Assembly: GCF_026261605.1 (NCBI RefSeq)
Contig: NZ_CP102486.1
Location: forward strand, 2,666,001-2,730,000
Origin: Dechloromonas sp. A34
Lineage (GTDB): Bacteria; Pseudomonadota; Gammaproteobacteria; Burkholderiales; Rhodocyclaceae
Direction of reading: 5' to 3'
DNA length: 64,000 nt
The position numbers and the translations under genes are program-made. Positions 1-64,000 of the stretch are shown here, one piece after another (position 1 is the first letter of the stretch; every line of letters begins with the position of its first letter). The notes under the pieces are model-generated. The model was not told the origin of the DNA, made no database searches, and saw only the letters and a program-made list of their open reading frames with translations.

Positions 1-1
1 T

Positions 2-454
2 TGTGGGTTCGGTACCTTTACACTGCCGGCTGCCCGGCGAACCACGGGCATCGTCACTGCCCTCGATATCGAACCGGCGATGGTCGAGGCTGTTCGGCAA
101 AAAGCCGATGTCGAGAAACGCGACAATATCCGGCCTGAAGTCAGGGATTTCGTTGCCGACGGCACCGGGCTGGAAAGTGCTTCGCAAGCCCATGCCATGA
201 TCTTCAATCTGTTGCATCTGGAGAATCCGGTTGCCCTGCTGCGTGAAGCGCATCGCGTGCTTGGCACCGGTGGCGTGCTCTCGGTGATCCACTGGCGCAG
301 CGACATGCCTACGCCGCGCGGCCCATCGCTGGAGATCCGGCCGACACCCGAGCAATGCCAGGCGTGGATGCAGGAAGCCGGCTTCAAGGCGATCCGGAGC
401 ATCGATCTGCAAGCCAGTTGCCCCTATCACTTCGGCCTGCTCGGTCAGCGCTGA
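2..454 (+). CDS. SAM-dependent methyltransferase, C-terminal part (5' end outside window)
   Basis: This is the tail of a class I S-adenosylmethionine methyltransferase whose start lies upstream of the window. Reading from base 2, the first residues are CGFGTFTLPAA, the glycine-rich motif I, followed by TALDIEP, where the acidic residue would bind the SAM ribose. FNLLHLENP fits motif IV, and VLGTGGVLSVIHW fits the strand after it. About 150 residues are visible and the stop at 452-454 is clear. The substrate cannot be told. It is followed 40 bp later by a periplasmic rhodanese gene in the same orientation, so the two may be co-transcribed. Confidence 0.8.
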   Translation, partial: CGFGTFTLPAARRTTGIVTALDIEPAMVEAVRQKADVEKRDNIRPEVRDFVADGTGLESASQAHAMIFNLLHLENPVALLREAHRVLGTGGVLSVIHWRSDMPTPRGPSLEIRPTPEQCQAWMQEAGFKAIRSIDLQASCPYHFGLLGQR

Positions 455-494
455 ATTCGATTTTCCCCAACATAAACAAAAAAGGAGACAAACC

Positions 495-953
495 ATGTCA
501 ATCAATCTGCTCCGCGCCGGTCTGCTGGCGCTCGCCGTACTTTCTGCGCCGGCCATGGCCGACAACCGTGACGAAGCGGTCAAGGCCATGGAGGAATACC
601 TCGATTTCGTCGACTACGGCGGCGCCACGATGTTTCCCGAGCAAATTCCGCGGGAAGACTGGAAACGCTTTCACGTCATCGATGCCCGCGACAAGGATCA
701 ATATGCGAAGGAGCACATTCCCGGCGCAGTCAATCTCGAATGGCGCCAGGTGATCGCCCAGCGTCAGTCAATTCCCAAAGACAAGCCGGTGTTGATCTAC
801 TGCAACACTGGCAGCCTGTCGGCCCAGGCCGGTTTCGCGCTGCGCATTGCCGGTTACGACAATGTGCGGATTCTGCAAGGCGGCTTTGCCGAATGGAAAA
901 CCAAGGGCGGGCTGGATGCCGCCAGCAAGGCGACGGGCGCCGCCCAGCACTGA
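495..953 (+). CDS. Periplasmic rhodanese-like sulfurtransferase
   Basis: A 152-residue single-domain rhodanese. Residues 1-22 form a signal peptide ending in APAMA, so the protein is probably exported. The rhodanese core runs from about residue 50 to 140: VIDARDKDQY, the HIPGAVNL motif, and the active-site loop LIYCNTGSLS with the catalytic cysteine. The family moves sulfane sulfur or acts as a phosphatase-like fold; the specific acceptor is unknown. The ATG has a strong Shine-Dalgarno, AAAGGAGACAAACC. It sits between a methyltransferase fragment and a membrane hydroxylase-like gene, all on the plus strand. Confidence 0.85.
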   Translation: MSINLLRAGLLALAVLSAPAMADNRDEAVKAMEEYLDFVDYGGATMFPEQIPREDWKRFHVIDARDKDQYAKEHIPGAVNLEWRQVIAQRQSIPKDKPVLIYCNTGSLSAQAGFALRIAGYDNVRILQGGFAEWKTKGGLDAASKATGAAQH

Positions 954-1019
954 GCAATTTGTTATACCAAGGTCGGTTTCCTGCAGGGTGCGGTCAACGG
1001 TGATTTGAAAGCAAAATTC

Positions 1020-1886
1020 ATGGACTTCGAACAATTCGTTCTGGCCAACGAACCCGCTATCCGGCTCGGCTTTTTTCTTGGGGTGTTCGCTGTGATTGCT
1101 AGTTGGGAGCTACTGGCTCCACGGCGCGCGCTGACCGTATCCAAAACCTTGCGCTGGGCCAGCAACCTTGGCCTGGTGGTACTCAATACCGTGGTGCTGC
1201 GGTTGCTTTTTCCGCTCGCAGGAGCGGGAATGGCGCTGTTCTGTGCCGAGCAGGGCTGGGGACTGCTCAACCATTTTCAGGTGCCGATGCTCATCGCCAT
1301 CCCGCTGGCCGTCGTCGCCATGGATTTCGTCATCTGGTTGCAGCATGTCATGGTCCATGCCGTGCCAGCACTATGGCGGTTGCATCGGGTGCATCATGCG
1401 GACCGTGACTTCGATGTCACGACCGGCGCCCGTTTTCATCCCTTCGAGATCATCCTGTCGATGCTGATCAAGTTTGCGACCATCGTCGTGCTCGGTGCCC
1501 CGGTGGTTGCCGTCGTAATTTTTGAAGTGATGCTCAACGCCACGGCCATGTTCAATCACGGCAACATCCGCCTACCGGCGGCGCTGGACCGGGTACTGCG
1601 CTGGGTTTTGGTGACCCCGGACATGCATCGGGTGCATCACTCGATTGAAGATGATGAAACCAACTCCAATTTTGGTTTCAACCTGACCTGGTGGGACCGC
1701 CTGCTCGGCACCTACCGCGAACAGCCGCACGCCGGTCAAATCGGTATGACCATCGGTATCCGCGATCATCGCAACCCGCAGGAAGTGGCGCGCCTCGATG
1801 GGATGCTTTTGTTGCCTTTCCGTGGAGAGATCAAGAACTATGCGATCAATCGTCGCAGCTTTATGGATCCACCCCGCGAGGAATAG
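1020..1886 (+). CDS. Sterol desaturase / fatty acid hydroxylase family membrane protein
   Basis: A polytopic membrane protein of about 288 residues with the histidine clusters of the di-iron sterol desaturase/fatty acid hydroxylase superfamily: QHVMVHAVPALWRLHRVHH, then HPFE, then HRVHH. Three to four hydrophobic stretches surround these boxes (for example FFLGVFAVIASWELL and VPMLIAIPLAVVAMDFVIW). The family hydroxylates or desaturates lipid substrates using O2; the substrate here is unknown. An in-frame TTG at 1005 is possible, but I prefer the ATG at 1020, which starts MDFEQFV. It is the last gene before the ICE-like block on the opposite strand. Confidence 0.8.
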   Translation: MDFEQFVLANEPAIRLGFFLGVFAVIASWELLAPRRALTVSKTLRWASNLGLVVLNTVVLRLLFPLAGAGMALFCAEQGWGLLNHFQVPMLIAIPLAVVAMDFVIWLQHVMVHAVPALWRLHRVHHADRDFDVTTGARFHPFEIILSMLIKFATIVVLGAPVVAVVIFEVMLNATAMFNHGNIRLPAALDRVLRWVLVTPDMHRVHHSIEDDETNSNFGFNLTWWDRLLGTYREQPHAGQIGMTIGIRDHRNPQEVARLDGMLLLPFRGEIKNYAINRRSFMDPPREE

Positions 1887-2184
1887 CGGCAGTTCACAAC
1901 TTGCTTAGGTGAAGCATTGCCGTAGCTAGGCTCATGAGGTCGTCGCTCGGTTTGAGTTCTAAGCGTGTCAGAAATTTTGTGTTTTCGAACGGCTGGTTTG
2001 CCATCTCAAGCAGTCTGAGACAAGGATGAAGTCAATCGCCTGTTATGGCCGAAGTGCGCCAGGTGCGCCGGGGTGTTATTTGTACTGCGATGCTGACATT
2101 CAGTGATGTGGTCATGACATTGGAAATCAATGTGCACCTATCGTTTTGCGAATCGTACCGATTTCGTCGCAGGGTAATGCCGCC
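1887..2184. other. Intergenic boundary region, no gene seen
   Basis: About 300 bp between the plus-strand desaturase-like gene and the 3' end of the minus-strand ICE block. I see no convincing coding frame, tRNA or strong terminator. It may hold the junction between flanking DNA and the element, but I could not identify an attachment-site repeat. Confidence 0.4.
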
Positions 2185-2808
2185 TTATCCACGTCGATGA
2201 AAACACCCCAGCGCCCGCCCGGCCAGCCCTCCGACCACCAGCGGCACGCACGGTAGCAGCAGCGGATGCAGCATCACTGGCAGCACGAAGCCGATAACCG
2301 TCGCGCAGAGGATCACGATCCCCAGGCAGGCGTACAGCGCGAACATTTCCGGATCGTGCTGAAGGAACTCCTTGGCCTTGATGAGCCGCGCGAATCCGCC
2401 GTCGACGACTGCAGCCAAGACGAATGCCGCCAACCAGGGCAGCCATTCGAGCAGGGTGGACAGTCGATAGCTGGAGAGCAGGAGCAGCGCGTCGACGGCG
2501 CGGAAGTAGGCGTTGTTGAAGAGGCGCTGGTTGACCGAGGACATCTCCCGGGACACCGCGCCGTTCACGCCCGCCGGCGAAGGCGCATCCTTCGCGGCAG
2601 GAATCGGCGTGACCTGGGCCGTCGAATCTTGCATGCGCATTGCCCGATCCAGCATGCGGGTAGCCGGCTCGGCGCCCCAGTAGGCGGCGGCTGCGTCATG
2701 CTCGGCGCGTAGCTGCGCGAGGAAGCGCTCCGGGGGATGGGCCGACGGCACATACAGCACCAGGACCAGCAGGACGAGCAACGACAACACGGCGACGGCG
2801 CGGATCAT
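2185..2808 (-). CDS. ICE membrane protein, DUF4400 family
   Basis: A 207-residue protein with an N-terminal membrane helix (AVLSLLVLLVLVLYV) and two or three further hydrophobic segments near the C-terminus (LEWLPWLAAFVLAAVVDG, LYACLGIVILCATVIGFVLPVML). The pattern, including RLFNNAYFRAVDALLLLSSYR and VVDGGFARLIKAK, matches the DUF4400/PFL_4697-type membrane proteins found next to traD in integrative conjugative elements. The stop of traD overlaps its start by 4 bp (ATGA), so they are translationally coupled. Its exact transfer role is not known to me. Confidence 0.8.
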   Translation of the reverse strand: MIRAVAVLSLLVLLVLVLYVPSAHPPERFLAQLRAEHDAAAAYWGAEPATRMLDRAMRMQDSTAQVTPIPAAKDAPSPAGVNGAVSREMSSVNQRLFNNAYFRAVDALLLLSSYRLSTLLEWLPWLAAFVLAAVVDGGFARLIKAKEFLQHDPEMFALYACLGIVILCATVIGFVLPVMLHPLLLPCVPLVVGGLAGRALGCFHRRG

Positions 2809-4712
2809 GCGGCCGTCTTTTTTGGGGGGCGGAGCGAATCCGCATCGGGATCGAGGATAGGAAACCGCCCCTTGATAATCCGGCCTCCCGACACCGAGGC
2901 GAAGTATTGGAGATTAGGCAGCTTCCCGAGCACATCCGCCGGCACCATCTCCTCGAAGCTCTCGGTGAGTTGGGTGGAATAGCTCGACGAGAAGTCGCCG
3001 AGGTGGGCGTCTGACCCGTGGCTCAGGCCCACCCGCACGGTGTGAATCGCCGTCTTGCCGAAGGTCTCGACCACGAAGTCCTGGGTTGGCCGGTCCTTGG
3101 TGCGCAGGGCGATCAGATTGTTGAGGTTGCCCAGCGCCATGCGCGCCGCATCTTCGCTACCCAGCCGCTTGGCCAGGTCGGCCAGGGTCTGCATCGCGCA
3201 GGTGGTAAAGATGCCACCCTCGGCGCCCTTGTTGAGGATCTCGATCAGCGGCTGGTTGATGACGTTCGAGACCTCGTCGACAAAGAGCGCGATGCGCCGG
3301 TAGCCGCCCAGGTTGTAGCGCATGCCGGCGCGCGCCGCCTGGTCGGCGAGCGCCAGGGCGCCGATCGCCGAGGCGACCGACGGATCGGGAAGGGAGTCCA
3401 GGCACATATAGAGCACGTGGCCGGCGCGCTCGATTTTCTCGAAGTTCATGATGGGTCGCGTGTCGTCGGCGTCGAAGGGGTCCGGCGAGAGGCTGCGCCC
3501 CAGGTCGCCCGAAGTCAGCATCGACAGGATGGGCAGCAGGTTGGCGGTGATCTTCTGGTAGTGCTCGCGGTTGTGGCGAAAGGTTCGCACTTGGGCATCG
3601 ATCACCTTGTTGCGCTGGTTCTGGGGGACGTGGTGCTCGTAGTAGGCGACGAAGGCCATCAGGTCGGCGCTGGCCGCCTCCGACGGCCGTTTAATGTTGC
3701 CGCGATGGGCATCGTGCAGCCGCCGCTTCATGTCTGGTAGTTCGCGCCAGCCGGCGCCCAGGGTCTGATCGTAGTAGCGGCGCAGTGAGTTCTCCAGTAC
3801 CGGCTCGATGCCGCCCTCGATGTACTTGGTCAGTTTCATCAGATTTGGCCGTTCCTCGATTTCGACCAGGCCCTGTACCACGACGTTGACGGCATCCCAG
3901 CCGAAGGCCGAGAAGGCCCCGGCCGTGTCCGGCGGCATGATGGACTGGATACGCGAGGCGATCTCGGTGGGCTTCTGCCAGTTGAAGGTGAAATCCAGCC
4001 GTACCCCCCGCTCCGGAAAGGCCGGGTGGAACTCCAGGAAGGTATCCGGCTCGCGGTAGTCGGCGCAGGCGCGCTCGACGACCCGTTTGAGCCGGCGGCT
4101 GTTCTTCGGGTCGATGACGATCACGACGTCGCCGCGCCGGATCGCCTGGGTGATCAGGTTGGCCAGTGCCACGCCCTTGCCAGACTGGGTGGTCCCGACC
4201 AGCAGCGTACCGCCCTCGAAGTTCTGCAGCGGCCGATGCAAGGGGCCTTCGTTCGGTTCGACGCCGTGGATATAGGGCAGGCCGATCTCGGCGTCCGGCT
4301 GGGGCTTGCTGTCGTAGCCCAAGATCCGAAGCAGGTGTGGCGACACCGCGTACTCGCGGTAGTCGATCTTGGCGAGCTCATAGAGCCGCTGCGAATGCAC
4401 CGGCCGCCATTCGAAGCCGAAGCCCAGGAACACCAAGGCTGGATCCTTGCACCAGCGGGCCAGGTCGTCGGTACCGACGACCTCGATGCCTCGTCCACCG
4501 AGGGAAGCGCGCAAGACCAGCATGCGCAGTGCCTGGGCCACCCGCAGCACGCCCATCGCGAAGCAGACGAGCGCCAGAGGTAGGGCCAGTTGCCGGGGGA
4601 GTGCGCCGGCTACGCCGACGCCAACGAAATAGACCAGCGCCAGCCACCAGGCGAGACCGGCATAGACCTCGTAGGCCCGGCGCCAGGGCATCTCGTAGCG
4701 GCGTACCAGCAT
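2805..4712 (-). CDS. traD: Conjugative coupling ATPase, TraD/TraG (VirD4) family
   Basis: A type IV coupling protein of about 635 residues that would link the relaxosome to the mating channel and power DNA export. Two N-terminal membrane helices come first. The Walker A motif GTTQSGKG lies near residue 175 and the Walker B motif RIALFVDEVSN near residue 480. PLLIGT-type and AMQTLADL segments are as in TraD of ICEs of the PFGI-1 class. I chose the ATG at 4712 (MLVRRYEMPWRR). It lies 1 bp past the upstream stop and has AAGGAAGCTGAG as ribosome site; a longer frame to 4763 overlaps the upstream gene and is less likely. It is followed by the DUF4400 gene. Confidence 0.92.
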   Translation of the reverse strand: MLVRRYEMPWRRAYEVYAGLAWWLALVYFVGVGVAGALPRQLALPLALVCFAMGVLRVAQALRMLVLRASLGGRGIEVVGTDDLARWCKDPALVFLGFGFEWRPVHSQRLYELAKIDYREYAVSPHLLRILGYDSKPQPDAEIGLPYIHGVEPNEGPLHRPLQNFEGGTLLVGTTQSGKGVALANLITQAIRRGDVVIVIDPKNSRRLKRVVERACADYREPDTFLEFHPAFPERGVRLDFTFNWQKPTEIASRIQSIMPPDTAGAFSAFGWDAVNVVVQGLVEIEERPNLMKLTKYIEGGIEPVLENSLRRYYDQTLGAGWRELPDMKRRLHDAHRGNIKRPSEAASADLMAFVAYYEHHVPQNQRNKVIDAQVRTFRHNREHYQKITANLLPILSMLTSGDLGRSLSPDPFDADDTRPIMNFEKIERAGHVLYMCLDSLPDPSVASAIGALALADQAARAGMRYNLGGYRRIALFVDEVSNVINQPLIEILNKGAEGGIFTTCAMQTLADLAKRLGSEDAARMALGNLNNLIALRTKDRPTQDFVVETFGKTAIHTVRVGLSHGSDAHLGDFSSSYSTQLTESFEEMVPADVLGKLPNLQYFASVSGGRIIKGRFPILDPDADSLRPPKKTAA

Positions 4713-4713
4713 C

Positions 4714-6399
4714 TCAGCTTCCTTCCGCCGGTGGTGCGGCAAAGCCCAACAGATCGAGTCCACTTACGCAGCGCGGGTCGAGCACGATGCCGACGGTGGG
4801 GTTGCCGTTGAATTCACGCGACAGCGTCGGCGGGCCATTGCGGTTGGGTTTCACCAGCAGGTTCGCCTCGGTGAGGGCACGCATGGCAAGGGATGGCTGG
4901 ACGCCGCGCCGCCCGAATTCCTCCAGCGGTACGAATACTCCTTGGGCGACGGTGCATACCGTGGGCGGACCCATGCCATCATTCAGCGTGCGAACGGCCT
5001 CCGCCAGGGCGTCGCGCACGACCGGGTTCAGACGCATCGGTGCTTGCAAGGCGAAGGTTGCCGACGGCGGTGTCGTCGCCGGTTCCGGCGAGGCTGATCC
5101 GGGTGTTTCCACGACCGGCGCCACGCGGACGTCACTATCGGCGGCCGGCTCGGGCGGCGGAATGAGCGACAACTGGGTGCCGCTCTTCAGCGGTGCCAGC
5201 GGTGCCAGCGGCGGCACGGGAGCAGGCGTCTGCGGCGCAACTGGCGCAGACGCCTGTGCTGGCTTGAATTCCAGTGCCTGGGGCAAGGCGACGGGTGGCG
5301 GATCGATTCCGGCGAGGAGAATGGCCGGGGCCGAGAGCTTGACGGCTTCCAGCGGGGCCTTGGCGCCGGGCGGCTGGATGGACCAGGTCGAGCGGCCCGC
5401 CGCGGCCGCTTCGAACACGCCAGCGGCCAGCAGCAGTTCCAGCATCGTCTCGGGTGCCTTGGGGATGCCGGCCAGTTGGTCGGCTTCGAGCAACTGGTGG
5501 ACATCCTCGGCGGCGCCGGGCCAGACCAGGAACAGACCGTCCTGTCCGAACCACAGGCGCGACTTCTCGCGGTTGGCCGCCCAGGCCGAGTTGCCGCTGG
5601 TGAGCCGGCGCAGGGCATCGACCAGGTAACGCTCCAGGTGCGAGCCGTATTGCGGCGAACCGTAGCGGTCGGCGCTGGCGACCAGGTTGCGGTCGATGAC
5701 CAGCGCCAGCGAGCGGCGCACGAGTTCGTCGAGGATGTTGTGGTCGCGATAGACCGGGATGCCGCCGATGCTGGCTAGCAGATGCGGCACGATAACTGTG
5801 TTGCCCTCGGACAGGTCGGCCATCACCGCCGGCGGCACCACGTGCGGTAGTGCGAACAGACCCAGGCCGCGCGCCTCGACCGCCTGCGGTCGCCAGCGCA
5901 GGAAATAGCGCTCGCTGCCCCGGGTCGCCAGCCAGTCGGCCAGCGGCTGCAGGAAGGCCGGCCATGCTTCGCCGGCGGCATCGGTGACGATGATATGGCT
6001 CATCAGCCGGTGCAATTCGCAGCACAGCCCGGCGATGAAAGTTGCATGGCGCCAGCGTGGCTCCAGTTGGCGGCGTGCCGAGATGCTCATCCGTCCCGAG
6101 AAGATGTGCGCATCGGTACCTTGCAGGCTGAAGAAGGCGGTTTCCAGGCCGAGCCGCAGGAGGCCGCCCGGCTTGCTGAAATAGTTGTCTGCGGTCGCCG
6201 GCAGCAGATGTACGCAGGCGGCATAGCGATGCACCAGCGTCAATACGTCGCGCTCGAAGCCGTCCCGGTCGATGCCGTAACAGAGCTTGATGCGTGCGAT
6301 CAGGTCTGCTTCGCCGGCCAGCAGATCATCGACCGGCACGGCGGCGAAGCCCGGGTCGGAGGCGGGGTAGCAAGTGACAGGCGTTGGCGTGGCGGGCAT
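4714..6399 (-). CDS. traI: MobH-type relaxase-like protein with TraI_2 domain
   Basis: A 561-residue protein with an N-terminal TraI_2-like domain (about residues 30-330), a Pro/Ala-rich linker (about 350-450) and a C-terminal TraI_2_C/DUF1528-like domain ending near GIVLDPR. The N-domain contains GGLLRLGLETAFFSLQ and LEPRWRHATFIAGLCCELHRL, the segments where MobH relaxases keep their metal-binding HD residues. Here the expected HD pair reads CE, so the nuclease chemistry is in doubt. By context it is the DNA-processing partner of TraD, whose gene starts 1 bp after this stop. The upstream gap of 77 bp separates it from the FlhC-like gene. Confidence 0.8.
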   Translation of the reverse strand: MPATPTPVTCYPASDPGFAAVPVDDLLAGEADLIARIKLCYGIDRDGFERDVLTLVHRYAACVHLLPATADNYFSKPGGLLRLGLETAFFSLQGTDAHIFSGRMSISARRQLEPRWRHATFIAGLCCELHRLMSHIIVTDAAGEAWPAFLQPLADWLATRGSERYFLRWRPQAVEARGLGLFALPHVVPPAVMADLSEGNTVIVPHLLASIGGIPVYRDHNILDELVRRSLALVIDRNLVASADRYGSPQYGSHLERYLVDALRRLTSGNSAWAANREKSRLWFGQDGLFLVWPGAAEDVHQLLEADQLAGIPKAPETMLELLLAAGVFEAAAAGRSTWSIQPPGAKAPLEAVKLSAPAILLAGIDPPPVALPQALEFKPAQASAPVAPQTPAPVPPLAPLAPLKSGTQLSLIPPPEPAADSDVRVAPVVETPGSASPEPATTPPSATFALQAPMRLNPVVRDALAEAVRTLNDGMGPPTVCTVAQGVFVPLEEFGRRGVQPSLAMRALTEANLLVKPNRNGPPTLSREFNGNPTVGIVLDPRCVSGLDLLGFAAPPAEGS

Positions 6400-6476
6400 G
6401 GCGGTACTGCATCCGGCGAGAATGCGCAGTGGCCATTCTCGGGTCGGCTACCTTGCCTGTCCCGCCGAAACGGGGC

Positions 6477-7115
6477 CTATTCGGAAGGGGTATCGCCTTC
6501 GGCCCCGGGACTCAGCATGTGAAAAAACGCCAGCATGCCCATCTGGCGCCCGGTCATGTCAAGGGCAGGGCGAGCCGGGTAAGACGCTTGGATGCGATGG
6601 TCCAGGTGAAAGCGTTCCAGCAGCTTGCAAAAGGGGCAAGTCTCACCGGGGTGTGCCACGGTGCCGACCGCGGCAATGAACTCGCAGCCGCACCGGGGGC
6701 AGGTCAGCACGGATAGCGCCGGCGCATTGGTCAGCCAGATGCCGTCGATATAGGAGACGAGGTTGAAGGCTCGGTCCAGGCTGATACGGTAAGGCGGCAG
6801 CGTGGCAGCCTGGTAGGCACGGTAGGCGAAGACCAGGGCTTCGCCGGCCGTGAGTCCCTGGTTGCGCAACTGGCGGTATCTGGCGCCAATGAGGCAGGCG
6901 TCGGACCGCAGGATGAGATTGGCGCCGTGATACCACTCGGCCGAATCGGGGGCGCGTCCACGGGGGATGGATCGGGAATCGGGGAAGAAGAGGCTCTGCA
7001 CTTGGCGCGGCGGGATGCCGGTGATGAGGTGGATCGTCTTCAGCCGAGCGCCGAGCGCCGCCAATTGCTTCGCCAGTTGTATGGCACGCAGGTGCCGGTC
7101 GCCGCGCGTCGGCAT
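6477..7115 (-). CDS. flhC: FlhC-like transcriptional activator encoded by the ICE
   Basis: A 212-residue protein resembling FlhC. It has an N-terminal helical part (RAIQLAKQLAALGARLKTIHLITGI), the SLFFPDSRSIPRGRAPDS segment that matches the FlhC 'SP.KGmLP' region, and a four-cysteine zinc site (CPRCGCEF near residue 140 and CPFCK near 162). FlhC acts with FlhD as a heterohexameric activator. ICE-borne copies such as SetC/AcaC switch on conjugation genes rather than flagella. The FlhD-like partner lies 12 bp upstream, and relaxase and coupling genes follow, which supports a role in controlling transfer. The C-terminal 40 residues are longer than in enterobacterial FlhC. Confidence 0.85.
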   Translation of the reverse strand: MPTRGDRHLRAIQLAKQLAALGARLKTIHLITGIPPRQVQSLFFPDSRSIPRGRAPDSAEWYHGANLILRSDACLIGARYRQLRNQGLTAGEALVFAYRAYQAATLPPYRISLDRAFNLVSYIDGIWLTNAPALSVLTCPRCGCEFIAAVGTVAHPGETCPFCKLLERFHLDHRIQASYPARPALDMTGRQMGMLAFFHMLSPGAEGDTPSE

Positions 7116-7127
7116 GGATAATGGCCC

Positions 7128-7427
7128 CTACCGCAGTCCTTCCAAGGGCTTGGGTGGATGAACGAGTGCCATGGGACCTGCCAGCGGCCGCGGCGCGCTC
7201 AAGAGCGTCACCAGGTCGGCGCGGGGCGGGAACAGGGTCGTGTCGCCGACGTGGATTACCAGGGACCACAACTCATCGAGGCTCAGTTCTCGAAGATGGT
7301 TGGCTTGCGCCGTATTGAGCCCGTACCGGCAGCAGGTCGAAGCGATGTCATACTGAAGACCGGCGCGTATGACGACGAGCATGTTCAGGTTGATCCATTC
7401 GGCATCGGTAAGCGTCACGTGGCTCAT
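7128..7427 (-). CDS. flhD: FlhD-like co-activator encoded by the ICE
   Basis: A 99-residue protein with the FlhD pattern: INLNMLVVIRAGLQYD matches the dimerisation helix, CCRYGLNTAQANHLRELSLDELWSLV matches the helix-turn region of FlhD, and the C-terminal half is short. It immediately precedes the FlhC-like gene, which is the main support for the call. As the first gene of a block that includes relaxase and coupling protein, it probably forms the SetD/AcaD-like half of a conjugation master activator. Similarity to FlhD is moderate, so an unrelated small activator is possible. Confidence 0.7.
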   Translation of the reverse strand: MSHVTLTDAEWINLNMLVVIRAGLQYDIASTCCRYGLNTAQANHLRELSLDELWSLVIHVGDTTLFPPRADLVTLLSAPRPLAGPMALVHPPKPLEGLR

Positions 7428-7780
7428 GGTCCTGGTCTCCGGTTAGCCCTTCGTGCGATCAGTACCTCCGACATCGAGTTTGGAAAACCTCGTGCGTGAT
7501 CCGGTGCCATGGGTTGCAGTGAGGGCAGATCAAATCAGAATAGATACCGTGAATGCTGTATGGCAATAGCATTTACACGGTAGAAAGGGGCGCCGATCTT
7601 CTTGCCACACGCAAGGTCCGATCGATGCCGTTGCTTGGCGAATCGCGCCATCGCAGGCCGGCTGCGGCGACCACGCCGAGCGGATTATCCATGTTAATGA
7701 CATGAAGGTGGCGACATAGGAAAGGGCGGAAGACCTGGCCGGAGCAATTGTCTCGGCCAGGCTTTCAGCGATCTTGAAGA
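7428..7780. promoter_or_regulatory. flhDC-like leader with two inverted repeats
   Basis: About 350 bp without a credible gene. An imperfect dyad spans 7545-7582 (arms TACCGTGAATGCT and AGCATTTACACGGTA around a 10-nt centre) and could be an operator or hairpin upstream of the FlhD-like gene. A second dyad, CCTGGCCG at 7734-7741 with CGGCCAGG at 7754-7761, sits just past the DUF932 stop and may act as its terminator, though no T-run follows it. Confidence 0.45.
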
Positions 7781-8845
7781 TTAGGCCGCTTCTGCCAACC
7801 CTTTCCACTCATGGGCCGGCAAGTCGATCAGCCGGCCGCCCAGCGCTTCGAACTCCGTCGCGCGGTCGTAGTCCTCGACCTCCTGGCTGTAATGCGTGAC
7901 CGCATTGACCAGCCCATAGCCCGACAACTGCCCTTCGGCGATCAGGTGCCGCAGCACGCCGGTGCGCTCGGTATCGTTCAAGGTATAGCGCTGGGCCAGC
8001 ACCTCGACCGTCTTCACCGGGTCGCCCACCAGCGGGATGTTGAGCGTCTTCTGCATCTTCTGCGCCGTCTGGCGGAAGGTCGCTTCCGACACTGCCGCCT
8101 GCACCACGTCGCGCACCTTGAGGAAGAAGGCCTTGTCGTCGGCGCGCAAGGTGTCGTCCTGGTACACCTGGATGCGTTCATCCTCGCCACCGAGCGCGCG
8201 TCCCACGTGGGTCTTGCGCAGCGAGCGGTCGGCAGCGATCAAGCCATTGCTGCACACCAGCCGGAACAGCAGCGGCTGCACCGACAGCGTGCCCTGGCCG
8301 ACCTCCGAGTTCGAGATCACGACCCCGGCCTGCACCACATCGCCGGGCGCCATCTCGTATTTGAGGCGTGGCGTGATGCACTTCAGGTACATCTTCGTCT
8401 CGGTCAGTTCGACCGACTCGAAGCGTACCTCGGGCAGTTGCTGCAGGATGGGCAGCACACTCTCGGCCAGGTCGAAGTTGTCCAGGCGGCGGTAGCGATC
8501 CGACAACACGGCGCGCACCTGACCGTCCAGGGTGCGCAGCATGCGCCGCTCGTCCTCGCTCTGCAGCCAGGTGTTCACATTGCGGTCGAGCAGGGCCGGC
8601 TGGTCCTCGCGCATGCGCTCGAAATAGGCATACGGGATCTTCAGCTTGTCCGCCAACTGGCGACGCGCCAAGGGCGTGACGCCGTAGTGCACCGGGCTGC
8701 CGCCTTCCTCGATGATGAGTCGCGTGCTTCCCAACTCGTCGGTGGCATGGCGTACCAGCGTCGAGGGCACGATCAAGTCCTTCTTCGAATGCAGTTGGCG
8801 CTCCAGTTCCTGGGCCAGGCTAACGAGCGAACGTCCGTTTTTCAT
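7781..8845 (-). CDS. DUF932 family plasmid/ICE protein
   Basis: A 354-residue member of the DUF932 family, common on plasmids, phages and ICEs; its molecular role is unknown. Typical segments are GVTPLARRQLADKLKIPYAYFERM, VLSDRYRRLDNFDLAESVLP, and a central VVISNSEVGQGTLSVQPLLFRLVCSNGLI. I chose the ATG at 8845 (MKNGRSLVSL) because AAGGAGATTGCT precedes it directly. The Shine-Dalgarno is the 3' arm of a hairpin in a structured leader (8846-8917) of the type repeated across this element. Confidence 0.85.
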   Translation of the reverse strand: MKNGRSLVSLAQELERQLHSKKDLIVPSTLVRHATDELGSTRLIIEEGGSPVHYGVTPLARRQLADKLKIPYAYFERMREDQPALLDRNVNTWLQSEDERRMLRTLDGQVRAVLSDRYRRLDNFDLAESVLPILQQLPEVRFESVELTETKMYLKCITPRLKYEMAPGDVVQAGVVISNSEVGQGTLSVQPLLFRLVCSNGLIAADRSLRKTHVGRALGGEDERIQVYQDDTLRADDKAFFLKVRDVVQAAVSEATFRQTAQKMQKTLNIPLVGDPVKTVEVLAQRYTLNDTERTGVLRHLIAEGQLSGYGLVNAVTHYSQEVEDYDRATEFEALGGRLIDLPAHEWKGLAEAA

Positions 8846-8917
8846 AGCAATCTCCTTGTCGGAAAAGAAAAGCGGAGACGGCATCACCCCTCGGGGGAAG
8901 CGCATCCCCGCCAGGGT
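8846..8917 (-). ncRNA. Structured leader, radC-motif-like, copy A (DUF932)
   Basis: On the minus strand this leader folds as a two-tier hairpin: outer arms at 8913-8917 and 8886-8891, inner GGGGA/TCCCC arms at 8894-8898 and 8905-8909. A second hairpin pairs GTCTCC (8874-8879) with GGAGAT (8850-8855), which contains the Shine-Dalgarno of the DUF932 gene. The loop is T-rich. The same layout recurs before five other ICE genes. Confidence 0.65.
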
Positions 8918-9122
8918 CGATGACGGACCAGCGGTCGCCGGTCCAGAAAGGGCGCGAGAAATCGCGCCGGAACTCCAGGGCTGTCTTCGCGGCGCCGTGG
9001 GGCGCCGCCTGGTGTGACAACTACCAGTAGGGCAAACAAAGGGGCCTTTTCACCGTCACCGCCTGATGCAGTGCCGCTGAAAAGGCGGGTGCAGCCGACC
9101 GGCCGCACCCTTCATCAAACAT
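8918..9122. other. Intergenic spacer, no gene seen
   Basis: About 200 bp between the DUF932 leader and the end of the primase-like gene. It contains several short GC-rich dyads (for example GGGCGCGAGAAATCGCGCC near 8950) and may hold the DUF932 promoter, but I see no clear -35/-10 pair. Confidence 0.35.
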
Positions 9123-10148
9123 TCATGCCGCACGCGGCGCCTGGGCTTCCAGGCGTTGACGCCAAACATCGGCCCAATCGGTGCCGGCATGCTTGGGCAG
9201 GAACACCCGCACTTGCCGCCGACCGGTCGTTTTCTCCTCCCGCTTCAACCGGCGCGCCAGCGCGAAGGCGAAGGCCTGGCCGGCGAAGTCGCCATCGGCG
9301 TCGTTGTCGGCATAAATGCAGACCTTGCGCACCGAATCCGGCAGCCACAACTTCTCCAGGTTGCCGGCGTTGAGGCCGGCCCAGACCGGCTTGCCGGTCG
9401 CCAGATGCAGGGCGAGGCCGGTCTCGATGCCTTCGCTGATCGCCAGTTCCTCGGCCGCATCGAACAAACGGACCGCGGCGCCGTTGATCCCAGCCGAGAG
9501 CACCTTCTTCGCATCGAGCGCCGCGAGCTTGCCGCCGTCCCGAAGATAGGTCCGGTGTAGCGTCACGGCGTGGCCGTCGGCGCCTTGGATGCAGGCGAGC
9601 ATCGCTGGGTACTCGGCGATCTTGCGTGACTTGCCGGCGGCATCCTTCTGGTAATAGCCGAGGGCAGGGTGGAAGCGCAGCACCTTCGGATACACCGGCA
9701 GGGCGAGACCCCGGCCGCTCAGGTAGCGATCGACCTCGTCGCCCACCGTTACTGCTTTGGCCTCGTTCCAGATACGTTGGGCCAGCTTCTTCATGCGCTC
9801 GGCTGAAGGCTCGTTTGTTCGGGACGGTGCCGTCACCGGCATCATCCCCAGGCAGCGCTCGACGTCACGCAGCGCGGTGTTGAAGTCCGCGCCCATGACG
9901 GCTTGCAACAGCTTGAAGCCGCCACCCGGGCCGCATTGGCGGCAGTGGTAGTTCCCCTCGCCGAACTTGTCGGTGTACTGGAACCGATCCGTGCCACCGC
10001 ACAAGGGGCAAGGCAGGTTGCGCCGCTTGAGGATGCGTTCATCCACGCCCAAGCTCGCCAGGATTTCCGTCCACCGGCCATGGGCACGCTGCTTGACCGC
10101 TTCGATGCGGGCCGCGTACTCACGATCCTGCATGGCCAGCTCCCGCAT
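9123..10148 (-). CDS. Primase-like zinc-finger/TOPRIM protein
   Basis: About 341 residues. The N-terminal half has a CHC2-like zinc finger (CPLCGGTDRFQY ... CRQCGPGGGF, about residues 45-80), as in T7 gp4-type primases. The C-terminal half has a TOPRIM domain with ISEGIETGLAL (catalytic Glu) and IYADNDADGDFAGQ (metal-binding Asp cluster). There is no helicase domain, so it is a primase-only or regulatory protein; in ICEs such proteins prime the transferred strand. The start is at 10148 or 10133. Its 5' end overlaps the 3' end of the GHKL ATPase gene, implying coupled translation. Confidence 0.85.
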   Translation of the reverse strand: MRELAMQDREYAARIEAVKQRAHGRWTEILASLGVDERILKRRNLPCPLCGGTDRFQYTDKFGEGNYHCRQCGPGGGFKLLQAVMGADFNTALRDVERCLGMMPVTAPSRTNEPSAERMKKLAQRIWNEAKAVTVGDEVDRYLSGRGLALPVYPKVLRFHPALGYYQKDAAGKSRKIAEYPAMLACIQGADGHAVTLHRTYLRDGGKLAALDAKKVLSAGINGAAVRLFDAAEELAISEGIETGLALHLATGKPVWAGLNAGNLEKLWLPDSVRKVCIYADNDADGDFAGQAFAFALARRLKREEKTTGRRQVRVFLPKHAGTDWADVWRQRLEAQAPRAA

Positions 10149-11760
10149 TGGCAGAACCCTCTTCGGCAACCAGGGCCACCGAATGGCCGGGTGCAGCACC
10201 CACCCCCACGGTGACCTGGAAGGCCTTGCCGTGCAGCAGCGGATACCGGCCCAGCCGCAATTCCTGCAGCAGCGAGTCCAGCGTCTGCACCGGATCGACC
10301 GAACGCAGGCGACGGATCAAATCCGCCAGCGCATCGCGATCCGCATCCAGGTCCGAGGCTTGGAACTGGTCGTTCTCGTCGATGAAGGACGAGGCCTGAC
10401 GTACCGGCTCGCCGGAGGTCTCGCCGGCCGGGATGTACAAGACATCCCCGTGGCAGACGCCCGCGTCGGTGATCTCGGCTACGTCCTTGGCGGAGCGCAG
10501 GATGACGCTCCCGCACAGGATCACCGTCGGCCACACCCAACGCCCTTCCAACTGGACGCGAAGCTGTTCGGACACCGCTTCGACTTGCACCGTTTCCTGG
10601 TCCAGGAAACGTACGTGGCGCCATGCCCAGTGCTCGGAACCTAGGCCGATCCAGTCGAAGACCAGATAGCCCTTGGCCCGGGCCAACATCCAGCGCGCCG
10701 CGTTGTCGTCGTCCAACCAGTCGAGGGACACCAGGGTCACCGCGCCGCTCTCGACGGCTTGGCGGGTGGGCGCTACGGCAACTTGCCGGACATAGCTGCG
10801 ATCGTCATCCTGGATCGGATAGTCGACGATCTCGTCGAACAACTCGGCGGGCAGCACGTCAAGGTCGTTCAGCAGGTCCAACTGTCCCCAGCCCCGCATC
10901 GCCGCGTAGTAGGTCTCGACGAAGCGTTCTGGCGAAAGCTGGGTCTTGGCGACCTCTAGCGTCTGCCGCCAGCAGGCCTTCAACTCGGTATCGATCCGCT
11001 TTCTTTGTACGTCCTCGTCGATCAACTTGTCGCGATCCGGCAGGCGCGCCATGAACTGGCGCGAATCCAGGTGCACGACATTGACCTCATCGAACGGGCA
11101 GTAGTTGGGCTTCATGACGCAGAAGCCCTGCAGGAAGACCAGGGTGTTGTAGCTGAACTTGCCGTCCCGCGTACCGGTGAGGTGGACCGTACCCATCGGG
11201 CTGGCCATCGTCGCCAGATGCGCGGCGGCAAAGCGCCGCAACAGCGGTTTGCCGTTGAACAGCACCTCCACCGGAAACCCCAGGCACAAGCTCTCGATGC
11301 GATTTCCGAGGTCGGGCAGGTCAACGCCGTGCAACTCGATCCGGGTACCGGTAAAAGCTTCGGTGATGGGCTCCACCTCGATGGATGCCTTGGCCAGCGC
11401 CGCCGCGGTGTCGATATCGACCCGCTGATGCTTTGACGCGACGATGCAGCGCGTGGCGGCATACAGGCACTTTGAGAAGCCCACCCCGAAAGGGCGCTCC
11501 TTGGCACTGGTGGCCACATCCCAGCCCGACTCGTGGAAGCTCAGGAGCTTCTGAAAGTCGTCGAGGCCCTGGCCATCGTCTTCCACCCGCAGCACCTGCG
11601 CGGTGGCGTCGTAATGGATTTCGATGCGCATCGCGCCGGCGCGGCGGGCGTTCTGCAACAGCTCGGAGACGAGCGTGAAACGGTCGGTGAAAGCGTAGCG
11701 CTGGTTGCGCAGCGCGCCTTCCTCGTTGATTCGAACCTGTATCTGCATGATGTGATCCAT
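10120..11760 (-). CDS. GHKL-type (HATPase_c) ATP-binding protein
   Basis: A protein of about 546 residues with an N-terminal GHKL ATPase fold of the Hsp90/MutL type: N-box ELLQNARRAGA, G1 box VEDDGQGLDDF and G2 box PFGVGFSK in the first 100 residues. The remainder (about 350 residues) has no domain I recognise. Such ATPases occur on ICEs beside primase-like genes. The start is placed at the ATG at 11760 (MDHIMQIQV); an ATG at 11748 is also possible. A strong hairpin (11780-11805) lies just upstream but lacks the Shine-Dalgarno-sequestering arm seen in the radC-like leaders. Confidence 0.75.
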   Translation of the reverse strand: MDHIMQIQVRINEEGALRNQRYAFTDRFTLVSELLQNARRAGAMRIEIHYDATAQVLRVEDDGQGLDDFQKLLSFHESGWDVATSAKERPFGVGFSKCLYAATRCIVASKHQRVDIDTAAALAKASIEVEPITEAFTGTRIELHGVDLPDLGNRIESLCLGFPVEVLFNGKPLLRRFAAAHLATMASPMGTVHLTGTRDGKFSYNTLVFLQGFCVMKPNYCPFDEVNVVHLDSRQFMARLPDRDKLIDEDVQRKRIDTELKACWRQTLEVAKTQLSPERFVETYYAAMRGWGQLDLLNDLDVLPAELFDEIVDYPIQDDDRSYVRQVAVAPTRQAVESGAVTLVSLDWLDDDNAARWMLARAKGYLVFDWIGLGSEHWAWRHVRFLDQETVQVEAVSEQLRVQLEGRWVWPTVILCGSVILRSAKDVAEITDAGVCHGDVLYIPAGETSGEPVRQASSFIDENDQFQASDLDADRDALADLIRRLRSVDPVQTLDSLLQELRLGRYPLLHGKAFQVTVGVGAAPGHSVALVAEEGSANAGAGHAGS

Positions 11761-11821
11761 GAGTGCAGGCGGAACCCGGCCCTGGCGGGACGGATCCGCC
11801 AAGGGGGGAAAGAACGATCGG

Positions 11822-12139
11822 TCAGCCGAGACGGCGGATCGGCGGGGTAAACAACTGGCCGGCGGCCAGGGCCTCGATCAGGCTGTGCCCGAGGAACTCC
11901 CGGGGCAGCAGGTGCTGGGTGCTCAGGACCCGGCCCTCGGCATTGAGTCGTTCGACCTTCACGCCGATCGGATGCCAATGCACCCGGTAAGCCAACCAGT
12001 CGGCGCCGGCGATGACGAAGGTGCGGCCGGCCCGACCGGTAAGGACTTCGCTTTCCTTGACGAGGAACTCGATGTCTTCCGGCGCCTGGACGGTCAGCAG
12101 GGACGGGGCGCCGTGTGCGATGCGTGTTTGCGTGTGCAT
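11822..12139 (-). CDS. Hypothetical ICE protein (105 aa)
   Basis: Not recognised. A 105-residue soluble protein with a compact alpha/beta composition (FVIAGADWLAYRVHWHPIGVKVERLNAEG). It has a good ribosome site, GAGGAGGCCGCC, right before the ATG. It lies in a run of small minus-strand ICE genes, 10 bp after the 84-residue membrane-anchored protein, and is probably part of the same operon. Confidence 0.65.
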   Translation of the reverse strand: MHTQTRIAHGAPSLLTVQAPEDIEFLVKESEVLTGRAGRTFVIAGADWLAYRVHWHPIGVKVERLNAEGRVLSTQHLLPREFLGHSLIEALAAGQLFTPPIRRLG

Positions 12140-12149
12140 GGCGGCCTCC

Positions 12150-12404
12150 TCACAGCGCGCGCGGCGTGCAGGGCCCGTCGTCGGGCGCGCCTGCGTCCGT
12201 GCAGCGGGTCGATGGACCGAAGGGCAGATCGTTGATCCGCGCCAGGGCTTCGCGGTCGGCCGGCGTCGTCATCAGACAGTCGGCGTGATGCCGTTCCTTG
12301 ATGATCTGTTCCAGCCCTACCGCGTCTTCATAATCCAGGCGTCCGACGATGCCGTAGGCGACGAAGATCGCCAGCAGACACAGGACATCCTTGAAAGTGG
12401 TCAT
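12150..12404 (-). CDS. Small membrane-anchored ICE protein (84 aa)
   Basis: Not recognised. Residues 6-20 (DVLCLLAIFVAYGIV) form one hydrophobic helix, followed by a short soluble tail containing ADCLMTTPADREALARINDLPFGP. It may be a secreted or membrane-tethered protein. AAGGAGTCGTC precedes the ATG. It is followed 10 bp later by the 105-residue gene. Confidence 0.6.
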   Translation of the reverse strand: MTTFKDVLCLLAIFVAYGIVGRLDYEDAVGLEQIIKERHHADCLMTTPADREALARINDLPFGPSTRCTDAGAPDDGPCTPRAL

Positions 12405-12467
12405 GACGACTCCTTGAAAGGGGAGGGCCTTCGCGTTGGCGACCAGCCCGAAAAATGGGAGACGGCA

Positions 12468-13049
12468 TCAGGCGAACAGGTCGCCCTGCACGGCCATCCG
12501 CTTAAGTTGCTCGTTGATCCACTGGGGGTTCTTGGCGAGCCGGGCCTCGACCCATGCGGGGTTGTTGACGACGGCGTCGCACACCCAGTCGGGGTAGCGC
12601 TCGAGCGTGGCGTTGAACCAGGCCTTCAGGTTGTGACGGATGCGGTCGCGCACTTCCTCCGCGTCGACCCGACCGCAGTACGCGATCGGCGACAGCGGGC
12701 TGCAGCCGACGACGCGCAGGCAACTCACGAAGGAGAACGGCAGGCCGTCCTTCTCGCGTTCGCTGAACACCCAGCGCAGGGTGTCGAACTTTTCTGCCAG
12801 GGGCGTCGCCGGGTCGGCCAGTTGGCTGACTTCCTGCAGCAGGCGCCAATGCAGAAAGACGATGTCTTCCTCGCTCCATTCGACGGGGGCGTCCTCGTCG
12901 TCGAGCAAAGCATCCAGGGCGGCGCGATCGGGGATCGCCGCCGGACGGTGACGCGAGGTGGCCGCGAAAAAAAAGGGAAGAATCGGCGGCACAACTGGGC
13001 CCACGGGCGTGGGACGGGAAACTCGGGGGGATACGCTCTGATTCAGCAT
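12468..13049 (-). CDS. Hypothetical ICE protein (193 aa), radC-like leader
   Basis: Not recognised. A 193-residue acidic soluble protein with DEDAPVEWSEEDIVFLHWRLLQEV and a Trp-rich C-terminal half (LKAWFNATLERYPDWVCDAVVNNPAWVEAR broken up by charged residues). It has no membrane segment. It is the first gene of the minus-strand block after the divergent hairpin-rich spacer. Its Shine-Dalgarno GGAGCC is the arm of a strong hairpin, which suggests translational control. Confidence 0.65.
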   Translation of the reverse strand: MLNQSVSPRVSRPTPVGPVVPPILPFFFAATSRHRPAAIPDRAALDALLDDEDAPVEWSEEDIVFLHWRLLQEVSQLADPATPLAEKFDTLRWVFSEREKDGLPFSFVSCLRVVGCSPLSPIAYCGRVDAEEVRDRIRHNLKAWFNATLERYPDWVCDAVVNNPAWVEARLAKNPQWINEQLKRMAVQGDLFA

Positions 13050-13115
13050 CGTTGGCTCCAGGAAAAAATGGAGGCAACGTGCACCACGACTGGGGGCATA
13101 TGCCCCCGTGGGGTG
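13050..13115 (-). ncRNA. Structured leader, radC-motif-like, copy B
   Basis: Minus-strand leader with the clearest fold of the set. The arm CGTTGCCTCC (13079-13070) pairs with GGAGCCAACG (13059-13050), 9 of 10 pairs, around a T-rich 10-nt loop. The 3' arm is the Shine-Dalgarno and abuts the ATG. Upstream, CCAC/GTGG pairs flank an inner GGGGGCATATGCCCCC palindrome (13092-13107). Confidence 0.7.
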
Positions 13116-13592
13116 AGAAACGGCCGACCCGCTACGGGCGGAACGGCGCTATGGGAAGAAGCTCCAGGGCTGGCTTGAACGGGCGGTGAGAACCGCCGTG
13201 ATCGGTGTACCAGCTACCGATCGAGGAAGGCTTTCGGGGGAGGGGCGCTTACGAAATCGTTGAAGCGCTTCGCCCCTGCCTCGAAAACTTGCCTCGATGG
13301 CATGGGTGCGACAGGCACCCATATCGGTGCCGGCAAGATCGTCGCACGCGGCACCGGGGAAGCCGATGGCATACGTGACAGACAGGAAACTCCAGGGCTT
13401 GCCTTGTTTGAATGCAGGGCCAGCTACTGCATGACGTCAAGGTAGCGGAGCCGGATTGCCGAGTCAATCCCGAAAACCTGCCCGAATCGGGGCCGATGCC
13501 GAAAGGCCCCTCAGGTGACGGCCATTTCCGGTGGCGAATGAGCATGCTGTTGCGGATGATTGCTCCGAACGCGGTATTTCGAGGAGCACGGC
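13116..13592. other. Divergent hairpin-rich spacer, candidate origin/promoter region
   Basis: About 480 bp between two divergent blocks with no credible gene. It contains a series of perfect dyads: GGCGGT/ACCGCC at 13182-13197, GATCGGT/ACCGATC at 13200-13222, and ATGGGTGC/GCACCCAT at 13302-13322, with more imperfect ones to 13360. Such clustered hairpins would suit divergent promoters, an origin of transfer, or both. I found no nick-site consensus I can name. Confidence 0.45.
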
Positions 13593-14363
13593 ATGTCGGA
13601 GATCCAGATCGTCAAGGTAGACCAAGGGGCCGTCAACGCTCGCATTCTCGCCAAGGAGGCCAAGGCCGACTTCCGACGCGTCGAGGCGGCCAGCCTGAAG
13701 ATGCCGACGCGCTTCACCAGCGCCGAGGGCAAGCGTTTTTTTGCGCGGCTATTCAACACGCTGCAGCTCAACACTCACTTCATCTCGGTGATCGCCCGCA
13801 CGCGGCTCGAACACGACGACGTTGCCAAGATCGAGGACACCATCCGCGCCCAGATGGACGCGGTGACCGCAAACCTCAACCACGCCATCGACGGCGCGGA
13901 AGCGCTGTTCAAGGTACATGGCATTACCAGCACTGCGACCTACGACACCGTGCCGCTGGATGTGGACGTCCATGTTCTGTCGTCGATCGGTCGACGCTTC
14001 CTGGAGGTGCTGGGCAAACTCGATCAGCTGATGCCGTTGTTGCAGACCCTGGAGATTCACGAAGTGATTACCACCCAGGCCGTCGACATGCAGCGCGCGG
14101 GTCTCAAACGGCAGGTGCGCGATGTCGCGAATGGTGCGCGCAACTTTGCGATGGGGTTGCGGCGGCGGATGAATGCCCTGGACGCGCACGATGTCGAAGG
14201 CCGCAGCGGGCCAAGCCGGCAAGAGGCCGAAGCCGTGGGTGTAACGGATGGCGCGGAAGAACCCGGTCCGGAACGCGACGCGGCACTCGATCCGACGGAT
14301 GCCGACTCCAGCGCGCGATTGCCGGAAGGCCTGGGAAGCACCGTATCGGCAGTTGGTGATTAA
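13593..14363 (+). CDS. DUF1845 / AcaB-like ICE protein (PFL_4669 type)
   Basis: A 256-residue protein. Residues 35-190 match the DUF1845 family of ICE proteins (PFL_4669 type, related to AcaB-like regulators): RFFARLFNTLQLNTHFISVI, then ALFKVHGITSTATYDT, then RRFLEVLGKLDQLMPLLQTLEI. The C-terminal 60 residues are low-complexity and acidic. If AcaB-like, it would act with the FlhDC-like activators in controlling transfer; that is inference. GAGGAGCACGGC precedes the ATG. It opens the plus-strand block. Confidence 0.75.
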   Translation: MSEIQIVKVDQGAVNARILAKEAKADFRRVEAASLKMPTRFTSAEGKRFFARLFNTLQLNTHFISVIARTRLEHDDVAKIEDTIRAQMDAVTANLNHAIDGAEALFKVHGITSTATYDTVPLDVDVHVLSSIGRRFLEVLGKLDQLMPLLQTLEIHEVITTQAVDMQRAGLKRQVRDVANGARNFAMGLRRRMNALDAHDVEGRSGPSRQEAEAVGVTDGAEEPGPERDAALDPTDADSSARLPEGLGSTVSAVGD

Positions 14364-14756
14364 CGTCGATGGCTGCTGCCTGGAGGGAACTTCACGGTCA
14401 GTGATTCTGTTATCGGGGCCGCTGAACCTGCACGGCGGCGTTCGCGCTCATGGCCATTGCATTGGCATTTCCGAAGCCGTTTGACGTTTTCCCGGTCGAC
14501 GCACCCATACATCTGATCAGCGAAGGTGACCGATTTGCGTTGCCACCATCCAGAGCGTGATTAGAGCAATCTGATCCATCTATTCGGGATCGTCTGCTGT
14601 AAGCCCCCCACCACGCGCAGCGGACGCCCGAACATGCCCCACCCGCCATTTTCCTCCGCCAAAACTCAACAATTATGTTGATAGCAATAACTACATAAGT
14701 CGCCCTGTTTCGATAGTCCAGTGACCGTCATTCTTGTTGATTGAAAGGACAACACG
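14364..14756. promoter_or_regulatory. Upstream region of XRE regulator with 26-bp dyad at 14673-14698
   Basis: No gene is evident in this 390-bp stretch. Just before the XRE gene lies an AT-rich dyad, 26 bp in all, starting TTATGT and ending ACATAA, with a partly symmetric centre. This is a plausible autoregulatory operator. A fully symmetric 26-bp palindrome with the same outer hexamers lies upstream of the nrd operon (52138-52163). Confidence 0.5.
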
Positions 14757-15116
14757 ATGGCGGTAAAGAAAAAAGACTCCGCCCGTCTGGCGAAGCGATT
14801 GGGGGGCAACCTATCGAAGCGACGCAAACAGCTGGGATGGACACAGGAAAGGGTCGCGGAGCGGGTCGGCGTTGACGCCGAAACCATTTCGCGCATCGAG
14901 CGAGGCGCGCATTTGCCGTCCCTGCCGACGCTGGACAGGCTTGCGCTGGCACTCCAATGTTCTGCTGGCGACCTGTTATCCACGGAAGGACCAGAAGAGG
15001 CCAGCGAAGCTGCAACCTTCGGCGCATGGATTTCCGAACTGGGGACTGACGATCGGGCATTCGTTATGACGGTCGTGCGGAACTGTTGTGAGTACTTGGG
15101 CAACCGCTCGAAATAG
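14757..15116 (+). CDS. XRE-family helix-turn-helix regulator
   Basis: A 119-residue repressor-like protein. The HTH lies at residues 15-72: LSKRRKQLGWTQERVAERVGVDAETISRIERG, with LPTLDRLALALQCSAGDLL completing the five-helix fold. The C-terminal 40 residues may mediate dimerisation. AAAGGACAACACG supplies the ribosome site. It probably controls ICE maintenance or cargo genes and may bind the TTATGT/ACATAA dyad upstream of its own start. Confidence 0.85.
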   Translation: MAVKKKDSARLAKRLGGNLSKRRKQLGWTQERVAERVGVDAETISRIERGAHLPSLPTLDRLALALQCSAGDLLSTEGPEEASEAATFGAWISELGTDDRAFVMTVVRNCCEYLGNRSK

Positions 15117-15784
15117 CCAATATTTCCACCCACCGGGGGGAGCATGGGCCGCACGGCCCCGAAATGTCGTGGGAGAAACCCTCCAGTCGCTCTCCCCGGT
15201 GGATAACTGGCAGGCGGCCACCAAGGCGCCTGATGAGACGCGGGCACAAATCATGGTCCTATCCGCCAACACGGGCTTGAGCCGGATCGGCTTCGTCCGC
15301 GATCCGGCGCCTGGGCGGCAAACTTGATGACGGCGTGCCGGAATGGGTTCCGTACCGGTGCCATCTCCAATCGCTGGCGTGTGCGGCCCCTTTCGGCTGG
15401 CGCGTCCCGGGGCGTCTTGCGTCGGCCCACCGACCTCAATATCGTATCGACAGGTTCCCCGTCAGGCTGGCCTGACACCGTGGGCACCCTCACCGCTCTC
15501 GTGGTGGCGTCGCAGTCGATACCTGCCTGTTGCCCAACGATCCGCTGTCGCGCGTGCTGCGTGGTGCAGGTGCGGATCGGCTGATCTTTCCCGACCCGGA
15601 CGCCCTTGGCCGTCATGCGGTGGGATTCACTTTCTTGCTCATCCTTCCATGCCGCGCGACCGGGGCGCCGGCGGCATGTCGTCGAGTTCTGCGTTCCCTA
15701 TCGGCCCGCGCCATCCTGACCTAGCGCGGCCGCAACAGAGCAGGTCATGTCCTTTATCGGCACCCGCCGTGACGAGGCCCGATC
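15117..15784. other. Gene-poor spacer with one 22-bp dispersed repeat
   Basis: About 670 bp between the XRE and AlpA genes. Long open frames exist but look like GC-rich noise with no family signature. A 22-bp element at 15506-15527, beginning GGCGTCGCAGTCG and ending ACCTGCC, is identical to the reverse complement of 45080-45101. It lies upstream of, and in the same direction as, the AlpA gene. Confidence 0.45.
15506..15527 (+). repeat. 22-bp dispersed element, copy 1
   Basis: Core GGCGTCGCAGTCG, then A or T, then TACCTGCC. Exact match to the copy at 45080-45101 (minus strand) and one mismatch from 51914-51935 (minus strand). Each copy precedes ICE genes read in its own direction. Confidence 0.6.
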
Positions 15785-16060
15785 ATGCCCAACATCCGTA
15801 CCAGTACCGCCGCGAAGGTGGCGGCGTCCAGCGCTCTTCCAACTACGCCCGCCGCTCCGGTTTCGACCCTGACGCTGCCCGAGACCGGCTTTCTGCGCCA
15901 GCCCCAGGTGTTGGCCTTCGTTCCCATCTCCAAATCCACCCTCTGGCGGCGCATCCAGGCGCGCACCTTTCCCGAGCCGGTCAAGCTTTCGGAGCGGGTG
16001 ACCGTCTGGCGCGCGGAAGATATCCGCCGCTGGATCGCGCAGCAAGGCCAGTCCGGGTGA
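15785..16060 (+). CDS. AlpA-family phage/ICE regulator
   Basis: A 91-residue winged-HTH protein of the AlpA family, which in P4-like and ICE systems activates the integrase or excision genes. The signature is GFLRQPQVLAFVPISKSTLWRRI followed by FPEPVKLSERVTVWRAEDIRRWI. The N-terminal 35 residues are Ala/Thr-rich and probably disordered. The tyrosine-recombinase-like gene 260 bp downstream is the expected neighbour. The ribosome site is weak (GAGGCCCGATC). Confidence 0.88.
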   Translation: MPNIRTSTAAKVAASSALPTTPAAPVSTLTLPETGFLRQPQVLAFVPISKSTLWRRIQARTFPEPVKLSERVTVWRAEDIRRWIAQQGQSG

Positions 16061-16317
16061 CGGGCAAGGCAATGAGCGGGGACCGGTTCGGCTCGCAACG
16101 GCGGCGTCGTTCGCGTATCGACCGGGTCGGCGCCGACCCGCCACATGCGTCTCGCGTGCGGTCATCGGTCCGGACGGCCAGTTCTTGGGCGACGGCGGCG
16201 CGCTCGGCCTGATGACGAAATCCCGCGCCTTTCCCGGCGTTTTCGCCTGGCGAAGGGTGCGTCGGCGCTCGAACATTCGGGCTAATGACGATCGAGAGAT
16301 GATGGGAGAAACAAGAC

Positions 16318-17262
16318 ATGCAAGGCAACCAGGAGGTCGACAAGTACCACGACAATGCATTGCAATCTGTTGAGATGCTCCGTGCCGTCATTGGCGGTGA
16401 GACCTACGAGGCGGTGGCCGTGCGCTTCGGCGTCTCGCGCACGGCGGTCGAGCGGCGCATCAAGTCCGTCGCGGTCCAACTCACCCAGGTGGTGGGCGTG
16501 GATGGACTCAAGGAAGAGGGCGCGGCTTTCGTGCGGCGGCTGCGCCTGCATCGGGAGGCCATCCTGGTCGCGCTGGAAGGGTTCGAGCCCCAGCCGCCGG
16601 TCGGCACTCGTCCGGCGCGCGTATTGTCAGCGGCGGAGGTGACCCAGGGCGCGGTGCGCATCAAGGGCCGCACCAGCCGCACCTGGCACGACCTGGCCCT
16701 GTACTACATGCTATTCGCCACGGGTCTGCGCCCACTTGAGATCGCCCGGATCGAGGTGCGCGACTACCTGCATGCCGACGGTAGCGTGTGCCGGGAATCG
16801 GAGTTGCGTGCCGACGCGGCGATCAACGGCAAACTCCGGCCACTGTACTTCAGCAGCAGCCGGCTCGACGATGCGCTGGCCGCCTATTTCCGCGAGCGTC
16901 TCGCCGGCGGACATGGCCTGGGTGGGCCGGATGTCTACCGTGGCTTGGACCCGGGTAGCCGACTATTCCTTTCCCCGAGGGGCGAGCCCTACAAGATCAC
17001 GCCTAACAATGGCGAGCCCGGACAGAACCGCTACGTCTGCCGGGCGCTGCTGGAGATTTACCGCAAGTTGTTCCGTTACGCCGAACTCAAGGGGTTGAGC
17101 ACCCAGTCGGCGCGCCTTACCGTGATATCGCGGATGTATGAGCGTGGGGCCGACGAGGATCAGGTGGGTGCGATCCTGGGGGTCGGCGAGCGCAGTGCAG
17201 TGCGGGAACTGCTGCCACGGCCCAAGCCGACGCTGGCGGAACTACTCGATGAGTTGATTTGA
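16318..17262 (+). CDS. Tyrosine-recombinase-like protein with N-terminal HTH, catalytic residues partly lost
   Basis: A 314-residue protein. Residues 20-55 look like an HTH (GETYEAVAVRFGVSRTAVERRI). Residues 120-300 follow the tyrosine recombinase fold: LYYMLFATGLRPLEIARIEV supplies the first arginine box. The second box reads TQSARLTVISRMY instead of the usual HxLRH, the LGH motif reads LGVGERS, and no Tyr stands at the expected nucleophile position. It may therefore be a DNA-binding regulator or an inactive integrase. GGGAGAAACAAGAC precedes the ATG, and the DUF1173 gene follows 7 bp later. Confidence 0.65.
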   Translation: MQGNQEVDKYHDNALQSVEMLRAVIGGETYEAVAVRFGVSRTAVERRIKSVAVQLTQVVGVDGLKEEGAAFVRRLRLHREAILVALEGFEPQPPVGTRPARVLSAAEVTQGAVRIKGRTSRTWHDLALYYMLFATGLRPLEIARIEVRDYLHADGSVCRESELRADAAINGKLRPLYFSSSRLDDALAAYFRERLAGGHGLGGPDVYRGLDPGSRLFLSPRGEPYKITPNNGEPGQNRYVCRALLEIYRKLFRYAELKGLSTQSARLTVISRMYERGADEDQVGAILGVGERSAVRELLPRPKPTLAELLDELI

Positions 17263-17269
17263 GACCGCC

Positions 17270-18493
17270 ATGGACACTCAGCGCTTCGCCATCAAGGGCC
17301 GCGTGATCGGCGCGGACGATCCGCAACTGCAGGAGGCGCTCGGCCACGTCTACGACACACCCGAGCGGCCGCGCTGCATGTGCGTGCCGGGCGGCGTGGA
17401 GATGTACGTGGCATTGCACCGACAGTTCGTAGTCAAGCGCATGCCGGATAGTGGCAGCGCCCACCATCCGGGCTGCCCCTCCTACGAGCCGGAGGTCCAG
17501 CAGTCAGGACTGGGGGAACTGGTCGGTGAAGCGGTGCTGGAGTCGGAACCGGGGCGGGTCGAATTGCGGGTGGATTTCCCCTGGACACGGGTGCTGGGGC
17601 GCGGCGTGCCGCGCGGCGAACCCCAGGAGGTGGCGGAGATCGGCGTGCCACGGCGGCAGATGACGTTGCGGGCGTTGATGCATTTCCTGTTCGAGCGCGC
17701 CGGCTTCAACCGCTGGAGCCCGGCGATGGCGGGCAAACGCAACCAGGGCGTCTTGCGCAAGTACCTGCTGGAGGCTGCCGAGGAGATCGTGGTCAAGGGC
17801 GTGCCGCTGGCCGAGCGCCTGTATGTACCCGAACCTTTCAGCGAGAGTGCCAAGGCTGAGGCGGCACAGCGCCGGCGCGAGAAACTGGCGGTGCTGCGCC
17901 CCAAGGACGGGCAGACGCCCCTGGCCATCGTGATCGGCGAGTTCAAGGCCAGCGAGGCGACGAGTCAGGGCTGTCGAGTCTGGATTCGGCACATGCCGGA
18001 TGCCCCACTGCTGATCGCCAGCCGGAGTTGGGAGCGCATCGAGCGGGTGTTCGCTCCGCTGTTCGAGGCGCGCGATGCTGATACCGCCCACCCCGTCCGG
18101 GTAGTCCTGGCCGCGCTGATCCGCGCCCGCCGCGAATACACCTATGAAATCGATGCGGCAAGCCTGATGCTGACGAGCGAGCAGTGGATTCCCATCGAGG
18201 GCGTGCATGAACTGCCCCTGATCGACGCGCTGGTTGCCCAGCACCGCCGCTTCGTCAAACCGCTGCGCTATGACGCTCGGAGTGCGGCGGCTTTTCCGAA
18301 TGCCTTGCTGCTGGATGCCGGACCGGTACCTGTTCCCTTGCACGTCGTCAGCGCTTTCATGGACCCGAAGGAGCGGGCAGCGAAAGAGAAAGCGACTGTA
18401 GCGACCAAACAGGATGCCTGGGTATGGCGGACGGATCAGCCGATGCCGTCCTTGAGAAGTGCGAAGGGTCTCACTGAAGGGGGCGCGGGCTGA
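17270..18493 (+). CDS. DUF1173 family ICE protein
   Basis: A 407-residue protein of the DUF1173 family, found on ICEs and plasmids; function unknown. The hallmark RCMCVPGGVEMYVALH and VVKRMPDSGSAHHPGCPSYEP are at residues 35-75, including the Cys/His set CxC...HHxxC that could bind metal. The C-terminal part NALLLDAGPVPVPLHVVSAF is also typical. The gene seems full length and is coupled to the recombinase-like gene. An IS91-like element begins immediately downstream. Confidence 0.85.
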   Translation: MDTQRFAIKGRVIGADDPQLQEALGHVYDTPERPRCMCVPGGVEMYVALHRQFVVKRMPDSGSAHHPGCPSYEPEVQQSGLGELVGEAVLESEPGRVELRVDFPWTRVLGRGVPRGEPQEVAEIGVPRRQMTLRALMHFLFERAGFNRWSPAMAGKRNQGVLRKYLLEAAEEIVVKGVPLAERLYVPEPFSESAKAEAAQRRREKLAVLRPKDGQTPLAIVIGEFKASEATSQGCRVWIRHMPDAPLLIASRSWERIERVFAPLFEARDADTAHPVRVVLAALIRARREYTYEIDAASLMLTSEQWIPIEGVHELPLIDALVAQHRRFVKPLRYDARSAAAFPNALLLDAGPVPVPLHVVSAFMDPKERAAKEKATVATKQDAWVWRTDQPMPSLRSAKGLTEGGAG

Positions 18494-18711
18494 TATAGAA
18501 GCTGCCGTTGAACCGCTGTCGTCTGCGTGCTAATCGGCCTTGGACTAAACCGCTGGCGCGGTAGGCGCCCGGTTTGACCAGCGGCGGGCGGGGTTCCGGC
18601 TTGGGCAGATTGGCTGGAGGACGGGAGGTCGGGTTCACAGGAAGCTCGGATCGGAGAACGATGGAATTGCTGTTCGCAGCATTTCCCTCAATCTCGAGAA
18701 GGAGCTTTGCC

Positions 18712-19587
18712 ATGACACCGCTACGTCAGCGGATGCTCGAAGACATGGGCATTCGTAATCTTGCCGAGAACACCCAATCCGCCTACCTGCAGCAGATTGC
18801 CGCGTATTCCCGTTACTTCAACCGCTCGCCTGATCAACTCGGGCCGGAAGAGATTCGCACCTACCAACTGTATTTGATGGAGGTCAGAGCGCTGACGCCA
18901 AGCAGCATCTGCGTCGCGATGGGGGCACTTCGCTTCCTCTACAAGGTCACCCTGAAACGCACCTGGGCGGTCGAAGAGATTCCGATGCCCAAACGCCCGC
19001 GCAAGCTCCCTGAGATTCTCAGTCCCGAGGAAGTGAGGCACTTCCTGAACGCGATCACCAATCACAAGCACCGAGCGATTCTCATGACCGCCTATGCGGC
19101 CGGCCTGCGCGTCTCCGAAGCCACCCACCTCAAGGTAACCGACATCGACAGCCAGCGCATGATGCTCCGGGTCGACCAAGGCAAAGGGATGAAGGATCGC
19201 TATGTGATGCTCTCGCCACGGTTGCTGGACGTCCTGCGCACCTACTGGAAATCCGCCCGGCCGACCCGGTGGATGTTTCCGGGCGAGGTGCCCGGTCAGC
19301 CGATCACGCGCGAGGCCGTTGGACTCGCCTGCCAGAAAGCACGCCGTGACTCGGGCATTACCAAGCCGATCACCCCGCACTCGCTGCGTCATGCCTTTGC
19401 TTCCCACCTGCTCGAATCGGGTGCCAATTTGCGTACCATCCAGCTCCTGCTGGGCCATCGTAGCCTGGCCACGACGGCGCGTTACCTGAAAGTCGCGACC
19501 AGTACCGTGTGCGCCACGGCGAGCCCTTTCGATCTGTTGCCCAAGTTTGACCCGCCGCCGACACCGACTCCGCTCATGCATTTCTGA
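18712..19587 (+). CDS. Tyrosine recombinase of the IS91-like element
   Basis: A complete 291-residue integrase-type recombinase. The N-terminal SAM-like core-binding domain (MTPLRQRMLEDMGIRNLAENT) is followed by a catalytic domain with all key residues: AAGLRVSEATHL (Arg I), HSLRHAFASHL (His-x-x-Arg), LLGHRSLATTARYL (His and the Tyr nucleophile). I chose the ATG at 18712 because GAGAAGGAGCTTTGCC precedes it. It is co-oriented with and 9 bp from the transposase, so they are likely co-expressed. Confidence 0.9.
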   Translation: MTPLRQRMLEDMGIRNLAENTQSAYLQQIAAYSRYFNRSPDQLGPEEIRTYQLYLMEVRALTPSSICVAMGALRFLYKVTLKRTWAVEEIPMPKRPRKLPEILSPEEVRHFLNAITNHKHRAILMTAYAAGLRVSEATHLKVTDIDSQRMMLRVDQGKGMKDRYVMLSPRLLDVLRTYWKSARPTRWMFPGEVPGQPITREAVGLACQKARRDSGITKPITPHSLRHAFASHLLESGANLRTIQLLLGHRSLATTARYLKVATSTVCATASPFDLLPKFDPPPTPTPLMHF

Positions 19588-19596
19588 GTTCGGCCC

Positions 19597-20795
19597 TTGC
19601 GTGCCATCGGGCTCGAACTGGCGGACATCTTCCGCCAGGCCGGCCCTGCCTACCGTCAGGAACACGGCGACTCGCTCAGCCGTGGTCAGCGCTGCGTCAT
19701 GAGCGCGATCGAGCGTTGCCGCACGGCCGCGCTCGGCGGCCATGTCGAACAATGTGACGCCTGTGGCCACCAGCGTATCGCCTTCAACAGTTGCCGCAAT
19801 CGGCACTGTCCGAAGTGTCAGTCGCTGGTCCGGGCGCAGTGGCTGGATGACCGGCGGGCAGACCTGATTCCCGTTGAGTATTTCCACGTCGTGTTTACGC
19901 TGCCTGAAGAGATTGCCGCGATCGCCTACCAGAACAAGGTCGTGGTCTATGACCTCCTGTTCCAGGCGACGGCCGAGACCTTGCGGACAATCGCTGCCGA
20001 TCCCAAGCATCTGGGCGCCGAAATCGGCTTCATCGCCCTGCTGCATACCTGGGGCAGAACCTGATGCATCACCCCCATCTGCACTGCGTCGTTCCTGGCG
20101 GCGGCCTGAGTGTCGACGGCGAGCGCTGGATTGCCTGCCGCCCCGGTTTCTTCCTGCCGGTACGGGTGCTCTCGCGGCTCTTCCGTCGTCTGTTTCTGGC
20201 GCGGTTGCAGCGTGCGTTTGACGCTGGCGAGCTTCGCTTCTTCAATCGCCTTGAAGCACTTTCTTCCCCTGCTGCATTTGCCCGGTATCTGGCGCCGGTC
20301 AGGCAAGCCGAGTGGGTGGTTTACGCCAAGCCACCGTTTGGCGGCCCCCAGCAGGTTCTCGAGTATCTTGGCCGTTACACGCACCGGGTGGCGATCGCGA
20401 ACAGTCGTCTGATCGACTTTGCCGATGGCAAAGTGAGCTTTCGCTGGAAGGATTACCGCCACGAATCACAGCAGAAGGTCATGCGTCTCGACACCCACGA
20501 GTTCATCCGTCGCTTTCTGCTGCATGTGCTTCCGAATGGCCTGCAGCGAATTCGGCACTACGGCTTCCTCGCCAACCGTTATCGTGCGGTCAAACTGGCT
20601 CGCTGTCGCGAATTGCTCGCCAAACCCGAACCCGTCATCAGCCTTGCCACGGCGCCAGCCGACTATCGCGACCACTACTTGCTGCTCACCGGCACATCGC
20701 TGCGTGACTGCCCGCAGTGCGGTCGCGGCCACATGGTGTGCATCGAAAGCTTCCCGGCGGGCTCGATGCCCCGTGGACCACCCCGCGATCACTGA
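19597..20795 (+). pseudogene. IS91-family HUH transposase, split by a one-base deletion
   Basis: The N-terminal part (from a TTG at 19597) has the Cys-rich zinc-binding region CDACGHQRIAFNSCRNRHCPKC. The downstream part has the HUH motif HHPHLHCVVPGGG and the tyrosine motif YLGRYTHRVAIAN. The two lie in different frames. At 20051-20058 the sequence reads TGGGGCAGAAC, and adding one C (TGGGGCCAGAAC) restores the expected HTWGQNLMHH reading. The element is therefore inactive as read, unless this is a sequencing error. Confidence 0.88.
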
Positions 20796-21318
20796 TGCAT
20801 GCCATCACACCACGCCGAGTCAATGCACGTTCCATGAGACATTTCGCGAAACGGTGGGAACCCCTGCGCGACACCTGGCCCATTCCAACGTCTTGCCCCC
20901 TGGCGACCCGCCGTTCGCTGATCGAACTGCACAGATCCCCCCAAAATGCCAAGCGTTTGGCCGAAAGACCGACAAACAGGCTTCTTTCGAAGGCGCTTGC
21001 TCAGCGCACGCGCCCTTGGTTGACGCCACCGCCCTGATTCAAACCCCATAGCGCCACCGTCGGCGCGTCGGTTCAGTCCAAAGGGCTTTTTAGCCAACCG
21101 GACGCGGAATAGTCACCGTGCTCCGATCAGATGCCGTGCGCCGCGTCCGCTAGGCTAAAAACCCTCTGCCTTATGTAACCCGCTCGAATATGCGGACTAC
21201 CAAATCGGCATGCTTCTGATGCCTTGCGTAATCAGGCTTTTCGACGATTGATGTAACGGCACACTCGACATTATTTCAGCGACCGACTGAAGTTACGGCT
21301 CCACTTCAGGAGACCGTT
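20796..21318. other. IS91-like right flank with large inverted repeat (21083-21164)
   Basis: No gene seen. Left arm 21083-21107 (GGGCTTTTTAGCC then CCGGACGCGG) pairs with right arm 21141-21164 (CCGCGTCCG then GGCTAAAAACCC) around a ~33-nt loop. This may be the terminal hairpin at the origin or terminus of the IS91-like element, or a strong terminator. Confidence 0.55.
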
Positions 21319-21429
21319 ATGAAAACGACTGCTTCGCACCGGGCCGCGCCGAAGGCTCCACGCTTATCTGCCTCATTCTCGGCAAGCGTCACTGACGATC
21401 CTCGACGACGGCTTCACGTAACGCCGTGA
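21319..21429 (+). other. Possible 36-codon remnant
   Basis: A short frame with a good ribosome site (CAGGAGACCGTT) and ATG, reading MKTTASHRAAPKAPR and ending at 21429. It runs into the truncated ArsR sequence on the other strand, so it is probably a gene start cut off at the same junction. I do not recognise the family. Confidence 0.3.
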
Positions 21430-21591
21430 GGTGAGCACTGGCCAGACGCATGTCGATGACGGCCTGGGTGGCCAGGGGTTCAACGGTTTTTTCGCCTTGG
21501 GCCAGCAGTTCGAGCAGTTCCAGCGGCTTCGAGCTGGGCAGCGGCGGGCGACGTGTTCGTAGAGATAGGACTTGCTGGGCTTGGCTTTCAT
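21395..21591 (-). pseudogene. ArsR-family regulator remnant
   Basis: The minus strand from the ATG at 21591 reads MKAKPSKSYLYEHVARR. After a frame change it continues LELLELLAQGEKTVEPLA, then IDMRLASAHLTALREA, the HTH of ArsR/SmtB repressors, and then stops. An intact protein would have about 20 more residues at the frame break and a C-terminal half. The sequence ends where IS91-flanking DNA begins. It probably once controlled the adjacent transport genes. Confidence 0.65.
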
Positions 21592-21656
21592 GAGAACAAT
21601 CGAACGTGTATTGGATTGATGGTCAAGAAAAGCCATTGTTGAGACCGCTCGCCTGA

Positions 21657-21983
21657 TCAGGCCGCCTTCCAGCCCGCTACGATGATGCCCATGCCGAGAA
21701 GTGCAATCCCGGCCCCCAACCAGTCGAATGCAGACAGTTTCACGCCATCAACCACGCGCAACCAGAGCAGCGCCGTCGCCACATAAACACCGCCGTAAGC
21801 CGCATAGACCCGGCCACTCGCCGCTGGATGCAAGGTGAGTAGCCAGACGAAGACAGCGAGGCTGATGGCCGCTGGCAGCAACAGCCAGGGCGATCCCTCC
21901 TTGCGCAGCCAAAGATATGGCAGAAAGCAGCCAATGATTTCAGCCAGCGCGGTGGCAAAAAACAGCAAACCGGTCTTGATCAT
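21657..21983 (-). CDS. YnfA/UPF0060 family small membrane protein
   Basis: A 108-residue protein with four membrane helices and the UPF0060 signatures [16 protein letters not shown] and [19 protein letters not shown]. The family is distantly like small multidrug resistance proteins; the substrate is unknown. GAGGACGGACA precedes the ATG. It lies 9 bp after the DMT permease gene, in the same direction, forming a two- or three-gene minus-strand operon with cadR. Confidence 0.9.
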
Positions 21984-21992
21984 TGTCCGTCC

Positions 21993-23039
21993 TCAGTGCT
22001 TATGCGGATGGTGAGCATCGGGAAAGTGAGCATGGGCATGCTCGATTGGCGCATGCTGGTGACGATGGGTGTGCCGAGTACCGTGCAGAACCGGCAAGGA
22101 ATGCTCGTGATCGTGGTGAGCGTCATTTTTTCCGTGGACATGCTCATGCGTATGCTCAAGCGCTTCGTGCCGGTGTCCATGCTCATGCCGCTCGGACAGG
22201 TGCAGCCAGACACCCACGGCCATCAGCAACCCGGCCGCCAGCAATTGCGGCGTCACCGGTTCGTTGAGCAACAGGATCGCCAGCAACGTTCCGAAGAATG
22301 GCGCAATGGAAAAATAGGCTCCGGTGCGGGCCGTACCCAGATGGCGCAGGGCGATGACAAAGAGCGTGAGGCTGGCGCCATAGCTGGCGAATCCGAGCAG
22401 TGCCGCCAGCACGACCATTTCTGGCGCCGGCCAGGTCGCCCCGGCCAGAAGCGCCAGCGCCAGATTGGTGGTGCCGGCGACCAAGCCCTTGACCATGGCG
22501 ATGAACGAGGCATCAGCCAGTGCGACCTTGCGCGTGAGGTTGTTGTCGATTGCCCAGGCAAAGCAGGCGCCCAGGATCGCCAGCGCGGGCCATGCCCCGG
22601 AGAACTGCGCATCGGATGGCCAACTCAGAACCAGTGCCCCGGCGACGATGGCGAGCATGCCCAGGGCGATACGGCGGTCGAAATTTTCGTGGAAGACGAA
22701 CCAGGCAAGCAGTGCGGTCAGGACGCCTTCGGCGTTCAACAGCAGCGAGGCGCCCGAGGCTGGCATGGCCGACAGGCCGAGCATCAGCAGCACCGGGGCT
22801 ATCATGCCGCCGGCCACAGTGGCGGCGGCCAGCCAGCGCCAATCGCCTCGATCAAGATGCACCTTCGGGCTACGGCGAATCTGGCGCATGAGCCATAGGC
22901 CGATGCCAGAACCGAGATAGAGTAGCGCTGCCAGCAGCCAGGGGCTGACCTCGGCCAGCAAGAGCTTGGATAAAGGGGTGCCGATCCCGAACAATCCGGC
23001 TGCCGTGAGGGCAACTGCAATGCCGGGATGCCAGCGCAT
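21993..23039 (-). CDS. EamA/DMT-family permease with His-rich tail
   Basis: A 348-residue inner-membrane permease with ten predicted helices and two EamA repeats (GIAVALTAAGLFGIGTPLSK; WPALAILGACFAWAIDNN). The last ~65 residues are extremely rich in histidine (HEHGHRHEALEHTHEHVHG), suggesting cytoplasmic or periplasmic divalent metal binding. In a cluster headed by CadR it is a likely metal exporter or metal-responsive transporter, though the substrate is inference. It is 3 bp after cadR. Confidence 0.85.
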   Translation of the reverse strand: MRWHPGIAVALTAAGLFGIGTPLSKLLLAEVSPWLLAALLYLGSGIGLWLMRQIRRSPKVHLDRGDWRWLAAATVAGGMIAPVLLMLGLSAMPASGASLLLNAEGVLTALLAWFVFHENFDRRIALGMLAIVAGALVLSWPSDAQFSGAWPALAILGACFAWAIDNNLTRKVALADASFIAMVKGLVAGTTNLALALLAGATWPAPEMVVLAALLGFASYGASLTLFVIALRHLGTARTGAYFSIAPFFGTLLAILLLNEPVTPQLLAAGLLMAVGVWLHLSERHEHGHRHEALEHTHEHVHGKNDAHHDHEHSLPVLHGTRHTHRHQHAPIEHAHAHFPDAHHPHKH

Positions 23040-23042
23040 CGG

Positions 23043-23528
23043 CTATGCGCCTTGAGAGGCAGAAGAGGCAGCGATTGCTTCTGCCTTGACCGAGATCGAA
23101 AGTGTTTCGCCATGACAGACGCAGGCTTCATGGTGGGCAGCCGCGACCAACTCGTGAAGAATCCCGCAATCCCCAGCAATATGGCTGTGGCCGCAACGAC
23201 CGCGCAATGCGGTGAGTTGCCGCTCTAAAGCCTGCATGCTTTGCAAACGGGCCTGGACACGGGCTAGTTGCGCATCGATCAGTTGGTCGATATCGCGGCA
23301 ATCGCTTTCCGGATGCGCCACAAACGCCAGCAAGCGCTGGATGTCGGCCAGCGAAATATCCAAAGCCCGACAATGACGGATGAAGGCCAGCCGTTCCACG
23401 TGCAAAGGGGCATAGGCACGGTAGCCGTTTGGATGACGGGCCGGCGCCGGTAGCAAACCTGTTTTTTCGTAGTAGCGAATGGTTTCGACATCCACACCAG
23501 TGGCTTGCCCGAGCTCACCAATTCTCAT
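23043..23528 (-). CDS. cadR: MerR-family Cd/Pb/Zn-responsive regulator CadR-like
   Basis: A 161-residue MerR regulator starting MRIGELGQATGVDVETIRYYE. Conserved HTH, YRAY and the long coiled dimer helix are present. Metal-binding cysteines are C77-equivalent (SDCRDIDQLI), C113-equivalent (RGRCGHSH) and a His/Cys-rich tail HHEACVCHGE, as in CadR/ZntR. It should bend the 19-bp-spacer promoter located between it and the divergent CDF gene. The ATG at 23528 is preferred over an in-frame start 24 bp upstream. Confidence 0.9.
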   Translation of the reverse strand: MRIGELGQATGVDVETIRYYEKTGLLPAPARHPNGYRAYAPLHVERLAFIRHCRALDISLADIQRLLAFVAHPESDCRDIDQLIDAQLARVQARLQSMQALERQLTALRGRCGHSHIAGDCGILHELVAAAHHEACVCHGETLSISVKAEAIAASSASQGA

Positions 23529-23580
23529 GATTTGATCTTTCTCGCGGTCCACGCATTTCAGGAAACTTTATTTTACGCGC

Positions 23581-23611
23581 TTGACCTTGTAGCGACTACA
23601 GGGTGTGTAAT
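23581..23611 (+). promoter_or_regulatory. MerR-type promoter/operator for the CDF gene
   Basis: -35 TTGACC (23581-23586) and -10 TGTAAT (23606-23611) are separated by 19 bp, the overlong spacer typical of MerR targets. The spacer carries the dyad ACCTTGTAGCGACTACAGGGT, close to known CadR/ZntR operators. Confidence 0.85.
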
Positions 23612-23641
23612 GCAGGCTACAGATTCAAAGGAACTCTCGCC

Positions 23642-24283
23642 ATGCCTGCTTGCAATTGTCAGACCGCCTGCACCCCGACGACGCCAATCCCGTCCCGCTA
23701 CCGCAAGGCCTTATGGGCTGCGCTGGTGATCAATGCCGCCATGTTTGCCGTTGAAATCATCGGCGGCCTGCAGTCCGGTTCGGTCTCGTTACTGGCCGAT
23801 GCCGTCGATTTCGCCGGCGATGCGGCGAATTACGGAATTTCCTTGGCCGTCCTCGCCATGGGGCTGACTTGGCGAGCCCGTGCCGCGCTGCTCAAGGGCA
23901 TGACCATGGCCGGATTCGGCGTATTTGTGCTGGGCCAGGCCGTCTGGGCCGCCTTCTCGGGCGTTGCGCCCGAACCGTTCACGATGGGGAGCATCGGCTT
24001 GCTGGCCCTGCTGGCCAATGGGCTGGTGGCCCTGATGCTCTATGCTTTCCGCGATGGCGACGCCAATATGCGCTCGGTGTGGTTGTGCAGCCGGAATGAT
24101 GCGATCGGCAATGTTGCGGTGATGTTGGCCGCCGCCGGGGTGTTCGGCACCGGGCTGGGCTGGCCGGATTTCATGGTGGCGGCGATCATGGCCGGACTGG
24201 CGCTATCCTCGGGACTTTCCGTGCTTCGGCAAGCTCGCCAGGAGTTAGCGCAACGTCCCGCAGTGCTGGTCCCTGCTGACTAG
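23642..24283 (+). CDS. Cation diffusion facilitator-like metal transporter
   Basis: A 213-residue membrane protein with a Cys-rich start (MPACNCQTAC) and about six helices. AMFAVEIIGGLQSGSVSLLADAVDFAGD matches the CDF signature with the metal-site Asp residues (ADAVDFAGD), and SRNDAIGNVAVMLAA matches the second metal-site helix. It lacks the usual C-terminal cytoplasmic domain. It is expected to export Zn, Cd or Co using proton exchange. The ATG at 23642 is about 30 bp past the MerR-type -10, so it is directly controlled by CadR. Confidence 0.88.
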   Translation: MPACNCQTACTPTTPIPSRYRKALWAALVINAAMFAVEIIGGLQSGSVSLLADAVDFAGDAANYGISLAVLAMGLTWRARAALLKGMTMAGFGVFVLGQAVWAAFSGVAPEPFTMGSIGLLALLANGLVALMLYAFRDGDANMRSVWLCSRNDAIGNVAVMLAAAGVFGTGLGWPDFMVAAIMAGLALSSGLSVLRQARQELAQRPAVLVPAD

Positions 24284-24393
24284 AGCTTGCATATCTTGCC
24301 AAAACCCTTTCTTCACAGTGCATCCAGGCAGCAGAAGGCCAATCCTCCCCTTCGGGTTGACAGACCAAGTCCGTAGTAATTAAAGTGTTCGAA

Positions 24394-24744
24394 ATGCGAC
24401 GTTTTCTCATCCTCGTTATGCTGTGTCTGCTCCCGCTCCAGGTGACCTGGGCGGCGGTGTCAGACTATTGCGGGCACGAGCAGGGGAAAGCCGCGCAGCA
24501 CTTCGGTCATCACGACCACGATCACAAAGTATTTTCTGAAAAGTCCGACCCGGGCAAGCAGTCCGGGAAACTCGACTTTGGCCATGATCACTGCCATTTG
24601 TCCGGCTTCCTCGGGCTCCTGAATGCGCTAGTTGTTCAGGCCTCGGTGCCGCCCACGCTACCCGCGTTAGGTGGCAACGAACGGATTTATTCCTCTCTCG
24701 CTCTGGATCGACTGGAACGTCCCAACTGGCACTCGCTCGCCTGA
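24394..24744 (+). CDS. czcI: CzcI-like small periplasmic protein
   Basis: A 116-residue secreted protein with signal peptide (FLILVMLCLLPLQVTWA) followed by a His-rich stretch (GHHDHDHK). This matches the CzcI-type proteins at the head of czc operons, thought to modulate metal efflux. The ATG at 24394 is preferred to a GTG at 24385. A second family member lies at 47059-47394, with nearly the same start and His motif. Confidence 0.75.
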   Translation: MRRFLILVMLCLLPLQVTWAAVSDYCGHEQGKAAQHFGHHDHDHKVFSEKSDPGKQSGKLDFGHDHCHLSGFLGLLNALVVQASVPPTLPALGGNERIYSSLALDRLERPNWHSLA

Positions 24745-24840
24745 TACGGCGGGACGGATGCCAGTTCTCAAAATAGCCCGCGCTTTTTAGCCGGCGCTCT
24801 CCGTTTCGCCGAATTTATCCTGTAATTTCCGGAGAATTCG

Positions 24841-26157
24841 ATGCGAAGACGTTTATTGCCGCTGGGGTTGGCGGCGCTGTTATGCAACCCCTCTTTTGCC
24901 CAAACGGTCACCGTCGGACACGACCGTACCGACGAAATCGGTCATTTCGGCGCGCCGCGTGCCGCCGAACCGGCAGCCCCGCTCAGCCTGCAGGCGGCGC
25001 TGGCCCTGGCATTTGGCGCCAGCCCGGAACTGTCGGGTGCCAAACGCGAACTGGCGGCGACCGAAGCCACGATCATTCAGGCGCAAACCCGACCGAATCC
25101 CGAGCTTGCAACACTCATCGAGGATACGCAGAAGGCGACGCGAACCACGACACTGCTGCTGAACCAGCCGATCGAACTGGGTGGCAAGCGCGCCGCCAGA
25201 ATCGAGGCCGCCGAGCGCGGTCGCGATGCCGCATCGGCGGAACTGGAGGTCAAGCGCGCCGAAATTCGTGCCGCCGTAGTGGCGGCATTCTTCGACGTGC
25301 TCATTGCCCAGGAACGTTTGCGCCTGGCGCAGGGCTCGGTTGAACTGGCGCAACGGGCCAGCGGCGCCGCCTCGCGCCGGGTCACCGCCGGCAAGGTGTC
25401 GCCGGTCGAAGAAACCAAGGCACGCGTGGCCGAAGCCGGGGTACGGATAGAATTGACGCTGGCGGTCAGTGAACTGGCGACGGCACGCAAGCGTCTCGCC
25501 GGCATTTGGGGCAACCCGGCCCCTCGTTTTGAGCGCGCCGAAGGTGATCTGGATGCCTTGCCGCCGCTTCCCGCGCTGCCTGATTTGAACGCCCGCCTGG
25601 CCACGTCGCCCAACCTGTTAAGGGCAAAAATCGAGGTTGACCGCCGGCAAGCCCTCGCCGAGATCGAACGCAGCCGGCGTGTTCCGAACGTGACCGTCAG
25701 TCTGGGCGCCAAACGCGATGAACAACTGGACAGAAATCAGGCGATTCTCGGCTTGTCGATTCCTATCCCCGTGTTCGACCGCAATCAGGGCAATCTGCTG
25801 GAAGCGCTGCACCGTACCGACAAGGCGCGGGATGACCTGTCGGCCACCGAAATCCGCCTGTCCAACGAACTGACCCTGGCCTATGAGCGACTGAATACTG
25901 CCCGCGGGGAGACGGAATCGCTACGGCGGGAGATCCTGCCCGGGGCGCAAAGTGCCTACGAGGCCGCGACCAAGGGCTTCGAACTGGGCAAGTTCAGCTT
26001 CCTCGACGTGCTGGATGCCCAGCGCACTTCATTCCAGGCCAAATCCCAGTATCTGCGCGCACTGGCCGAGGCGCATCGGTCGGCAGCCGAGATCGAACGC
26101 ATTCTCGGCGAAGCATCGGCCAGTTCCACCACTGCCCCAGTCGCCGCAAAACCGTAG
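24841..26157 (+). CDS. czcC: CzcC-like outer membrane factor
   Basis: A 438-residue TolC-family outer membrane channel of a heavy-metal RND system. A signal peptide (LPLGLAALLCNPSFA) is followed by two repeated coiled regions; PNPELATLIEDTQ and QPIELGGKRAARIEAAERG are typical of CzcC/CusC. TTCCGGAGAATTCG is the ribosome site. It heads czcC-czcB-(PII-like)-czcA with gaps of 8-14 bp, a single operon. Confidence 0.92.
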   Translation: MRRRLLPLGLAALLCNPSFAQTVTVGHDRTDEIGHFGAPRAAEPAAPLSLQAALALAFGASPELSGAKRELAATEATIIQAQTRPNPELATLIEDTQKATRTTTLLLNQPIELGGKRAARIEAAERGRDAASAELEVKRAEIRAAVVAAFFDVLIAQERLRLAQGSVELAQRASGAASRRVTAGKVSPVEETKARVAEAGVRIELTLAVSELATARKRLAGIWGNPAPRFERAEGDLDALPPLPALPDLNARLATSPNLLRAKIEVDRRQALAEIERSRRVPNVTVSLGAKRDEQLDRNQAILGLSIPIPVFDRNQGNLLEALHRTDKARDDLSATEIRLSNELTLAYERLNTARGETESLRREILPGAQSAYEAATKGFELGKFSFLDVLDAQRTSFQAKSQYLRALAEAHRSAAEIERILGEASASSTTAPVAAKP

Positions 26158-26165
26158 GAACCCCC

Positions 26166-27752
26166 ATGAAAATCGATTTCAAGAAGAAACAAACGCTGTC
26201 CATTGCCGGCGTCCTCGTGGCCGGCGTGCTACTCGCCGGGTTGATCCTCGGCACCGACAAGTCGCAGCCGGAAAACGACGAGCACGGCCACGGTAGTCAT
26301 ACGGAAGCGGCCCCCCATGCCGACAAGGAACACCACGGCGAGCCGGCCAAAGACGGCCATGCGGACGACAAGGGGCATGCCGACGAAGAGCACCATGAGG
26401 CGGCCGCACCCAAGAAAGGCCCGCATGGCGGAAAGCTCTTTACGGAGGATGGGTATGGCGTCGAGGTCACCATCTTCGAACAAGGCGTCGAGCCGGAGTT
26501 TCGTGTCTACACCTATCAGGACGGCAAGATACTCGACCCGGCGGCCAGCCAGATCAGCCTCACCCTGGAACGCCTGGGGCGCCCGCCGCAGGCCTTCAGC
26601 TTCGTCAAGGAAAAGGACTATCTCAAGGGCAACGCGGTGGTCGAAGAGCCGCATTCCTTTGTCGTAACGATCGCCGCCCAATACGGTAACAAGCCTTATC
26701 GATTTGCCTACGAGCAGATCGAGGCACGGGTGGCCATGTCCGATCAGCAACTCAAGCAGAACAACGTCGAGGTACTGACGGCCGGACCGGCACGCATCAA
26801 GAGCGCCCTGCAACTGATCGGTGAAATCCGCTTCAACGAGGATCGCCAGGTGCACATCGTGCCGCGCTTGACCGGCATCGTCGAATCGACGGCTGCCAAC
26901 GCCGGCGACCGGGTGCGCAAGGGCCAGATACTCGCCGTGATTTCCAGCCAGGCGCTGGCCGACCAGCGCAGCGAACTGTTGGCGGCGCAGAAGCGCCTGG
27001 CGTTGGCGCGCACGACCTACGCCCGCGAGAATAAACTGTGGGAAGAAAAAATTTCCGCCGAACAGGATTACCTGCAAGCCGGCAACGCCCTGCAGGAAGC
27101 GGAGATCGCCACCCAGAACGCGCAACAAAAACTCGCTTCGCTCGGCGGCGAACTGCGCGGTAGCGGTAATCTGACGCGCTACGAGATTCGCGCCCCGATC
27201 GACGGCGTGGTGGTCGAGAAGCACCTCTCGCTGGGCGAGGCGGTCAAGGACGACGCCAACATCTTCGTCATCGCCGACCTGGCCACGGTGTGGGCCGAGA
27301 TGACGATTCATGCCAAGGACCTCAACACCGTCAAGGTCGGCCAGAAAGCCAGCGTCAAGGCGACCGCCTTCGACTCCCAGAGCAGTGGCACCGTCTCCTA
27401 CGTCGGCTCGCTGATCGGCGAGCAGACCCGGACCGCGAAGGCGCGGATCGTACTGCCCAACCCGCAAGGCATCTGGCGTCCCGGTCTGCCGGTCAACATC
27501 GAAGTGGTGGCCGACGAGGTCGAGGTGCCGGTGGCCGTCTCGGTGGAGGCGATCCAGAGCGTGCGCGACTGGACCGTCGTCTTCGGCCGCTATGGCGACA
27601 GCCTGGAAGCGCGACCCGTGCAACTGGGGCGCAGCGACGGCAAATTCACCGAAGTCGTCCGTGGCCTCAACGCGGGCGAGCAGTACGCCGCGCAAAACAG
27701 CTTCCTGATCAAGGCCGACCTGGGCAAATCCGGCGCCAGCCACGACCACTAG
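26166..27752 (+). CDS. czcB: CzcB-like periplasmic adaptor with His-rich N-terminus
   Basis: A 528-residue membrane-fusion protein. One N-terminal helix (LSIAGVLVAGVLLAGLIL) is followed by a His/Asp/Glu-rich stretch of about 60 residues (HGHGSHTEAAPHADKEHHGE), likely a metal-capture segment. Then come barrel-sandwich and helical-hairpin domains (VHIVPRLTGIVEST; LAVISSQALADQRSELLAAQ; APIDGVVVEKHLSLGEAV). It bridges CzcA and CzcC in Zn/Co/Cd efflux. Confidence 0.92.
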   Translation: MKIDFKKKQTLSIAGVLVAGVLLAGLILGTDKSQPENDEHGHGSHTEAAPHADKEHHGEPAKDGHADDKGHADEEHHEAAAPKKGPHGGKLFTEDGYGVEVTIFEQGVEPEFRVYTYQDGKILDPAASQISLTLERLGRPPQAFSFVKEKDYLKGNAVVEEPHSFVVTIAAQYGNKPYRFAYEQIEARVAMSDQQLKQNNVEVLTAGPARIKSALQLIGEIRFNEDRQVHIVPRLTGIVESTAANAGDRVRKGQILAVISSQALADQRSELLAAQKRLALARTTYARENKLWEEKISAEQDYLQAGNALQEAEIATQNAQQKLASLGGELRGSGNLTRYEIRAPIDGVVVEKHLSLGEAVKDDANIFVIADLATVWAEMTIHAKDLNTVKVGQKASVKATAFDSQSSGTVSYVGSLIGEQTRTAKARIVLPNPQGIWRPGLPVNIEVVADEVEVPVAVSVEAIQSVRDWTVVFGRYGDSLEARPVQLGRSDGKFTEVVRGLNAGEQYAAQNSFLIKADLGKSGASHDH

Positions 27753-27761
27753 GAGATCACC

Positions 27762-31300
<3,539 letters not shown>

Positions 31301-31452
31301 CCGGAGCCCCCTGGCTTGTGGGCGAGGGGGCATGTCAAAAATGCACAGATTAGCTTGATGCAAGTACGGGGGACATACGATGGACTTCACCATCAGGACG
31401 TTGATGGATTGCCGGCCAGAAATAGCCCCGTTCAATTTAAAGGAGATCGATC
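31301..31452. other. Short spacer after czcA with hairpin
   Basis: GCCCCCT at 31306-31312 and AGGGGGC at 31325-31331 could form a terminator stem, although no T-run follows. No gene seen. Confidence 0.35.
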
Positions 31453-32064
31453 ATGAGTCCGATAAATGGAATTGGTAACGTACCCCTTGACGGTCTCAAC
31501 GGGACGGACGGGAAAAAATATGCTGCGCAGGGAGCCGCGCAAACTTTCCCTGACGCTTATCGGGTTGCGTTGGCCAATGCGCCCCATTCCAAAGAGGTGA
31601 GCACAGCAGCCAATTCCTCATCGTCGGCCAAAGTGGCTAAGCATATTCCCTTAGAGGGCCAGCCTCAGAAAGAGTGGGACGAAAACTTGCATGAGGTGGC
31701 GCTAGGGCTGAGAGTCTATCGCCAGCAACTCTTGGCATCGAATATCGCCAATGCGGATACACCCGGCTATAAGGCGGTCGATATAGATTTTCAGGCGGCA
31801 TTGCATAGTGCGCGAACTGCGGCACACGTTGGATCGGTGAAGTTATCGACAACCGCTGAGGAGCATCTATCCACTCCGACACCGACCCAATCTCCCAATA
31901 TCCCCCTGAAATATCATGTTCCGCTCCAGGCCAGCATTGATGGCAATACCGTTGATATGGATGTGGAGAGGACCAAACTTGCCGAGAACGCACTGATGTA
32001 CCAATTCTCCATAGATCAGGTTGGTAAGAAGGAGATGTTGGATTTGCTGAATAACTTGAGATGA
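31453..32064 (+). CDS. flgB: Orphan FlgB-like rod protein with N-terminal extension
   Basis: A 203-residue protein. Residues 80-203 match the flagellar proximal-rod protein FlgB: QQLLASNIANADTPGYKAVDIDF and GNTVDMDVERTKLAENALMYQFS. The first ~80 residues (Ser/Ala-rich) are not part of FlgB, which is usually about 135 residues. TTAAAGGAGATCGATC precedes the ATG. No other flagellar gene is nearby. Its function in a metal-resistance island is unclear; it may be a stray gene or a moonlighting secretion part. Confidence 0.8.
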   Translation: MSPINGIGNVPLDGLNGTDGKKYAAQGAAQTFPDAYRVALANAPHSKEVSTAANSSSSAKVAKHIPLEGQPQKEWDENLHEVALGLRVYRQQLLASNIANADTPGYKAVDIDFQAALHSARTAAHVGSVKLSTTAEEHLSTPTPTQSPNIPLKYHVPLQASIDGNTVDMDVERTKLAENALMYQFSIDQVGKKEMLDLLNNLR

Positions 32065-32241
32065 CTAGGGTTATTTCAAAGCCTGTTGAGACTCCTGTCT
32101 TCATGTCGACTCGTCTGGCGCTGAACGATCGGAAGGTCAAGAAAGTCGTAATCATCCGGTAGCCAGAAATTTGCATCGTTTGGGCAAAAGTGGAGCATGA
32201 AACAAAGTGTCGTCGTCAAATCAAATACAAAGGAGTGAATC

Positions 32242-32544
32242 ATGGGATTTTTTGAACGGATGCTGGGCAATTTGATGGGCGGCAGACTCGGTGGCCACTC
32301 CGGCGGTCATCATGGCGGCTCAAAGCATGGCGGCTACGGCGAATATCAGGGATATCCGCAAAACGGCCAAGACGGCAGGAATTCCGGCAACTCCTGCCCC
32401 AAGTGCGGCAGCGCCAACGTGGCGGAAGCACGCTTCTGCCAAAAATGCGGTAATTCCCTTTCACCCAGTACATGTTCTGGTTGCGCGACGGAACTGCCGA
32501 CGGGAGCCAGATTTTGCGCCCAGTGCGGTAAACCGCAACAATAA
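32242..32544 (+). CDS. Double zinc-ribbon protein
   Basis: A 100-residue protein. The start (MGFFERMLGNLMGGRLGGHSGG) is Gly/His-rich, followed by two zinc ribbons: CPKCGSANVAEARFCQKCG and CSGCATELPTGARFCAQCG. The function is unknown; it may bind zinc or nucleic acid. ACAAAGGAGTGAATC precedes the ATG. A decayed near-copy with the same start and ribosome site lies at 33985-34224. Confidence 0.8.
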   Translation: MGFFERMLGNLMGGRLGGHSGGHHGGSKHGGYGEYQGYPQNGQDGRNSGNSCPKCGSANVAEARFCQKCGNSLSPSTCSGCATELPTGARFCAQCGKPQQ

Positions 32545-32650
32545 CGCTGGCTTTTATTTGGCGAATAGAAGGGTCAAAAATGATCAAATGCGACGTCGTA
32601 AAAACCATTGACATGTCGTTCGAAGACACAAGTTCAACTGAGGGTTGGGT

Positions 32651-33208
32651 ATGAGAAGGTGGCTCTGGATCGCTGGGCTGAGTTTGGTAATTTTACTTGC
32701 GCTCCTCGTCTGGGGGGGAGTCGCCGGCATTGGATTCGTCACTGACAGGCTTCCCCTGTGGCTGACTGATGGAAAGCAAATCGCCGCACAGTCCATGAAA
32801 AAGACCGAGGAAGTGTTGCCCGGGCTCAAGGAGCGAATTGCGGAATCGACCCCCGAACTTGCGCGCAGGATTGAAGAGTGGGTGTCAGATGCAGCCTTGC
32901 CCAAGAAGGACGTGGGTGGTGAGGATATCGAGGGTATCCCGCGTTTTCCCGGCATGGTGCGAGTCGCCTTCGGTGTCCAAGAGCAGAAAAAAAGTGTGGC
33001 CTATAAGGGCGAGAGCGGTTTCGCCGAAGTCATCGTATTTTACGCCCGCGAGATGGCGAAGCAGGGATTCAGCAAAGAAGTAACCTCCGCCTCCACTGCT
33101 GAAGAGACTCACGTCTACACCAAGGGGAGCCGTCGCTTCGCGCTTAAATTCGTGAAAACGGTGCGACTAGCCACAGAAACCACGGACGTGGAGGTCAGGG
33201 AATTGTGA
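32651..33208 (+). CDS. Hypothetical membrane-anchored protein (185 aa)
   Basis: Not recognised. One N-terminal helix (LWIAGLSLVILLALLVWGGVAGIGFV) anchors a ~155-residue soluble domain. The second half (VIVFYAREMAKQGFSKEVTSAS) looks like the small alpha/beta domain seen in some periplasmic proteins, with charged C-terminus. The start is placed at the ATG at 32651. It lies among zinc-ribbon and MgtC genes on a lower-GC stretch of the island. Confidence 0.6.
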   Translation: MRRWLWIAGLSLVILLALLVWGGVAGIGFVTDRLPLWLTDGKQIAAQSMKKTEEVLPGLKERIAESTPELARRIEEWVSDAALPKKDVGGEDIEGIPRFPGMVRVAFGVQEQKKSVAYKGESGFAEVIVFYAREMAKQGFSKEVTSASTAEETHVYTKGSRRFALKFVKTVRLATETTDVEVREL

Positions 33209-33490
33209 ACCGCTGATATGACTGCGACTGCTGGTGTTGCTTGTGGGGAAAAAGCATGGCGTTTCTTGGTCGATTCCAATATGACTACTTGTCTAAACGC
33301 AACGATTCGAAGCAGGCGTAGATGCTGATGGGGTACGCGGATTTCCTGGCTTCGCCGGCAAACGCGTAGTGGTTGCCGGAAGGACTGTGACGATTTTTTC
33401 GGCGCATCAGTCGCTTTCCGATTTGGGCAAAGCGTGCCACTGCACTCGCCCTTGTGGCTGATTGAAAGAAATGAGGAGATAAACGAAGAG

Positions 33491-33931
33491 ATGGATATCG
33501 AAACTGAACTTCTTTATACCTCCCGAATGATTCTTGCTGCAGTGATCGGCGGCTTGATTGGTTTGGAAAGAGAGCGTCATGCCAGCGATGCGGGCATTCG
33601 AACATTCATGGCAATTTCTATGGGCTCGTGTGCATTCAGCCTGATCTCAGTCCATGTCGGCGGTGATCCAACCCGTATTGCGGCACAAATCGTCACCGGC
33701 ATAGGCTTTATCGGAGCAGGCGTCATTTTTCAGGATAAGGGGGGCGTGGCAGGACTAACGACAGCAGCAACGCTCTGGGCGACCGCGGCAGTCGGTATGG
33801 CCAGCGCTTTCGGCATGTATGTGCTGGCGATTGTCACAGGAGGACTGATTCTTGCCACCCTCGCGCTTCACCACCTACCCGGCTGGAAGCGGCTTAGGGA
33901 AAAAAATGGTAAACAAGACCACCCCGAGTAA
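33491..33931 (+). CDS. MgtC/SapB family membrane protein
   Basis: A 146-residue protein with four to five membrane helices and the MgtC/SapB motif GGLIGLERERHASDAGIRTF, then GIGFIGAGVIFQDKGGVAGLTTAATLWATAAVGMASAFG. Family members affect magnesium homeostasis or F-type ATPase activity. It lacks the C-terminal soluble domain of virulence-type MgtC. GAGGAGATAAACGAAGAG precedes the ATG at 33491, preferred over an upstream in-frame start. Confidence 0.88.
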   Translation: MDIETELLYTSRMILAAVIGGLIGLERERHASDAGIRTFMAISMGSCAFSLISVHVGGDPTRIAAQIVTGIGFIGAGVIFQDKGGVAGLTTAATLWATAAVGMASAFGMYVLAIVTGGLILATLALHHLPGWKRLREKNGKQDHPE

Positions 33932-33984
33932 ACACATGCAGTCAAGTGGCATGCGCATTTTTGTCATCGCTCAAGGAGTAAATC

Positions 33985-34224
33985 ATGGGATTCCTTAAGT
34001 GGATGTTGGGCAATTTGATGGGTGGCCATCACGGCAGCCCCAAACATGGCGTGGTGGCTGCGACGGTACTCCTTGCCCCAAATGCGGCGGCGCCAATGCG
34101 GTCGAAGCACACTTCTGTCTGCAATGAGGTGCTTCTCTATCGGGTAGTAAATGTTCCGGTTGCGGCGCGAAGCTGCCGGCGAGCATCAGGTTTTGCCGCG
34201 AGTACGGCAAAACACAACAGTAAT
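33985..34224 (+). pseudogene. Decayed duplicate of the double zinc-ribbon gene
   Basis: Starts MGFLKWMLGNLMGGHHGSPKHG behind CAAGGAGTAAATC, nearly the same as the gene at 32242. A frame change near 34065 then leads to CPKCGGANAVEAHFC, an in-frame stop, and CSGCGAKLPASIRFC, with the last Cys pair lost. It is therefore a pseudogene formed by local duplication and decay. Confidence 0.8.
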
Positions 34225-34270
34225 GCAGCACGTACCCCGCTGAAATAAATTAGTTCCAAGGAGCGACCGC

Positions 34271-36639
34271 ATGTCCGAAAAACTGAAACTGGACTTATCC
34301 CTGATCTTGCCGGACATCCCCGATGAGCGGGATGCCTGCGTGGGACGGCTGAGCGAACTGCTGCAGGCAGGGGGAATGGAGCAGGCGCACGTGACCCGTG
34401 AAAATGGCAGCTCCCGCCTTTGCCTGCATTACGATCCACAGCGGTTCAGTGTGAGCCGGGTACGCGAACTGGCTCAGGCCGCCGGGGCGAAAATCGGCAC
34501 TCGCTATCGTCACGAGAGTCTGCGCATCGACGGTATGGATTGCACGACCTGTGCCACCGTGATTGAGCATGCCCTGCAACGAATCGACGGCGTGCTGGAG
34601 GCTTCGGTGAGCTACGCAGCCGAACGCCTGCGCCTGGAATTCGACAGTGAAAAAGTCGAGCGCCGAGTGATCATCCAGCGCATCCAGGCCCTGGGCTATA
34701 GCGTGCTGGAAGAAGGCCACGAAGCCGGATGGTTCGCCGAACATCGTGAGCTGGTTATCAGCGGCGTTGCCGGCTTGCTGCTGCTGGCCGGTTGGCTGAC
34801 CGGCCTTTCCAGTGCGCCGCGTAATGTGGCGCTCGGCCTGTTGCTGGGCGCCTATGCGGCGGGTGGTTTCTACACCCTGCGTGACGCCTGGCAGAGTGTG
34901 ACGAGCGGCCGCTTCGATATCGATACCCTGATGATCGTCGCGGCGGCCGGCGCGGCGGCGCTCGGTGCCTGGGAAGAGGGAGCGCTGCTGCTGTTCCTGT
35001 TTAGCCTCGGGCATGCGCTGGAGCACATGGCCATGGACCGTGCCCGCAAGGCCATCGAGGCCTTGGCGGAACTGGCACCCAAGACCGCCATCGTGCAGCG
35101 GGATGGCGTGGAGATCGAAGTCCGGGTGGAGGAACTGCAGCGAGGCGACCGGGTGATCATCAAGCCCGGCCAGCGTATCCCGGCCGACGGCCAAGTGGCG
35201 TCTGGCAACTCGGCAGTGGATCAGGCGCCGGTTACCGGCGAGTCCATACCGGTGGACAAACAGCCCGGCGACAAGGTGTTTGCCGCCACGATCAATGGCG
35301 AGGGCGCGCTGGTCGTCGAGGTGACGAGGCTGGCGCGAGAGAGTACGTTGGCGCGCATGGTGGAGATGGTGGCCGAGGCGCAGACGCAGAAATCGCCCAC
35401 GCAGCGCTTTACCGACCGCTTCGAGCGAATTTTCGTGCCCGTCGTGCTGGTGGGCGCCGCCTTGCTCATCGTCCTGCCGCCGCTGTTCGGCTTTCCTTTT
35501 GCGGAATCCTTCTACCGTGCCATGGCGGTGCTGGTGGCTGCCTCACCCTGCGCGCTGGCCATCGCCACCCCGTCGGCAGTGCTGTCCGGCATTGCCCGCG
35601 CCGCCCGCGCCGGTGTACTGATCAAGGGCGGTGCACATCTGGAGAACCTCGGTCGGCTCACCGCCATCGCTTTCGACAAGACCGGCACGATCACGACTGG
35701 GCGGCCGCGGCTGACCGACATCGTGGCCCTCGGTGACGTAACCGAGAAGGAGCTCCTCGCGCTGGCGGCGGCGGTGGAGAGCCGCAGCGGCCACCCCTTG
35801 GCGCGGACGATCGTCGAGGCCGCCCGCAAGCGTGGCCTGCGCTGGGAAGAGGCCGCGGAGGCTGAGGCGGTGACAGGACAGGGGATCCGCGCGACCCTTG
35901 GCGGCCGGCGCGTCGAGGTCGGCAACCGCAAGCTCTTCGGCAGCGAGGTGGACGCGTGGTTGGCCGGGCGGGTCGATGAGTTGGAGGCGCTCGGCCGCAC
36001 CACCATGCTGGTACGGGCGGACGGACGCTTTGCCGGCATCCTCGGGCTCATGGACACCCCGCGCGCCGGCGTGCGCGAGATCCTGGAGCGTCTGCACGCG
36101 CTGGGTATCGTCGAGATGGTCATGCTGACCGGCGACAACGAGCGCGTGGCGCGTGCGGTGGCGCAAGACGTGGGCTTGAGCGACGTACGGGCCAGCCTGC
36201 TGCCCGAAGACAAAGTCACCGCCGTGGCTGAACTCGTCGCACAGCACGGCCAGGTGGCCATGGTGGGCGACGGGGTCAACGATGCCCCGCGCTGGCCCGC
36301 GCCACGGTGGGCATCGCCATGGGGGGAGCCGGGAGCGACGTGGCGTTGGAAACGGCGGACATCGCCCTGATGGGCGACGAACTCGACAAGCTGCCCTTCG
36401 CCGTCGCCCTGAGCCGTGCCGCGCGCAGGGCGATCCGCCAGAACCTGTTCATCTCGCTCGGAGTGGTGGCCCTCCTGATCCCGGCTACGCTGTTCGGCTG
36501 GGCCGGCATCGGTGTAGCTGTGCTCATTCACGAGGGATCGACGCTTGTCGTGGTGATCAATGCGCTGAGATTGCTGACTTATCGTTCTCCGACTGGGGGA
36601 AGCGGGCGACTGGCAAGCCAGGAAATTGGCGCTAGGTGA
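34271..36639 (+). pseudogene. P1B-type ATPase with SPC and HEGST motifs, one-base frameshift
   Basis: About 790 residues if the frameshift is corrected. The N-terminus has an HMA-like domain with GMDCTTCA. Then come the actuator TGES, the ion-binding SPC (ASPCALAIATP), phosphorylation DKTGT, and GDGVND. At 36285-36290 the sequence reads CCCCGCGCTGG; adding one G restores NDAPALARATVGIAMG, and the frame continues through the last helix with HEGST. SPC plus HEGxT is the P1B-4 signature (Co/Zn/Fe-type, CzcP/CoaT-like), not the CPC of CadA. As read, it would lose its last two helices. Confidence 0.85.
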
Positions 36640-36952
36640 CGAAAGGCGAGCCCTTAAGGGCTTCATTGCAAACAGGCACCATCACCCGCTCACGCAGTTC
36701 CTTCCCGGCCTTGAAGGTGGGAACCCATTTCGCCGATACCGTGACCGGCTCACCTGTTTTCGGATTGCGAGCCTGGCGGGAAGAACGGTAATTCAGGTGG
36801 AAACTGCCGAATCCGCGAATTTCAACGCGGTCACCGTTAACCAACGCGGCATGGATGGCCCCGAGAATCTCCGCCACCGCCATCTCGGCATCCTTCTGCA
36901 CGAGTTGCGGAAAGCGCTCAGCGAGCAGGAGGATGAGTTCGGAGCGGGTCAT
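36632..36952 (-). CDS. IHF beta-like DNA-bending protein
   Basis: A 106-residue HU/IHF-family protein closest in pattern to IHF-beta: [55 protein letters not shown] with the conserved Pro arm, and a short C-terminal extension. It would bend DNA at ICE recombination or promoter sites. It lies between the ATPase and the ICE accessory genes. Its 3' end overlaps the convergent ATPase tail by 8 bp. Confidence 0.9.
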
Positions 36953-37089
36953 GCCGATATTTTACCTGAGGCGGCTTTTGCCCAACCGGAGTGAATCAGC
37001 CGTAGGTGTTTCCGCAGGGGTTGATGCGCGGGAAAGTCGCGAGAGCATGAATTGTCGGAATGTCCCGATGTTCATGGAGAAGCGCCATC

Positions 37090-38414
37090 ATGGCCCACCC
37101 CAACGCCCATCCCGTTGTCGCCGTGCAGGGCGGCGTAACCGCTGCGCCGACCCTGCTGGGGCAAGGCCCCGCCCGCATTCCTACCGGCGGCAAGATCCGC
37201 GCCGGCATCAAGGTGCTCACCAAGAAGGCCGCCGGAGAGCCCCGTGCCAAGGCGATCTACGACCAGGGCGTGGCCGCGGGCCAGTCCTTCGAACAGATCG
37301 AGCGTGCCATCGCCGAAGCCTTGCCTAACCTCAAGACGCCGCTGGTGCCACGCAACGTCCCGTGGTTCACCGTGCGGGCCCAGGACTTTCCCAATCACGA
37401 TATCGCCCGGGATATTCTGGAAGCCTATGGCGAGGACCGGGGCGAAGGCCGGCGCCTGTACCGGTTCCCGGTAGTGTTCCCCTCCGACTACTGGCAGACC
37501 GTGATGCCGCACGAGTTGGCGGCCTGGGGTGCGCACGAAAAGCACTACTGGTCGCAATACTCGGCCGATGGCCGGGTGCGCCACTGCATGTGCCATGCCC
37601 CGGTGCCGGTCGACGAGACGGGCCGGCGCACCATTCGCCTCTTCGGGGGCGCAAGACCATGATCCGCGAAGACAACGGCGGCCTTTGCGAACCCGAGGCC
37701 TGCTGCGAGTATCAGCAGCGCCAGTGCAACCTCACCGGCCGCTTCCTGTTCTTCATCCCCGGCATCCGGTCGATCAGCGCCTTCGAACTGCATACCAACA
37801 GCTTCTATGCGATGAACGCCGCGATCCAGAAGTTCGAGACCGTGGCCTTCCTGCGCGGCGGACGTATCTCGGGTTTCCTCGACCGGCAACGCACGCCTTT
37901 CTACCTCACGAAAAAACTGATGGAGGTGGCCCACATCGACGAGCAGGGGAGGGCGGTGCGCGTGCCGCAGTGGATCATCGATCTGGAGGCGCCGGTAGAT
38001 GTGACGGCGTTGCTGCGCGACAACGACGACACCGAGACGGCCCTGGTGCAGGCGCAACTGGCGACGCAGGTGCTTCAGGGGAGCTCGGCTGCGGTGAGCG
38101 CCGAACCGCTGCGGCTGGAGGCGGCCGACATCCAGGCTGTGGCGGCGACCAACGAGGCGACCGTCGAGGAGCCGCCGTTGCGCGACGGCCGTCCCAGCTT
38201 CGAGCAACTGATGGCGCGCGCGCAGGCCTACGGGATCGCGCCGGAACGGTACCAGGCCTACGCCGACCGGCGCTGGGGACGGGGCTGGAAGATCAACCCG
38301 CACGGCCGGGCCCGGGCCTGGAATGAACTGGAACGCTACGGCAACGATCCGCAGGGCTATCTCGACAAGATCGAGAGCGAGATGCAACTGGCTTCTCGGG
38401 GGAGGACGGCATGA
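37090..38414 (+). pseudogene. ICE protein resembling recombination directionality/metal-binding family, frameshifted
   Basis: The first part reads GGKIRAGIKVLTKKA, then VPRNVPWFTVRAQDFPN, then YRFPVVFPSDYWQTVMPHEL, then a Cys/His cluster HCMCHAP. The continuation in another frame reads REDNGGLCEPEACCEYQQRQCNLTGRFLF, a further Cys cluster. The two join if one C is added at 37644-37650 (GGGGGCGCAAG to GGGGGCCGCAAG). Similar ICE proteins are labelled recombination directionality factor or hydrolase/metal-binding; I recall the family only loosely. It overlaps the SbcD-like gene by ATGA. Confidence 0.7.
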
Positions 38415-39721
38415 TCCGCATCGCGCACTTCTCCGACCTGCACTACGGCACCAAGAACCTGGCGGAAGCCGACCGTTGCTTCGGCGCCGCCCTCGACCGG
38501 GCCATCGCGTTGGGTGCCGAGGCGGCGGTTATCTCGGGCGACGCCACCGACCATGGCCTCGACTTGCACGCCCCGGCCGCCGAACGGCTGGTCGCCCAGG
38601 TGCGGCGACTGGCCGACCATTGCCCGGTGCTGATGCTGCAGGGGACGTTCTCGCACGAACCCCCTGGCACCCTGGCAATCTTCCGGCTGCTGGGTGGACG
38701 GCATCCGGTGCATGTCGCTGATCGCATCGCGCAAGTTGCGCTCACGGCCCACGGCGAGTGGCTTTCTTCAACGAGTTGGTGCTTCGATGGGGTGCCGGCC
38801 GGTGCTCGTGCCCTGTTTTCCTGCATCCCCACGGTGAACAAGGCGGTGGTGGCCGCAACGGTCGGTGCGGCCGAAGCGGCCCAGGCCGTGGGGGAGCATC
38901 TGGCCCTCTTGTTGCGCGGCTACGCACCGACCCATCGCGCGGCCCGTCGGCAGGGCGTGCCGACAATCGGCGTGTCGCACGGTACGGTGTTCGGCTGCGT
39001 GAGCGAACATGGCGTGCCGATGGCCGGCTTCGATCATGAGTTCACTACCGGTGCCCTGTTCAGCGCCGAGACGCAGGCCTTCATGCTCGGGCACATCCAC
39101 CGGCATCAGGCATGGGAACAGGAAATCAGGGTAGGGCGGCAATGCATCGCCTATCCCGGCTCGATCGGTCGTTTTCACTACGGTGAGGAAGGGGAAAAGG
39201 GGTTCTTGTTGTGGGAGGTCGACGCCGACCAGGCGCGCTTCACTCTGGAGCCCACGCCCGCGCGTCGGACCGTCGATATCGTGTTCGAAGGCAAACCCGA
39301 TCTCGACGCCCTGCGCACAGCCGTCACCCAGCAGGACATCGCCGGCGCGTTCGTGCGCGTGCGCTGGACCGTCGCTGATGAAGACCGCCACCAGGTCGAC
39401 CGCGCGGCGATCGAGCGGCTACTGGACGGGGCGGCGGAAACCAAGCTGGAGGGACGCATCGTGCCCGTGGTGCGCACGCGGGCGGCGGGGATTTCGCACC
39501 TGGCGAATCTGGCGGACAAAGTGCGCGTCTGGGCGCGGGTGACCGAGGTGCGGGCGGAGCCCTTGCTCGAGTGCCTCCAGTCGCTGTCGAGCCAGGAACC
39601 GGATGCCATCGCCGAGCTTGTGCTGCGTGGGCAGGAAGTCCCTGATGGCGGGGAATGCATCGACACCGCTGTCACCCTGTCGCCCCCGAGGGCCGATCTT
39701 GAGCCCGCGCTGCTGTTTTGA
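38411..39721 (+). CDS. SbcD/Mre11-like metallophosphoesterase
   Basis: A 436-residue protein with calcineurin-like phosphoesterase motifs: HFSDLHYG, SGDATDHG, GTFSHEP (in place of GNHD) and GHIHRHQ near residue 230. The set fits SbcD/Mre11-type nucleases, which process DNA ends with an SbcC/Rad50 ATPase. The central GNHD is altered to GTFSHE, so activity is uncertain. It overlaps the previous gene by 4 bp and is followed 87 bp later by the SbcC-like gene. Confidence 0.8.
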   Translation: MIRIAHFSDLHYGTKNLAEADRCFGAALDRAIALGAEAAVISGDATDHGLDLHAPAAERLVAQVRRLADHCPVLMLQGTFSHEPPGTLAIFRLLGGRHPVHVADRIAQVALTAHGEWLSSTSWCFDGVPAGARALFSCIPTVNKAVVAATVGAAEAAQAVGEHLALLLRGYAPTHRAARRQGVPTIGVSHGTVFGCVSEHGVPMAGFDHEFTTGALFSAETQAFMLGHIHRHQAWEQEIRVGRQCIAYPGSIGRFHYGEEGEKGFLLWEVDADQARFTLEPTPARRTVDIVFEGKPDLDALRTAVTQQDIAGAFVRVRWTVADEDRHQVDRAAIERLLDGAAETKLEGRIVPVVRTRAAGISHLANLADKVRVWARVTEVRAEPLLECLQSLSSQEPDAIAELVLRGQEVPDGGECIDTAVTLSPPRADLEPALLF

Positions 39722-39808
39722 CCTGGCCGGGGCCGGTCCCTTGGGGACGGACTTGCACACCCTTTTTCGTGCGGGAGACTGACCTGGTCATCCCGCTGGA
39801 GTACCACC

Positions 39809-42370
39809 ATGCAACCGCTTTCACTCACTCTCAAGGGCTTTCGCGGCATTCGCGATGGCCTGGGACGCGATGTCCTCACCCTCGACTTCGAGCGACTGGC
39901 CGATGGCGCCGAACTGGTCGCCATCGCCGGCGCCAACGGGCGCGGCAAGAGCACCGTGATGGACAACATGCACCCGTACCTCACGATGCCCTCACGTGCC
40001 GGCGCGGCGGGGCCGGGTGGGTTCTCCTACTACGACCACGTCAGTCTACCTGAGAACGAGAAAGACCTGATCTGGGCCCACGACGGTCACCGTTATCGCT
40101 CGCAGGTGGTGATCCGCGTGAACGGCCGGCGCAGGACCGAAGCCTTCCTGCTTCGGCTCGCGGACGACGGCGCATGGAAGGCTGTGGTGCTGGACGATGG
40201 CACTGTGTCCGATGGCAAGGTGGACACCTATACGCGCTGCGTCGAAGCCATCTGCGGCAGCGCCGATACCTTCTTCACCTCGGTGTTCTCGGCCCAGGGC
40301 AAGCGGCAACTGAGCACCTACCGTAATGCCGAGATCAAGACCTTGCTGGCTGACTTGCTCGGACAGGAAGAAATCCGGGTGCTGGGCCAGAAGGCGAGCG
40401 AAACGGCCCGCCTGCTCAAGGCGGGCCTGGCGGCGATCCGGCAGGAACAGGCGGGACTGGATGCGGAAGCGCAGCGTATCGAGGCCGAGCAGCGCCGGCT
40501 CGACGGCGCGCCAGCCCGCGTCGCGCAGTGCCTTGCGGGGCGCCAAGCGGCCCAAGCCGCGCAAGAGTCGGCGCGAACCCGGCACGCGCAACTGATGGCC
40601 GAACGCGAGCAGTCGCGAGGTGTGGAGGCACGCCGGGGGCAACTTCAGGGCGAATGCCAGGCCGTGATCCAGGCCGGCACCCAGGCCATCGACATGTTGA
40701 AATCCCAAGACCGGGGCGAGGTTCAGCGGCTGGAACGGCTGGATCAGCGTATTGCACAGCGCCTCGCCCAGGAGTGCAACCGCCGGCAAGCGTTGCACAA
40801 CCGGCGTCGACAATGCCTCGCGGTGTTGGCGGGTGTGCAAGCCGTGCGGCATGCCGAGTGCCGTCTGCCCATGGCCGAGCGGGTATTGTCGCTGCGTTCG
40901 GCGCAGGTCGGGGCATGGCGCCAACAGGTCCAACGCCTGACGCAGTGCCAAGCGGCGAAGGGTATGGTCCAGCAGAAGTTGTCCGGAATCGAACGCGAGG
41001 CCGGTCAAGCGGCGCTCAAGGCTGAGGAACTGATGCGGCGCTTCGGTCTCACTGGCGAGGTGCCGTGTGCCGGCACCGACCTGCAGGGGCAATGCCAGCT
41101 CCTGGGCGATGCGCGAGATGCCAAGGCCCTGATGCCCAGCGCCCAGGGGACGATCCGGCGGCTGGGGGCCGAGAAGACGGCGACACAGCAGGAACTGGAC
41201 GCCTTGTGCAGGCAGCATGAGGAACTCGCGGGTGCGCCTCAGGCATTGGCCAGGGCCGAGCACCTGGCCGAGCTGGCCCGGGCGCGGGCCTCGCGGTTTG
41301 CGCTGCTGGCGGCCCAGGCAGGCGAAATGGTGCGGGCGCGGAGCACACTGGCCGGGCTCGAGCAGGAATTGACAGAACTGCCGGCCGCACAGGGAGCGGA
41401 TGCCGCTGCCGGTCAGCAGCAGGTGGAGACGCCCGAGGAGGCGGCCGAGCGCCGACAGATCAATGCAGCACGGCAGACCATAGCCACCCAGCACGAGCAG
41501 CAGGCCACGCACTACCGTGCCACCCTGGATCGGCTCAAGCAGGCGCTGGCGGCCTTGCCGACCCCTTACGACGAGCAGCGCCTGATCGATGCGCGGAACG
41601 CAATGGACCAGGCGGCGCAGTCGGTCACTTCCGCCGAGCAGGATCACCTGGCCGCGGTGCGGGACGCCGAAGCCCTGGGCGCTCTCGTGCAGCAGGCAAC
41701 CGCCCTGGCCGGTCGCCAAGCCCGAGTCACCAACCGCATCGCTAAGGTCGAAACCGAGTTGGCCAACTGGAACCTGTTCGCCAAGTGCATGAGCAACGAC
41801 GGCCTGATTGCGCTGGCCATCGACGATGCCGGTCCGGCCTTGGCGGGCCTGGCGAATGATCTCCTGCTGGCCTGCTACGGCCCTCGTTTCACCGTCTCCC
41901 TCCAGACGCTGGTGGAGACCGGCAAGGGCGAGCAGAAGGAAGGATTCGACATCCTGGTGCACGACGGCGAGTCGGGCGAGAGCAAGAGCGTCAGTCTGAT
42001 GAGCGGTGGCGAACGGGTCTGGATCAACGAGTGCCTGATCCGGGCGGTGGCGCTGTACCTCGCCCAGCACACGGGGCGGCGCTACGGTGCGCTGTTCTCG
42101 GACGAGGCCGATGGTCCTCTGGACCCCGAGCGCAAGCGCATGTTCATGGCGATGAAGCGGGAGGTGCTGCGCCTGGGCGGCTACCAGAGGGAGTTCTTTG
42201 TGTCGCAGACGCCGGAACTGACTGCTATGGCGGATGCGGTGATTGATCTGGAGGTCTGCGCGGCGGGTCCCATGCCTTGTGGCAGATGTTCCTCGGCAAG
42301 GGGGGCTCTCGACAGGAATGCTCCAGCCCTTGGCGCGCCCCTTGAAAATACGGACAACGGTAACCACTAA
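39809..42370 (+). CDS. SbcC/Rad50-like SMC-type ATPase
   Basis: An 853-residue protein with Walker A AGANGRGKST near residue 48, a long coiled coil (about residues 190-640, rich in Ala/Gln/Glu/Arg), a signature SLMSGGERVW near residue 730 and Walker B GALFSDEADGPLD. This matches SbcC/Rad50-type ATPases that act with SbcD/Mre11. A zinc-hook CxxC is not obvious; CAGTDLQGQC in the coiled coil might replace it. It is likely a partner of the 38.4-kb gene in DNA end processing or defence against incoming DNA. Confidence 0.85.
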   Translation: MQPLSLTLKGFRGIRDGLGRDVLTLDFERLADGAELVAIAGANGRGKSTVMDNMHPYLTMPSRAGAAGPGGFSYYDHVSLPENEKDLIWAHDGHRYRSQVVIRVNGRRRTEAFLLRLADDGAWKAVVLDDGTVSDGKVDTYTRCVEAICGSADTFFTSVFSAQGKRQLSTYRNAEIKTLLADLLGQEEIRVLGQKASETARLLKAGLAAIRQEQAGLDAEAQRIEAEQRRLDGAPARVAQCLAGRQAAQAAQESARTRHAQLMAEREQSRGVEARRGQLQGECQAVIQAGTQAIDMLKSQDRGEVQRLERLDQRIAQRLAQECNRRQALHNRRRQCLAVLAGVQAVRHAECRLPMAERVLSLRSAQVGAWRQQVQRLTQCQAAKGMVQQKLSGIEREAGQAALKAEELMRRFGLTGEVPCAGTDLQGQCQLLGDARDAKALMPSAQGTIRRLGAEKTATQQELDALCRQHEELAGAPQALARAEHLAELARARASRFALLAAQAGEMVRARSTLAGLEQELTELPAAQGADAAAGQQQVETPEEAAERRQINAARQTIATQHEQQATHYRATLDRLKQALAALPTPYDEQRLIDARNAMDQAAQSVTSAEQDHLAAVRDAEALGALVQQATALAGRQARVTNRIAKVETELANWNLFAKCMSNDGLIALAIDDAGPALAGLANDLLLACYGPRFTVSLQTLVETGKGEQKEGFDILVHDGESGESKSVSLMSGGERVWINECLIRAVALYLAQHTGRRYGALFSDEADGPLDPERKRMFMAMKREVLRLGGYQREFFVSQTPELTAMADAVIDLEVCAAGPMPCGRCSSARGALDRNAPALGAPLENTDNGNH

Positions 42371-42386
42371 AGTTGTTAGTTGTGCC

Positions 42387-42635
42387 TTACGAGGGCGAGC
42401 CACCCTCGGGCTCCGAGATGAAGGATATTTTCAACTCAAGACCCAGCGTCTTGGCGAGTCGATAGAGAATCAACAAGGAGGGATTCGCGATCCCCCGCTC
42501 CAATTGCGACACGTAGGTCCGGTCAACTTCCGCAGCGAGCGCAAGTGACTCCTGGGAGAGTTTGGCCTGTTGTCGGGCAGCCTTGATTTGCCCTGCCAAC
42601 TGAAGGCACAGCTTGTTGAAATCTTTATCGTCCAC
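42387..42635 (-). CDS. XRE-family repressor (82 aa)
   Basis: An 82-residue HTH protein: QIKAARQQAKLSQESLALAAEVDRTYVSQLERG followed by NPSLLILYRLAKTLGLEL. It resembles HipB/HigA-type antitoxin or repressor proteins, but no toxin gene is adjacent. The start is a GTG at 42635. A CCCCCA/TGGGGG hairpin (42637-42651) overlaps its ribosome site. A symmetric dyad at 42664-42677 is a likely operator. Confidence 0.8.
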   Translation of the reverse strand: MDDKDFNKLCLQLAGQIKAARQQAKLSQESLALAAEVDRTYVSQLERGIANPSLLILYRLAKTLGLELKISFISEPEGGSPS

Positions 42636-42636
42636 G

Positions 42637-42677
42637 CCCCCAGCTTGGGGGTGGCGAGACCTTTAATCCACGGATTA
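42637..42677. promoter_or_regulatory. Divergent promoter/operator between XRE and hemerythrin-like genes
   Basis: TAATCC-AC-GGATTA (42664-42677) is a perfect dyad overlapping TATAAT-like -10 boxes on both strands. CCCCCA/TGGGGG at 42637-42651 may hide the XRE ribosome site. Both suit autoregulation by the XRE protein. Confidence 0.6.
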
Positions 42678-42778
42678 TAATCTACAAAAATTCCATGTGC
42701 TTATTGATGGCAGCCGCTTCCGATGTTGCATCTCTACCTGAAGCCGAACTGTTGCCTGCTGATTAAAGGACTGATCGA

Positions 42779-43234
42779 TTGGCTGTTATCGGTGAACCAA
42801 AACTCCAATTCAAGGAGCTCGATCGACTCCTGAGGCGTGCCAAGGCTTTGCTCGAGAAGCAGGGATTGGACAGGGGGTGTGGTTTCGCGACCTGTCCGGC
42901 AACCGATTCGGCTGCGTTCGACAAAATCCTTAGCGATGCGCTGATCTTCCTCACCGAGCGCTTCTACCATGAAGAAGAATTGATGAGGTCATTTACGGCA
43001 GATCCGCTGTTGCGAAACCATATCGATCGGCACAAGGAGGATCACGCCGAACTGTCGTCCGAACTCCTGGCGATCGTGTTGAATCTCCAGAAGCACGCGC
43101 TAAAGGAATTGGTGTTCCGGTTTCAACGACTCTTTGGTACTTCCCTCGACAACCATCGGAGGAACTATGACGCGGTACTGGATCAATGGCTGGCGGAGAT
43201 AACGCCGGAGAAATCCGGTGTGTTGCCAAAATGA
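42779..43234 (+). CDS. Hemerythrin-like protein
   Basis: A 151-residue helical protein. ERFYHEEELMRSF and NHIDRHKEDHAELSSEL match the HxxxE and HxxxH iron-binding helices of bacteriohemerythrins, and NHRRNYD the last. The first His helix is less clear, so iron binding is inference. The start is a TTG at 42779 with AAAGGACTGATCGA as ribosome site. It may sense O2 or NO. Confidence 0.6.
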   Translation: MAVIGEPKLQFKELDRLLRRAKALLEKQGLDRGCGFATCPATDSAAFDKILSDALIFLTERFYHEEELMRSFTADPLLRNHIDRHKEDHAELSSELLAIVLNLQKHALKELVFRFQRLFGTSLDNHRRNYDAVLDQWLAEITPEKSGVLPK

Positions 43235-43425
43235 AGTGAATGAGCCCAGGGCCGCTGGGTCAGGATGGTATCCAAACGTTGACCGGGAAAAGGTGATGAT
43301 CGTCGACGAGGATGGACGTACTAGGCGGGCTTCGACCACGACGCTGCGCCGGAAATTCCAGAGAGATCCTCGGTGGCCAGTCGCCGCGATTAGGTATTTC
43401 AATCCCTTTCTTTAAAGGCGAAATC

Positions 43426-43626
43426 ATGTCAGCCTGTGACCAATCAGTGTGGGAATCCTATAAGACTGACCCGAACTTCCGTTGTTATCTGGAGGTGTGT
43501 CGGAATTTTGATCCCGAAGGATTCGATCGGGCATTAACGGAAGAAGAGGATGCGCACAGTTTCGACTTCCGGCGCGTCATCATCACGGCCTACCTGGAAG
43601 ACTCTCTGGCTGGGGTGGTGCGATGA
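43426..43626 (+). CDS. Hypothetical acidic protein (66 aa)
   Basis: Not recognised. A 66-residue acidic protein with MSACDQSVWESYKTDPNF and a C-terminal YLEDSLAGVVR. TTTAAAGGCGAAATC precedes the ATG. A strong hairpin (43749-43784) follows 120 bp later. It may be an ICE regulator or addiction part. Confidence 0.5.
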   Translation: MSACDQSVWESYKTDPNFRCYLEVCRNFDPEGFDRALTEEEDAHSFDFRRVIITAYLEDSLAGVVR

Positions 43627-43748
43627 TCTCGTTGCCCCCTGATCGACCGCCGGTTTGTTACAAGGGGTGACGATCTTGCTTGGTGAATTGGCGAGATATC
43701 GCCATTGAGTCGCACTGTCCGAGTATTCATATGCATCTGGGATGCCGG

Positions 43749-43784
43749 GCGCCGCCGTGATCATGTCTTCCATCACGGCGGCGC
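43749..43784. terminator. 13-bp GC-rich hairpin, probable bidirectional terminator
   Basis: GCGCCGCCGTGAT pairs perfectly with ATCACGGCGGCGC around a 10-nt loop, between convergent genes. A short TTAATCTAATTT tract follows on the plus strand, so it may act in that direction. Confidence 0.6.
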
Positions 43785-43816
43785 GTTAATCTAATTTCGG
43801 TCTGTTTACAACCACC

Positions 43817-44296
43817 TTATGCGCCGGGCGCGGACTGGTCGTAAACCGGTAGGAGGTCGATCACGGCCGCCTCGCTATCGAACTTCAGCCAGACGATGCC
43901 GGCCTGCTCGGCAACCTCGAAGATCGCCGCCAAGTCGGCTTCCGCCGGAATCCGGTAGCGTGGTGCCCCGACATAGATGAAGCCGCCGCAGTCGGTCGGG
44001 TAGGCGTTGACCGACAACTCGTCATCGGCCAGTTTCAGGCGGGTGCTTGAACTCAGATGCGAGATCGATAACGAAGCCAGGGGTTCAGCCTGCGCTTGCA
44101 AGCTTGCCACAGCCGGTTTTTCCATGCGGTTCTTCTTCATCTTGATGAGACGTCGACTTGGTCTTGGGGCGCCAGTCTGACGACTGAAGTTCATGCCGCA
44201 GTCGCGATAACGGAACCAGCGCAGGCGGCCCAGCGTACCCAGCGGCACGCCGTCGCCCGCGCAGACAGGACATTGGGGCGGGATTCTCGTCGACAT
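43817..44296 (-). CDS. DUF5983-like ICE protein with N-terminal zinc ribbon
   Basis: A 159-residue protein. The start (PPQCPVCAGDGVPLGTLGRLRWFRYRDCG) looks like a zinc ribbon. The second half (LSISHLSSSTRLKLADDE; GGFIYVGAPRYRIPAEADLAAIF; DSEAAVIDLLPVYD) resembles the DUF5983 family of ICE proteins. It may be a fusion of two small genes normally separate (MEKPAVASL would be a fit start for the second). A hairpin with inner AGGCATGCCT (44333-44363) lies upstream, a possible divergent copy of the radC-like leader. Confidence 0.6.
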   Translation of the reverse strand: MSTRIPPQCPVCAGDGVPLGTLGRLRWFRYRDCGMNFSRQTGAPRPSRRLIKMKKNRMEKPAVASLQAQAEPLASLSISHLSSSTRLKLADDELSVNAYPTDCGGFIYVGAPRYRIPAEADLAAIFEVAEQAGIVWLKFDSEAAVIDLLPVYDQSAPGA

Positions 44297-44394
44297 GATG
44301 ATTTCCTCACGCGACAGAAAAGGCAGCCCGACCCGATGAGGCAGGCATGCCTTTGAGCATCGGACGCCACGCGGTTGGCCGGCGGCGCATGGCG

Positions 44395-44975
44395 TTACAC
44401 CAGTCCACATTCGGCAAACGACACCACCGTGTCGCCAGCGACGACGAAATGGTCGATCACCCGCACATCCACCAGGCTCAGCGCATGCTTCAGGTTCTGT
44501 GTCAGCAGTTCATCGGCCCGCGAGGGCGCGGCTTCCCCGAGGGATGGTTGTGCGCAACGGCCAGCGCGGCGGCGTTACGGGCGAGCGCCCCCTTGACCAG
44601 TTCCCGAGGATAGACGGAAGTCTGGGTCAATGTCCCCCGGAACAACTCCTCGACTTCGATCAGGCGATGCTGGGCGTCCAGGTAGAGCGCCAGGAACACC
44701 TCGTGCTCGAGCCCAGCGCAATACAGCCGCAGCCAATCGCGCAGGACTTGCGGCGAGTTCATCAGCGGGCCGCTGCGCATCTGCTCACGCAGATCGCGCA
44801 GCAGCAGTTCGCGGGCAATGCCCAAGCGATGGGCGAGAACGGTATCGGTGGTGCCGAGCATGCCCATTTGCGCCACGGCTTCGCTGACGTGCAATGGGTT
44901 GGTACCCGAGGCGCAAACCAGGGGTGAGAGTAATTCGCGGATCAGATCGGCGCGGGACAAGGCAGAAAGATTCAT
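44395..44975 (-). pseudogene. radC: RadC-family (JAB/MPN) protein, frameshifted near C-terminus
   Basis: A RadC protein, common on ICEs. ALYLDAQHRLIEVEELFRGTLTQTSVYPREL precedes the JAMM zinc motif AHNHPSG. The frame then breaks: the minus strand reads TCGGGGAAGCC (plus 44531-44538), and one added G restores [15 protein letters not shown], then [15 protein letters not shown], and a stop at 44395. As read, the last Asp of the JAMM site is lost. It has a radC-motif-like leader (44976-45046). Confidence 0.85.
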
Positions 44976-45046
44976 GGCGTTCTCCTCGATGTAACAAGAA
45001 AAGCGGGAACGCCGATCCCAAAGGGGACGAGGTCCCCGCTTGGGAT
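44976..45046 (-). ncRNA. Structured leader, radC-motif-like, copy before radC
   Basis: Two-tier hairpin: outer ATCCCAA (45046-45040) with TTGGGAT (45021-45015), inner GGGGAC (45037-45032) with GTCCCC (45028-45023). Then GGCGTTC (45013-45007) pairs with GAACGCC (44982-44976), hiding the GGAG of radC. Location before radC and this layout fit the published radC RNA motif. Confidence 0.75.
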
Positions 45047-45079
45047 GAATGTGCGGACCTGGGTCGGCACGATGAATGA

Positions 45080-45101
45080 GGCAGGTATCGACTGCGACGC
45101 C
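45080..45101 (-). repeat. 22-bp dispersed element, copy 2
   Basis: On the minus strand this is identical to 15506-15527. It lies about 105 bp upstream of radC and in front of its RNA leader, where a promoter or activator site would be expected. Confidence 0.6.
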
Positions 45102-45414
45102 GGCTCGGGGCCGGACTACATTCCACGATGGAATGCAGGTATGCCCAGTCAGTTTCCAACATCAGTAGGGTGGATTCAAGGGGATGCGGAGGACGCAACG
45201 TTCAAGCGGCCGGAATTCGACGGGCTTGCGAATGGCGTTGGTGATGAGGGGGATGTGCCGGGATGAAGCCAAAATTTCACCGCGGACTTGTGTAACGCAT
45301 TGACGTATTGGGGTTTGTCTCCGAACACATCACGGATGCCCTGATCGCGGCGCCGGAACTGGAGGCCCGCAACTTCGGGTTATGCTTATGCCGTCAAGCT
45401 TCCAGGGAGGCTTC
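45102..45414. other. Spacer upstream of Tn3 remnant
   Basis: No gene seen. GGGGTTTGTCTCCGAACACA at 45310-45329 could be a Tn3-type terminal inverted repeat, but no partner copy was found. Confidence 0.3.
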
Positions 45415-45858
45415 ATGGCGTCTGTCGAACGTACCGCCTATCCGCGGTTCGTCCGCTCCGACAGCCCGGCGGACCTCAAAGCAACGTTCTCGGTCTCCGA
45501 GGACGAGATCGAGTGGCTTCGAACCAAGACGCCGACTGCCCGCCATCGCCTCGGCCTCGCTGAAATCCCCGCAGAGGTCGTCAGCCACATCCGGGAAACC
45601 CTGGGCTACAGTCCCCGAATCCAGGTCGACTACTCCGGAAAGAACACCCTGCACCGGCACATGGCCGCGGTTCGGAGTTCCCTCGGCGTCACCGCCTTCT
45701 ATGGCAAGGCCGCGTTCAAGGTGGCCGAGGAATTTGCCAAGAATGCCGCTGAAATCCTCGACCAGCGGGCCGACATCATCAATGCCCTGGCTACACACCA
45801 GCGGTGGCGGTGGCCTCGGCGGTGCCGCCCCTCCTGTTGGGCGCCGCATTCCTGGTGA
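45415..45858 (+). pseudogene. Tn3-family transposase N-terminal fragment
   Basis: The first ~120 residues match DUF4158, the N-terminal part of Tn3-type transposases: MASVERTAYPRF, SVSEDEIEWLRTKTPTARHRLGLA, then VVSHIRETLGYSPRIQVDYS. About 15 residues seem deleted after HRLGLA. Homology is lost near 45797, leaving only about one eighth of a normal transposase. CCAGGGAGGCTTC precedes the ATG. It is a remnant of an earlier transposon insertion. Confidence 0.75.
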
Positions 45859-45869
45859 CAGGCTGAAAT

Positions 45870-46528
45870 TCAAGGCTGAATACGTCCGATGTCGACCGCG
45901 ATCTGCCCAGCGCCGACGGACGGAAGCTTTTTCCTGAGCACAGCGAAATCTTGCTCACGCCGGTTTTCCACCGTGAGCTTCTCGCTATCCCGGTCGATCA
46001 GGTGCAGGTTGAGCCGGCCGATGTACGTCGCCTGAGCGGCCTTCACCACGAAGGGATAGCTGAAAGTATCCTTCCGGCTGTCCTCGGCGCCCCCCTTCGG
46101 ATCGGGCTCCCTCAGCCTCCAGGCGTAGAACTCATACTGTCCGGCTGGGAGGCGCATGGTTGTCAAGCGTCCAATGGGCGTCCCGTGGTCGATCACGTCG
46201 AGCGGCACGGCAGCGCCCGGCACCTTGACCCCCACGCCCCAGTCGGCGTCCCGGCGCCCACGCTCGCTTTGCATCCACTCTGTATGTTCCCTGGCCGATC
46301 TGAAGCGCGGGGTCGCTTCCGTCACCTGCTCGCCGTGAGGAGCGAGCGGCCTGACCCGGAATTCTAGGCTGGACACCTTGTCCAGCGGCTTGCCCGACAC
46401 GGTCAGCGATACGACGGCCAGCCCCTCGGGGCTTTGGGGATTGAGGACGAAGTCGGGGGCAAGTCGGGAGCAGTGGCGCAGCCGGAAAGGCCCGCGGCAA
46501 GTAAGGCGGTCATTAGGCAATGTTTCAT
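45870..46528 (-). pseudogene. Lipoprotein-like ICE protein, frameshifted near N-terminus
   Basis: From the ATG at 46528 (AAAGGAAACATC before it) the minus strand reads MKHCLMTALLAAGLSGCATAPDLPP, a lipoprotein signal with lipobox LSGC. The frame then breaks at a five-C run (plus 46455-46459). Adding one C leads to PDFVLNPQSPEGLAVVSLTVSG and about 190 residues of a beta-rich domain with GRLTTMRLPAGQYEFYAW and YIGRLNLHLI. The family is unknown; it would be an outer-membrane or periplasmic lipoprotein. Confidence 0.65.
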
Positions 46529-46553
46529 GATGTTTCCTTTCGTGGTTTGCATC

Positions 46554-46955
46554 TCAGCCTTCGACTACTACATCGGTGGTGCGCCGGCGTAAGATCTGTT
46601 GGCTATTGATTTCGCGGCCGATGGCCTTGAAGCGCAGGTAGAGGGTGGACACCAGCTCGGGGTGGGAGAGGAGAATCTGCTCCACCATCTGCCCTACGCG
46701 GTCGGATTCCTTCACGCCGGTCCCCGGCCAGGTGGCGGTGCTAATGGTCAGGGTGCCCTCGTTCACGTCGGTGAGGAAGGCGCGGCCGGCGAAGGCCAGG
46801 GCGGCGAGTACAATGGGGCTGACGGCGGCCACCGCCTGGGTAGCGGCCAGGGTAATTGGGGTCGCCGGCTCAACCAACGTCGGCCAGGCCATTGGGCTGA
46901 AAGTGATGGCCGTCATCCCCAGCCGCCTTGAAGACGACAAACGCAGTTCTCGCAT
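46554..46955 (-). CDS. Hypothetical membrane/secreted protein (133 aa)
   Basis: Not recognised. A 133-residue protein with an N-terminal hydrophobic part (ITLAATQAVAAVSPIVLAALAFAGRAFL) and a soluble tail (VGQMVEQILLSHPELVSTLYLRFKAIG). ACAAGGAGAATTCG precedes the ATG. It lies 25 bp upstream of the lipoprotein gene and is probably co-transcribed with it. Confidence 0.6.
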   Translation of the reverse strand: MRELRLSSSRRLGMTAITFSPMAWPTLVEPATPITLAATQAVAAVSPIVLAALAFAGRAFLTDVNEGTLTISTATWPGTGVKESDRVGQMVEQILLSHPELVSTLYLRFKAIGREINSQQILRRRTTDVVVEG

Positions 46956-47058
46956 CGAATTCTCCTTGTTGGACAGGAAAAATCCGGCGAGACCGGGAAG
47001 CTGGCTAAATCAGCAGCAGAAAATAAGGGGGTATCTCGCCGGGCTTAGGCAGCGAGAG

Positions 47059-47394
47059 CTATGTTCGGGCGCTCAGGCCCGTCGGGGATATGGGAAATAT
47101 AAGTGGGCGGGGGAAGGTCGAACAGGGCCGCCCCCTGGGGAGTACCGCCGTGATGGGCGCGCTCAGGAAACATTGCCCGCCATTCAGATGTGAACTGCAA
47201 TCGTTGTCGGCACTCGCGTTGAGCTTGCCCGGATCGCTCTTGCCCTGATCGCCGTGGGCCGTGTGCTTGTGCTCGTGATGTCCGAAATGCCGGGTGGCCT
47301 GTCCTTCCTCGTGCTGGCAATAAACGCCCCCTCCGGCCCATGCGAGCTGGAAAGGCAGGATCAGCACCAGGAAGATCACGAATACTTTTCTCAC
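47059..47394 (-). CDS. CzcI-like small periplasmic protein, second copy
   Basis: A 111-residue secreted protein: signal peptide VFVIFLVLILPFQLAWA, then YCQHEEGQATRHFGHHEHKH. The pattern and spacing match the CzcI-like protein at 24394, indicating a second copy. No efflux genes are beside this one, so it may be an orphan left by rearrangement. The last 40 residues diverge. Confidence 0.7.
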   Translation of the reverse strand: MRKVFVIFLVLILPFQLAWAGGGVYCQHEEGQATRHFGHHEHKHTAHGDQGKSDPGKLNASADNDCSSHLNGGQCFLSAPITAVLPRGRPCSTFPRPLIFPISPTGLSART

Positions 47395-47472
47395 GATGAC
47401 GAGTGTACCAGAGGTGGCGGCAACCCATCAAAATAAGACCAAAACCATGAGACAGAAAACGGGAAAGGCCTA

Positions 47473-48421
47473 TTACCAATCCAGTCGATGCTTCTCTTCG
47501 GTTTCCTGGTGTCTGACATCGTCTCTGGAATGGAGGTAGATCGACGTGGTAGAAAGGGATTCGTGCCCGAGGTTATCCCGCACATGGCGGAGGTCCATCT
47601 GGGCATCTGCCATGCGGGAGCCTGCCGTGTGCCGCAGCCAGTGTGCCGCAGCCAGTGTGCCGAGGCGCGGCGCAAGTGCTCGACCTGGTGCGCCATATCC
47701 TCGCCCCGCAGGGCCAGCCGTTCGGCCGCCCGAACACCCGCTTGATGATGCCGTGCAGCGCTGAGCGCGTGAGCGGCTTCGGTTTCCCGGCGATGGTCAA
47801 GACGAGCGGCATGGTGTCGCCGGGCAGGGGCAGCGGCGCCAATCCGTACCCCCGGCGATAATGGATCAATTCCGCCAACAGCTCGTTGGTAACGGGGATG
47901 ATCCGGATCTTGTCGCCCTTGCCGACGACTTCCAGCCACCATCGATCTTCGCATCGGGCATCCTTGCGGCAGAAAAAGCCGCCCATCGTATTGTCTGCCA
48001 TCTCGGAGATGCGCAGTCCGCACCCGTACGGCAGGGAAAAAACCCAGCGCGCCCGGCCATAGTGCTCCCGTTCCCGGTCGGTCTCCCGCGGCGGGGCGGC
48101 GATTGTCGCCTTGACCGCCTGCCAGAGATCGTCATCGAGGAAGCGGGTCACGCGCGGCTTGGCTCGTCGGCTACGCTGCCGGGATAGCGATAGCGGGTTG
48201 CCGGCCAGGTAACCGGCGTTCACCAGCCACGAGAACATGGCATTGAGGATGACCATGGCTTGGCGCTGGCTGGTAGTTGCCAAGGGGCCGGCAAAGGGAC
48301 GCCACGCGGGATTTTGGCGCGAGGGCTTGCGCCCCGCCCGGAACACCCATCGGCTGGCCGGCTGCGGGTCCGCCAGGAAGCGCTGATACACCAGAAAACC
48401 CTCATGAGTTAGGGAGGACAA
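47473..48421 (-). pseudogene. Tyrosine recombinase (integrase) pseudogene
   Basis: The first part reads QRQAMVILNAMFSWLVNAGYL and PYGCGLRISEMADNT (Arg I). After a frame break near 47731 (one C missing) it continues AERLALRGEDMAHQVEHL, then HWLRHT. A 14-bp tandem duplication (47628-47655) breaks it again; without it the frame reads AGSRMADAQMDLRHVRDNLGHESLSTTSIYLHS, with the His and Tyr of the active site, to a stop at 47473. The N-terminus is also incomplete. It is a once complete, now inactive integrase. Confidence 0.85.
47628..47655. repeat. 14-bp tandem duplication inside integrase pseudogene
   Basis: TGTGCCGCAGCCAG occurs twice directly in tandem. The extra copy shifts the frame at the HWLRHT motif. 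Confidence 0.9.
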
Positions 48422-48786
48422 CCGCTCTTGCCGAAGAGCTGCAGCGTCTTCGTGCCACGGAGCCTACTGGGAACGCTGAAAGAAAGCCGGGAAGGAGCCG
48501 GAAAGCCCCCGAGAGTAAATAAATTACCTCGTCAACTCAATTTGTTACGCACGTCCATGGGGGGGTTTTTGCTTTATCCCGGCTGTACCCCATGAGGGCG
48601 TGCCGATCGCTTTCTGCGGCGCAAAGCTGCCGCCAGCTTGGTCAAAAGGGCCTACTTGCACGCCAGTGTGACCTGGATGCCAGTCTATTAGCACTGCATA
48701 AATTTTTTGCGTGATCGCCGTAAAACCCGCGACAAGTCTTAAAAATTTGATCAAGATAAAGGCTCAACCCTTCACGTAGAACGACG
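48422..48786. other. Gene-poor region upstream of integrase remnant
   Basis: No gene seen. The stretch is AT-richer around 48690-48760 and may hold the promoter of the 71-residue gene at 48787. It may include the lost integrase start. Confidence 0.35.
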
Positions 48787-49002
48787 ATGATCCGCCTCGG
48801 TTCGCACATTCGACTCACACGCCGGGAGGTCGAGCGCTTCCGGAAGATCACCGACATCGAGCCGGTGAACATCCGCACGCTCGACGACCTGGACGCCTAC
48901 ATCGCCCGATGCAAGGCGCACTACTGGGGCGTCTCCAAGGACACCCAGTTCCTGCATTGGCTCATCGACCGCGAATACGCCCAGTGCCGCCTGGCGGCGT
49001 AG
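48787..49002 (+). CDS. Small ICE protein (71 aa), paralogue of 51040-51270
   Basis: A 71-residue soluble protein: MIRLGSHIRLTRREVERFRKI, then LDDLDAYIARCKAHYWG. It resembles the 76-residue protein at 51040 (MLRAGDALRFTPDEIEDFRKL, then TQDDINQALTRWAD) in order and spacing, so the two are likely paralogues. Both are on the plus strand, against most neighbours. Function unknown. Confidence 0.55.
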   Translation: MIRLGSHIRLTRREVERFRKITDIEPVNIRTLDDLDAYIARCKAHYWGVSKDTQFLHWLIDREYAQCRLAA

Positions 49003-49083
49003 CACGGTTGGTTTTCTGCGGGCGACCGCCTCCCCAGCGTTTCTGCCGGGGAGGCATTGCTCCATTGGGTAGTGCCCTCGAAG

Positions 49084-49755
49084 TCACTGGAAGACACGCG
49101 GCTCGATCGTCGCGCCGCGCATGAAGGCGAGGTAGGCGCCGGCCTTGCCGATGTCCCGGAAACTGGCGACGACTTCTTCGCGCCGCAGAACGTCCCAGGA
49201 CCGGTCGGCGTCGCCCGAAGGCTTGATGCTCAAGTCGGCTTCGCGGTAGGCGGCATGGCGATACAGGAAGTCGGCCGATTCCCAATCCACGATGGCAAGG
49301 AGGCAAGCGCACAGAATGGCGCAGCCGCCATGCTCGCCGGACTCGATCAGCAAGGGGACCTTCAAACTCCCCGTCGAGCGGCCGATCCGGCCGACGACGT
49401 CGTGCTCTTCCAGCCAGGGTTCGCCGGTGCTCGTCTCGCCCAGGATCAGGCGGACCTTCCGTTCGCGGGTGCGGCAGGATTCCAGGACCCTGGTGGCCTT
49501 GGCATCCGTGCCGGGATCGAAGTAGGTCGTGCGCGTCAGGGGCGACTGGCTCCAGGCCTGGATGGCTTTCAGGTACTTATCGTAGCCGGCGAGGGTCGCG
49601 TAGTCCTCGTCCGTGAACGCCAGGTCGGCACGGCCCAGCTTGCTGGCGATCTGGTTGGCGTGATCCCGGGCGTTGGCGAAACCGAGGCAGGTATAGCCCT
49701 CGCCGCAATTGATCACGTAACGCTGCTGTGCCGCATTGATACTCACTTTGTTCAT
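49084..49755 (-). CDS. Hypothetical ICE protein (223 aa), radC-like leader
   Basis: Not recognised. A 223-residue soluble protein with YVINCGEGYTCLGFANARDHANQIA at the start and ETSTGEPWLEEHDVVGRIGRSTGSLKVPLLI in the middle, a pattern found in small ICE proteins of unknown role. Its start is sequestered by the hairpin leader at 49756-49815. It is the last gene of a minus-strand run from 51.6 kb. Confidence 0.65.
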   Translation of the reverse strand: MNKVSINAAQQRYVINCGEGYTCLGFANARDHANQIASKLGRADLAFTDEDYATLAGYDKYLKAIQAWSQSPLTRTTYFDPGTDAKATRVLESCRTRERKVRLILGETSTGEPWLEEHDVVGRIGRSTGSLKVPLLIESGEHGGCAILCACLLAIVDWESADFLYRHAAYREADLSIKPSGDADRSWDVLRREEVVASFRDIGKAGAYLAFMRGATIEPRVFQ

Positions 49756-49815
49756 CTCGGGTTCCTTTCGAAATGTCGTGGAACCCCACCCCGTCGGGCG
49801 TGAGCCCCACGGGGT
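49756..49815 (-). ncRNA. Structured leader, radC-motif-like, copy at 49.8 kb
   Basis: Outer ACCCCGT/ACGGGGT arms (49815-49809 with 49794-49788), inner GGGC/GCCC. Then GGGTTCC (49786-49780) pairs fully with GGAACCC (49765-49759), hiding the AAGGAA ribosome site just before the ATG. Confidence 0.7.
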
Positions 49816-49867
49816 TGTTGGATCTCCGGCAGGCCGAATGTCAGCTGGCCGGTGGTGTCGCTGCGGC

Positions 49868-50110
49868 TCAGGCCGCCTGCGCCACTGCCTGGAATCCTTG
49901 CGCCAAGGCGCCAGCCTCGGTGGCGACTACGACCTGGTCGGACAGCAGGCGGTCCAGCTTCAGCAGCAGGGCGTCGGCGTGCTCCTGGTCATCCGGGTAG
50001 AGGGACGGGCGCAGTTTCTCAACCTCCTTCTTGATGAGGCGAAGCTCTGGGACGATGGCGCGCTCAGCGTGCGCTTCGATAGCGTTCAGGATGGCGGTAA
50101 TGGTGATCAT
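49868..50110 (-). CDS. Hypothetical helical ICE protein (80 aa)
   Basis: Not recognised. An 80-residue helical protein (ITAILNAIEAHAERAIVPELRLIKKEVEKLR). The ATG at 50110 is preferred, with GAAAGGAAGCC as ribosome site. The preceding 280 bp (to 50397) is GC-rich with a GCCGGCATGCCGGC palindrome near 50152 but no gene. Confidence 0.55.
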   Translation of the reverse strand: MITITAILNAIEAHAERAIVPELRLIKKEVEKLRPSLYPDDQEHADALLLKLDRLLSDQVVVATEAGALAQGFQAVAQAA

Positions 50111-50397
50111 CAAAGGCTTCCTTTCATTGCTAGAAAAAGATGGGCCGGCATGCCGGGGGCAGATCGGCGGGCGGGGTTTGGCCCGACGGGCGCAGATGGC
50201 GTAGCGGGCGGATGGGGGCGCCCTGTGAAGTCGCCTTGCCGGCGTTCACGGGCACTCGATGGGGTGTGCGGGGATCGGGGCGAGCACCGCACGCGCCGCT
50301 GGGTGAGCAGCGGGCGTGGGCGTTCGGCGATCCGGATGCGACGGCTGGTGCCGGCCACATCACAGGCCGGGCCGGTGATGGCCCGGCGCTTCTCGGG

Positions 50398-50913
50398 TCA
50401 GGTGGCCGAGCGCGTTGTTTTTGCGCTGGGCGAGGCCTGGGCTTCGGTGGATACTGCTAGCGGATTGGTCGCAGGCTGGGCCGCCTGTTGCTCGAAGGCC
50501 GTGTGTGCCGTCGTGAACTCGGTTTCCCGAGCCAGGCGGCGCACTTGGGCCACGGCCGGTTCCTTGACCACTTCGGGCAGGCATTCGACGGCGATGTCGC
50601 TGCCGTGACGCAGACCCTTCTGCAGACTGTGCAGCGGCCGGACGAACAGGCCGTGGCACAGCCAGCGGACGAACTGGCCGATCCGCTTGTTGCGCGCCTG
50701 GCGGGCCTTGTGCCGACGCAGGGATTCCTTGCAGCACAGGTACAACGCCAGATGGGTACGCTTCATTTCGGGATCGGACTCGAGCTGGGCCATGACTTCG
50801 GTCGCGATGGCCGGATCACGGCCGACGCGCTGGTAGAAGCCGACCCAGGCACGCTCTTCCTCGGACTCGATACCGGAGCGCCGGGGGCGAGGACGGGGTT
50901 TCTCAAGGGACAT
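50398..50913 (-). CDS. Hypothetical ICE protein (171 aa), radC-like leader
   Basis: Not recognised. A 171-residue basic protein with an Arg/Pro-rich start, then WVGFYQRVGRDPAIATEVMAQLESDPEMKR and a central hydrophobic part (IGQFVRWLCHGLFVRPL). The C-terminus is low complexity. The ATG at 50913 (MSLEKPRPRP) is set by the ribosome site GGAGAACATC, itself paired in the leader RNA. Confidence 0.6.
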   Translation of the reverse strand: MSLEKPRPRPRRSGIESEEERAWVGFYQRVGRDPAIATEVMAQLESDPEMKRTHLALYLCCKESLRRHKARQARNKRIGQFVRWLCHGLFVRPLHSLQKGLRHGSDIAVECLPEVVKEPAVAQVRRLARETEFTTAHTAFEQQAAQPATNPLAVSTEAQASPSAKTTRSAT

Positions 50914-50981
50914 GATGTTCTCCAAAGACGAATAGAGGGAACACCTGTCCCTGGTCGGGGAGGTGGTGGACTCCCCGGGGT
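50914..50981 (-). ncRNA. Structured leader, radC-motif-like, copy at 50.9 kb
   Basis: Inner GGGGAG/CTCCCC stem (50976-50971 with 50962-50957). Then GGTGTTC (50945-50939) pairs with GAACATC (50920-50914, one G-U pair), hiding GGAG of the downstream gene. Confidence 0.65.
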
Positions 50982-51039
50982 TGCACGGACCTGCGGCGCT
51001 GCTAAGCTGAACGCTCACAGGTCAAGAGGTGCCCACACC

Positions 51040-51270
51040 ATGCTGCGTGCAGGCGATGCACTACGGTTCACGCCCGACGAAATCGAGGACTTCCGAAAAC
51101 TCGGTCTCGACTTCGACGGGGCGCGAACACAGGACGACATCAACCAGGCGTTGACCCGATGGGCCGATACGCTGAACGATGAACGTCCCGATCTGCTGGA
51201 CAGAATCGCTGCGGCAATGGCGAAGGCCAGGGGCATCACGCTACCCGCACGCTTGACGCGGATACGTTGA
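51040..51270 (+). CDS. Small ICE protein (76 aa), paralogue of 48787-49002
   Basis: A 76-residue protein: MLRAGDALRFTPDEIEDFRKL, then TQDDINQALTRWADTLNDERP. It is likely a paralogue of the 71-residue protein at 48787. AAGAGGTGCCCACACC precedes the ATG. Its end overlaps the convergent 74-residue gene by 30 bp. Confidence 0.5.
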   Translation: MLRAGDALRFTPDEIEDFRKLGLDFDGARTQDDINQALTRWADTLNDERPDLLDRIAAAMAKARGITLPARLTRIR

Positions 51271-51465
51271 TGCGGCTTGCCTGCCGTTGTCCTCGGCAAT
51301 CCTCAGCCAGCGGTCGGCGATCCGGTCCAGGTAGACCAGATCGTCGGCTTCGATCTCACCCGACTCTCGCAAGCGGGCGATCACCTCCTTGACCAGAGAC
51401 GGATCGTCCTTGGCCAGTTGGATCACAGTGGCGGCAATGCGCCGGCGGTAGAGGCTGATCGGCAT
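51241..51465 (-). CDS. Hypothetical ICE protein (74 aa)
   Basis: Not recognised. A 74-residue soluble helical protein (MPISLYRRRIAATVIQLAKD, then LVKEVIARLRESGEIEADDLVYLDRIADRW). Its ATG lies 3 bp after the stop of the 56-residue gene, indicating coupling. Confidence 0.55.
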   Translation of the reverse strand: MPISLYRRRIAATVIQLAKDDPSLVKEVIARLRESGEIEADDLVYLDRIADRWLRIAEDNGRQAASTYPRQACG

Positions 51466-51467
51466 GG

Positions 51468-51638
51468 TCAAGCCCCCGCCGCACGGTACTCGGAAGCGCA
51501 GCCAGACCGTCCGGGGACGGTAGGCCGCGGCTTCAACAACGCCGGCACAGTCATACGCTGGGACCGTCGGGCGTACCCGGAACCACCCAGCAGCACGGCG
51601 ACCGGGCGCGACTCTCTCGTCGCAGGGATTGCGAACAT
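51468..51638 (-). CDS. Small ORF (56 aa) behind a radC-like leader
   Basis: Not recognised. It begins MFAIPATRESRPVAVLLGGS; the rest is Arg-rich. The ribosome site GGAGAACACC is the 3' arm of a leader hairpin. It may be a leader-controlled gene coupled to the 74-residue gene, or its true product may be that downstream protein. Confidence 0.5.
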   Translation of the reverse strand: MFAIPATRESRPVAVLLGGSGYARRSQRMTVPALLKPRPTVPGRSGCASEYRAAGA

Positions 51639-51709
51639 GGTGTTCTCCTTCAGGAATGAAAGGGAACACCCATCCCTGGCGGGGAACTTGGGGTTCCCCG
51701 TTCGGGATG
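51639..51709 (-). ncRNA. Structured leader, radC-motif-like, copy at 51.7 kb
   Basis: Outer CATCCC/GGGATG, inner CGGGGAA/TTCCCCG (51700-51694 with 51686-51680). Then GGTGTTC (51670-51664) pairs fully with GAACACC (51645-51639), hiding GGAG. Together with the radC copy (GGCGTTC/GAACGCC) this shows covariation. Confidence 0.72.
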
Positions 51710-51913
51710 CTCCGCCGTGGACGGCAGAGCGGCTCGGCAACGTGCCAGGCGGCACGTGCAGGATGAAGGCCCACAATTCTAGCGAATGGGGCCTTCGCTC
51801 GATGCCGATCGACCCCGAAGGTCGCGCGGCAGGATACGGCGTTCAGCCAGGCGGCTGAACCGGACACTCGGCCAAAGACATGGCCGGACCCGACCGAAGT
51901 CGGGGATCCAAAA

Positions 51914-51935
51914 GGCAGGTAACGACTGCGACGCC
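51914..51935 (-). repeat. 22-bp dispersed element, copy 3
   Basis: One mismatch from the other two copies (T for A in the centre). It lies about 275 bp upstream of the 56-residue gene, in its direction, before the RNA leader. Confidence 0.55.
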
Positions 51936-52137
51936 AGCAAGGCTGGACTTCAGGGCGACCGGGGTCGCCGATGAAGGCTGTGCAGACACGATGTCCACAG
52001 AAAGCGCTTGTAGTATCGCGCTGGACTTATCCGGGATTCAAGACAGCGGTTTTGTTTGCCACATGCAAGCGTCGGGAATTCCAAGCTTCTTGGCGAGGTG
52101 CGAGCTTTGCGCGGGTAATCTACCCACGGCGAGGCAG

Positions 52138-52163
52138 TTATGTGCCATCCAGATGGCACATAA
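52138..52163. promoter_or_regulatory. Perfect 26-bp palindrome upstream of the nrd operon
   Basis: TTATGTGCCATC and its exact complement (52152-52163) flank a 2-bp centre. It lies 58 bp before the first NrdR-like box. Its outer hexamers and total length match the dyad before the XRE gene at 14.7 kb, so both may be sites for one dimeric repressor. Confidence 0.55.
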
Positions 52164-52220
52164 CCACCGGTGGCAACGACCGGGAAAACAGAGAGGTGCT
52201 GATGGAGTTGCGCGCCACGA

Positions 52221-52267
52221 CCACTACAGGTAGTGGTATAAATTCGCCGAAGCACCGTATATAGTAT
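52221..52267 (+). promoter_or_regulatory. Tandem NrdR-box-like dyads upstream of nrdA
   Basis: CACTACAGGTAGTG (52222-52235, a near-perfect dyad) and CACCGTATATAGTA (52253-52266) each match 11 of 14 positions of the NrdR box core. They start exactly 31 bp apart (three helix turns), as NrdR boxes do. They overlap TATAAA (52237-52242), a plausible -10. The repressor NrdR, if present in the host, would silence the operon when dATP/ATP are high. Confidence 0.65.
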
Positions 52268-52309
52268 ATGCGCTTCCTTGACACCCCGCGTCTGTTAAGC
52301 CTAGACTCG

Positions 52310-52486
52310 GTGCCGTTGATGGTTCCCCACCCAGGGATTAAAAGGGAATCCGGTGCCGAGTCTGACTCGAATTCCGGGGCTGCCCCCGCAACTGTAATCG
52401 GCGAGCGCTTCGCCAACACATGCCACTGGATGCGTCCGGGAAGGTAGGTGAAGCGCGCTGAACCGAGAGCCAGGAGACCTGCCGCA
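52310..52486 (+). ncRNA. Cobalamin riboswitch upstream of nrdA
   Basis: The conserved core is clear: GGGAATCCGGTG near 52344, GGGGCTGCCCCCGCAACTG with TAATCGG near 52377-52401, GCCACTGG near 52422, GGGAAGGTAGG at 52438, and the B12 box AGCCAGGAGACCTGCC (52468-52483). It should bind adenosylcobalamin and lower nrdA expression. No terminator follows; control is likely at translation, via the hairpin at 52641-52670. Confidence 0.93.
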
Positions 52487-52640
52487 ACGAACTTTCTTTC
52501 ATGGTTTTGGGGCGGGGTGTCCCTGACGAGAGGTTTATTGCGTGTCTTTCTTGCCGTTCGTTCGTCTGGCCGATTCGACCACGGGTTGCTACCCGCTGGC
52601 GTCGCGGCTGGTCGCGTCGAATTCCGGCCTGGCGCAACGT

Positions 52641-52670
52641 CGATTCTCCGCCCCCCGATACGGAGAATCG
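52641..52670 (+). promoter_or_regulatory. Shine-Dalgarno-sequestering hairpin of the nrdA leader
   Basis: CGATTCTCCG (52641-52650) pairs perfectly with CGGAGAATCG (52661-52670), 10 bp, around a 10-nt loop. The 3' arm contains the GGAG of nrdA, 2 nt before the TTG start. It probably is the expression platform of the B12 riboswitch. Confidence 0.75.
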
Positions 52671-52672
52671 CC

Positions 52673-55433
<2,761 letters not shown>

Positions 55434-55437
<4 letters not shown>

Positions 55438-57470
55438 ACGTCAACCAACCGCAAGCGATGACCATGCTTTCCCCGTCGCTGCCGCGTCGCATCCTGCGCC
55501 GTGACGGCTCCGATGTGCCCTTCGAAGCCGACCGTATCGCCTCGGCCCTGGCCCGTGCCGGTGCGGCCAGCGGCGAATTCGATGCCGACGAGGCGCAACT
55601 GCTGACCGCCCGCGTACTGAAGTTCCTCCGCCATCGCTACGGCCACTCGGCGCCGGGTATCGAACAGGTGCAGGACGTCGTCGAGAAGACCCTGGTCGAC
55701 GCCAACCACCTCGCCACCTTCCGCGCCTACGTCGCCTACCGCGACCAGCACCGCCGCCTGCGCGCGGACCGCAAGACGCTGGTCGATGTCGCCACCGCCA
55801 TCGACGAATACGTCGACCGTGCCGACTGGCGCGTGCGGGCCAACGCCAACCAGGGTTATTCGCTGGGCGGCCTGATCCTCAATGTCTCCGGCAAGGTCAT
55901 CGCCAATTACTGGCTGTCGCACGTCTACCCGCCGGAGATCGGCCAGGCGCATCGCGACGCCGACCTCCACATCCACGACCTCGACATGCTGTCCGGCTAC
56001 TGCGCCGGCTGGTCGCTGCGCCAGGTGTTGTTCGAGGGCTTCAACGGCGTGCCCGGCAAGCCGGAAGCCGATCCGCCGAAACACTTCTCCAGCGCGCTGG
56101 GCCAGATGGTCAATTTCCTCGGCACCCTGCAGAACGAATGGGCCGGCGCCCAGGCTTTCAGCTCCTTCGACACCTACCTGGCGCCTTTCGTCAGGAAGGA
56201 TGGACTTTCCTACGAAGCGGTGCGCCAAGGCATGCAGGAATTCATCTACAACCTCAACGTGCCGTCGCGCTGGGGAACCCAGACGCCATTCACCAACCTG
56301 ACCTTCGACTGGGTCTGCCCGGAGGATCTGCGCGAGCAGGTGCCGGTCATCGGCGGCGTCGAGATGCCCTTCGCCTACGGTGACCTGCAGGCCGAAATGG
56401 ACCTGATCAACCGCGCCTACATCGAGGTCATGAGTGCCGGCGACCGTCGGGGCAGGGCCTTTACCTTCCCGATTCCGACCTACAACATCACCGAGGATTT
56501 CCCGTGGGAGTCGGACAACGCCGAACGGCTGTTCGCGATGACCGCCAAGTACGGCCTGCCTTACTTCCAGAATTTCCTCAACTCGGACATGAAGCCCAAC
56601 CATGTCCGTTCGATGTGCTGTCGCCTGCAGCTCGACCTGCGCGAGTTGCTCAAGCGCGGCAACGGCCTCTTCGGTTCGGCCGAGCAGACCGGCTCGATCG
56701 GCGTCGTGACCATCAACTGCGCCCGCCTCGGCTATCTTCACGCCGGCAATGAGGCGACGCTGATGGCCCACGTCGACCGCCTCGCCGACATGGCCCGCGA
56801 CAGCCTGGAACTCAAGCGCAAGGTCGTGCAACGCCTGATGGACGACGGTCTTTTTCCCTACACCCGGCGCTACCTCGGCACCTTGCGTAACCATTTCTCG
56901 ACCATCGGCGTGAACGGCATCAACGAGATGGTGCGCAATTTCACCGCCGGCGCCGCCGACATCGCCAGCCCCGAGGGCCACGCGCTGGCGCTGCGCCTGC
57001 TCGACCGCTTGCGCGACAAGATGCGCGACTACCAGGAAAGCACCGGCAATCTCTACAACCTGGAGGCGACGCCAGCCGAAGGCACGACCTACCGTTTCGC
57101 CAAGGAGGACAAGAAGCGCTGGCCCGCCATCCTGCAGGCCGGCACGGCGGACAAGCCGTACTACACCAATTCGTCGCAACTGCCCGTCGGCTTCACCGAC
57201 GACCCGTTCGAGGCGCTGACCCGGCAGGACGAACTGCAGACGCGCTACACCGGCGGCACCGTGCTGCACCTCTACATGCGCGAACGCATTTCCAGCCCGG
57301 CGGCCAGCCGGCAACTGGTACGCACGGCGCTGTCGCGCTTCCGGCTGCCCTACATCACGATCACGCCGACCTTCTCGATCTGCCCAAAACACGGCTACCT
57401 GGCCGGCGAGCACGAGTTCTGCCCGAAGTGCGATGACGAAATCCTCGCCCGGCGCGGCCAGGCACATTGA
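55434..57470 (+). CDS. nrdD: Class III (anaerobic) ribonucleotide reductase, catalytic part without glycyl-radical motif
   Basis: A 678-residue NrdD. The ATP cone lies at residues 15-105 (RRDGSDVPFEADRIASAL), and the 10-stranded barrel follows with DLHIHDLDMLSGYCAGWSLR, TFPIPTYNITEDFPW and VRSMCCRLQLDL (active-site Cys). The zinc site near the end reads CPKHGYLAGEHEFCPKC. The protein then stops at residue 678, without the RVxGY glycyl-radical loop that normally follows. That loop is on the next gene. Its start overlaps the corrected nrdA stop (ATGA). Confidence 0.9.
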
Positions 57471-57499
57471 AATTCCCCCCACTGCGAAAGGAAGAAACC

Positions 57500-57673
57500 A
57501 TGTCTAAAAAGAAGTCCCAAGCACTCCTGAACGACGCCGAGCGCCAGCGCTGCGAGGTGTGGACCCGCGTCATGGGCTACCACCGGCCGGTTTCCGAGTT
57601 CAACCCGGGCAAGCAGAGCGAGCACGGCGAACGCCGGCACTTCGTCGAGCCGTGCCCGGCATCGCATGCGTGA
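57500..57673 (+). CDS. Stand-alone glycyl-radical subunit of class III RNR
   Basis: A 57-residue protein: MSKKKSQALLNDAERQR, then CEVWTRVMGYHRPVSEFN, with Gly26 in the RVMGY motif that carries the stable radical in NrdD. It has its own strong ribosome site, AAAGGAAGAAACC, 29 bp past the nrdD stop, so it is not a simple frameshift product. It should dock on the NrdD barrel and be activated by NrdG, whose gene overlaps its end by 8 bp. Confidence 0.8.
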   Translation: MSKKKSQALLNDAERQRCEVWTRVMGYHRPVSEFNPGKQSEHGERRHFVEPCPASHA

Positions 57674-58328
57674 CGCCGAACTGGTGGTGGGCGGGCTGAC
57701 GCCCTTCACCACCATCGACTTCCCCGGCCGGCTGGCCGCCGTGGTTTTCTGCCAGGGTTGCCCGTGGCGCTGCGGTTATTGCCATAACCCGCACCTGCAT
57801 TCCCCGCAGGGCAGGGAAAGGCCGTGGAACGAAGTGCTCGACTGGCTGGAGACCCGGCGTGGCCTGCTCGACGGCGTCGTTTTCAGCGGCGGCGAACCGC
57901 TGCTGCAACGTGGCCTTTGCACCGCTCTCGGCGAAGTTCGGGCGCGCGGCTTCGCCACCGCGATGCATACGGCCGGCATCTACCCGGAACGTCTGGCGGC
58001 CGTACTGCCGGCGCTCGACTGGGTTGGGTTCGACGTCAAGGGGCCGTTCGAGGACTACCGCCGCATCACCGGCGCCGACGGCGGCGAAACGGCGCTGGCT
58101 GCGCTGGATGTCCTGCTCACTGCGGGGACGGACCACGAAATACGCTGCACCGTGGATACCGGGCTGCTGGATGCCGACGCGATTGCCCGGCTGGCACGCC
58201 AGTTGGCGGCTCGGGGTATCTCGCGGCTCGTTCTGCAGTCTTGCCGCGGGGTCGGGCAGCCGGCACAACTGCCCGACGCTCTGCTCGACGCAGCGGAGGC
58301 CTATCTGCCGCAGGTCGAATCGAGATAA
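57666..58328 (+). CDS. nrdG: Anaerobic RNR activating enzyme (radical SAM)
   Basis: A 220-residue radical SAM enzyme: CQGCPWRCGYCHNPHL holds the CxxxCxxC cluster motif (CPWRCGYC), and VVFSGGEPLLQ the GGE motif that contacts SAM. DWVGFDVKGPF and TVDTGLLD are typical of NrdG. It generates the glycyl radical on the small subunit at 57500. Overlap with that gene implies coupled translation. Confidence 0.92.
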   Translation: MRDAELVVGGLTPFTTIDFPGRLAAVVFCQGCPWRCGYCHNPHLHSPQGRERPWNEVLDWLETRRGLLDGVVFSGGEPLLQRGLCTALGEVRARGFATAMHTAGIYPERLAAVLPALDWVGFDVKGPFEDYRRITGADGGETALAALDVLLTAGTDHEIRCTVDTGLLDADAIARLARQLAARGISRLVLQSCRGVGQPAQLPDALLDAAEAYLPQVESR

Positions 58329-58367
58329 GCGGATTAACCCATTTCACTGAAAGAAAGCCCGATAACA

Positions 58368-59546
58368 ATGAATGCACCATCCCCCCACGCCTTGTTCAAT
58401 GACTGGGAACTGCCGACACCCACGACCATGGAAACAGCGGCTGACCCCAGGGGCGACCCCGAAAAACCGGCAAAAACCGAAGTCGACCGTGGCATTTCGC
58501 CGGTCGCTCCGGTTCTCGCTCCGATCAACGCCGCCGACAAGCGCATCGTCAACGGCAAGGCCGACATCAACCAGCTCGCCCCGTTCAAATACCCGTGGGC
58601 CTGGGAGTTCTTCCTGAAGGCCAACCGTAACCACTGGACGCCGCTGGAAATCGGCATGGCGCAGGACGTGCACGACTACCACCACAAGCTCTCTGCCGCC
58701 GAGCGCCACGTCTTCGAGAACGTGCTGGCCTACCTGACGACTTCCGACATCCTCGCCATGCGCAACATCGGCCTGGCCGTCATGGAAAAGATGAGCGCGC
58801 CGGAAATCCAGATCTACCAGGCCCGCCAGGTCTACGAGGAAGCGCTGCATACCTGGTCCTACCAGCACTGCATCGAAAGCCTCGGTATCGACCAGCAGGA
58901 AATCTACAACCGCTACCGCGTCGTGCCGGAAATCCACGGCAAGATCGCCCTGGCCAACCGCCGGCTGGAGAAGGTGCTGCACCCCAAGGGTACTTCCTGC
59001 GGGGCGCGCTCGGATTTCGACCTCACCGACCGCGCCAAGCTGCACGAATTCGCGCTTTCGTACTTCTTCTTCGCGGTGATTTTCGAAGGCTGCTGGTTCT
59101 ACAACGGCTTCACCCCCGTCTTCGCGCTGCAACGGCGCGGCCTGATGAAGGGCGCCGCCGAGCAGCTGCAATACATCATGCGCGACGAGGTGCTGCACTG
59201 CGCCTTCGGCATCCGCGTCATCCGCGAACTGCTGATCGAGGAAAACCTGAGCCTCGACCCGGCCGCCCTGCGCGAATTGTGGGACGAAGCCGAAGCGGCC
59301 GAAACCGCCTACGCCGGCTACATCCTGCGCGAACCGATTCTTGGCTACAACGCCGAACTGCACGTCGCCCAGTTCCGCTTCATCGCCAACCGGCGGGCCC
59401 GCCAGGTCGGGGTCGCCGAGCCGTTCCCGGGGGCTGAAAACGTCCTGCCCTGGCTCGACGAACAGGCCAACCTGCGCAAGGAGAAGAACTTCTTCGAAAC
59501 GCGGGTGACGGAGTATCAGACGGGCGGGGCGCTGGCTTGGGGTTAA
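58368..59546 (+). CDS. nrdB: Class I ribonucleotide reductase small (radical) subunit
   Basis: A 392-residue ferritin-like NrdB. Metal ligands are seen in order: Asp in LTTSDILAMRN, Glu/His in YEEALHTWSYQH, Glu in AVIFEGCWFY, Glu/His in MRDEVLHCAFG. The radical Tyr stands four residues after that first His (HTWSY). The N-terminal 55 residues are extra. It would supply the radical to NrdA. Separation from nrdA by the class III genes is unusual. Confidence 0.92.
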   Translation: MNAPSPHALFNDWELPTPTTMETAADPRGDPEKPAKTEVDRGISPVAPVLAPINAADKRIVNGKADINQLAPFKYPWAWEFFLKANRNHWTPLEIGMAQDVHDYHHKLSAAERHVFENVLAYLTTSDILAMRNIGLAVMEKMSAPEIQIYQARQVYEEALHTWSYQHCIESLGIDQQEIYNRYRVVPEIHGKIALANRRLEKVLHPKGTSCGARSDFDLTDRAKLHEFALSYFFFAVIFEGCWFYNGFTPVFALQRRGLMKGAAEQLQYIMRDEVLHCAFGIRVIRELLIEENLSLDPAALRELWDEAEAAETAYAGYILREPILGYNAELHVAQFRFIANRRARQVGVAEPFPGAENVLPWLDEQANLRKEKNFFETRVTEYQTGGALAWG

Positions 59547-59598
59547 ATCCGAGCGACGCCCATTTCCAGCGGCTTGAGTAGTGAGCGTCGGCTTCGCC

Positions 59599-59633
59599 AA
59601 AAAAATCCCCCACAGCCTTTCGGCCATGGGGGT
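59599..59633 (-). terminator. Rho-independent terminator of the helicase gene
   Basis: On the minus strand CCCCCATGGCCGAAAGGCTGT (first 20 bases: CCCCCATGGCCGAAAGGCTG) forms a stem with GGGGG followed by ATTTTTTT. It lies 10 bp past the stop at 59643. Confidence 0.9.
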
Positions 59634-59642
59634 GAAATCAAC

Positions 59643-62600
59643 TCAAGCGGCTTGCCGTGCCTCGTCGGCGTCGACCTTCGCGCTACCGGCTTCGTCCTTG
59701 TCCAAGTCGAGCTGCTTGAGCAACTCGCGTTGCCGGACCAACAGATCGGTCAGCCGGCCTTCATGCTCGAAGGACCGGGCCAGTTCCAGCCGGAGGTCTT
59801 CCAGCCGCTTGCGGCGGGTTTCCAACTGGATCCCGGCATCGGCGTGATGCTTGCCCACCGATTCCAGCGCACCCAGCAAGGCGGCCACCAGCGCCGGACC
59901 CGTTTGATAGGGCTCGGCGTTGTACAGGCAATGTCCCGCCAGGTACAGGTTGGGTGTCTCGTCGCCGCGGGCCGCGAGGATACCGAGGTCGAAGCCGCCG
60001 AATCGGCCGACGATCCGTTCGATCATCCGGCTGGCCGTGCGTACCTCTTCCTTGGCCGTCCTCACCAACCCGCGCACAGCCTCGCCGACCCCATCGGGGC
60101 CGACGATCTTGCGCCCCGCCAGTTCCACGGCAATGCCCAGCATGGTCTGCGGCTCGATCCGGGCCGCATCCTGCGCGTACAGCGCGACCTTCTTCTCCAG
60201 CGCCTCGATCATCATCGGCAACCGGCCCACTTCGCTTTCGTTGGCGTAGCGCTGGTTGCGCCACACCGAGAACAGCGTCGAGAGCTTGGCCACCTCCGCG
60301 TCCACGCCGGCTTTCTCGATCACCAGCGGATTGCCTGACGCCAAGGCTTTCACCTCGGCATAGGACAGCGCCGCCAGTTCTACATCCTCCAGCGACCGGA
60401 TGCCCTGGTCGCCCTTCATCACCTGGGCAATGAAGCGCGCCTTGGTCTCCAACGTCTGCCACATGTAACTGTCAAAACTGCCTTCCGTGACATACCGGAA
60501 GATTTCCACCTCCTCGCACTCATTGCCCTGGCGCAGGATGCGCCCCTCACGCTGCTCGACGTCGCAGGGACGCCAGGGCGCATCGAGGTGATGCAGGGCC
60601 GTGAGACGCGTCTGCACATTGGTGCCCACCCCCATCTTGGCGGTGGAGCCCAGCAGCACCCGCACCCGGCCCTCGCGCACCGCCTTGAAGAGCGTCGCCT
60701 TCTGGACATCGGTCTCGGCATCGTGGACGAAGGCGATCTCCTTCTCGGGGATGCCAGCCCCAATCAACCGGTTCAGTAGGTCGTCATAGACACTGAAGCT
60801 CTTGCCGCCCTTGGGGGACGACAAGTCGCAGAACACCAACTGGGCGCCGCGAAACTCCGCCGTGCGTTGCCAGATGGCATGGACCTCACGCACGCAGGCG
60901 GCCACCTTGCCGTGCTCGTCGTAGCGTGCCAGCGGCGCCACCAGCCGGAAATCCAGCGCGGCCTTGCGGCCGTCGGTGGTGATCGCCAGCATGTTGTCTT
61001 CGTTCGGCTTGACGTCGCCGTTGCGGATGGCTTCCGCCCGCTGGACCAGCGTCTGCACGAAGGCCTTCAGCGACGGGCTCGCCGGGCAGGCGACGATGCG
61101 CGGCTTGCCGCCGCGCAGCTTCGGCACCGGCAGATCCAGCATCTCCGCCGTGCGGATGTCGGCTACTTCGCCGAACACCGCCATCAGCTCGGGCACGTTG
61201 ATGAACCGCGCGAAGCGCGTGTGCATCCGGTAGCCACTACCGTCCGGCGCAATCTCCAGCGCCGTGACGCTCTCGCCGAAAGTGGCGGCCCAGGCATCGA
61301 ACTGCTGCAGCCCGAGCTCCTCCAGCCGGTTGGGCTGCAGGTACCGCATCATGGTGTGGATCTCGGCCATGGTGTTGGCCACCGGAGTCGCCGTCGAAAA
61401 CACCACCCCACGCTGCGCATGCCCATGGAGTTGCATCGTGTAGCGCGTCTTCAGGAACAAATCGAAGGCGCGCTCCGAACTGGTCAGCGGCAGGCCCGCC
61501 ACCCGCGTCATCTTGGTGAACCGATAGAGGTTCTTGTGCAGATGGGCTTCGTCCACGAACAGGGCGTCGATGCCCAGCAATTCCCAGCTGAGCAGGTCAT
61601 CCTTCTTCTGGTCAGCAGACAGCTTTTCCAGCCGCACCACCCAGTTCTTCTTCATCGCCTCGAGTTGCTTGACGATCCGGTTGGACCGGTCGTTGCTCTT
61701 CTCGGCGCGTACCGCCATCTCTATTTCATGGATGATCTCCTTGATGAATCGCTCGCTGAATCGCGGCGACATACTGATGCGCTCGAAGCTCGAGTGCGTG
61801 ATGACTACCGCATCCCAATCCCCGGTGGCGATGCGCGACACCAACTCGCGCCGGCGGTCGCCTTCCAGGTCTTCCTTGCTCGCCATCAGCACCGACGCGT
61901 TCGGATAGAGCCGGACGAATTCCGCCGTGTACTGGGCCAGCATGTGGTTGGGGACCACATGGCAAGGCTTATTGACGAAACCCAGCCGGCGCAACTCCAT
62001 GCTGGCGATGACGCATACTGCCGTCTTGCCGGCACCGACTACGTGGAACAGCCCGGTGTTGCCGGACTGCACGATGCGCCACACCGAATCCAACTGGTGC
62101 GGATGCAGCACGAAGCAGCGGGAGAATCCCGGCAGCTTCAGGTGCGAGCCATCGAAGCGCCTGGGCCGCGTGGCGTTGAACAGGTCGTTGTAGATCCGGC
62201 ACAGCTTCTCGCGGCGTTCGGTATCTTCGAAGGCCCAGACGGCGAACCGCTCCTTGATGAGGCCCAGCTTCTCCCGCGCCGCCAGCGTCTCGTCGGGATT
62301 GACGAAATACTTGTCGGTTAGCGGATCGCGGTCGCGCACGGTCGGCACCTGCACATTGAGCGCGCACTGCACGAGCTCGATCGCGTTCATGCGCGAGGTG
62401 CCGAACTCCTGGGTCACCTTGACGTTCTGCCGCGCTTCCCACTCGCTGTATTTCACCGACCAGGCGCCGGCTTCGGCCGAGTAGCCCACCTGGCAGTCCT
62501 TGAGTTCCAGGACCTGCTGGATGAACGCCTCGACATCGAGGGCCGGAATCCACACCGCGCCCAGGCGCGGCTCGATGGCCGCCGGTGGCAGGTCTTCCGG

Positions 62601-64000
62601 TTGCACCCGTTCCAGCGCGTCGATGTTGCGCTGGTAGGTACTCCCGGACAGCACCGCCTGCTTGAGCTTCGCTTTCACGTTGCCCGACAGGTAGTCGTCG
62701 GCGGTCTTCCACTCCCCGTCGGCCGGGTCGAGGAAAACCTGTCCCGCTCCGGCCAGTGCCTCCAGCACCGCCGCTTCGGGTGCCCCAAGCAGTTCGGCCA
62801 TGTAAGCCGGATCGACCCGGCCACGCCACTGGACGGACGCAGCCAGCGCTTCGGCCGGCTCGCCCGCGCTAATCGGTTCGATGACCCGGGTCAGCGTGCG
62901 CCGGGTGAACAGCGCAGCCTTACGGGCCGTGTCCGACTCCTCGTCGTAATGCTCCAGCGACAGCAGCAGCGGATAGTCCGGGTCGCGCCGGAACGCCAGC
63001 GCGTTGGCGCGGGTGGACAGGCAGCCATAGCGCGACACAAAGCGCTCGTAGGTTCCATTGAGCATGGCTCGCAGGTGACCCAGGCGAGCGTCGCCCTCAT
63101 CTGCCAACTGCGCGTCGAGCAGGGCCCGGGCGTGGTCGCGGATGGCACACAGGCCGGTGACGCGGGCCCGCTGCGTAGCATTGAGCTGGTCATGGACGTC
63201 GACCATCTCGCTGCCCTCGACCCGATGCACCCGCCCCTGGTGGAGACGGTAGCTGCCGGGACGGGCACCGGCCTCGGCCGGGACCACCACTCGCAGCGGG
63301 GCTGCCTTGTGCGCCACCGGCTGGTAAGCACCAGCAGGCAGCAAAGCGATGCGCTCGGGTAGGGCCGCCTCCAGGTCGCCCTCGAACACGGCGACCGGGA
63401 CTTCCTCGTAGCCATTGCTCTCGCGGCGGATACGGCCAATGCAGAACTGGGGGTGCTCGGCGTACCAGGCGTTGATCTGCAGGTAGCGCTCGTAGCACTG
63501 GGGATGCCGGAGACTGTCGGGCACCGTGCCCAGCTTCAACCAGTTGGCCTCGACCGTCTCGGCCCGCTGCCGCTTGCGCAGGAACAGGATGTCGGTCTGC
63601 ACTTCGGTCGAGGCGATCCCGGCGAAGGTGCCCTTGGGGAGCCGGATGGCACCGAGCAGGTGAGCCTGACTTGCGATGTACTCGCGCACCGCGTCGTATT
63701 GGCCATCCATCGTGTGGCTGCTGGTGATGAAGCACACCAGCCCACCGGGGCGCACCAGGTCGAGGGCACGACCGAAGAAGTAGTTGTGGATGCTGAAGCG
63801 GGCATAGGCCCGGTTGCTCGCGTCGGCGACCTTGTACTTGCCGAAGGGGACGTTGCCGATCACCAGGTCGAACCAGTGGTCGGGCAGCGGGGTTTTCTCG
63901 AACGGGGAAATCCGCACGTCCACGCCGCCGGGCGCGTAGAGCGCCTTGAGGATGCGGCCGGAAACCCGGTCGATCTCGACAGCGGTGGCGCTGCTGCGCT
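59643..64000 (-). CDS. Large ICE DNA methylase-helicase (5' end outside window)
   Basis: At least 1,450 residues; the frame continues past the right edge. The visible start has the end of an N6-adenine methylase domain: ATAVEIDRVSGRILKAL (SAM-binding) and FDLVIGNVPFGKY (NPPF-like catalytic motif, here NVPF). After ~450 residues comes a superfamily 2 helicase: VVGAGKTAV (Walker A), VDEAHLHKN (DEAH), STATPVANT, and QREGRILRQGNE (motif VI). Such proteins are common on large plasmids and ICEs and may alter or shield DNA during transfer. Confidence 0.88.
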   Translation of the reverse strand, partial: RSSATAVEIDRVSGRILKALYAPGGVDVRISPFEKTPLPDHWFDLVIGNVPFGKYKVADASNRAYARFSIHNYFFGRALDLVRPGGLVCFITSSHTMDGQYDAVREYIASQAHLLGAIRLPKGTFAGIASTEVQTDILFLRKRQRAETVEANWLKLGTVPDSLRHPQCYERYLQINAWYAEHPQFCIGRIRRESNGYEEVPVAVFEGDLEAALPERIALLPAGAYQPVAHKAAPLRVVVPAEAGARPGSYRLHQGRVHRVEGSEMVDVHDQLNATQRARVTGLCAIRDHARALLDAQLADEGDARLGHLRAMLNGTYERFVSRYGCLSTRANALAFRRDPDYPLLLSLEHYDEESDTARKAALFTRRTLTRVIEPISAGEPAEALAASVQWRGRVDPAYMAELLGAPEAAVLEALAGAGQVFLDPADGEWKTADDYLSGNVKAKLKQAVLSGSTYQRNIDALERVQPEDLPPAAIEPRLGAVWIPALDVEAFIQQVLELKDCQVGYSAEAGAWSVKYSEWEARQNVKVTQEFGTSRMNAIELVQCALNVQVPTVRDRDPLTDKYFVNPDETLAAREKLGLIKERFAVWAFEDTERREKLCRIYNDLFNATRPRRFDGSHLKLPGFSRCFVLHPHQLDSVWRIVQSGNTGLFHVVGAGKTAVCVIASMELRRLGFVNKPCHVVPNHMLAQYTAEFVRLYPNASVLMASKEDLEGDRRRELVSRIATGDWDAVVITHSSFERISMSPRFSERFIKEIIHEIEMAVRAEKSNDRSNRIVKQLEAMKKNWVVRLEKLSADQKKDDLLSWELLGIDALFVDEAHLHKNLYRFTKMTRVAGLPLTSSERAFDLFLKTRYTMQLHGHAQRGVVFSTATPVANTMAEIHTMMRYLQPNRLEELGLQQFDAWAATFGESVTALEIAPDGSGYRMHTRFARFINVPELMAVFGEVADIRTAEMLDLPVPKLRGGKPRIVACPASPSLKAFVQTLVQRAEAIRNGDVKPNEDNMLAITTDGRKAALDFRLVAPLARYDEHGKVAACVREVHAIWQRTAEFRGAQLVFCDLSSPKGGKSFSVYDDLLNRLIGAGIPEKEIAFVHDAETDVQKATLFKAVREGRVRVLLGSTAKMGVGTNVQTRLTALHHLDAPWRPCDVEQREGRILRQGNECEEVEIFRYVTEGSFDSYMWQTLETKARFIAQVMKGDQGIRSLEDVELAALSYAEVKALASGNPLVIEKAGVDAEVAKLSTLFSVWRNQRYANESEVGRLPMMIEALEKKVALYAQDAARIEPQTMLGIAVELAGRKIVGPDGVGEAVRGLVRTAKEEVRTASRMIERIVGRFGGFDLGILAARGDETPNLYLAGHCLYNAEPYQTGPALVAALLGALESVGKHHADAGIQLETRRKRLEDLRLELARSFEHEGRLTDLLVRQRELLKQLDLDKDEAGSAKVDADEARQAA

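Follow-up and report, generated by a model that had tools for sequence, protein, structure and literature searches.

Class III ribonucleotide reductase (RNR) is an oxygen-sensitive enzyme that supplies DNA precursors under anaerobic conditions. We found that the one encoded in the window, by which we mean the whole 64,000-nucleotide stretch of Dechloromonas sp. A34 DNA that was analysed, is divided over two genes, and that it is in all likelihood an NrdDh4-type enzyme with its C-terminal radical loop on a subunit of its own. This assignment draws on the split itself, on intact motifs, on separate translation signals, on conservation across a clade and on repeated natural joining of the two parts, and from these sequence features we read the locus as encoding a class III RNR of two chains, one of them an exchangeable radical subunit. 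Furthermore, relatives of the small gene were found in apparent phage DNA that carries the radical part minus the enzyme; neither this nor the clade-wide extent of the split figured in the first-pass annotation of the locus.

The split nrdD locus and its motifs

The barrel gene (55434-57470; all window features given here lie on the forward strand) runs from an ATG at 55434 to a TGA at 57468-57470 and encodes 678 residues. A spacer of 29 bases (57471-57499), with the Shine-Dalgarno sequence AAAGGAAG at 57487-57494, leads to a second gene (57500-57673) that starts with an ATG at 57500, ends with a TGA at 57671-57673, lies in a different frame from the barrel and encodes 57 residues, identified as the glycyl-radical subunit by a PF13597 match, by alignment and by pN/pS. 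The first-pass annotation had described exactly this division, with a catalytic protein that stops after its zinc site and, 29 bases on, an RVMGY-bearing gene with its own Shine-Dalgarno sequence and ATG, and the sequence and its relatives bear it out. The coordinates that it gave, 55434-57673, are right, and the functional unit also includes the overlapping nrdG (57666-58328). This gene, which starts at 57666 and shares its first 8 bases with the small gene, encodes a radical-SAM activase of the NrdG2 type (TIGR02495, 186 bits), as expected for a class III RNR.

The barrel chain contains an ATP-cone (residues 19-107; PF03477), a ten-stranded barrel and a zinc site. As befits a class III RNR barrel, it matches positions 2-531 of the 562 in PF13597 (E 5.9e-173), and it matches NCBIfam NF006126 with 1115.9 bits. 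Cys190 (56001-56003), in a GYCAGW motif (55995-56012) that aligns to PYCFAY of T. maritima, is likely the conserved beta-A cysteine, whose role in the reductive step has been described (PMC4493059); the same GYCAGW was seen in 156 of 157 split barrels. The finger loop carries the cysteine motif MCCR at residues 394-397 (56613-56624) and the sequence FGS (56670-56678), which holds the Phe of the NrdDh4 finger loop. MCCR in place of SCCR, together with Phe at the finger-loop position, marks the NrdDh4 type (PMC4493059), and the window's barrel is of this type as assigned solely by these two motifs. All 247 scanned barrels carried MCCR, compared with 2 of the 36 rows of a second list made up mostly of other NrdD types.

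Close to the barrel's C-terminus, the pattern CPKH...CPKC (57381-57431), aligned to the T. maritima and P. copri NrdDs, provides the predicted zinc ligands Cys650, His653, Cys663 and Cys666, assigned by motif only. By motif, the chain has the finger-loop cysteine, the beta-A cysteine and the zinc ribbon that precedes the radical loop in class III RNRs. Its stop codon falls 12 residues past the last zinc cysteine, and the 678-residue chain lacks the glycyl-radical loop that a standard, single-chain NrdD would have.

That loop lies on the small protein, which carries WTRVMGYHRPVSEFNPGKQSEH with RVMGY at residues 23-27 (57566-57580); the expected radical residue is Gly26, encoded at 57575-57577. 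The small protein matches positions 531-562 of PF13597 (E 2.3e-8), and barrel and small protein therefore together cover one NrdD profile. A profile search of the window's own 4.76-Mb genome found no further PF13597 match besides these two. Comparison of the small gene with 10 relatives over 38 codons gave pN of 0.02-0.11 and pS of 0.16-0.66; as pN is below pS, the protein sequence is kept by selection.

The order of genes, all in one direction, is nrdA - nrdD barrel - small gene - nrdG - nrdB. Upstream, a frame at 52448-55378, given by its open-reading-frame bounds, corresponds to the class I large subunit nrdA (NF005544, 1656.6 bits), and downstream lies the class I small subunit gene nrdB (58368-59546; NF005550, 339 bits). 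Near the end of nrdA (55320-55437) the frame is broken, ending in AEKAGAGTMP and a stop where relatives continue to a CSIDNPECEACQ-type tail; the conserved C-terminal cysteine tail is present in another frame of the window, and either an assembly error or a real lesion may be at work. Elsewhere in the genome, the pyruvate formate-lyase (PFL) match (G000:C1:2030793-2032918) falls in two frames with stops. Given these two breaks, the genome seems to hold indels.

Occurrence of the split in other genomes

The first-pass annotation had proposed a search for the same split in other genomes, and such a search found it widely. We drew genomes that were at least 90% complete at the level of order, class and phylum, searched them with the NRDD profile and classed the loci by hand from their coordinates, some by script; the three draws overlap and the window's genome is counted in each. 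In the order-level draw of 150 genomes, 45 had a match, of which 38 were split, 6 fused only and 1 had the small gene only. The class-level draw (232 genomes, 26 with a match) gave 19 split, 5 fused and 2 weak or partial loci, and the phylum-level draw (299 genomes, 47 with a match) gave 12 split, 33 fused, 1 ambiguous and 1 weak. One of the 12 phylum-level splits (L101, in genome G631) belongs to a different NrdD type, with RRITGY on the next short frame past the stop, which indicates that splitting arose more than once. The ambiguous locus (G577:C4:123722-125521, from a 0.9-Mb genome) has an NrdD match over positions 1-562 with two in-frame TAA codons, and a motif scan of it detected no RVxGY-type loop. 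In four genomes of one family (G054, G101, G143 and G176, family f20) the split match is accompanied by another NrdD match, over positions 1-560 and with a lower score.

Among named genomes in GTDB, 78 of the 80 loci returned, from a larger number of scan matches, were split, with 1 fused and 1 small gene only; this set was chosen by the small protein and is biased to split loci. Going by their titles, 22 records in the set are from Pseudomonas and 3 from Stutzerimonas, and every one of these is split. Several of the named hosts are metagenome-assembled genomes (MAGs), and in some cases (L108, L110, L159) the label is perhaps mistaken. The closest named relative (L107) has the same split, with 88% identity in the small protein and 93% in the barrel, and shares the Shine-Dalgarno sequence (the same CGAAAGGAAGAAACCATG). 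These data indicate that the split is a clade-wide arrangement, recurring in many proteobacteria.

The pair is also found on plasmids. It is annotated on pHG1 of Cupriavidus necator H16, as proteins of 676 and 66 residues, and the nrdDG genes of this strain are reportedly essential for complete denitrification. Further annotated pairs occur in plasmid records of Azospira (pAZI09), Shinella and Sulfuricystis, and the PLSDB table, which is incomplete, lists the barrel in a Thiothrix plasmid and neither part in Cereibacter. On the Azospira conjugative plasmid (L044) an integrase gene and a Tn3 transposase gene come after the same nrdA-nrdD-small-nrdG-nrdB order. Within the genus of the window, 35 further genomes, many of them incomplete, yielded the small protein just once. 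Because of this scattered presence and the conjugative plasmid copy, we consider that the operon probably moves.

Next, we considered whether the split could be an artefact, with one nrdD broken by an indel through assembly or sequencing error or through decay into a pseudogene. The indels that the window's genome seems to hold, in nrdA and in PFL, would favour this. Against it, 123 loci from many assemblies have the same split with an ATG and a ribosome site of the small gene's own, 3906 clusters of stand-alone size (roughly 31-100 residues) match the 57-residue protein at E <= 0.001, the small protein is under selection, and the arrangement is shared with L107, pAZI09 and pHG1. We give an indel artefact next to no chance and rejected it on the recurrence of the same split in independent assemblies.

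Recoding, that is, stop read-through or frameshifting that joins the two parts into one NrdD, is extremely improbable. It could be suggested by the 30 of 123 split loci in which barrel and small gene share a frame, including two (L015 and L016) parted by a single in-frame stop. The frame offsets, however, spread as 52, 41 and 30 over the three frames, and the spacers have a median length of 31 bases and range from -38 to 298. Furthermore, all 123 small genes begin with ATG and are preceded by a Shine-Dalgarno match of 4 bases or more (5 bases in 114), compared with 2% of random positions, a count that used the best of several possible starts per locus. Together with the three genomes in which the small gene stands away from the barrel, described below, these features led us to reject recoding: own translation signals, spread offsets and variable spacers fit a separate gene rather than read-through or frameshifting.

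Partnership of the barrel and the radical part

All 38 genomes of the order-level draw with a barrel that lacks the domain also hold a stand-alone radical copy. Where the barrel is distant, at about 9 kb (G043), at about 2.3 kb (G100) or on another contig (G092), the small gene stays beside nrdG, which suggests that the activase travels with its substrate. In another genome (G183) the two parts seem unlinked, but the barrel is near a contig end and the small gene near a contig start, and a contig break is the probable cause. A further genome, with 7% contamination, has the small gene and NrdG alone on a 6.9-kb contig (G180).

It could be argued that the small protein instead acts as GrcA does, as a spare for some other glycyl radical enzyme, the barrel being inactive or working otherwise. 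GrcA/YfiD provides a precedent (PMC8683613) and the window's genome has a PFL. We regard this as very unlikely: the small protein matches PF13597 only and not PF01228 at E up to 0.1, the PFL carries its own radical domain, and the barrel ends at profile position 531 with no other PF13597 match in the genome. The pairing in 38 of 38 genomes, with one genome holding a copy alone, and the natural fusions examined, which join the small part to this very barrel, point the same way. The likeness to GrcA drawn by the first-pass annotation holds for how the protein may work; it does not extend to the partner, as that of GrcA/YfiD has its own radical domain and this barrel has none. The small protein should therefore be an obligate subunit.

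To follow the two parts through their history, trees were built on barrels cut ahead of the radical domain. The first took in 165 of 183 barrels (short rows, duplicate loci and L043 were left out) and suggested two re-fusions only, with state counts off by one as L101 was labelled fused though split. For a tree of 247 rows, 38 of the 165 were dropped (distant NrdD types, L055, L061, L068 and the window's own copy, L001) and 120 listed homologues of the fused L012 were added, a list that favours fused rows. This tree required 10 changes between split and fused states, and 94 of its rows required 8 (7-8 in 200 bootstraps, at least 5 forced). Rooted, the 247-row tree gives one early split and nine fusions; in the 94-row tree, a split comes with six fusions and a single re-split. 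The root is formed by two fused, long-branched gammaproteobacterial rows, on which the polarity depends. The fused relatives differ in linker length, and some linkers resemble the spacer plus the N-terminus of the small gene (L147, P0251). On these trees the history reads as one early split with repeated re-fusions, in which barrel and small part rejoined several times. The existence of fused relatives, at about 75-83% identity to L012, also means that the split is not required for function.

A structure model was made with AlphaFold2 from the two parts of a relative, tethered by reading the stop as Gln. The small part sits where solved NrdDs hold the radical domain, a docking that is expected by construction because the chain was artificially tethered and the alignment held fused homologues. 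In the finger-loop stretch (about 396-422) pLDDT stayed below 60, and for much of it below 50, so that a Gly-Cys contact in the model could not be trusted.

We propose that the barrel chain would bind nucleotides and hold the thiyl cysteine and the zinc ribbon, and that the 57-residue chain would dock into it as the missing C-terminus, bringing Gly26 to the finger-loop cysteine. NrdG, from the overlapping gene, would put the glycyl radical on Gly26. If O2 cleaved the small subunit, a fresh chain of about 7 kDa could take its place without the 76-kDa enzyme being remade. That the small chain docks, that it receives the radical and that it is swapped after cleavage are inferences.

The barrel, the ATP-cone and the MCCR and Phe finger loop are as in described NrdDh4 enzymes (RNRdb2; NF006126; PMC4493059), as are the CxxH...CxxC zinc site, the RVxGY radical loop and the adjacent NrdG. 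The difference is that the available descriptions place the glycine on the same chain, whereas here the radical loop is on a second one. GrcA/YfiD and Y06I of phage T4 are likewise small, free glycyl-radical domains, activated by a radical-SAM enzyme and also phage-borne; they are of the PFL type, about 14 kDa, and repair an enzyme with its own domain (PMC8683613), whereas the window's small protein is of the NrdD type, about 7 kDa, with a partner barrel that has none. The class II NrdJa/NrdJb of Pseudomonas aeruginosa is also an RNR in two chains (PMC4860495, PMC9669993), but of another class, cut elsewhere and, as far as those accounts describe it, with no chain bearing a radical glycine. 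By analogy only, class I NrdA/NrdB also keeps the radical on one chain and the chemistry on the other, with the difference that it uses a metal/tyrosyl radical, long-range transfer and an unrelated radical subunit.

The existence of the small gene is already known from database annotation: the first-pass annotation rightly mentioned small NrdD C-terminal proteins in some proteobacteria, and NCBI names them 'nrdD'. In a review, the radical glycine of class III RNRs is located 'in enzyme' (PMC4390871), and a family-wide survey suggests that split domains may be strategies distinct to class II RNRs (PMC9669993); within the portions available of the literature searched we found no description of a split class III RNR. 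If our reading is correct, many denitrifiers, Pseudomonas species and C. necator among them, would have an anaerobic RNR of two chains, the annotated reductase gene would be predicted to be inactive when expressed by itself, and a protein of 57 residues could serve to study how the radical is installed and what damage O2 does.

Radical parts in phage DNA

A scan of IMG/VR, which required WTRVMGY or HRPVSEFN, gave 140 relatives of the small protein, of which the best 80 were returned. None of these 80 loci (L187-L266) had a barrel or NrdG hit in flanks of up to 6 kb. When 50 of the 80 records were searched whole, the PF13597 match was the radical part only in all 50, and no record had an NrdG2 match, a search in which control genomes did give matches; IMG/VR records may be fragments, their completeness not being stated there. 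This is what a spare part would look like: a radical domain that stands by itself in a phage record with neither enzyme nor activase. The 80 loci represent 64 distinct copies, 61 of them with an assignable start, and of these 49 are preceded by a Shine-Dalgarno match of 4 bases or more and 55 start with ATG. RVMGY is present in all 55 distinct full viral cores, which carries little weight because the motif was among the scan's own criteria.

PHROGs annotation covered four of the 50 whole records. The radical gene lies between a virion structural gene and a tail-fibre gene in one (G690), is flanked by tail-fibre genes in another, which also has a portal gene (E 1.4e-253; G714), and adjoins an integrase in a third, with portal and terminase in the same record (G720). 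From their gene content these three records are clearly phages. In the fourth (G691), with terminase and tail genes, the radical gene adjoins an integrase, perhaps at an edge. A prophage provides a further case: a genome with its own split NrdD (G139) has an extra copy (L296:5689-5823) in a lysis cassette, between endolysin and Rz-like spanin genes and near a holin and a tape-measure gene. Two other extra copies (L144, L295) are near phage-like genes.

For the phage copies alone, another explanation is that they are host sequence picked up by accident, bacterial contigs wrongly classed as viral, or genes that are not used. INPHARED had no match to the window's small protein (E 1e-5) or to one viral copy (E 1e-2), and thus offers no isolated phage with the gene. 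This, the unstated completeness of the IMG/VR records, the uninformative RVMGY count, the possible edge position in G691 and the mixed strand pattern of two less phage-like records (G698, G701, from their open reading frames) all lend this explanation some weight. We nevertheless judge it unlikely, given the position of the gene amid structural and tail-fibre genes in G690 and G714, by an integrase with portal and terminase in G720 and between endolysin and spanin in L296, and given the ribosome sites of 49 of 61 distinct copies.

We infer that the viral copies serve the barrel of the host. A parallel is known in Y06I of T4, a spare part for PFL (PMC8683613). The available text of the same paper presents only YfiD and Y06I as validated and speculates on parts for other glycyl radical enzymes. 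New here is the apparently phage-borne orphan radical part, without barrel or NrdG. We tentatively suggest, as a reading that is quite possible but short of probable, that the class III RNR radical loop is a subunit that is portable and can be exchanged; that phages carry the radical part alone, in lysis, tail and integrase neighbourhoods, and depend on the host for barrel and NrdG; and that with a few dozen codons they would so restore or seize anaerobic dNTP synthesis after cleavage of the host copy by O2 or stress, in a spare-part system for an RNR whose spare has in many proteobacteria become the only part. With the phage copies, spare-part repair of an RNR becomes directly testable.

In the MAG contig of one extra copy (L144:5914-6189), the radical-part gene is near RNR large-subunit-like and RecE-like exonuclease genes, and the same MAG also has a split NrdD (L132). 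Positions 115-159 of PHROG 4132, a family of 179 positions with no function assigned, match the radical part.
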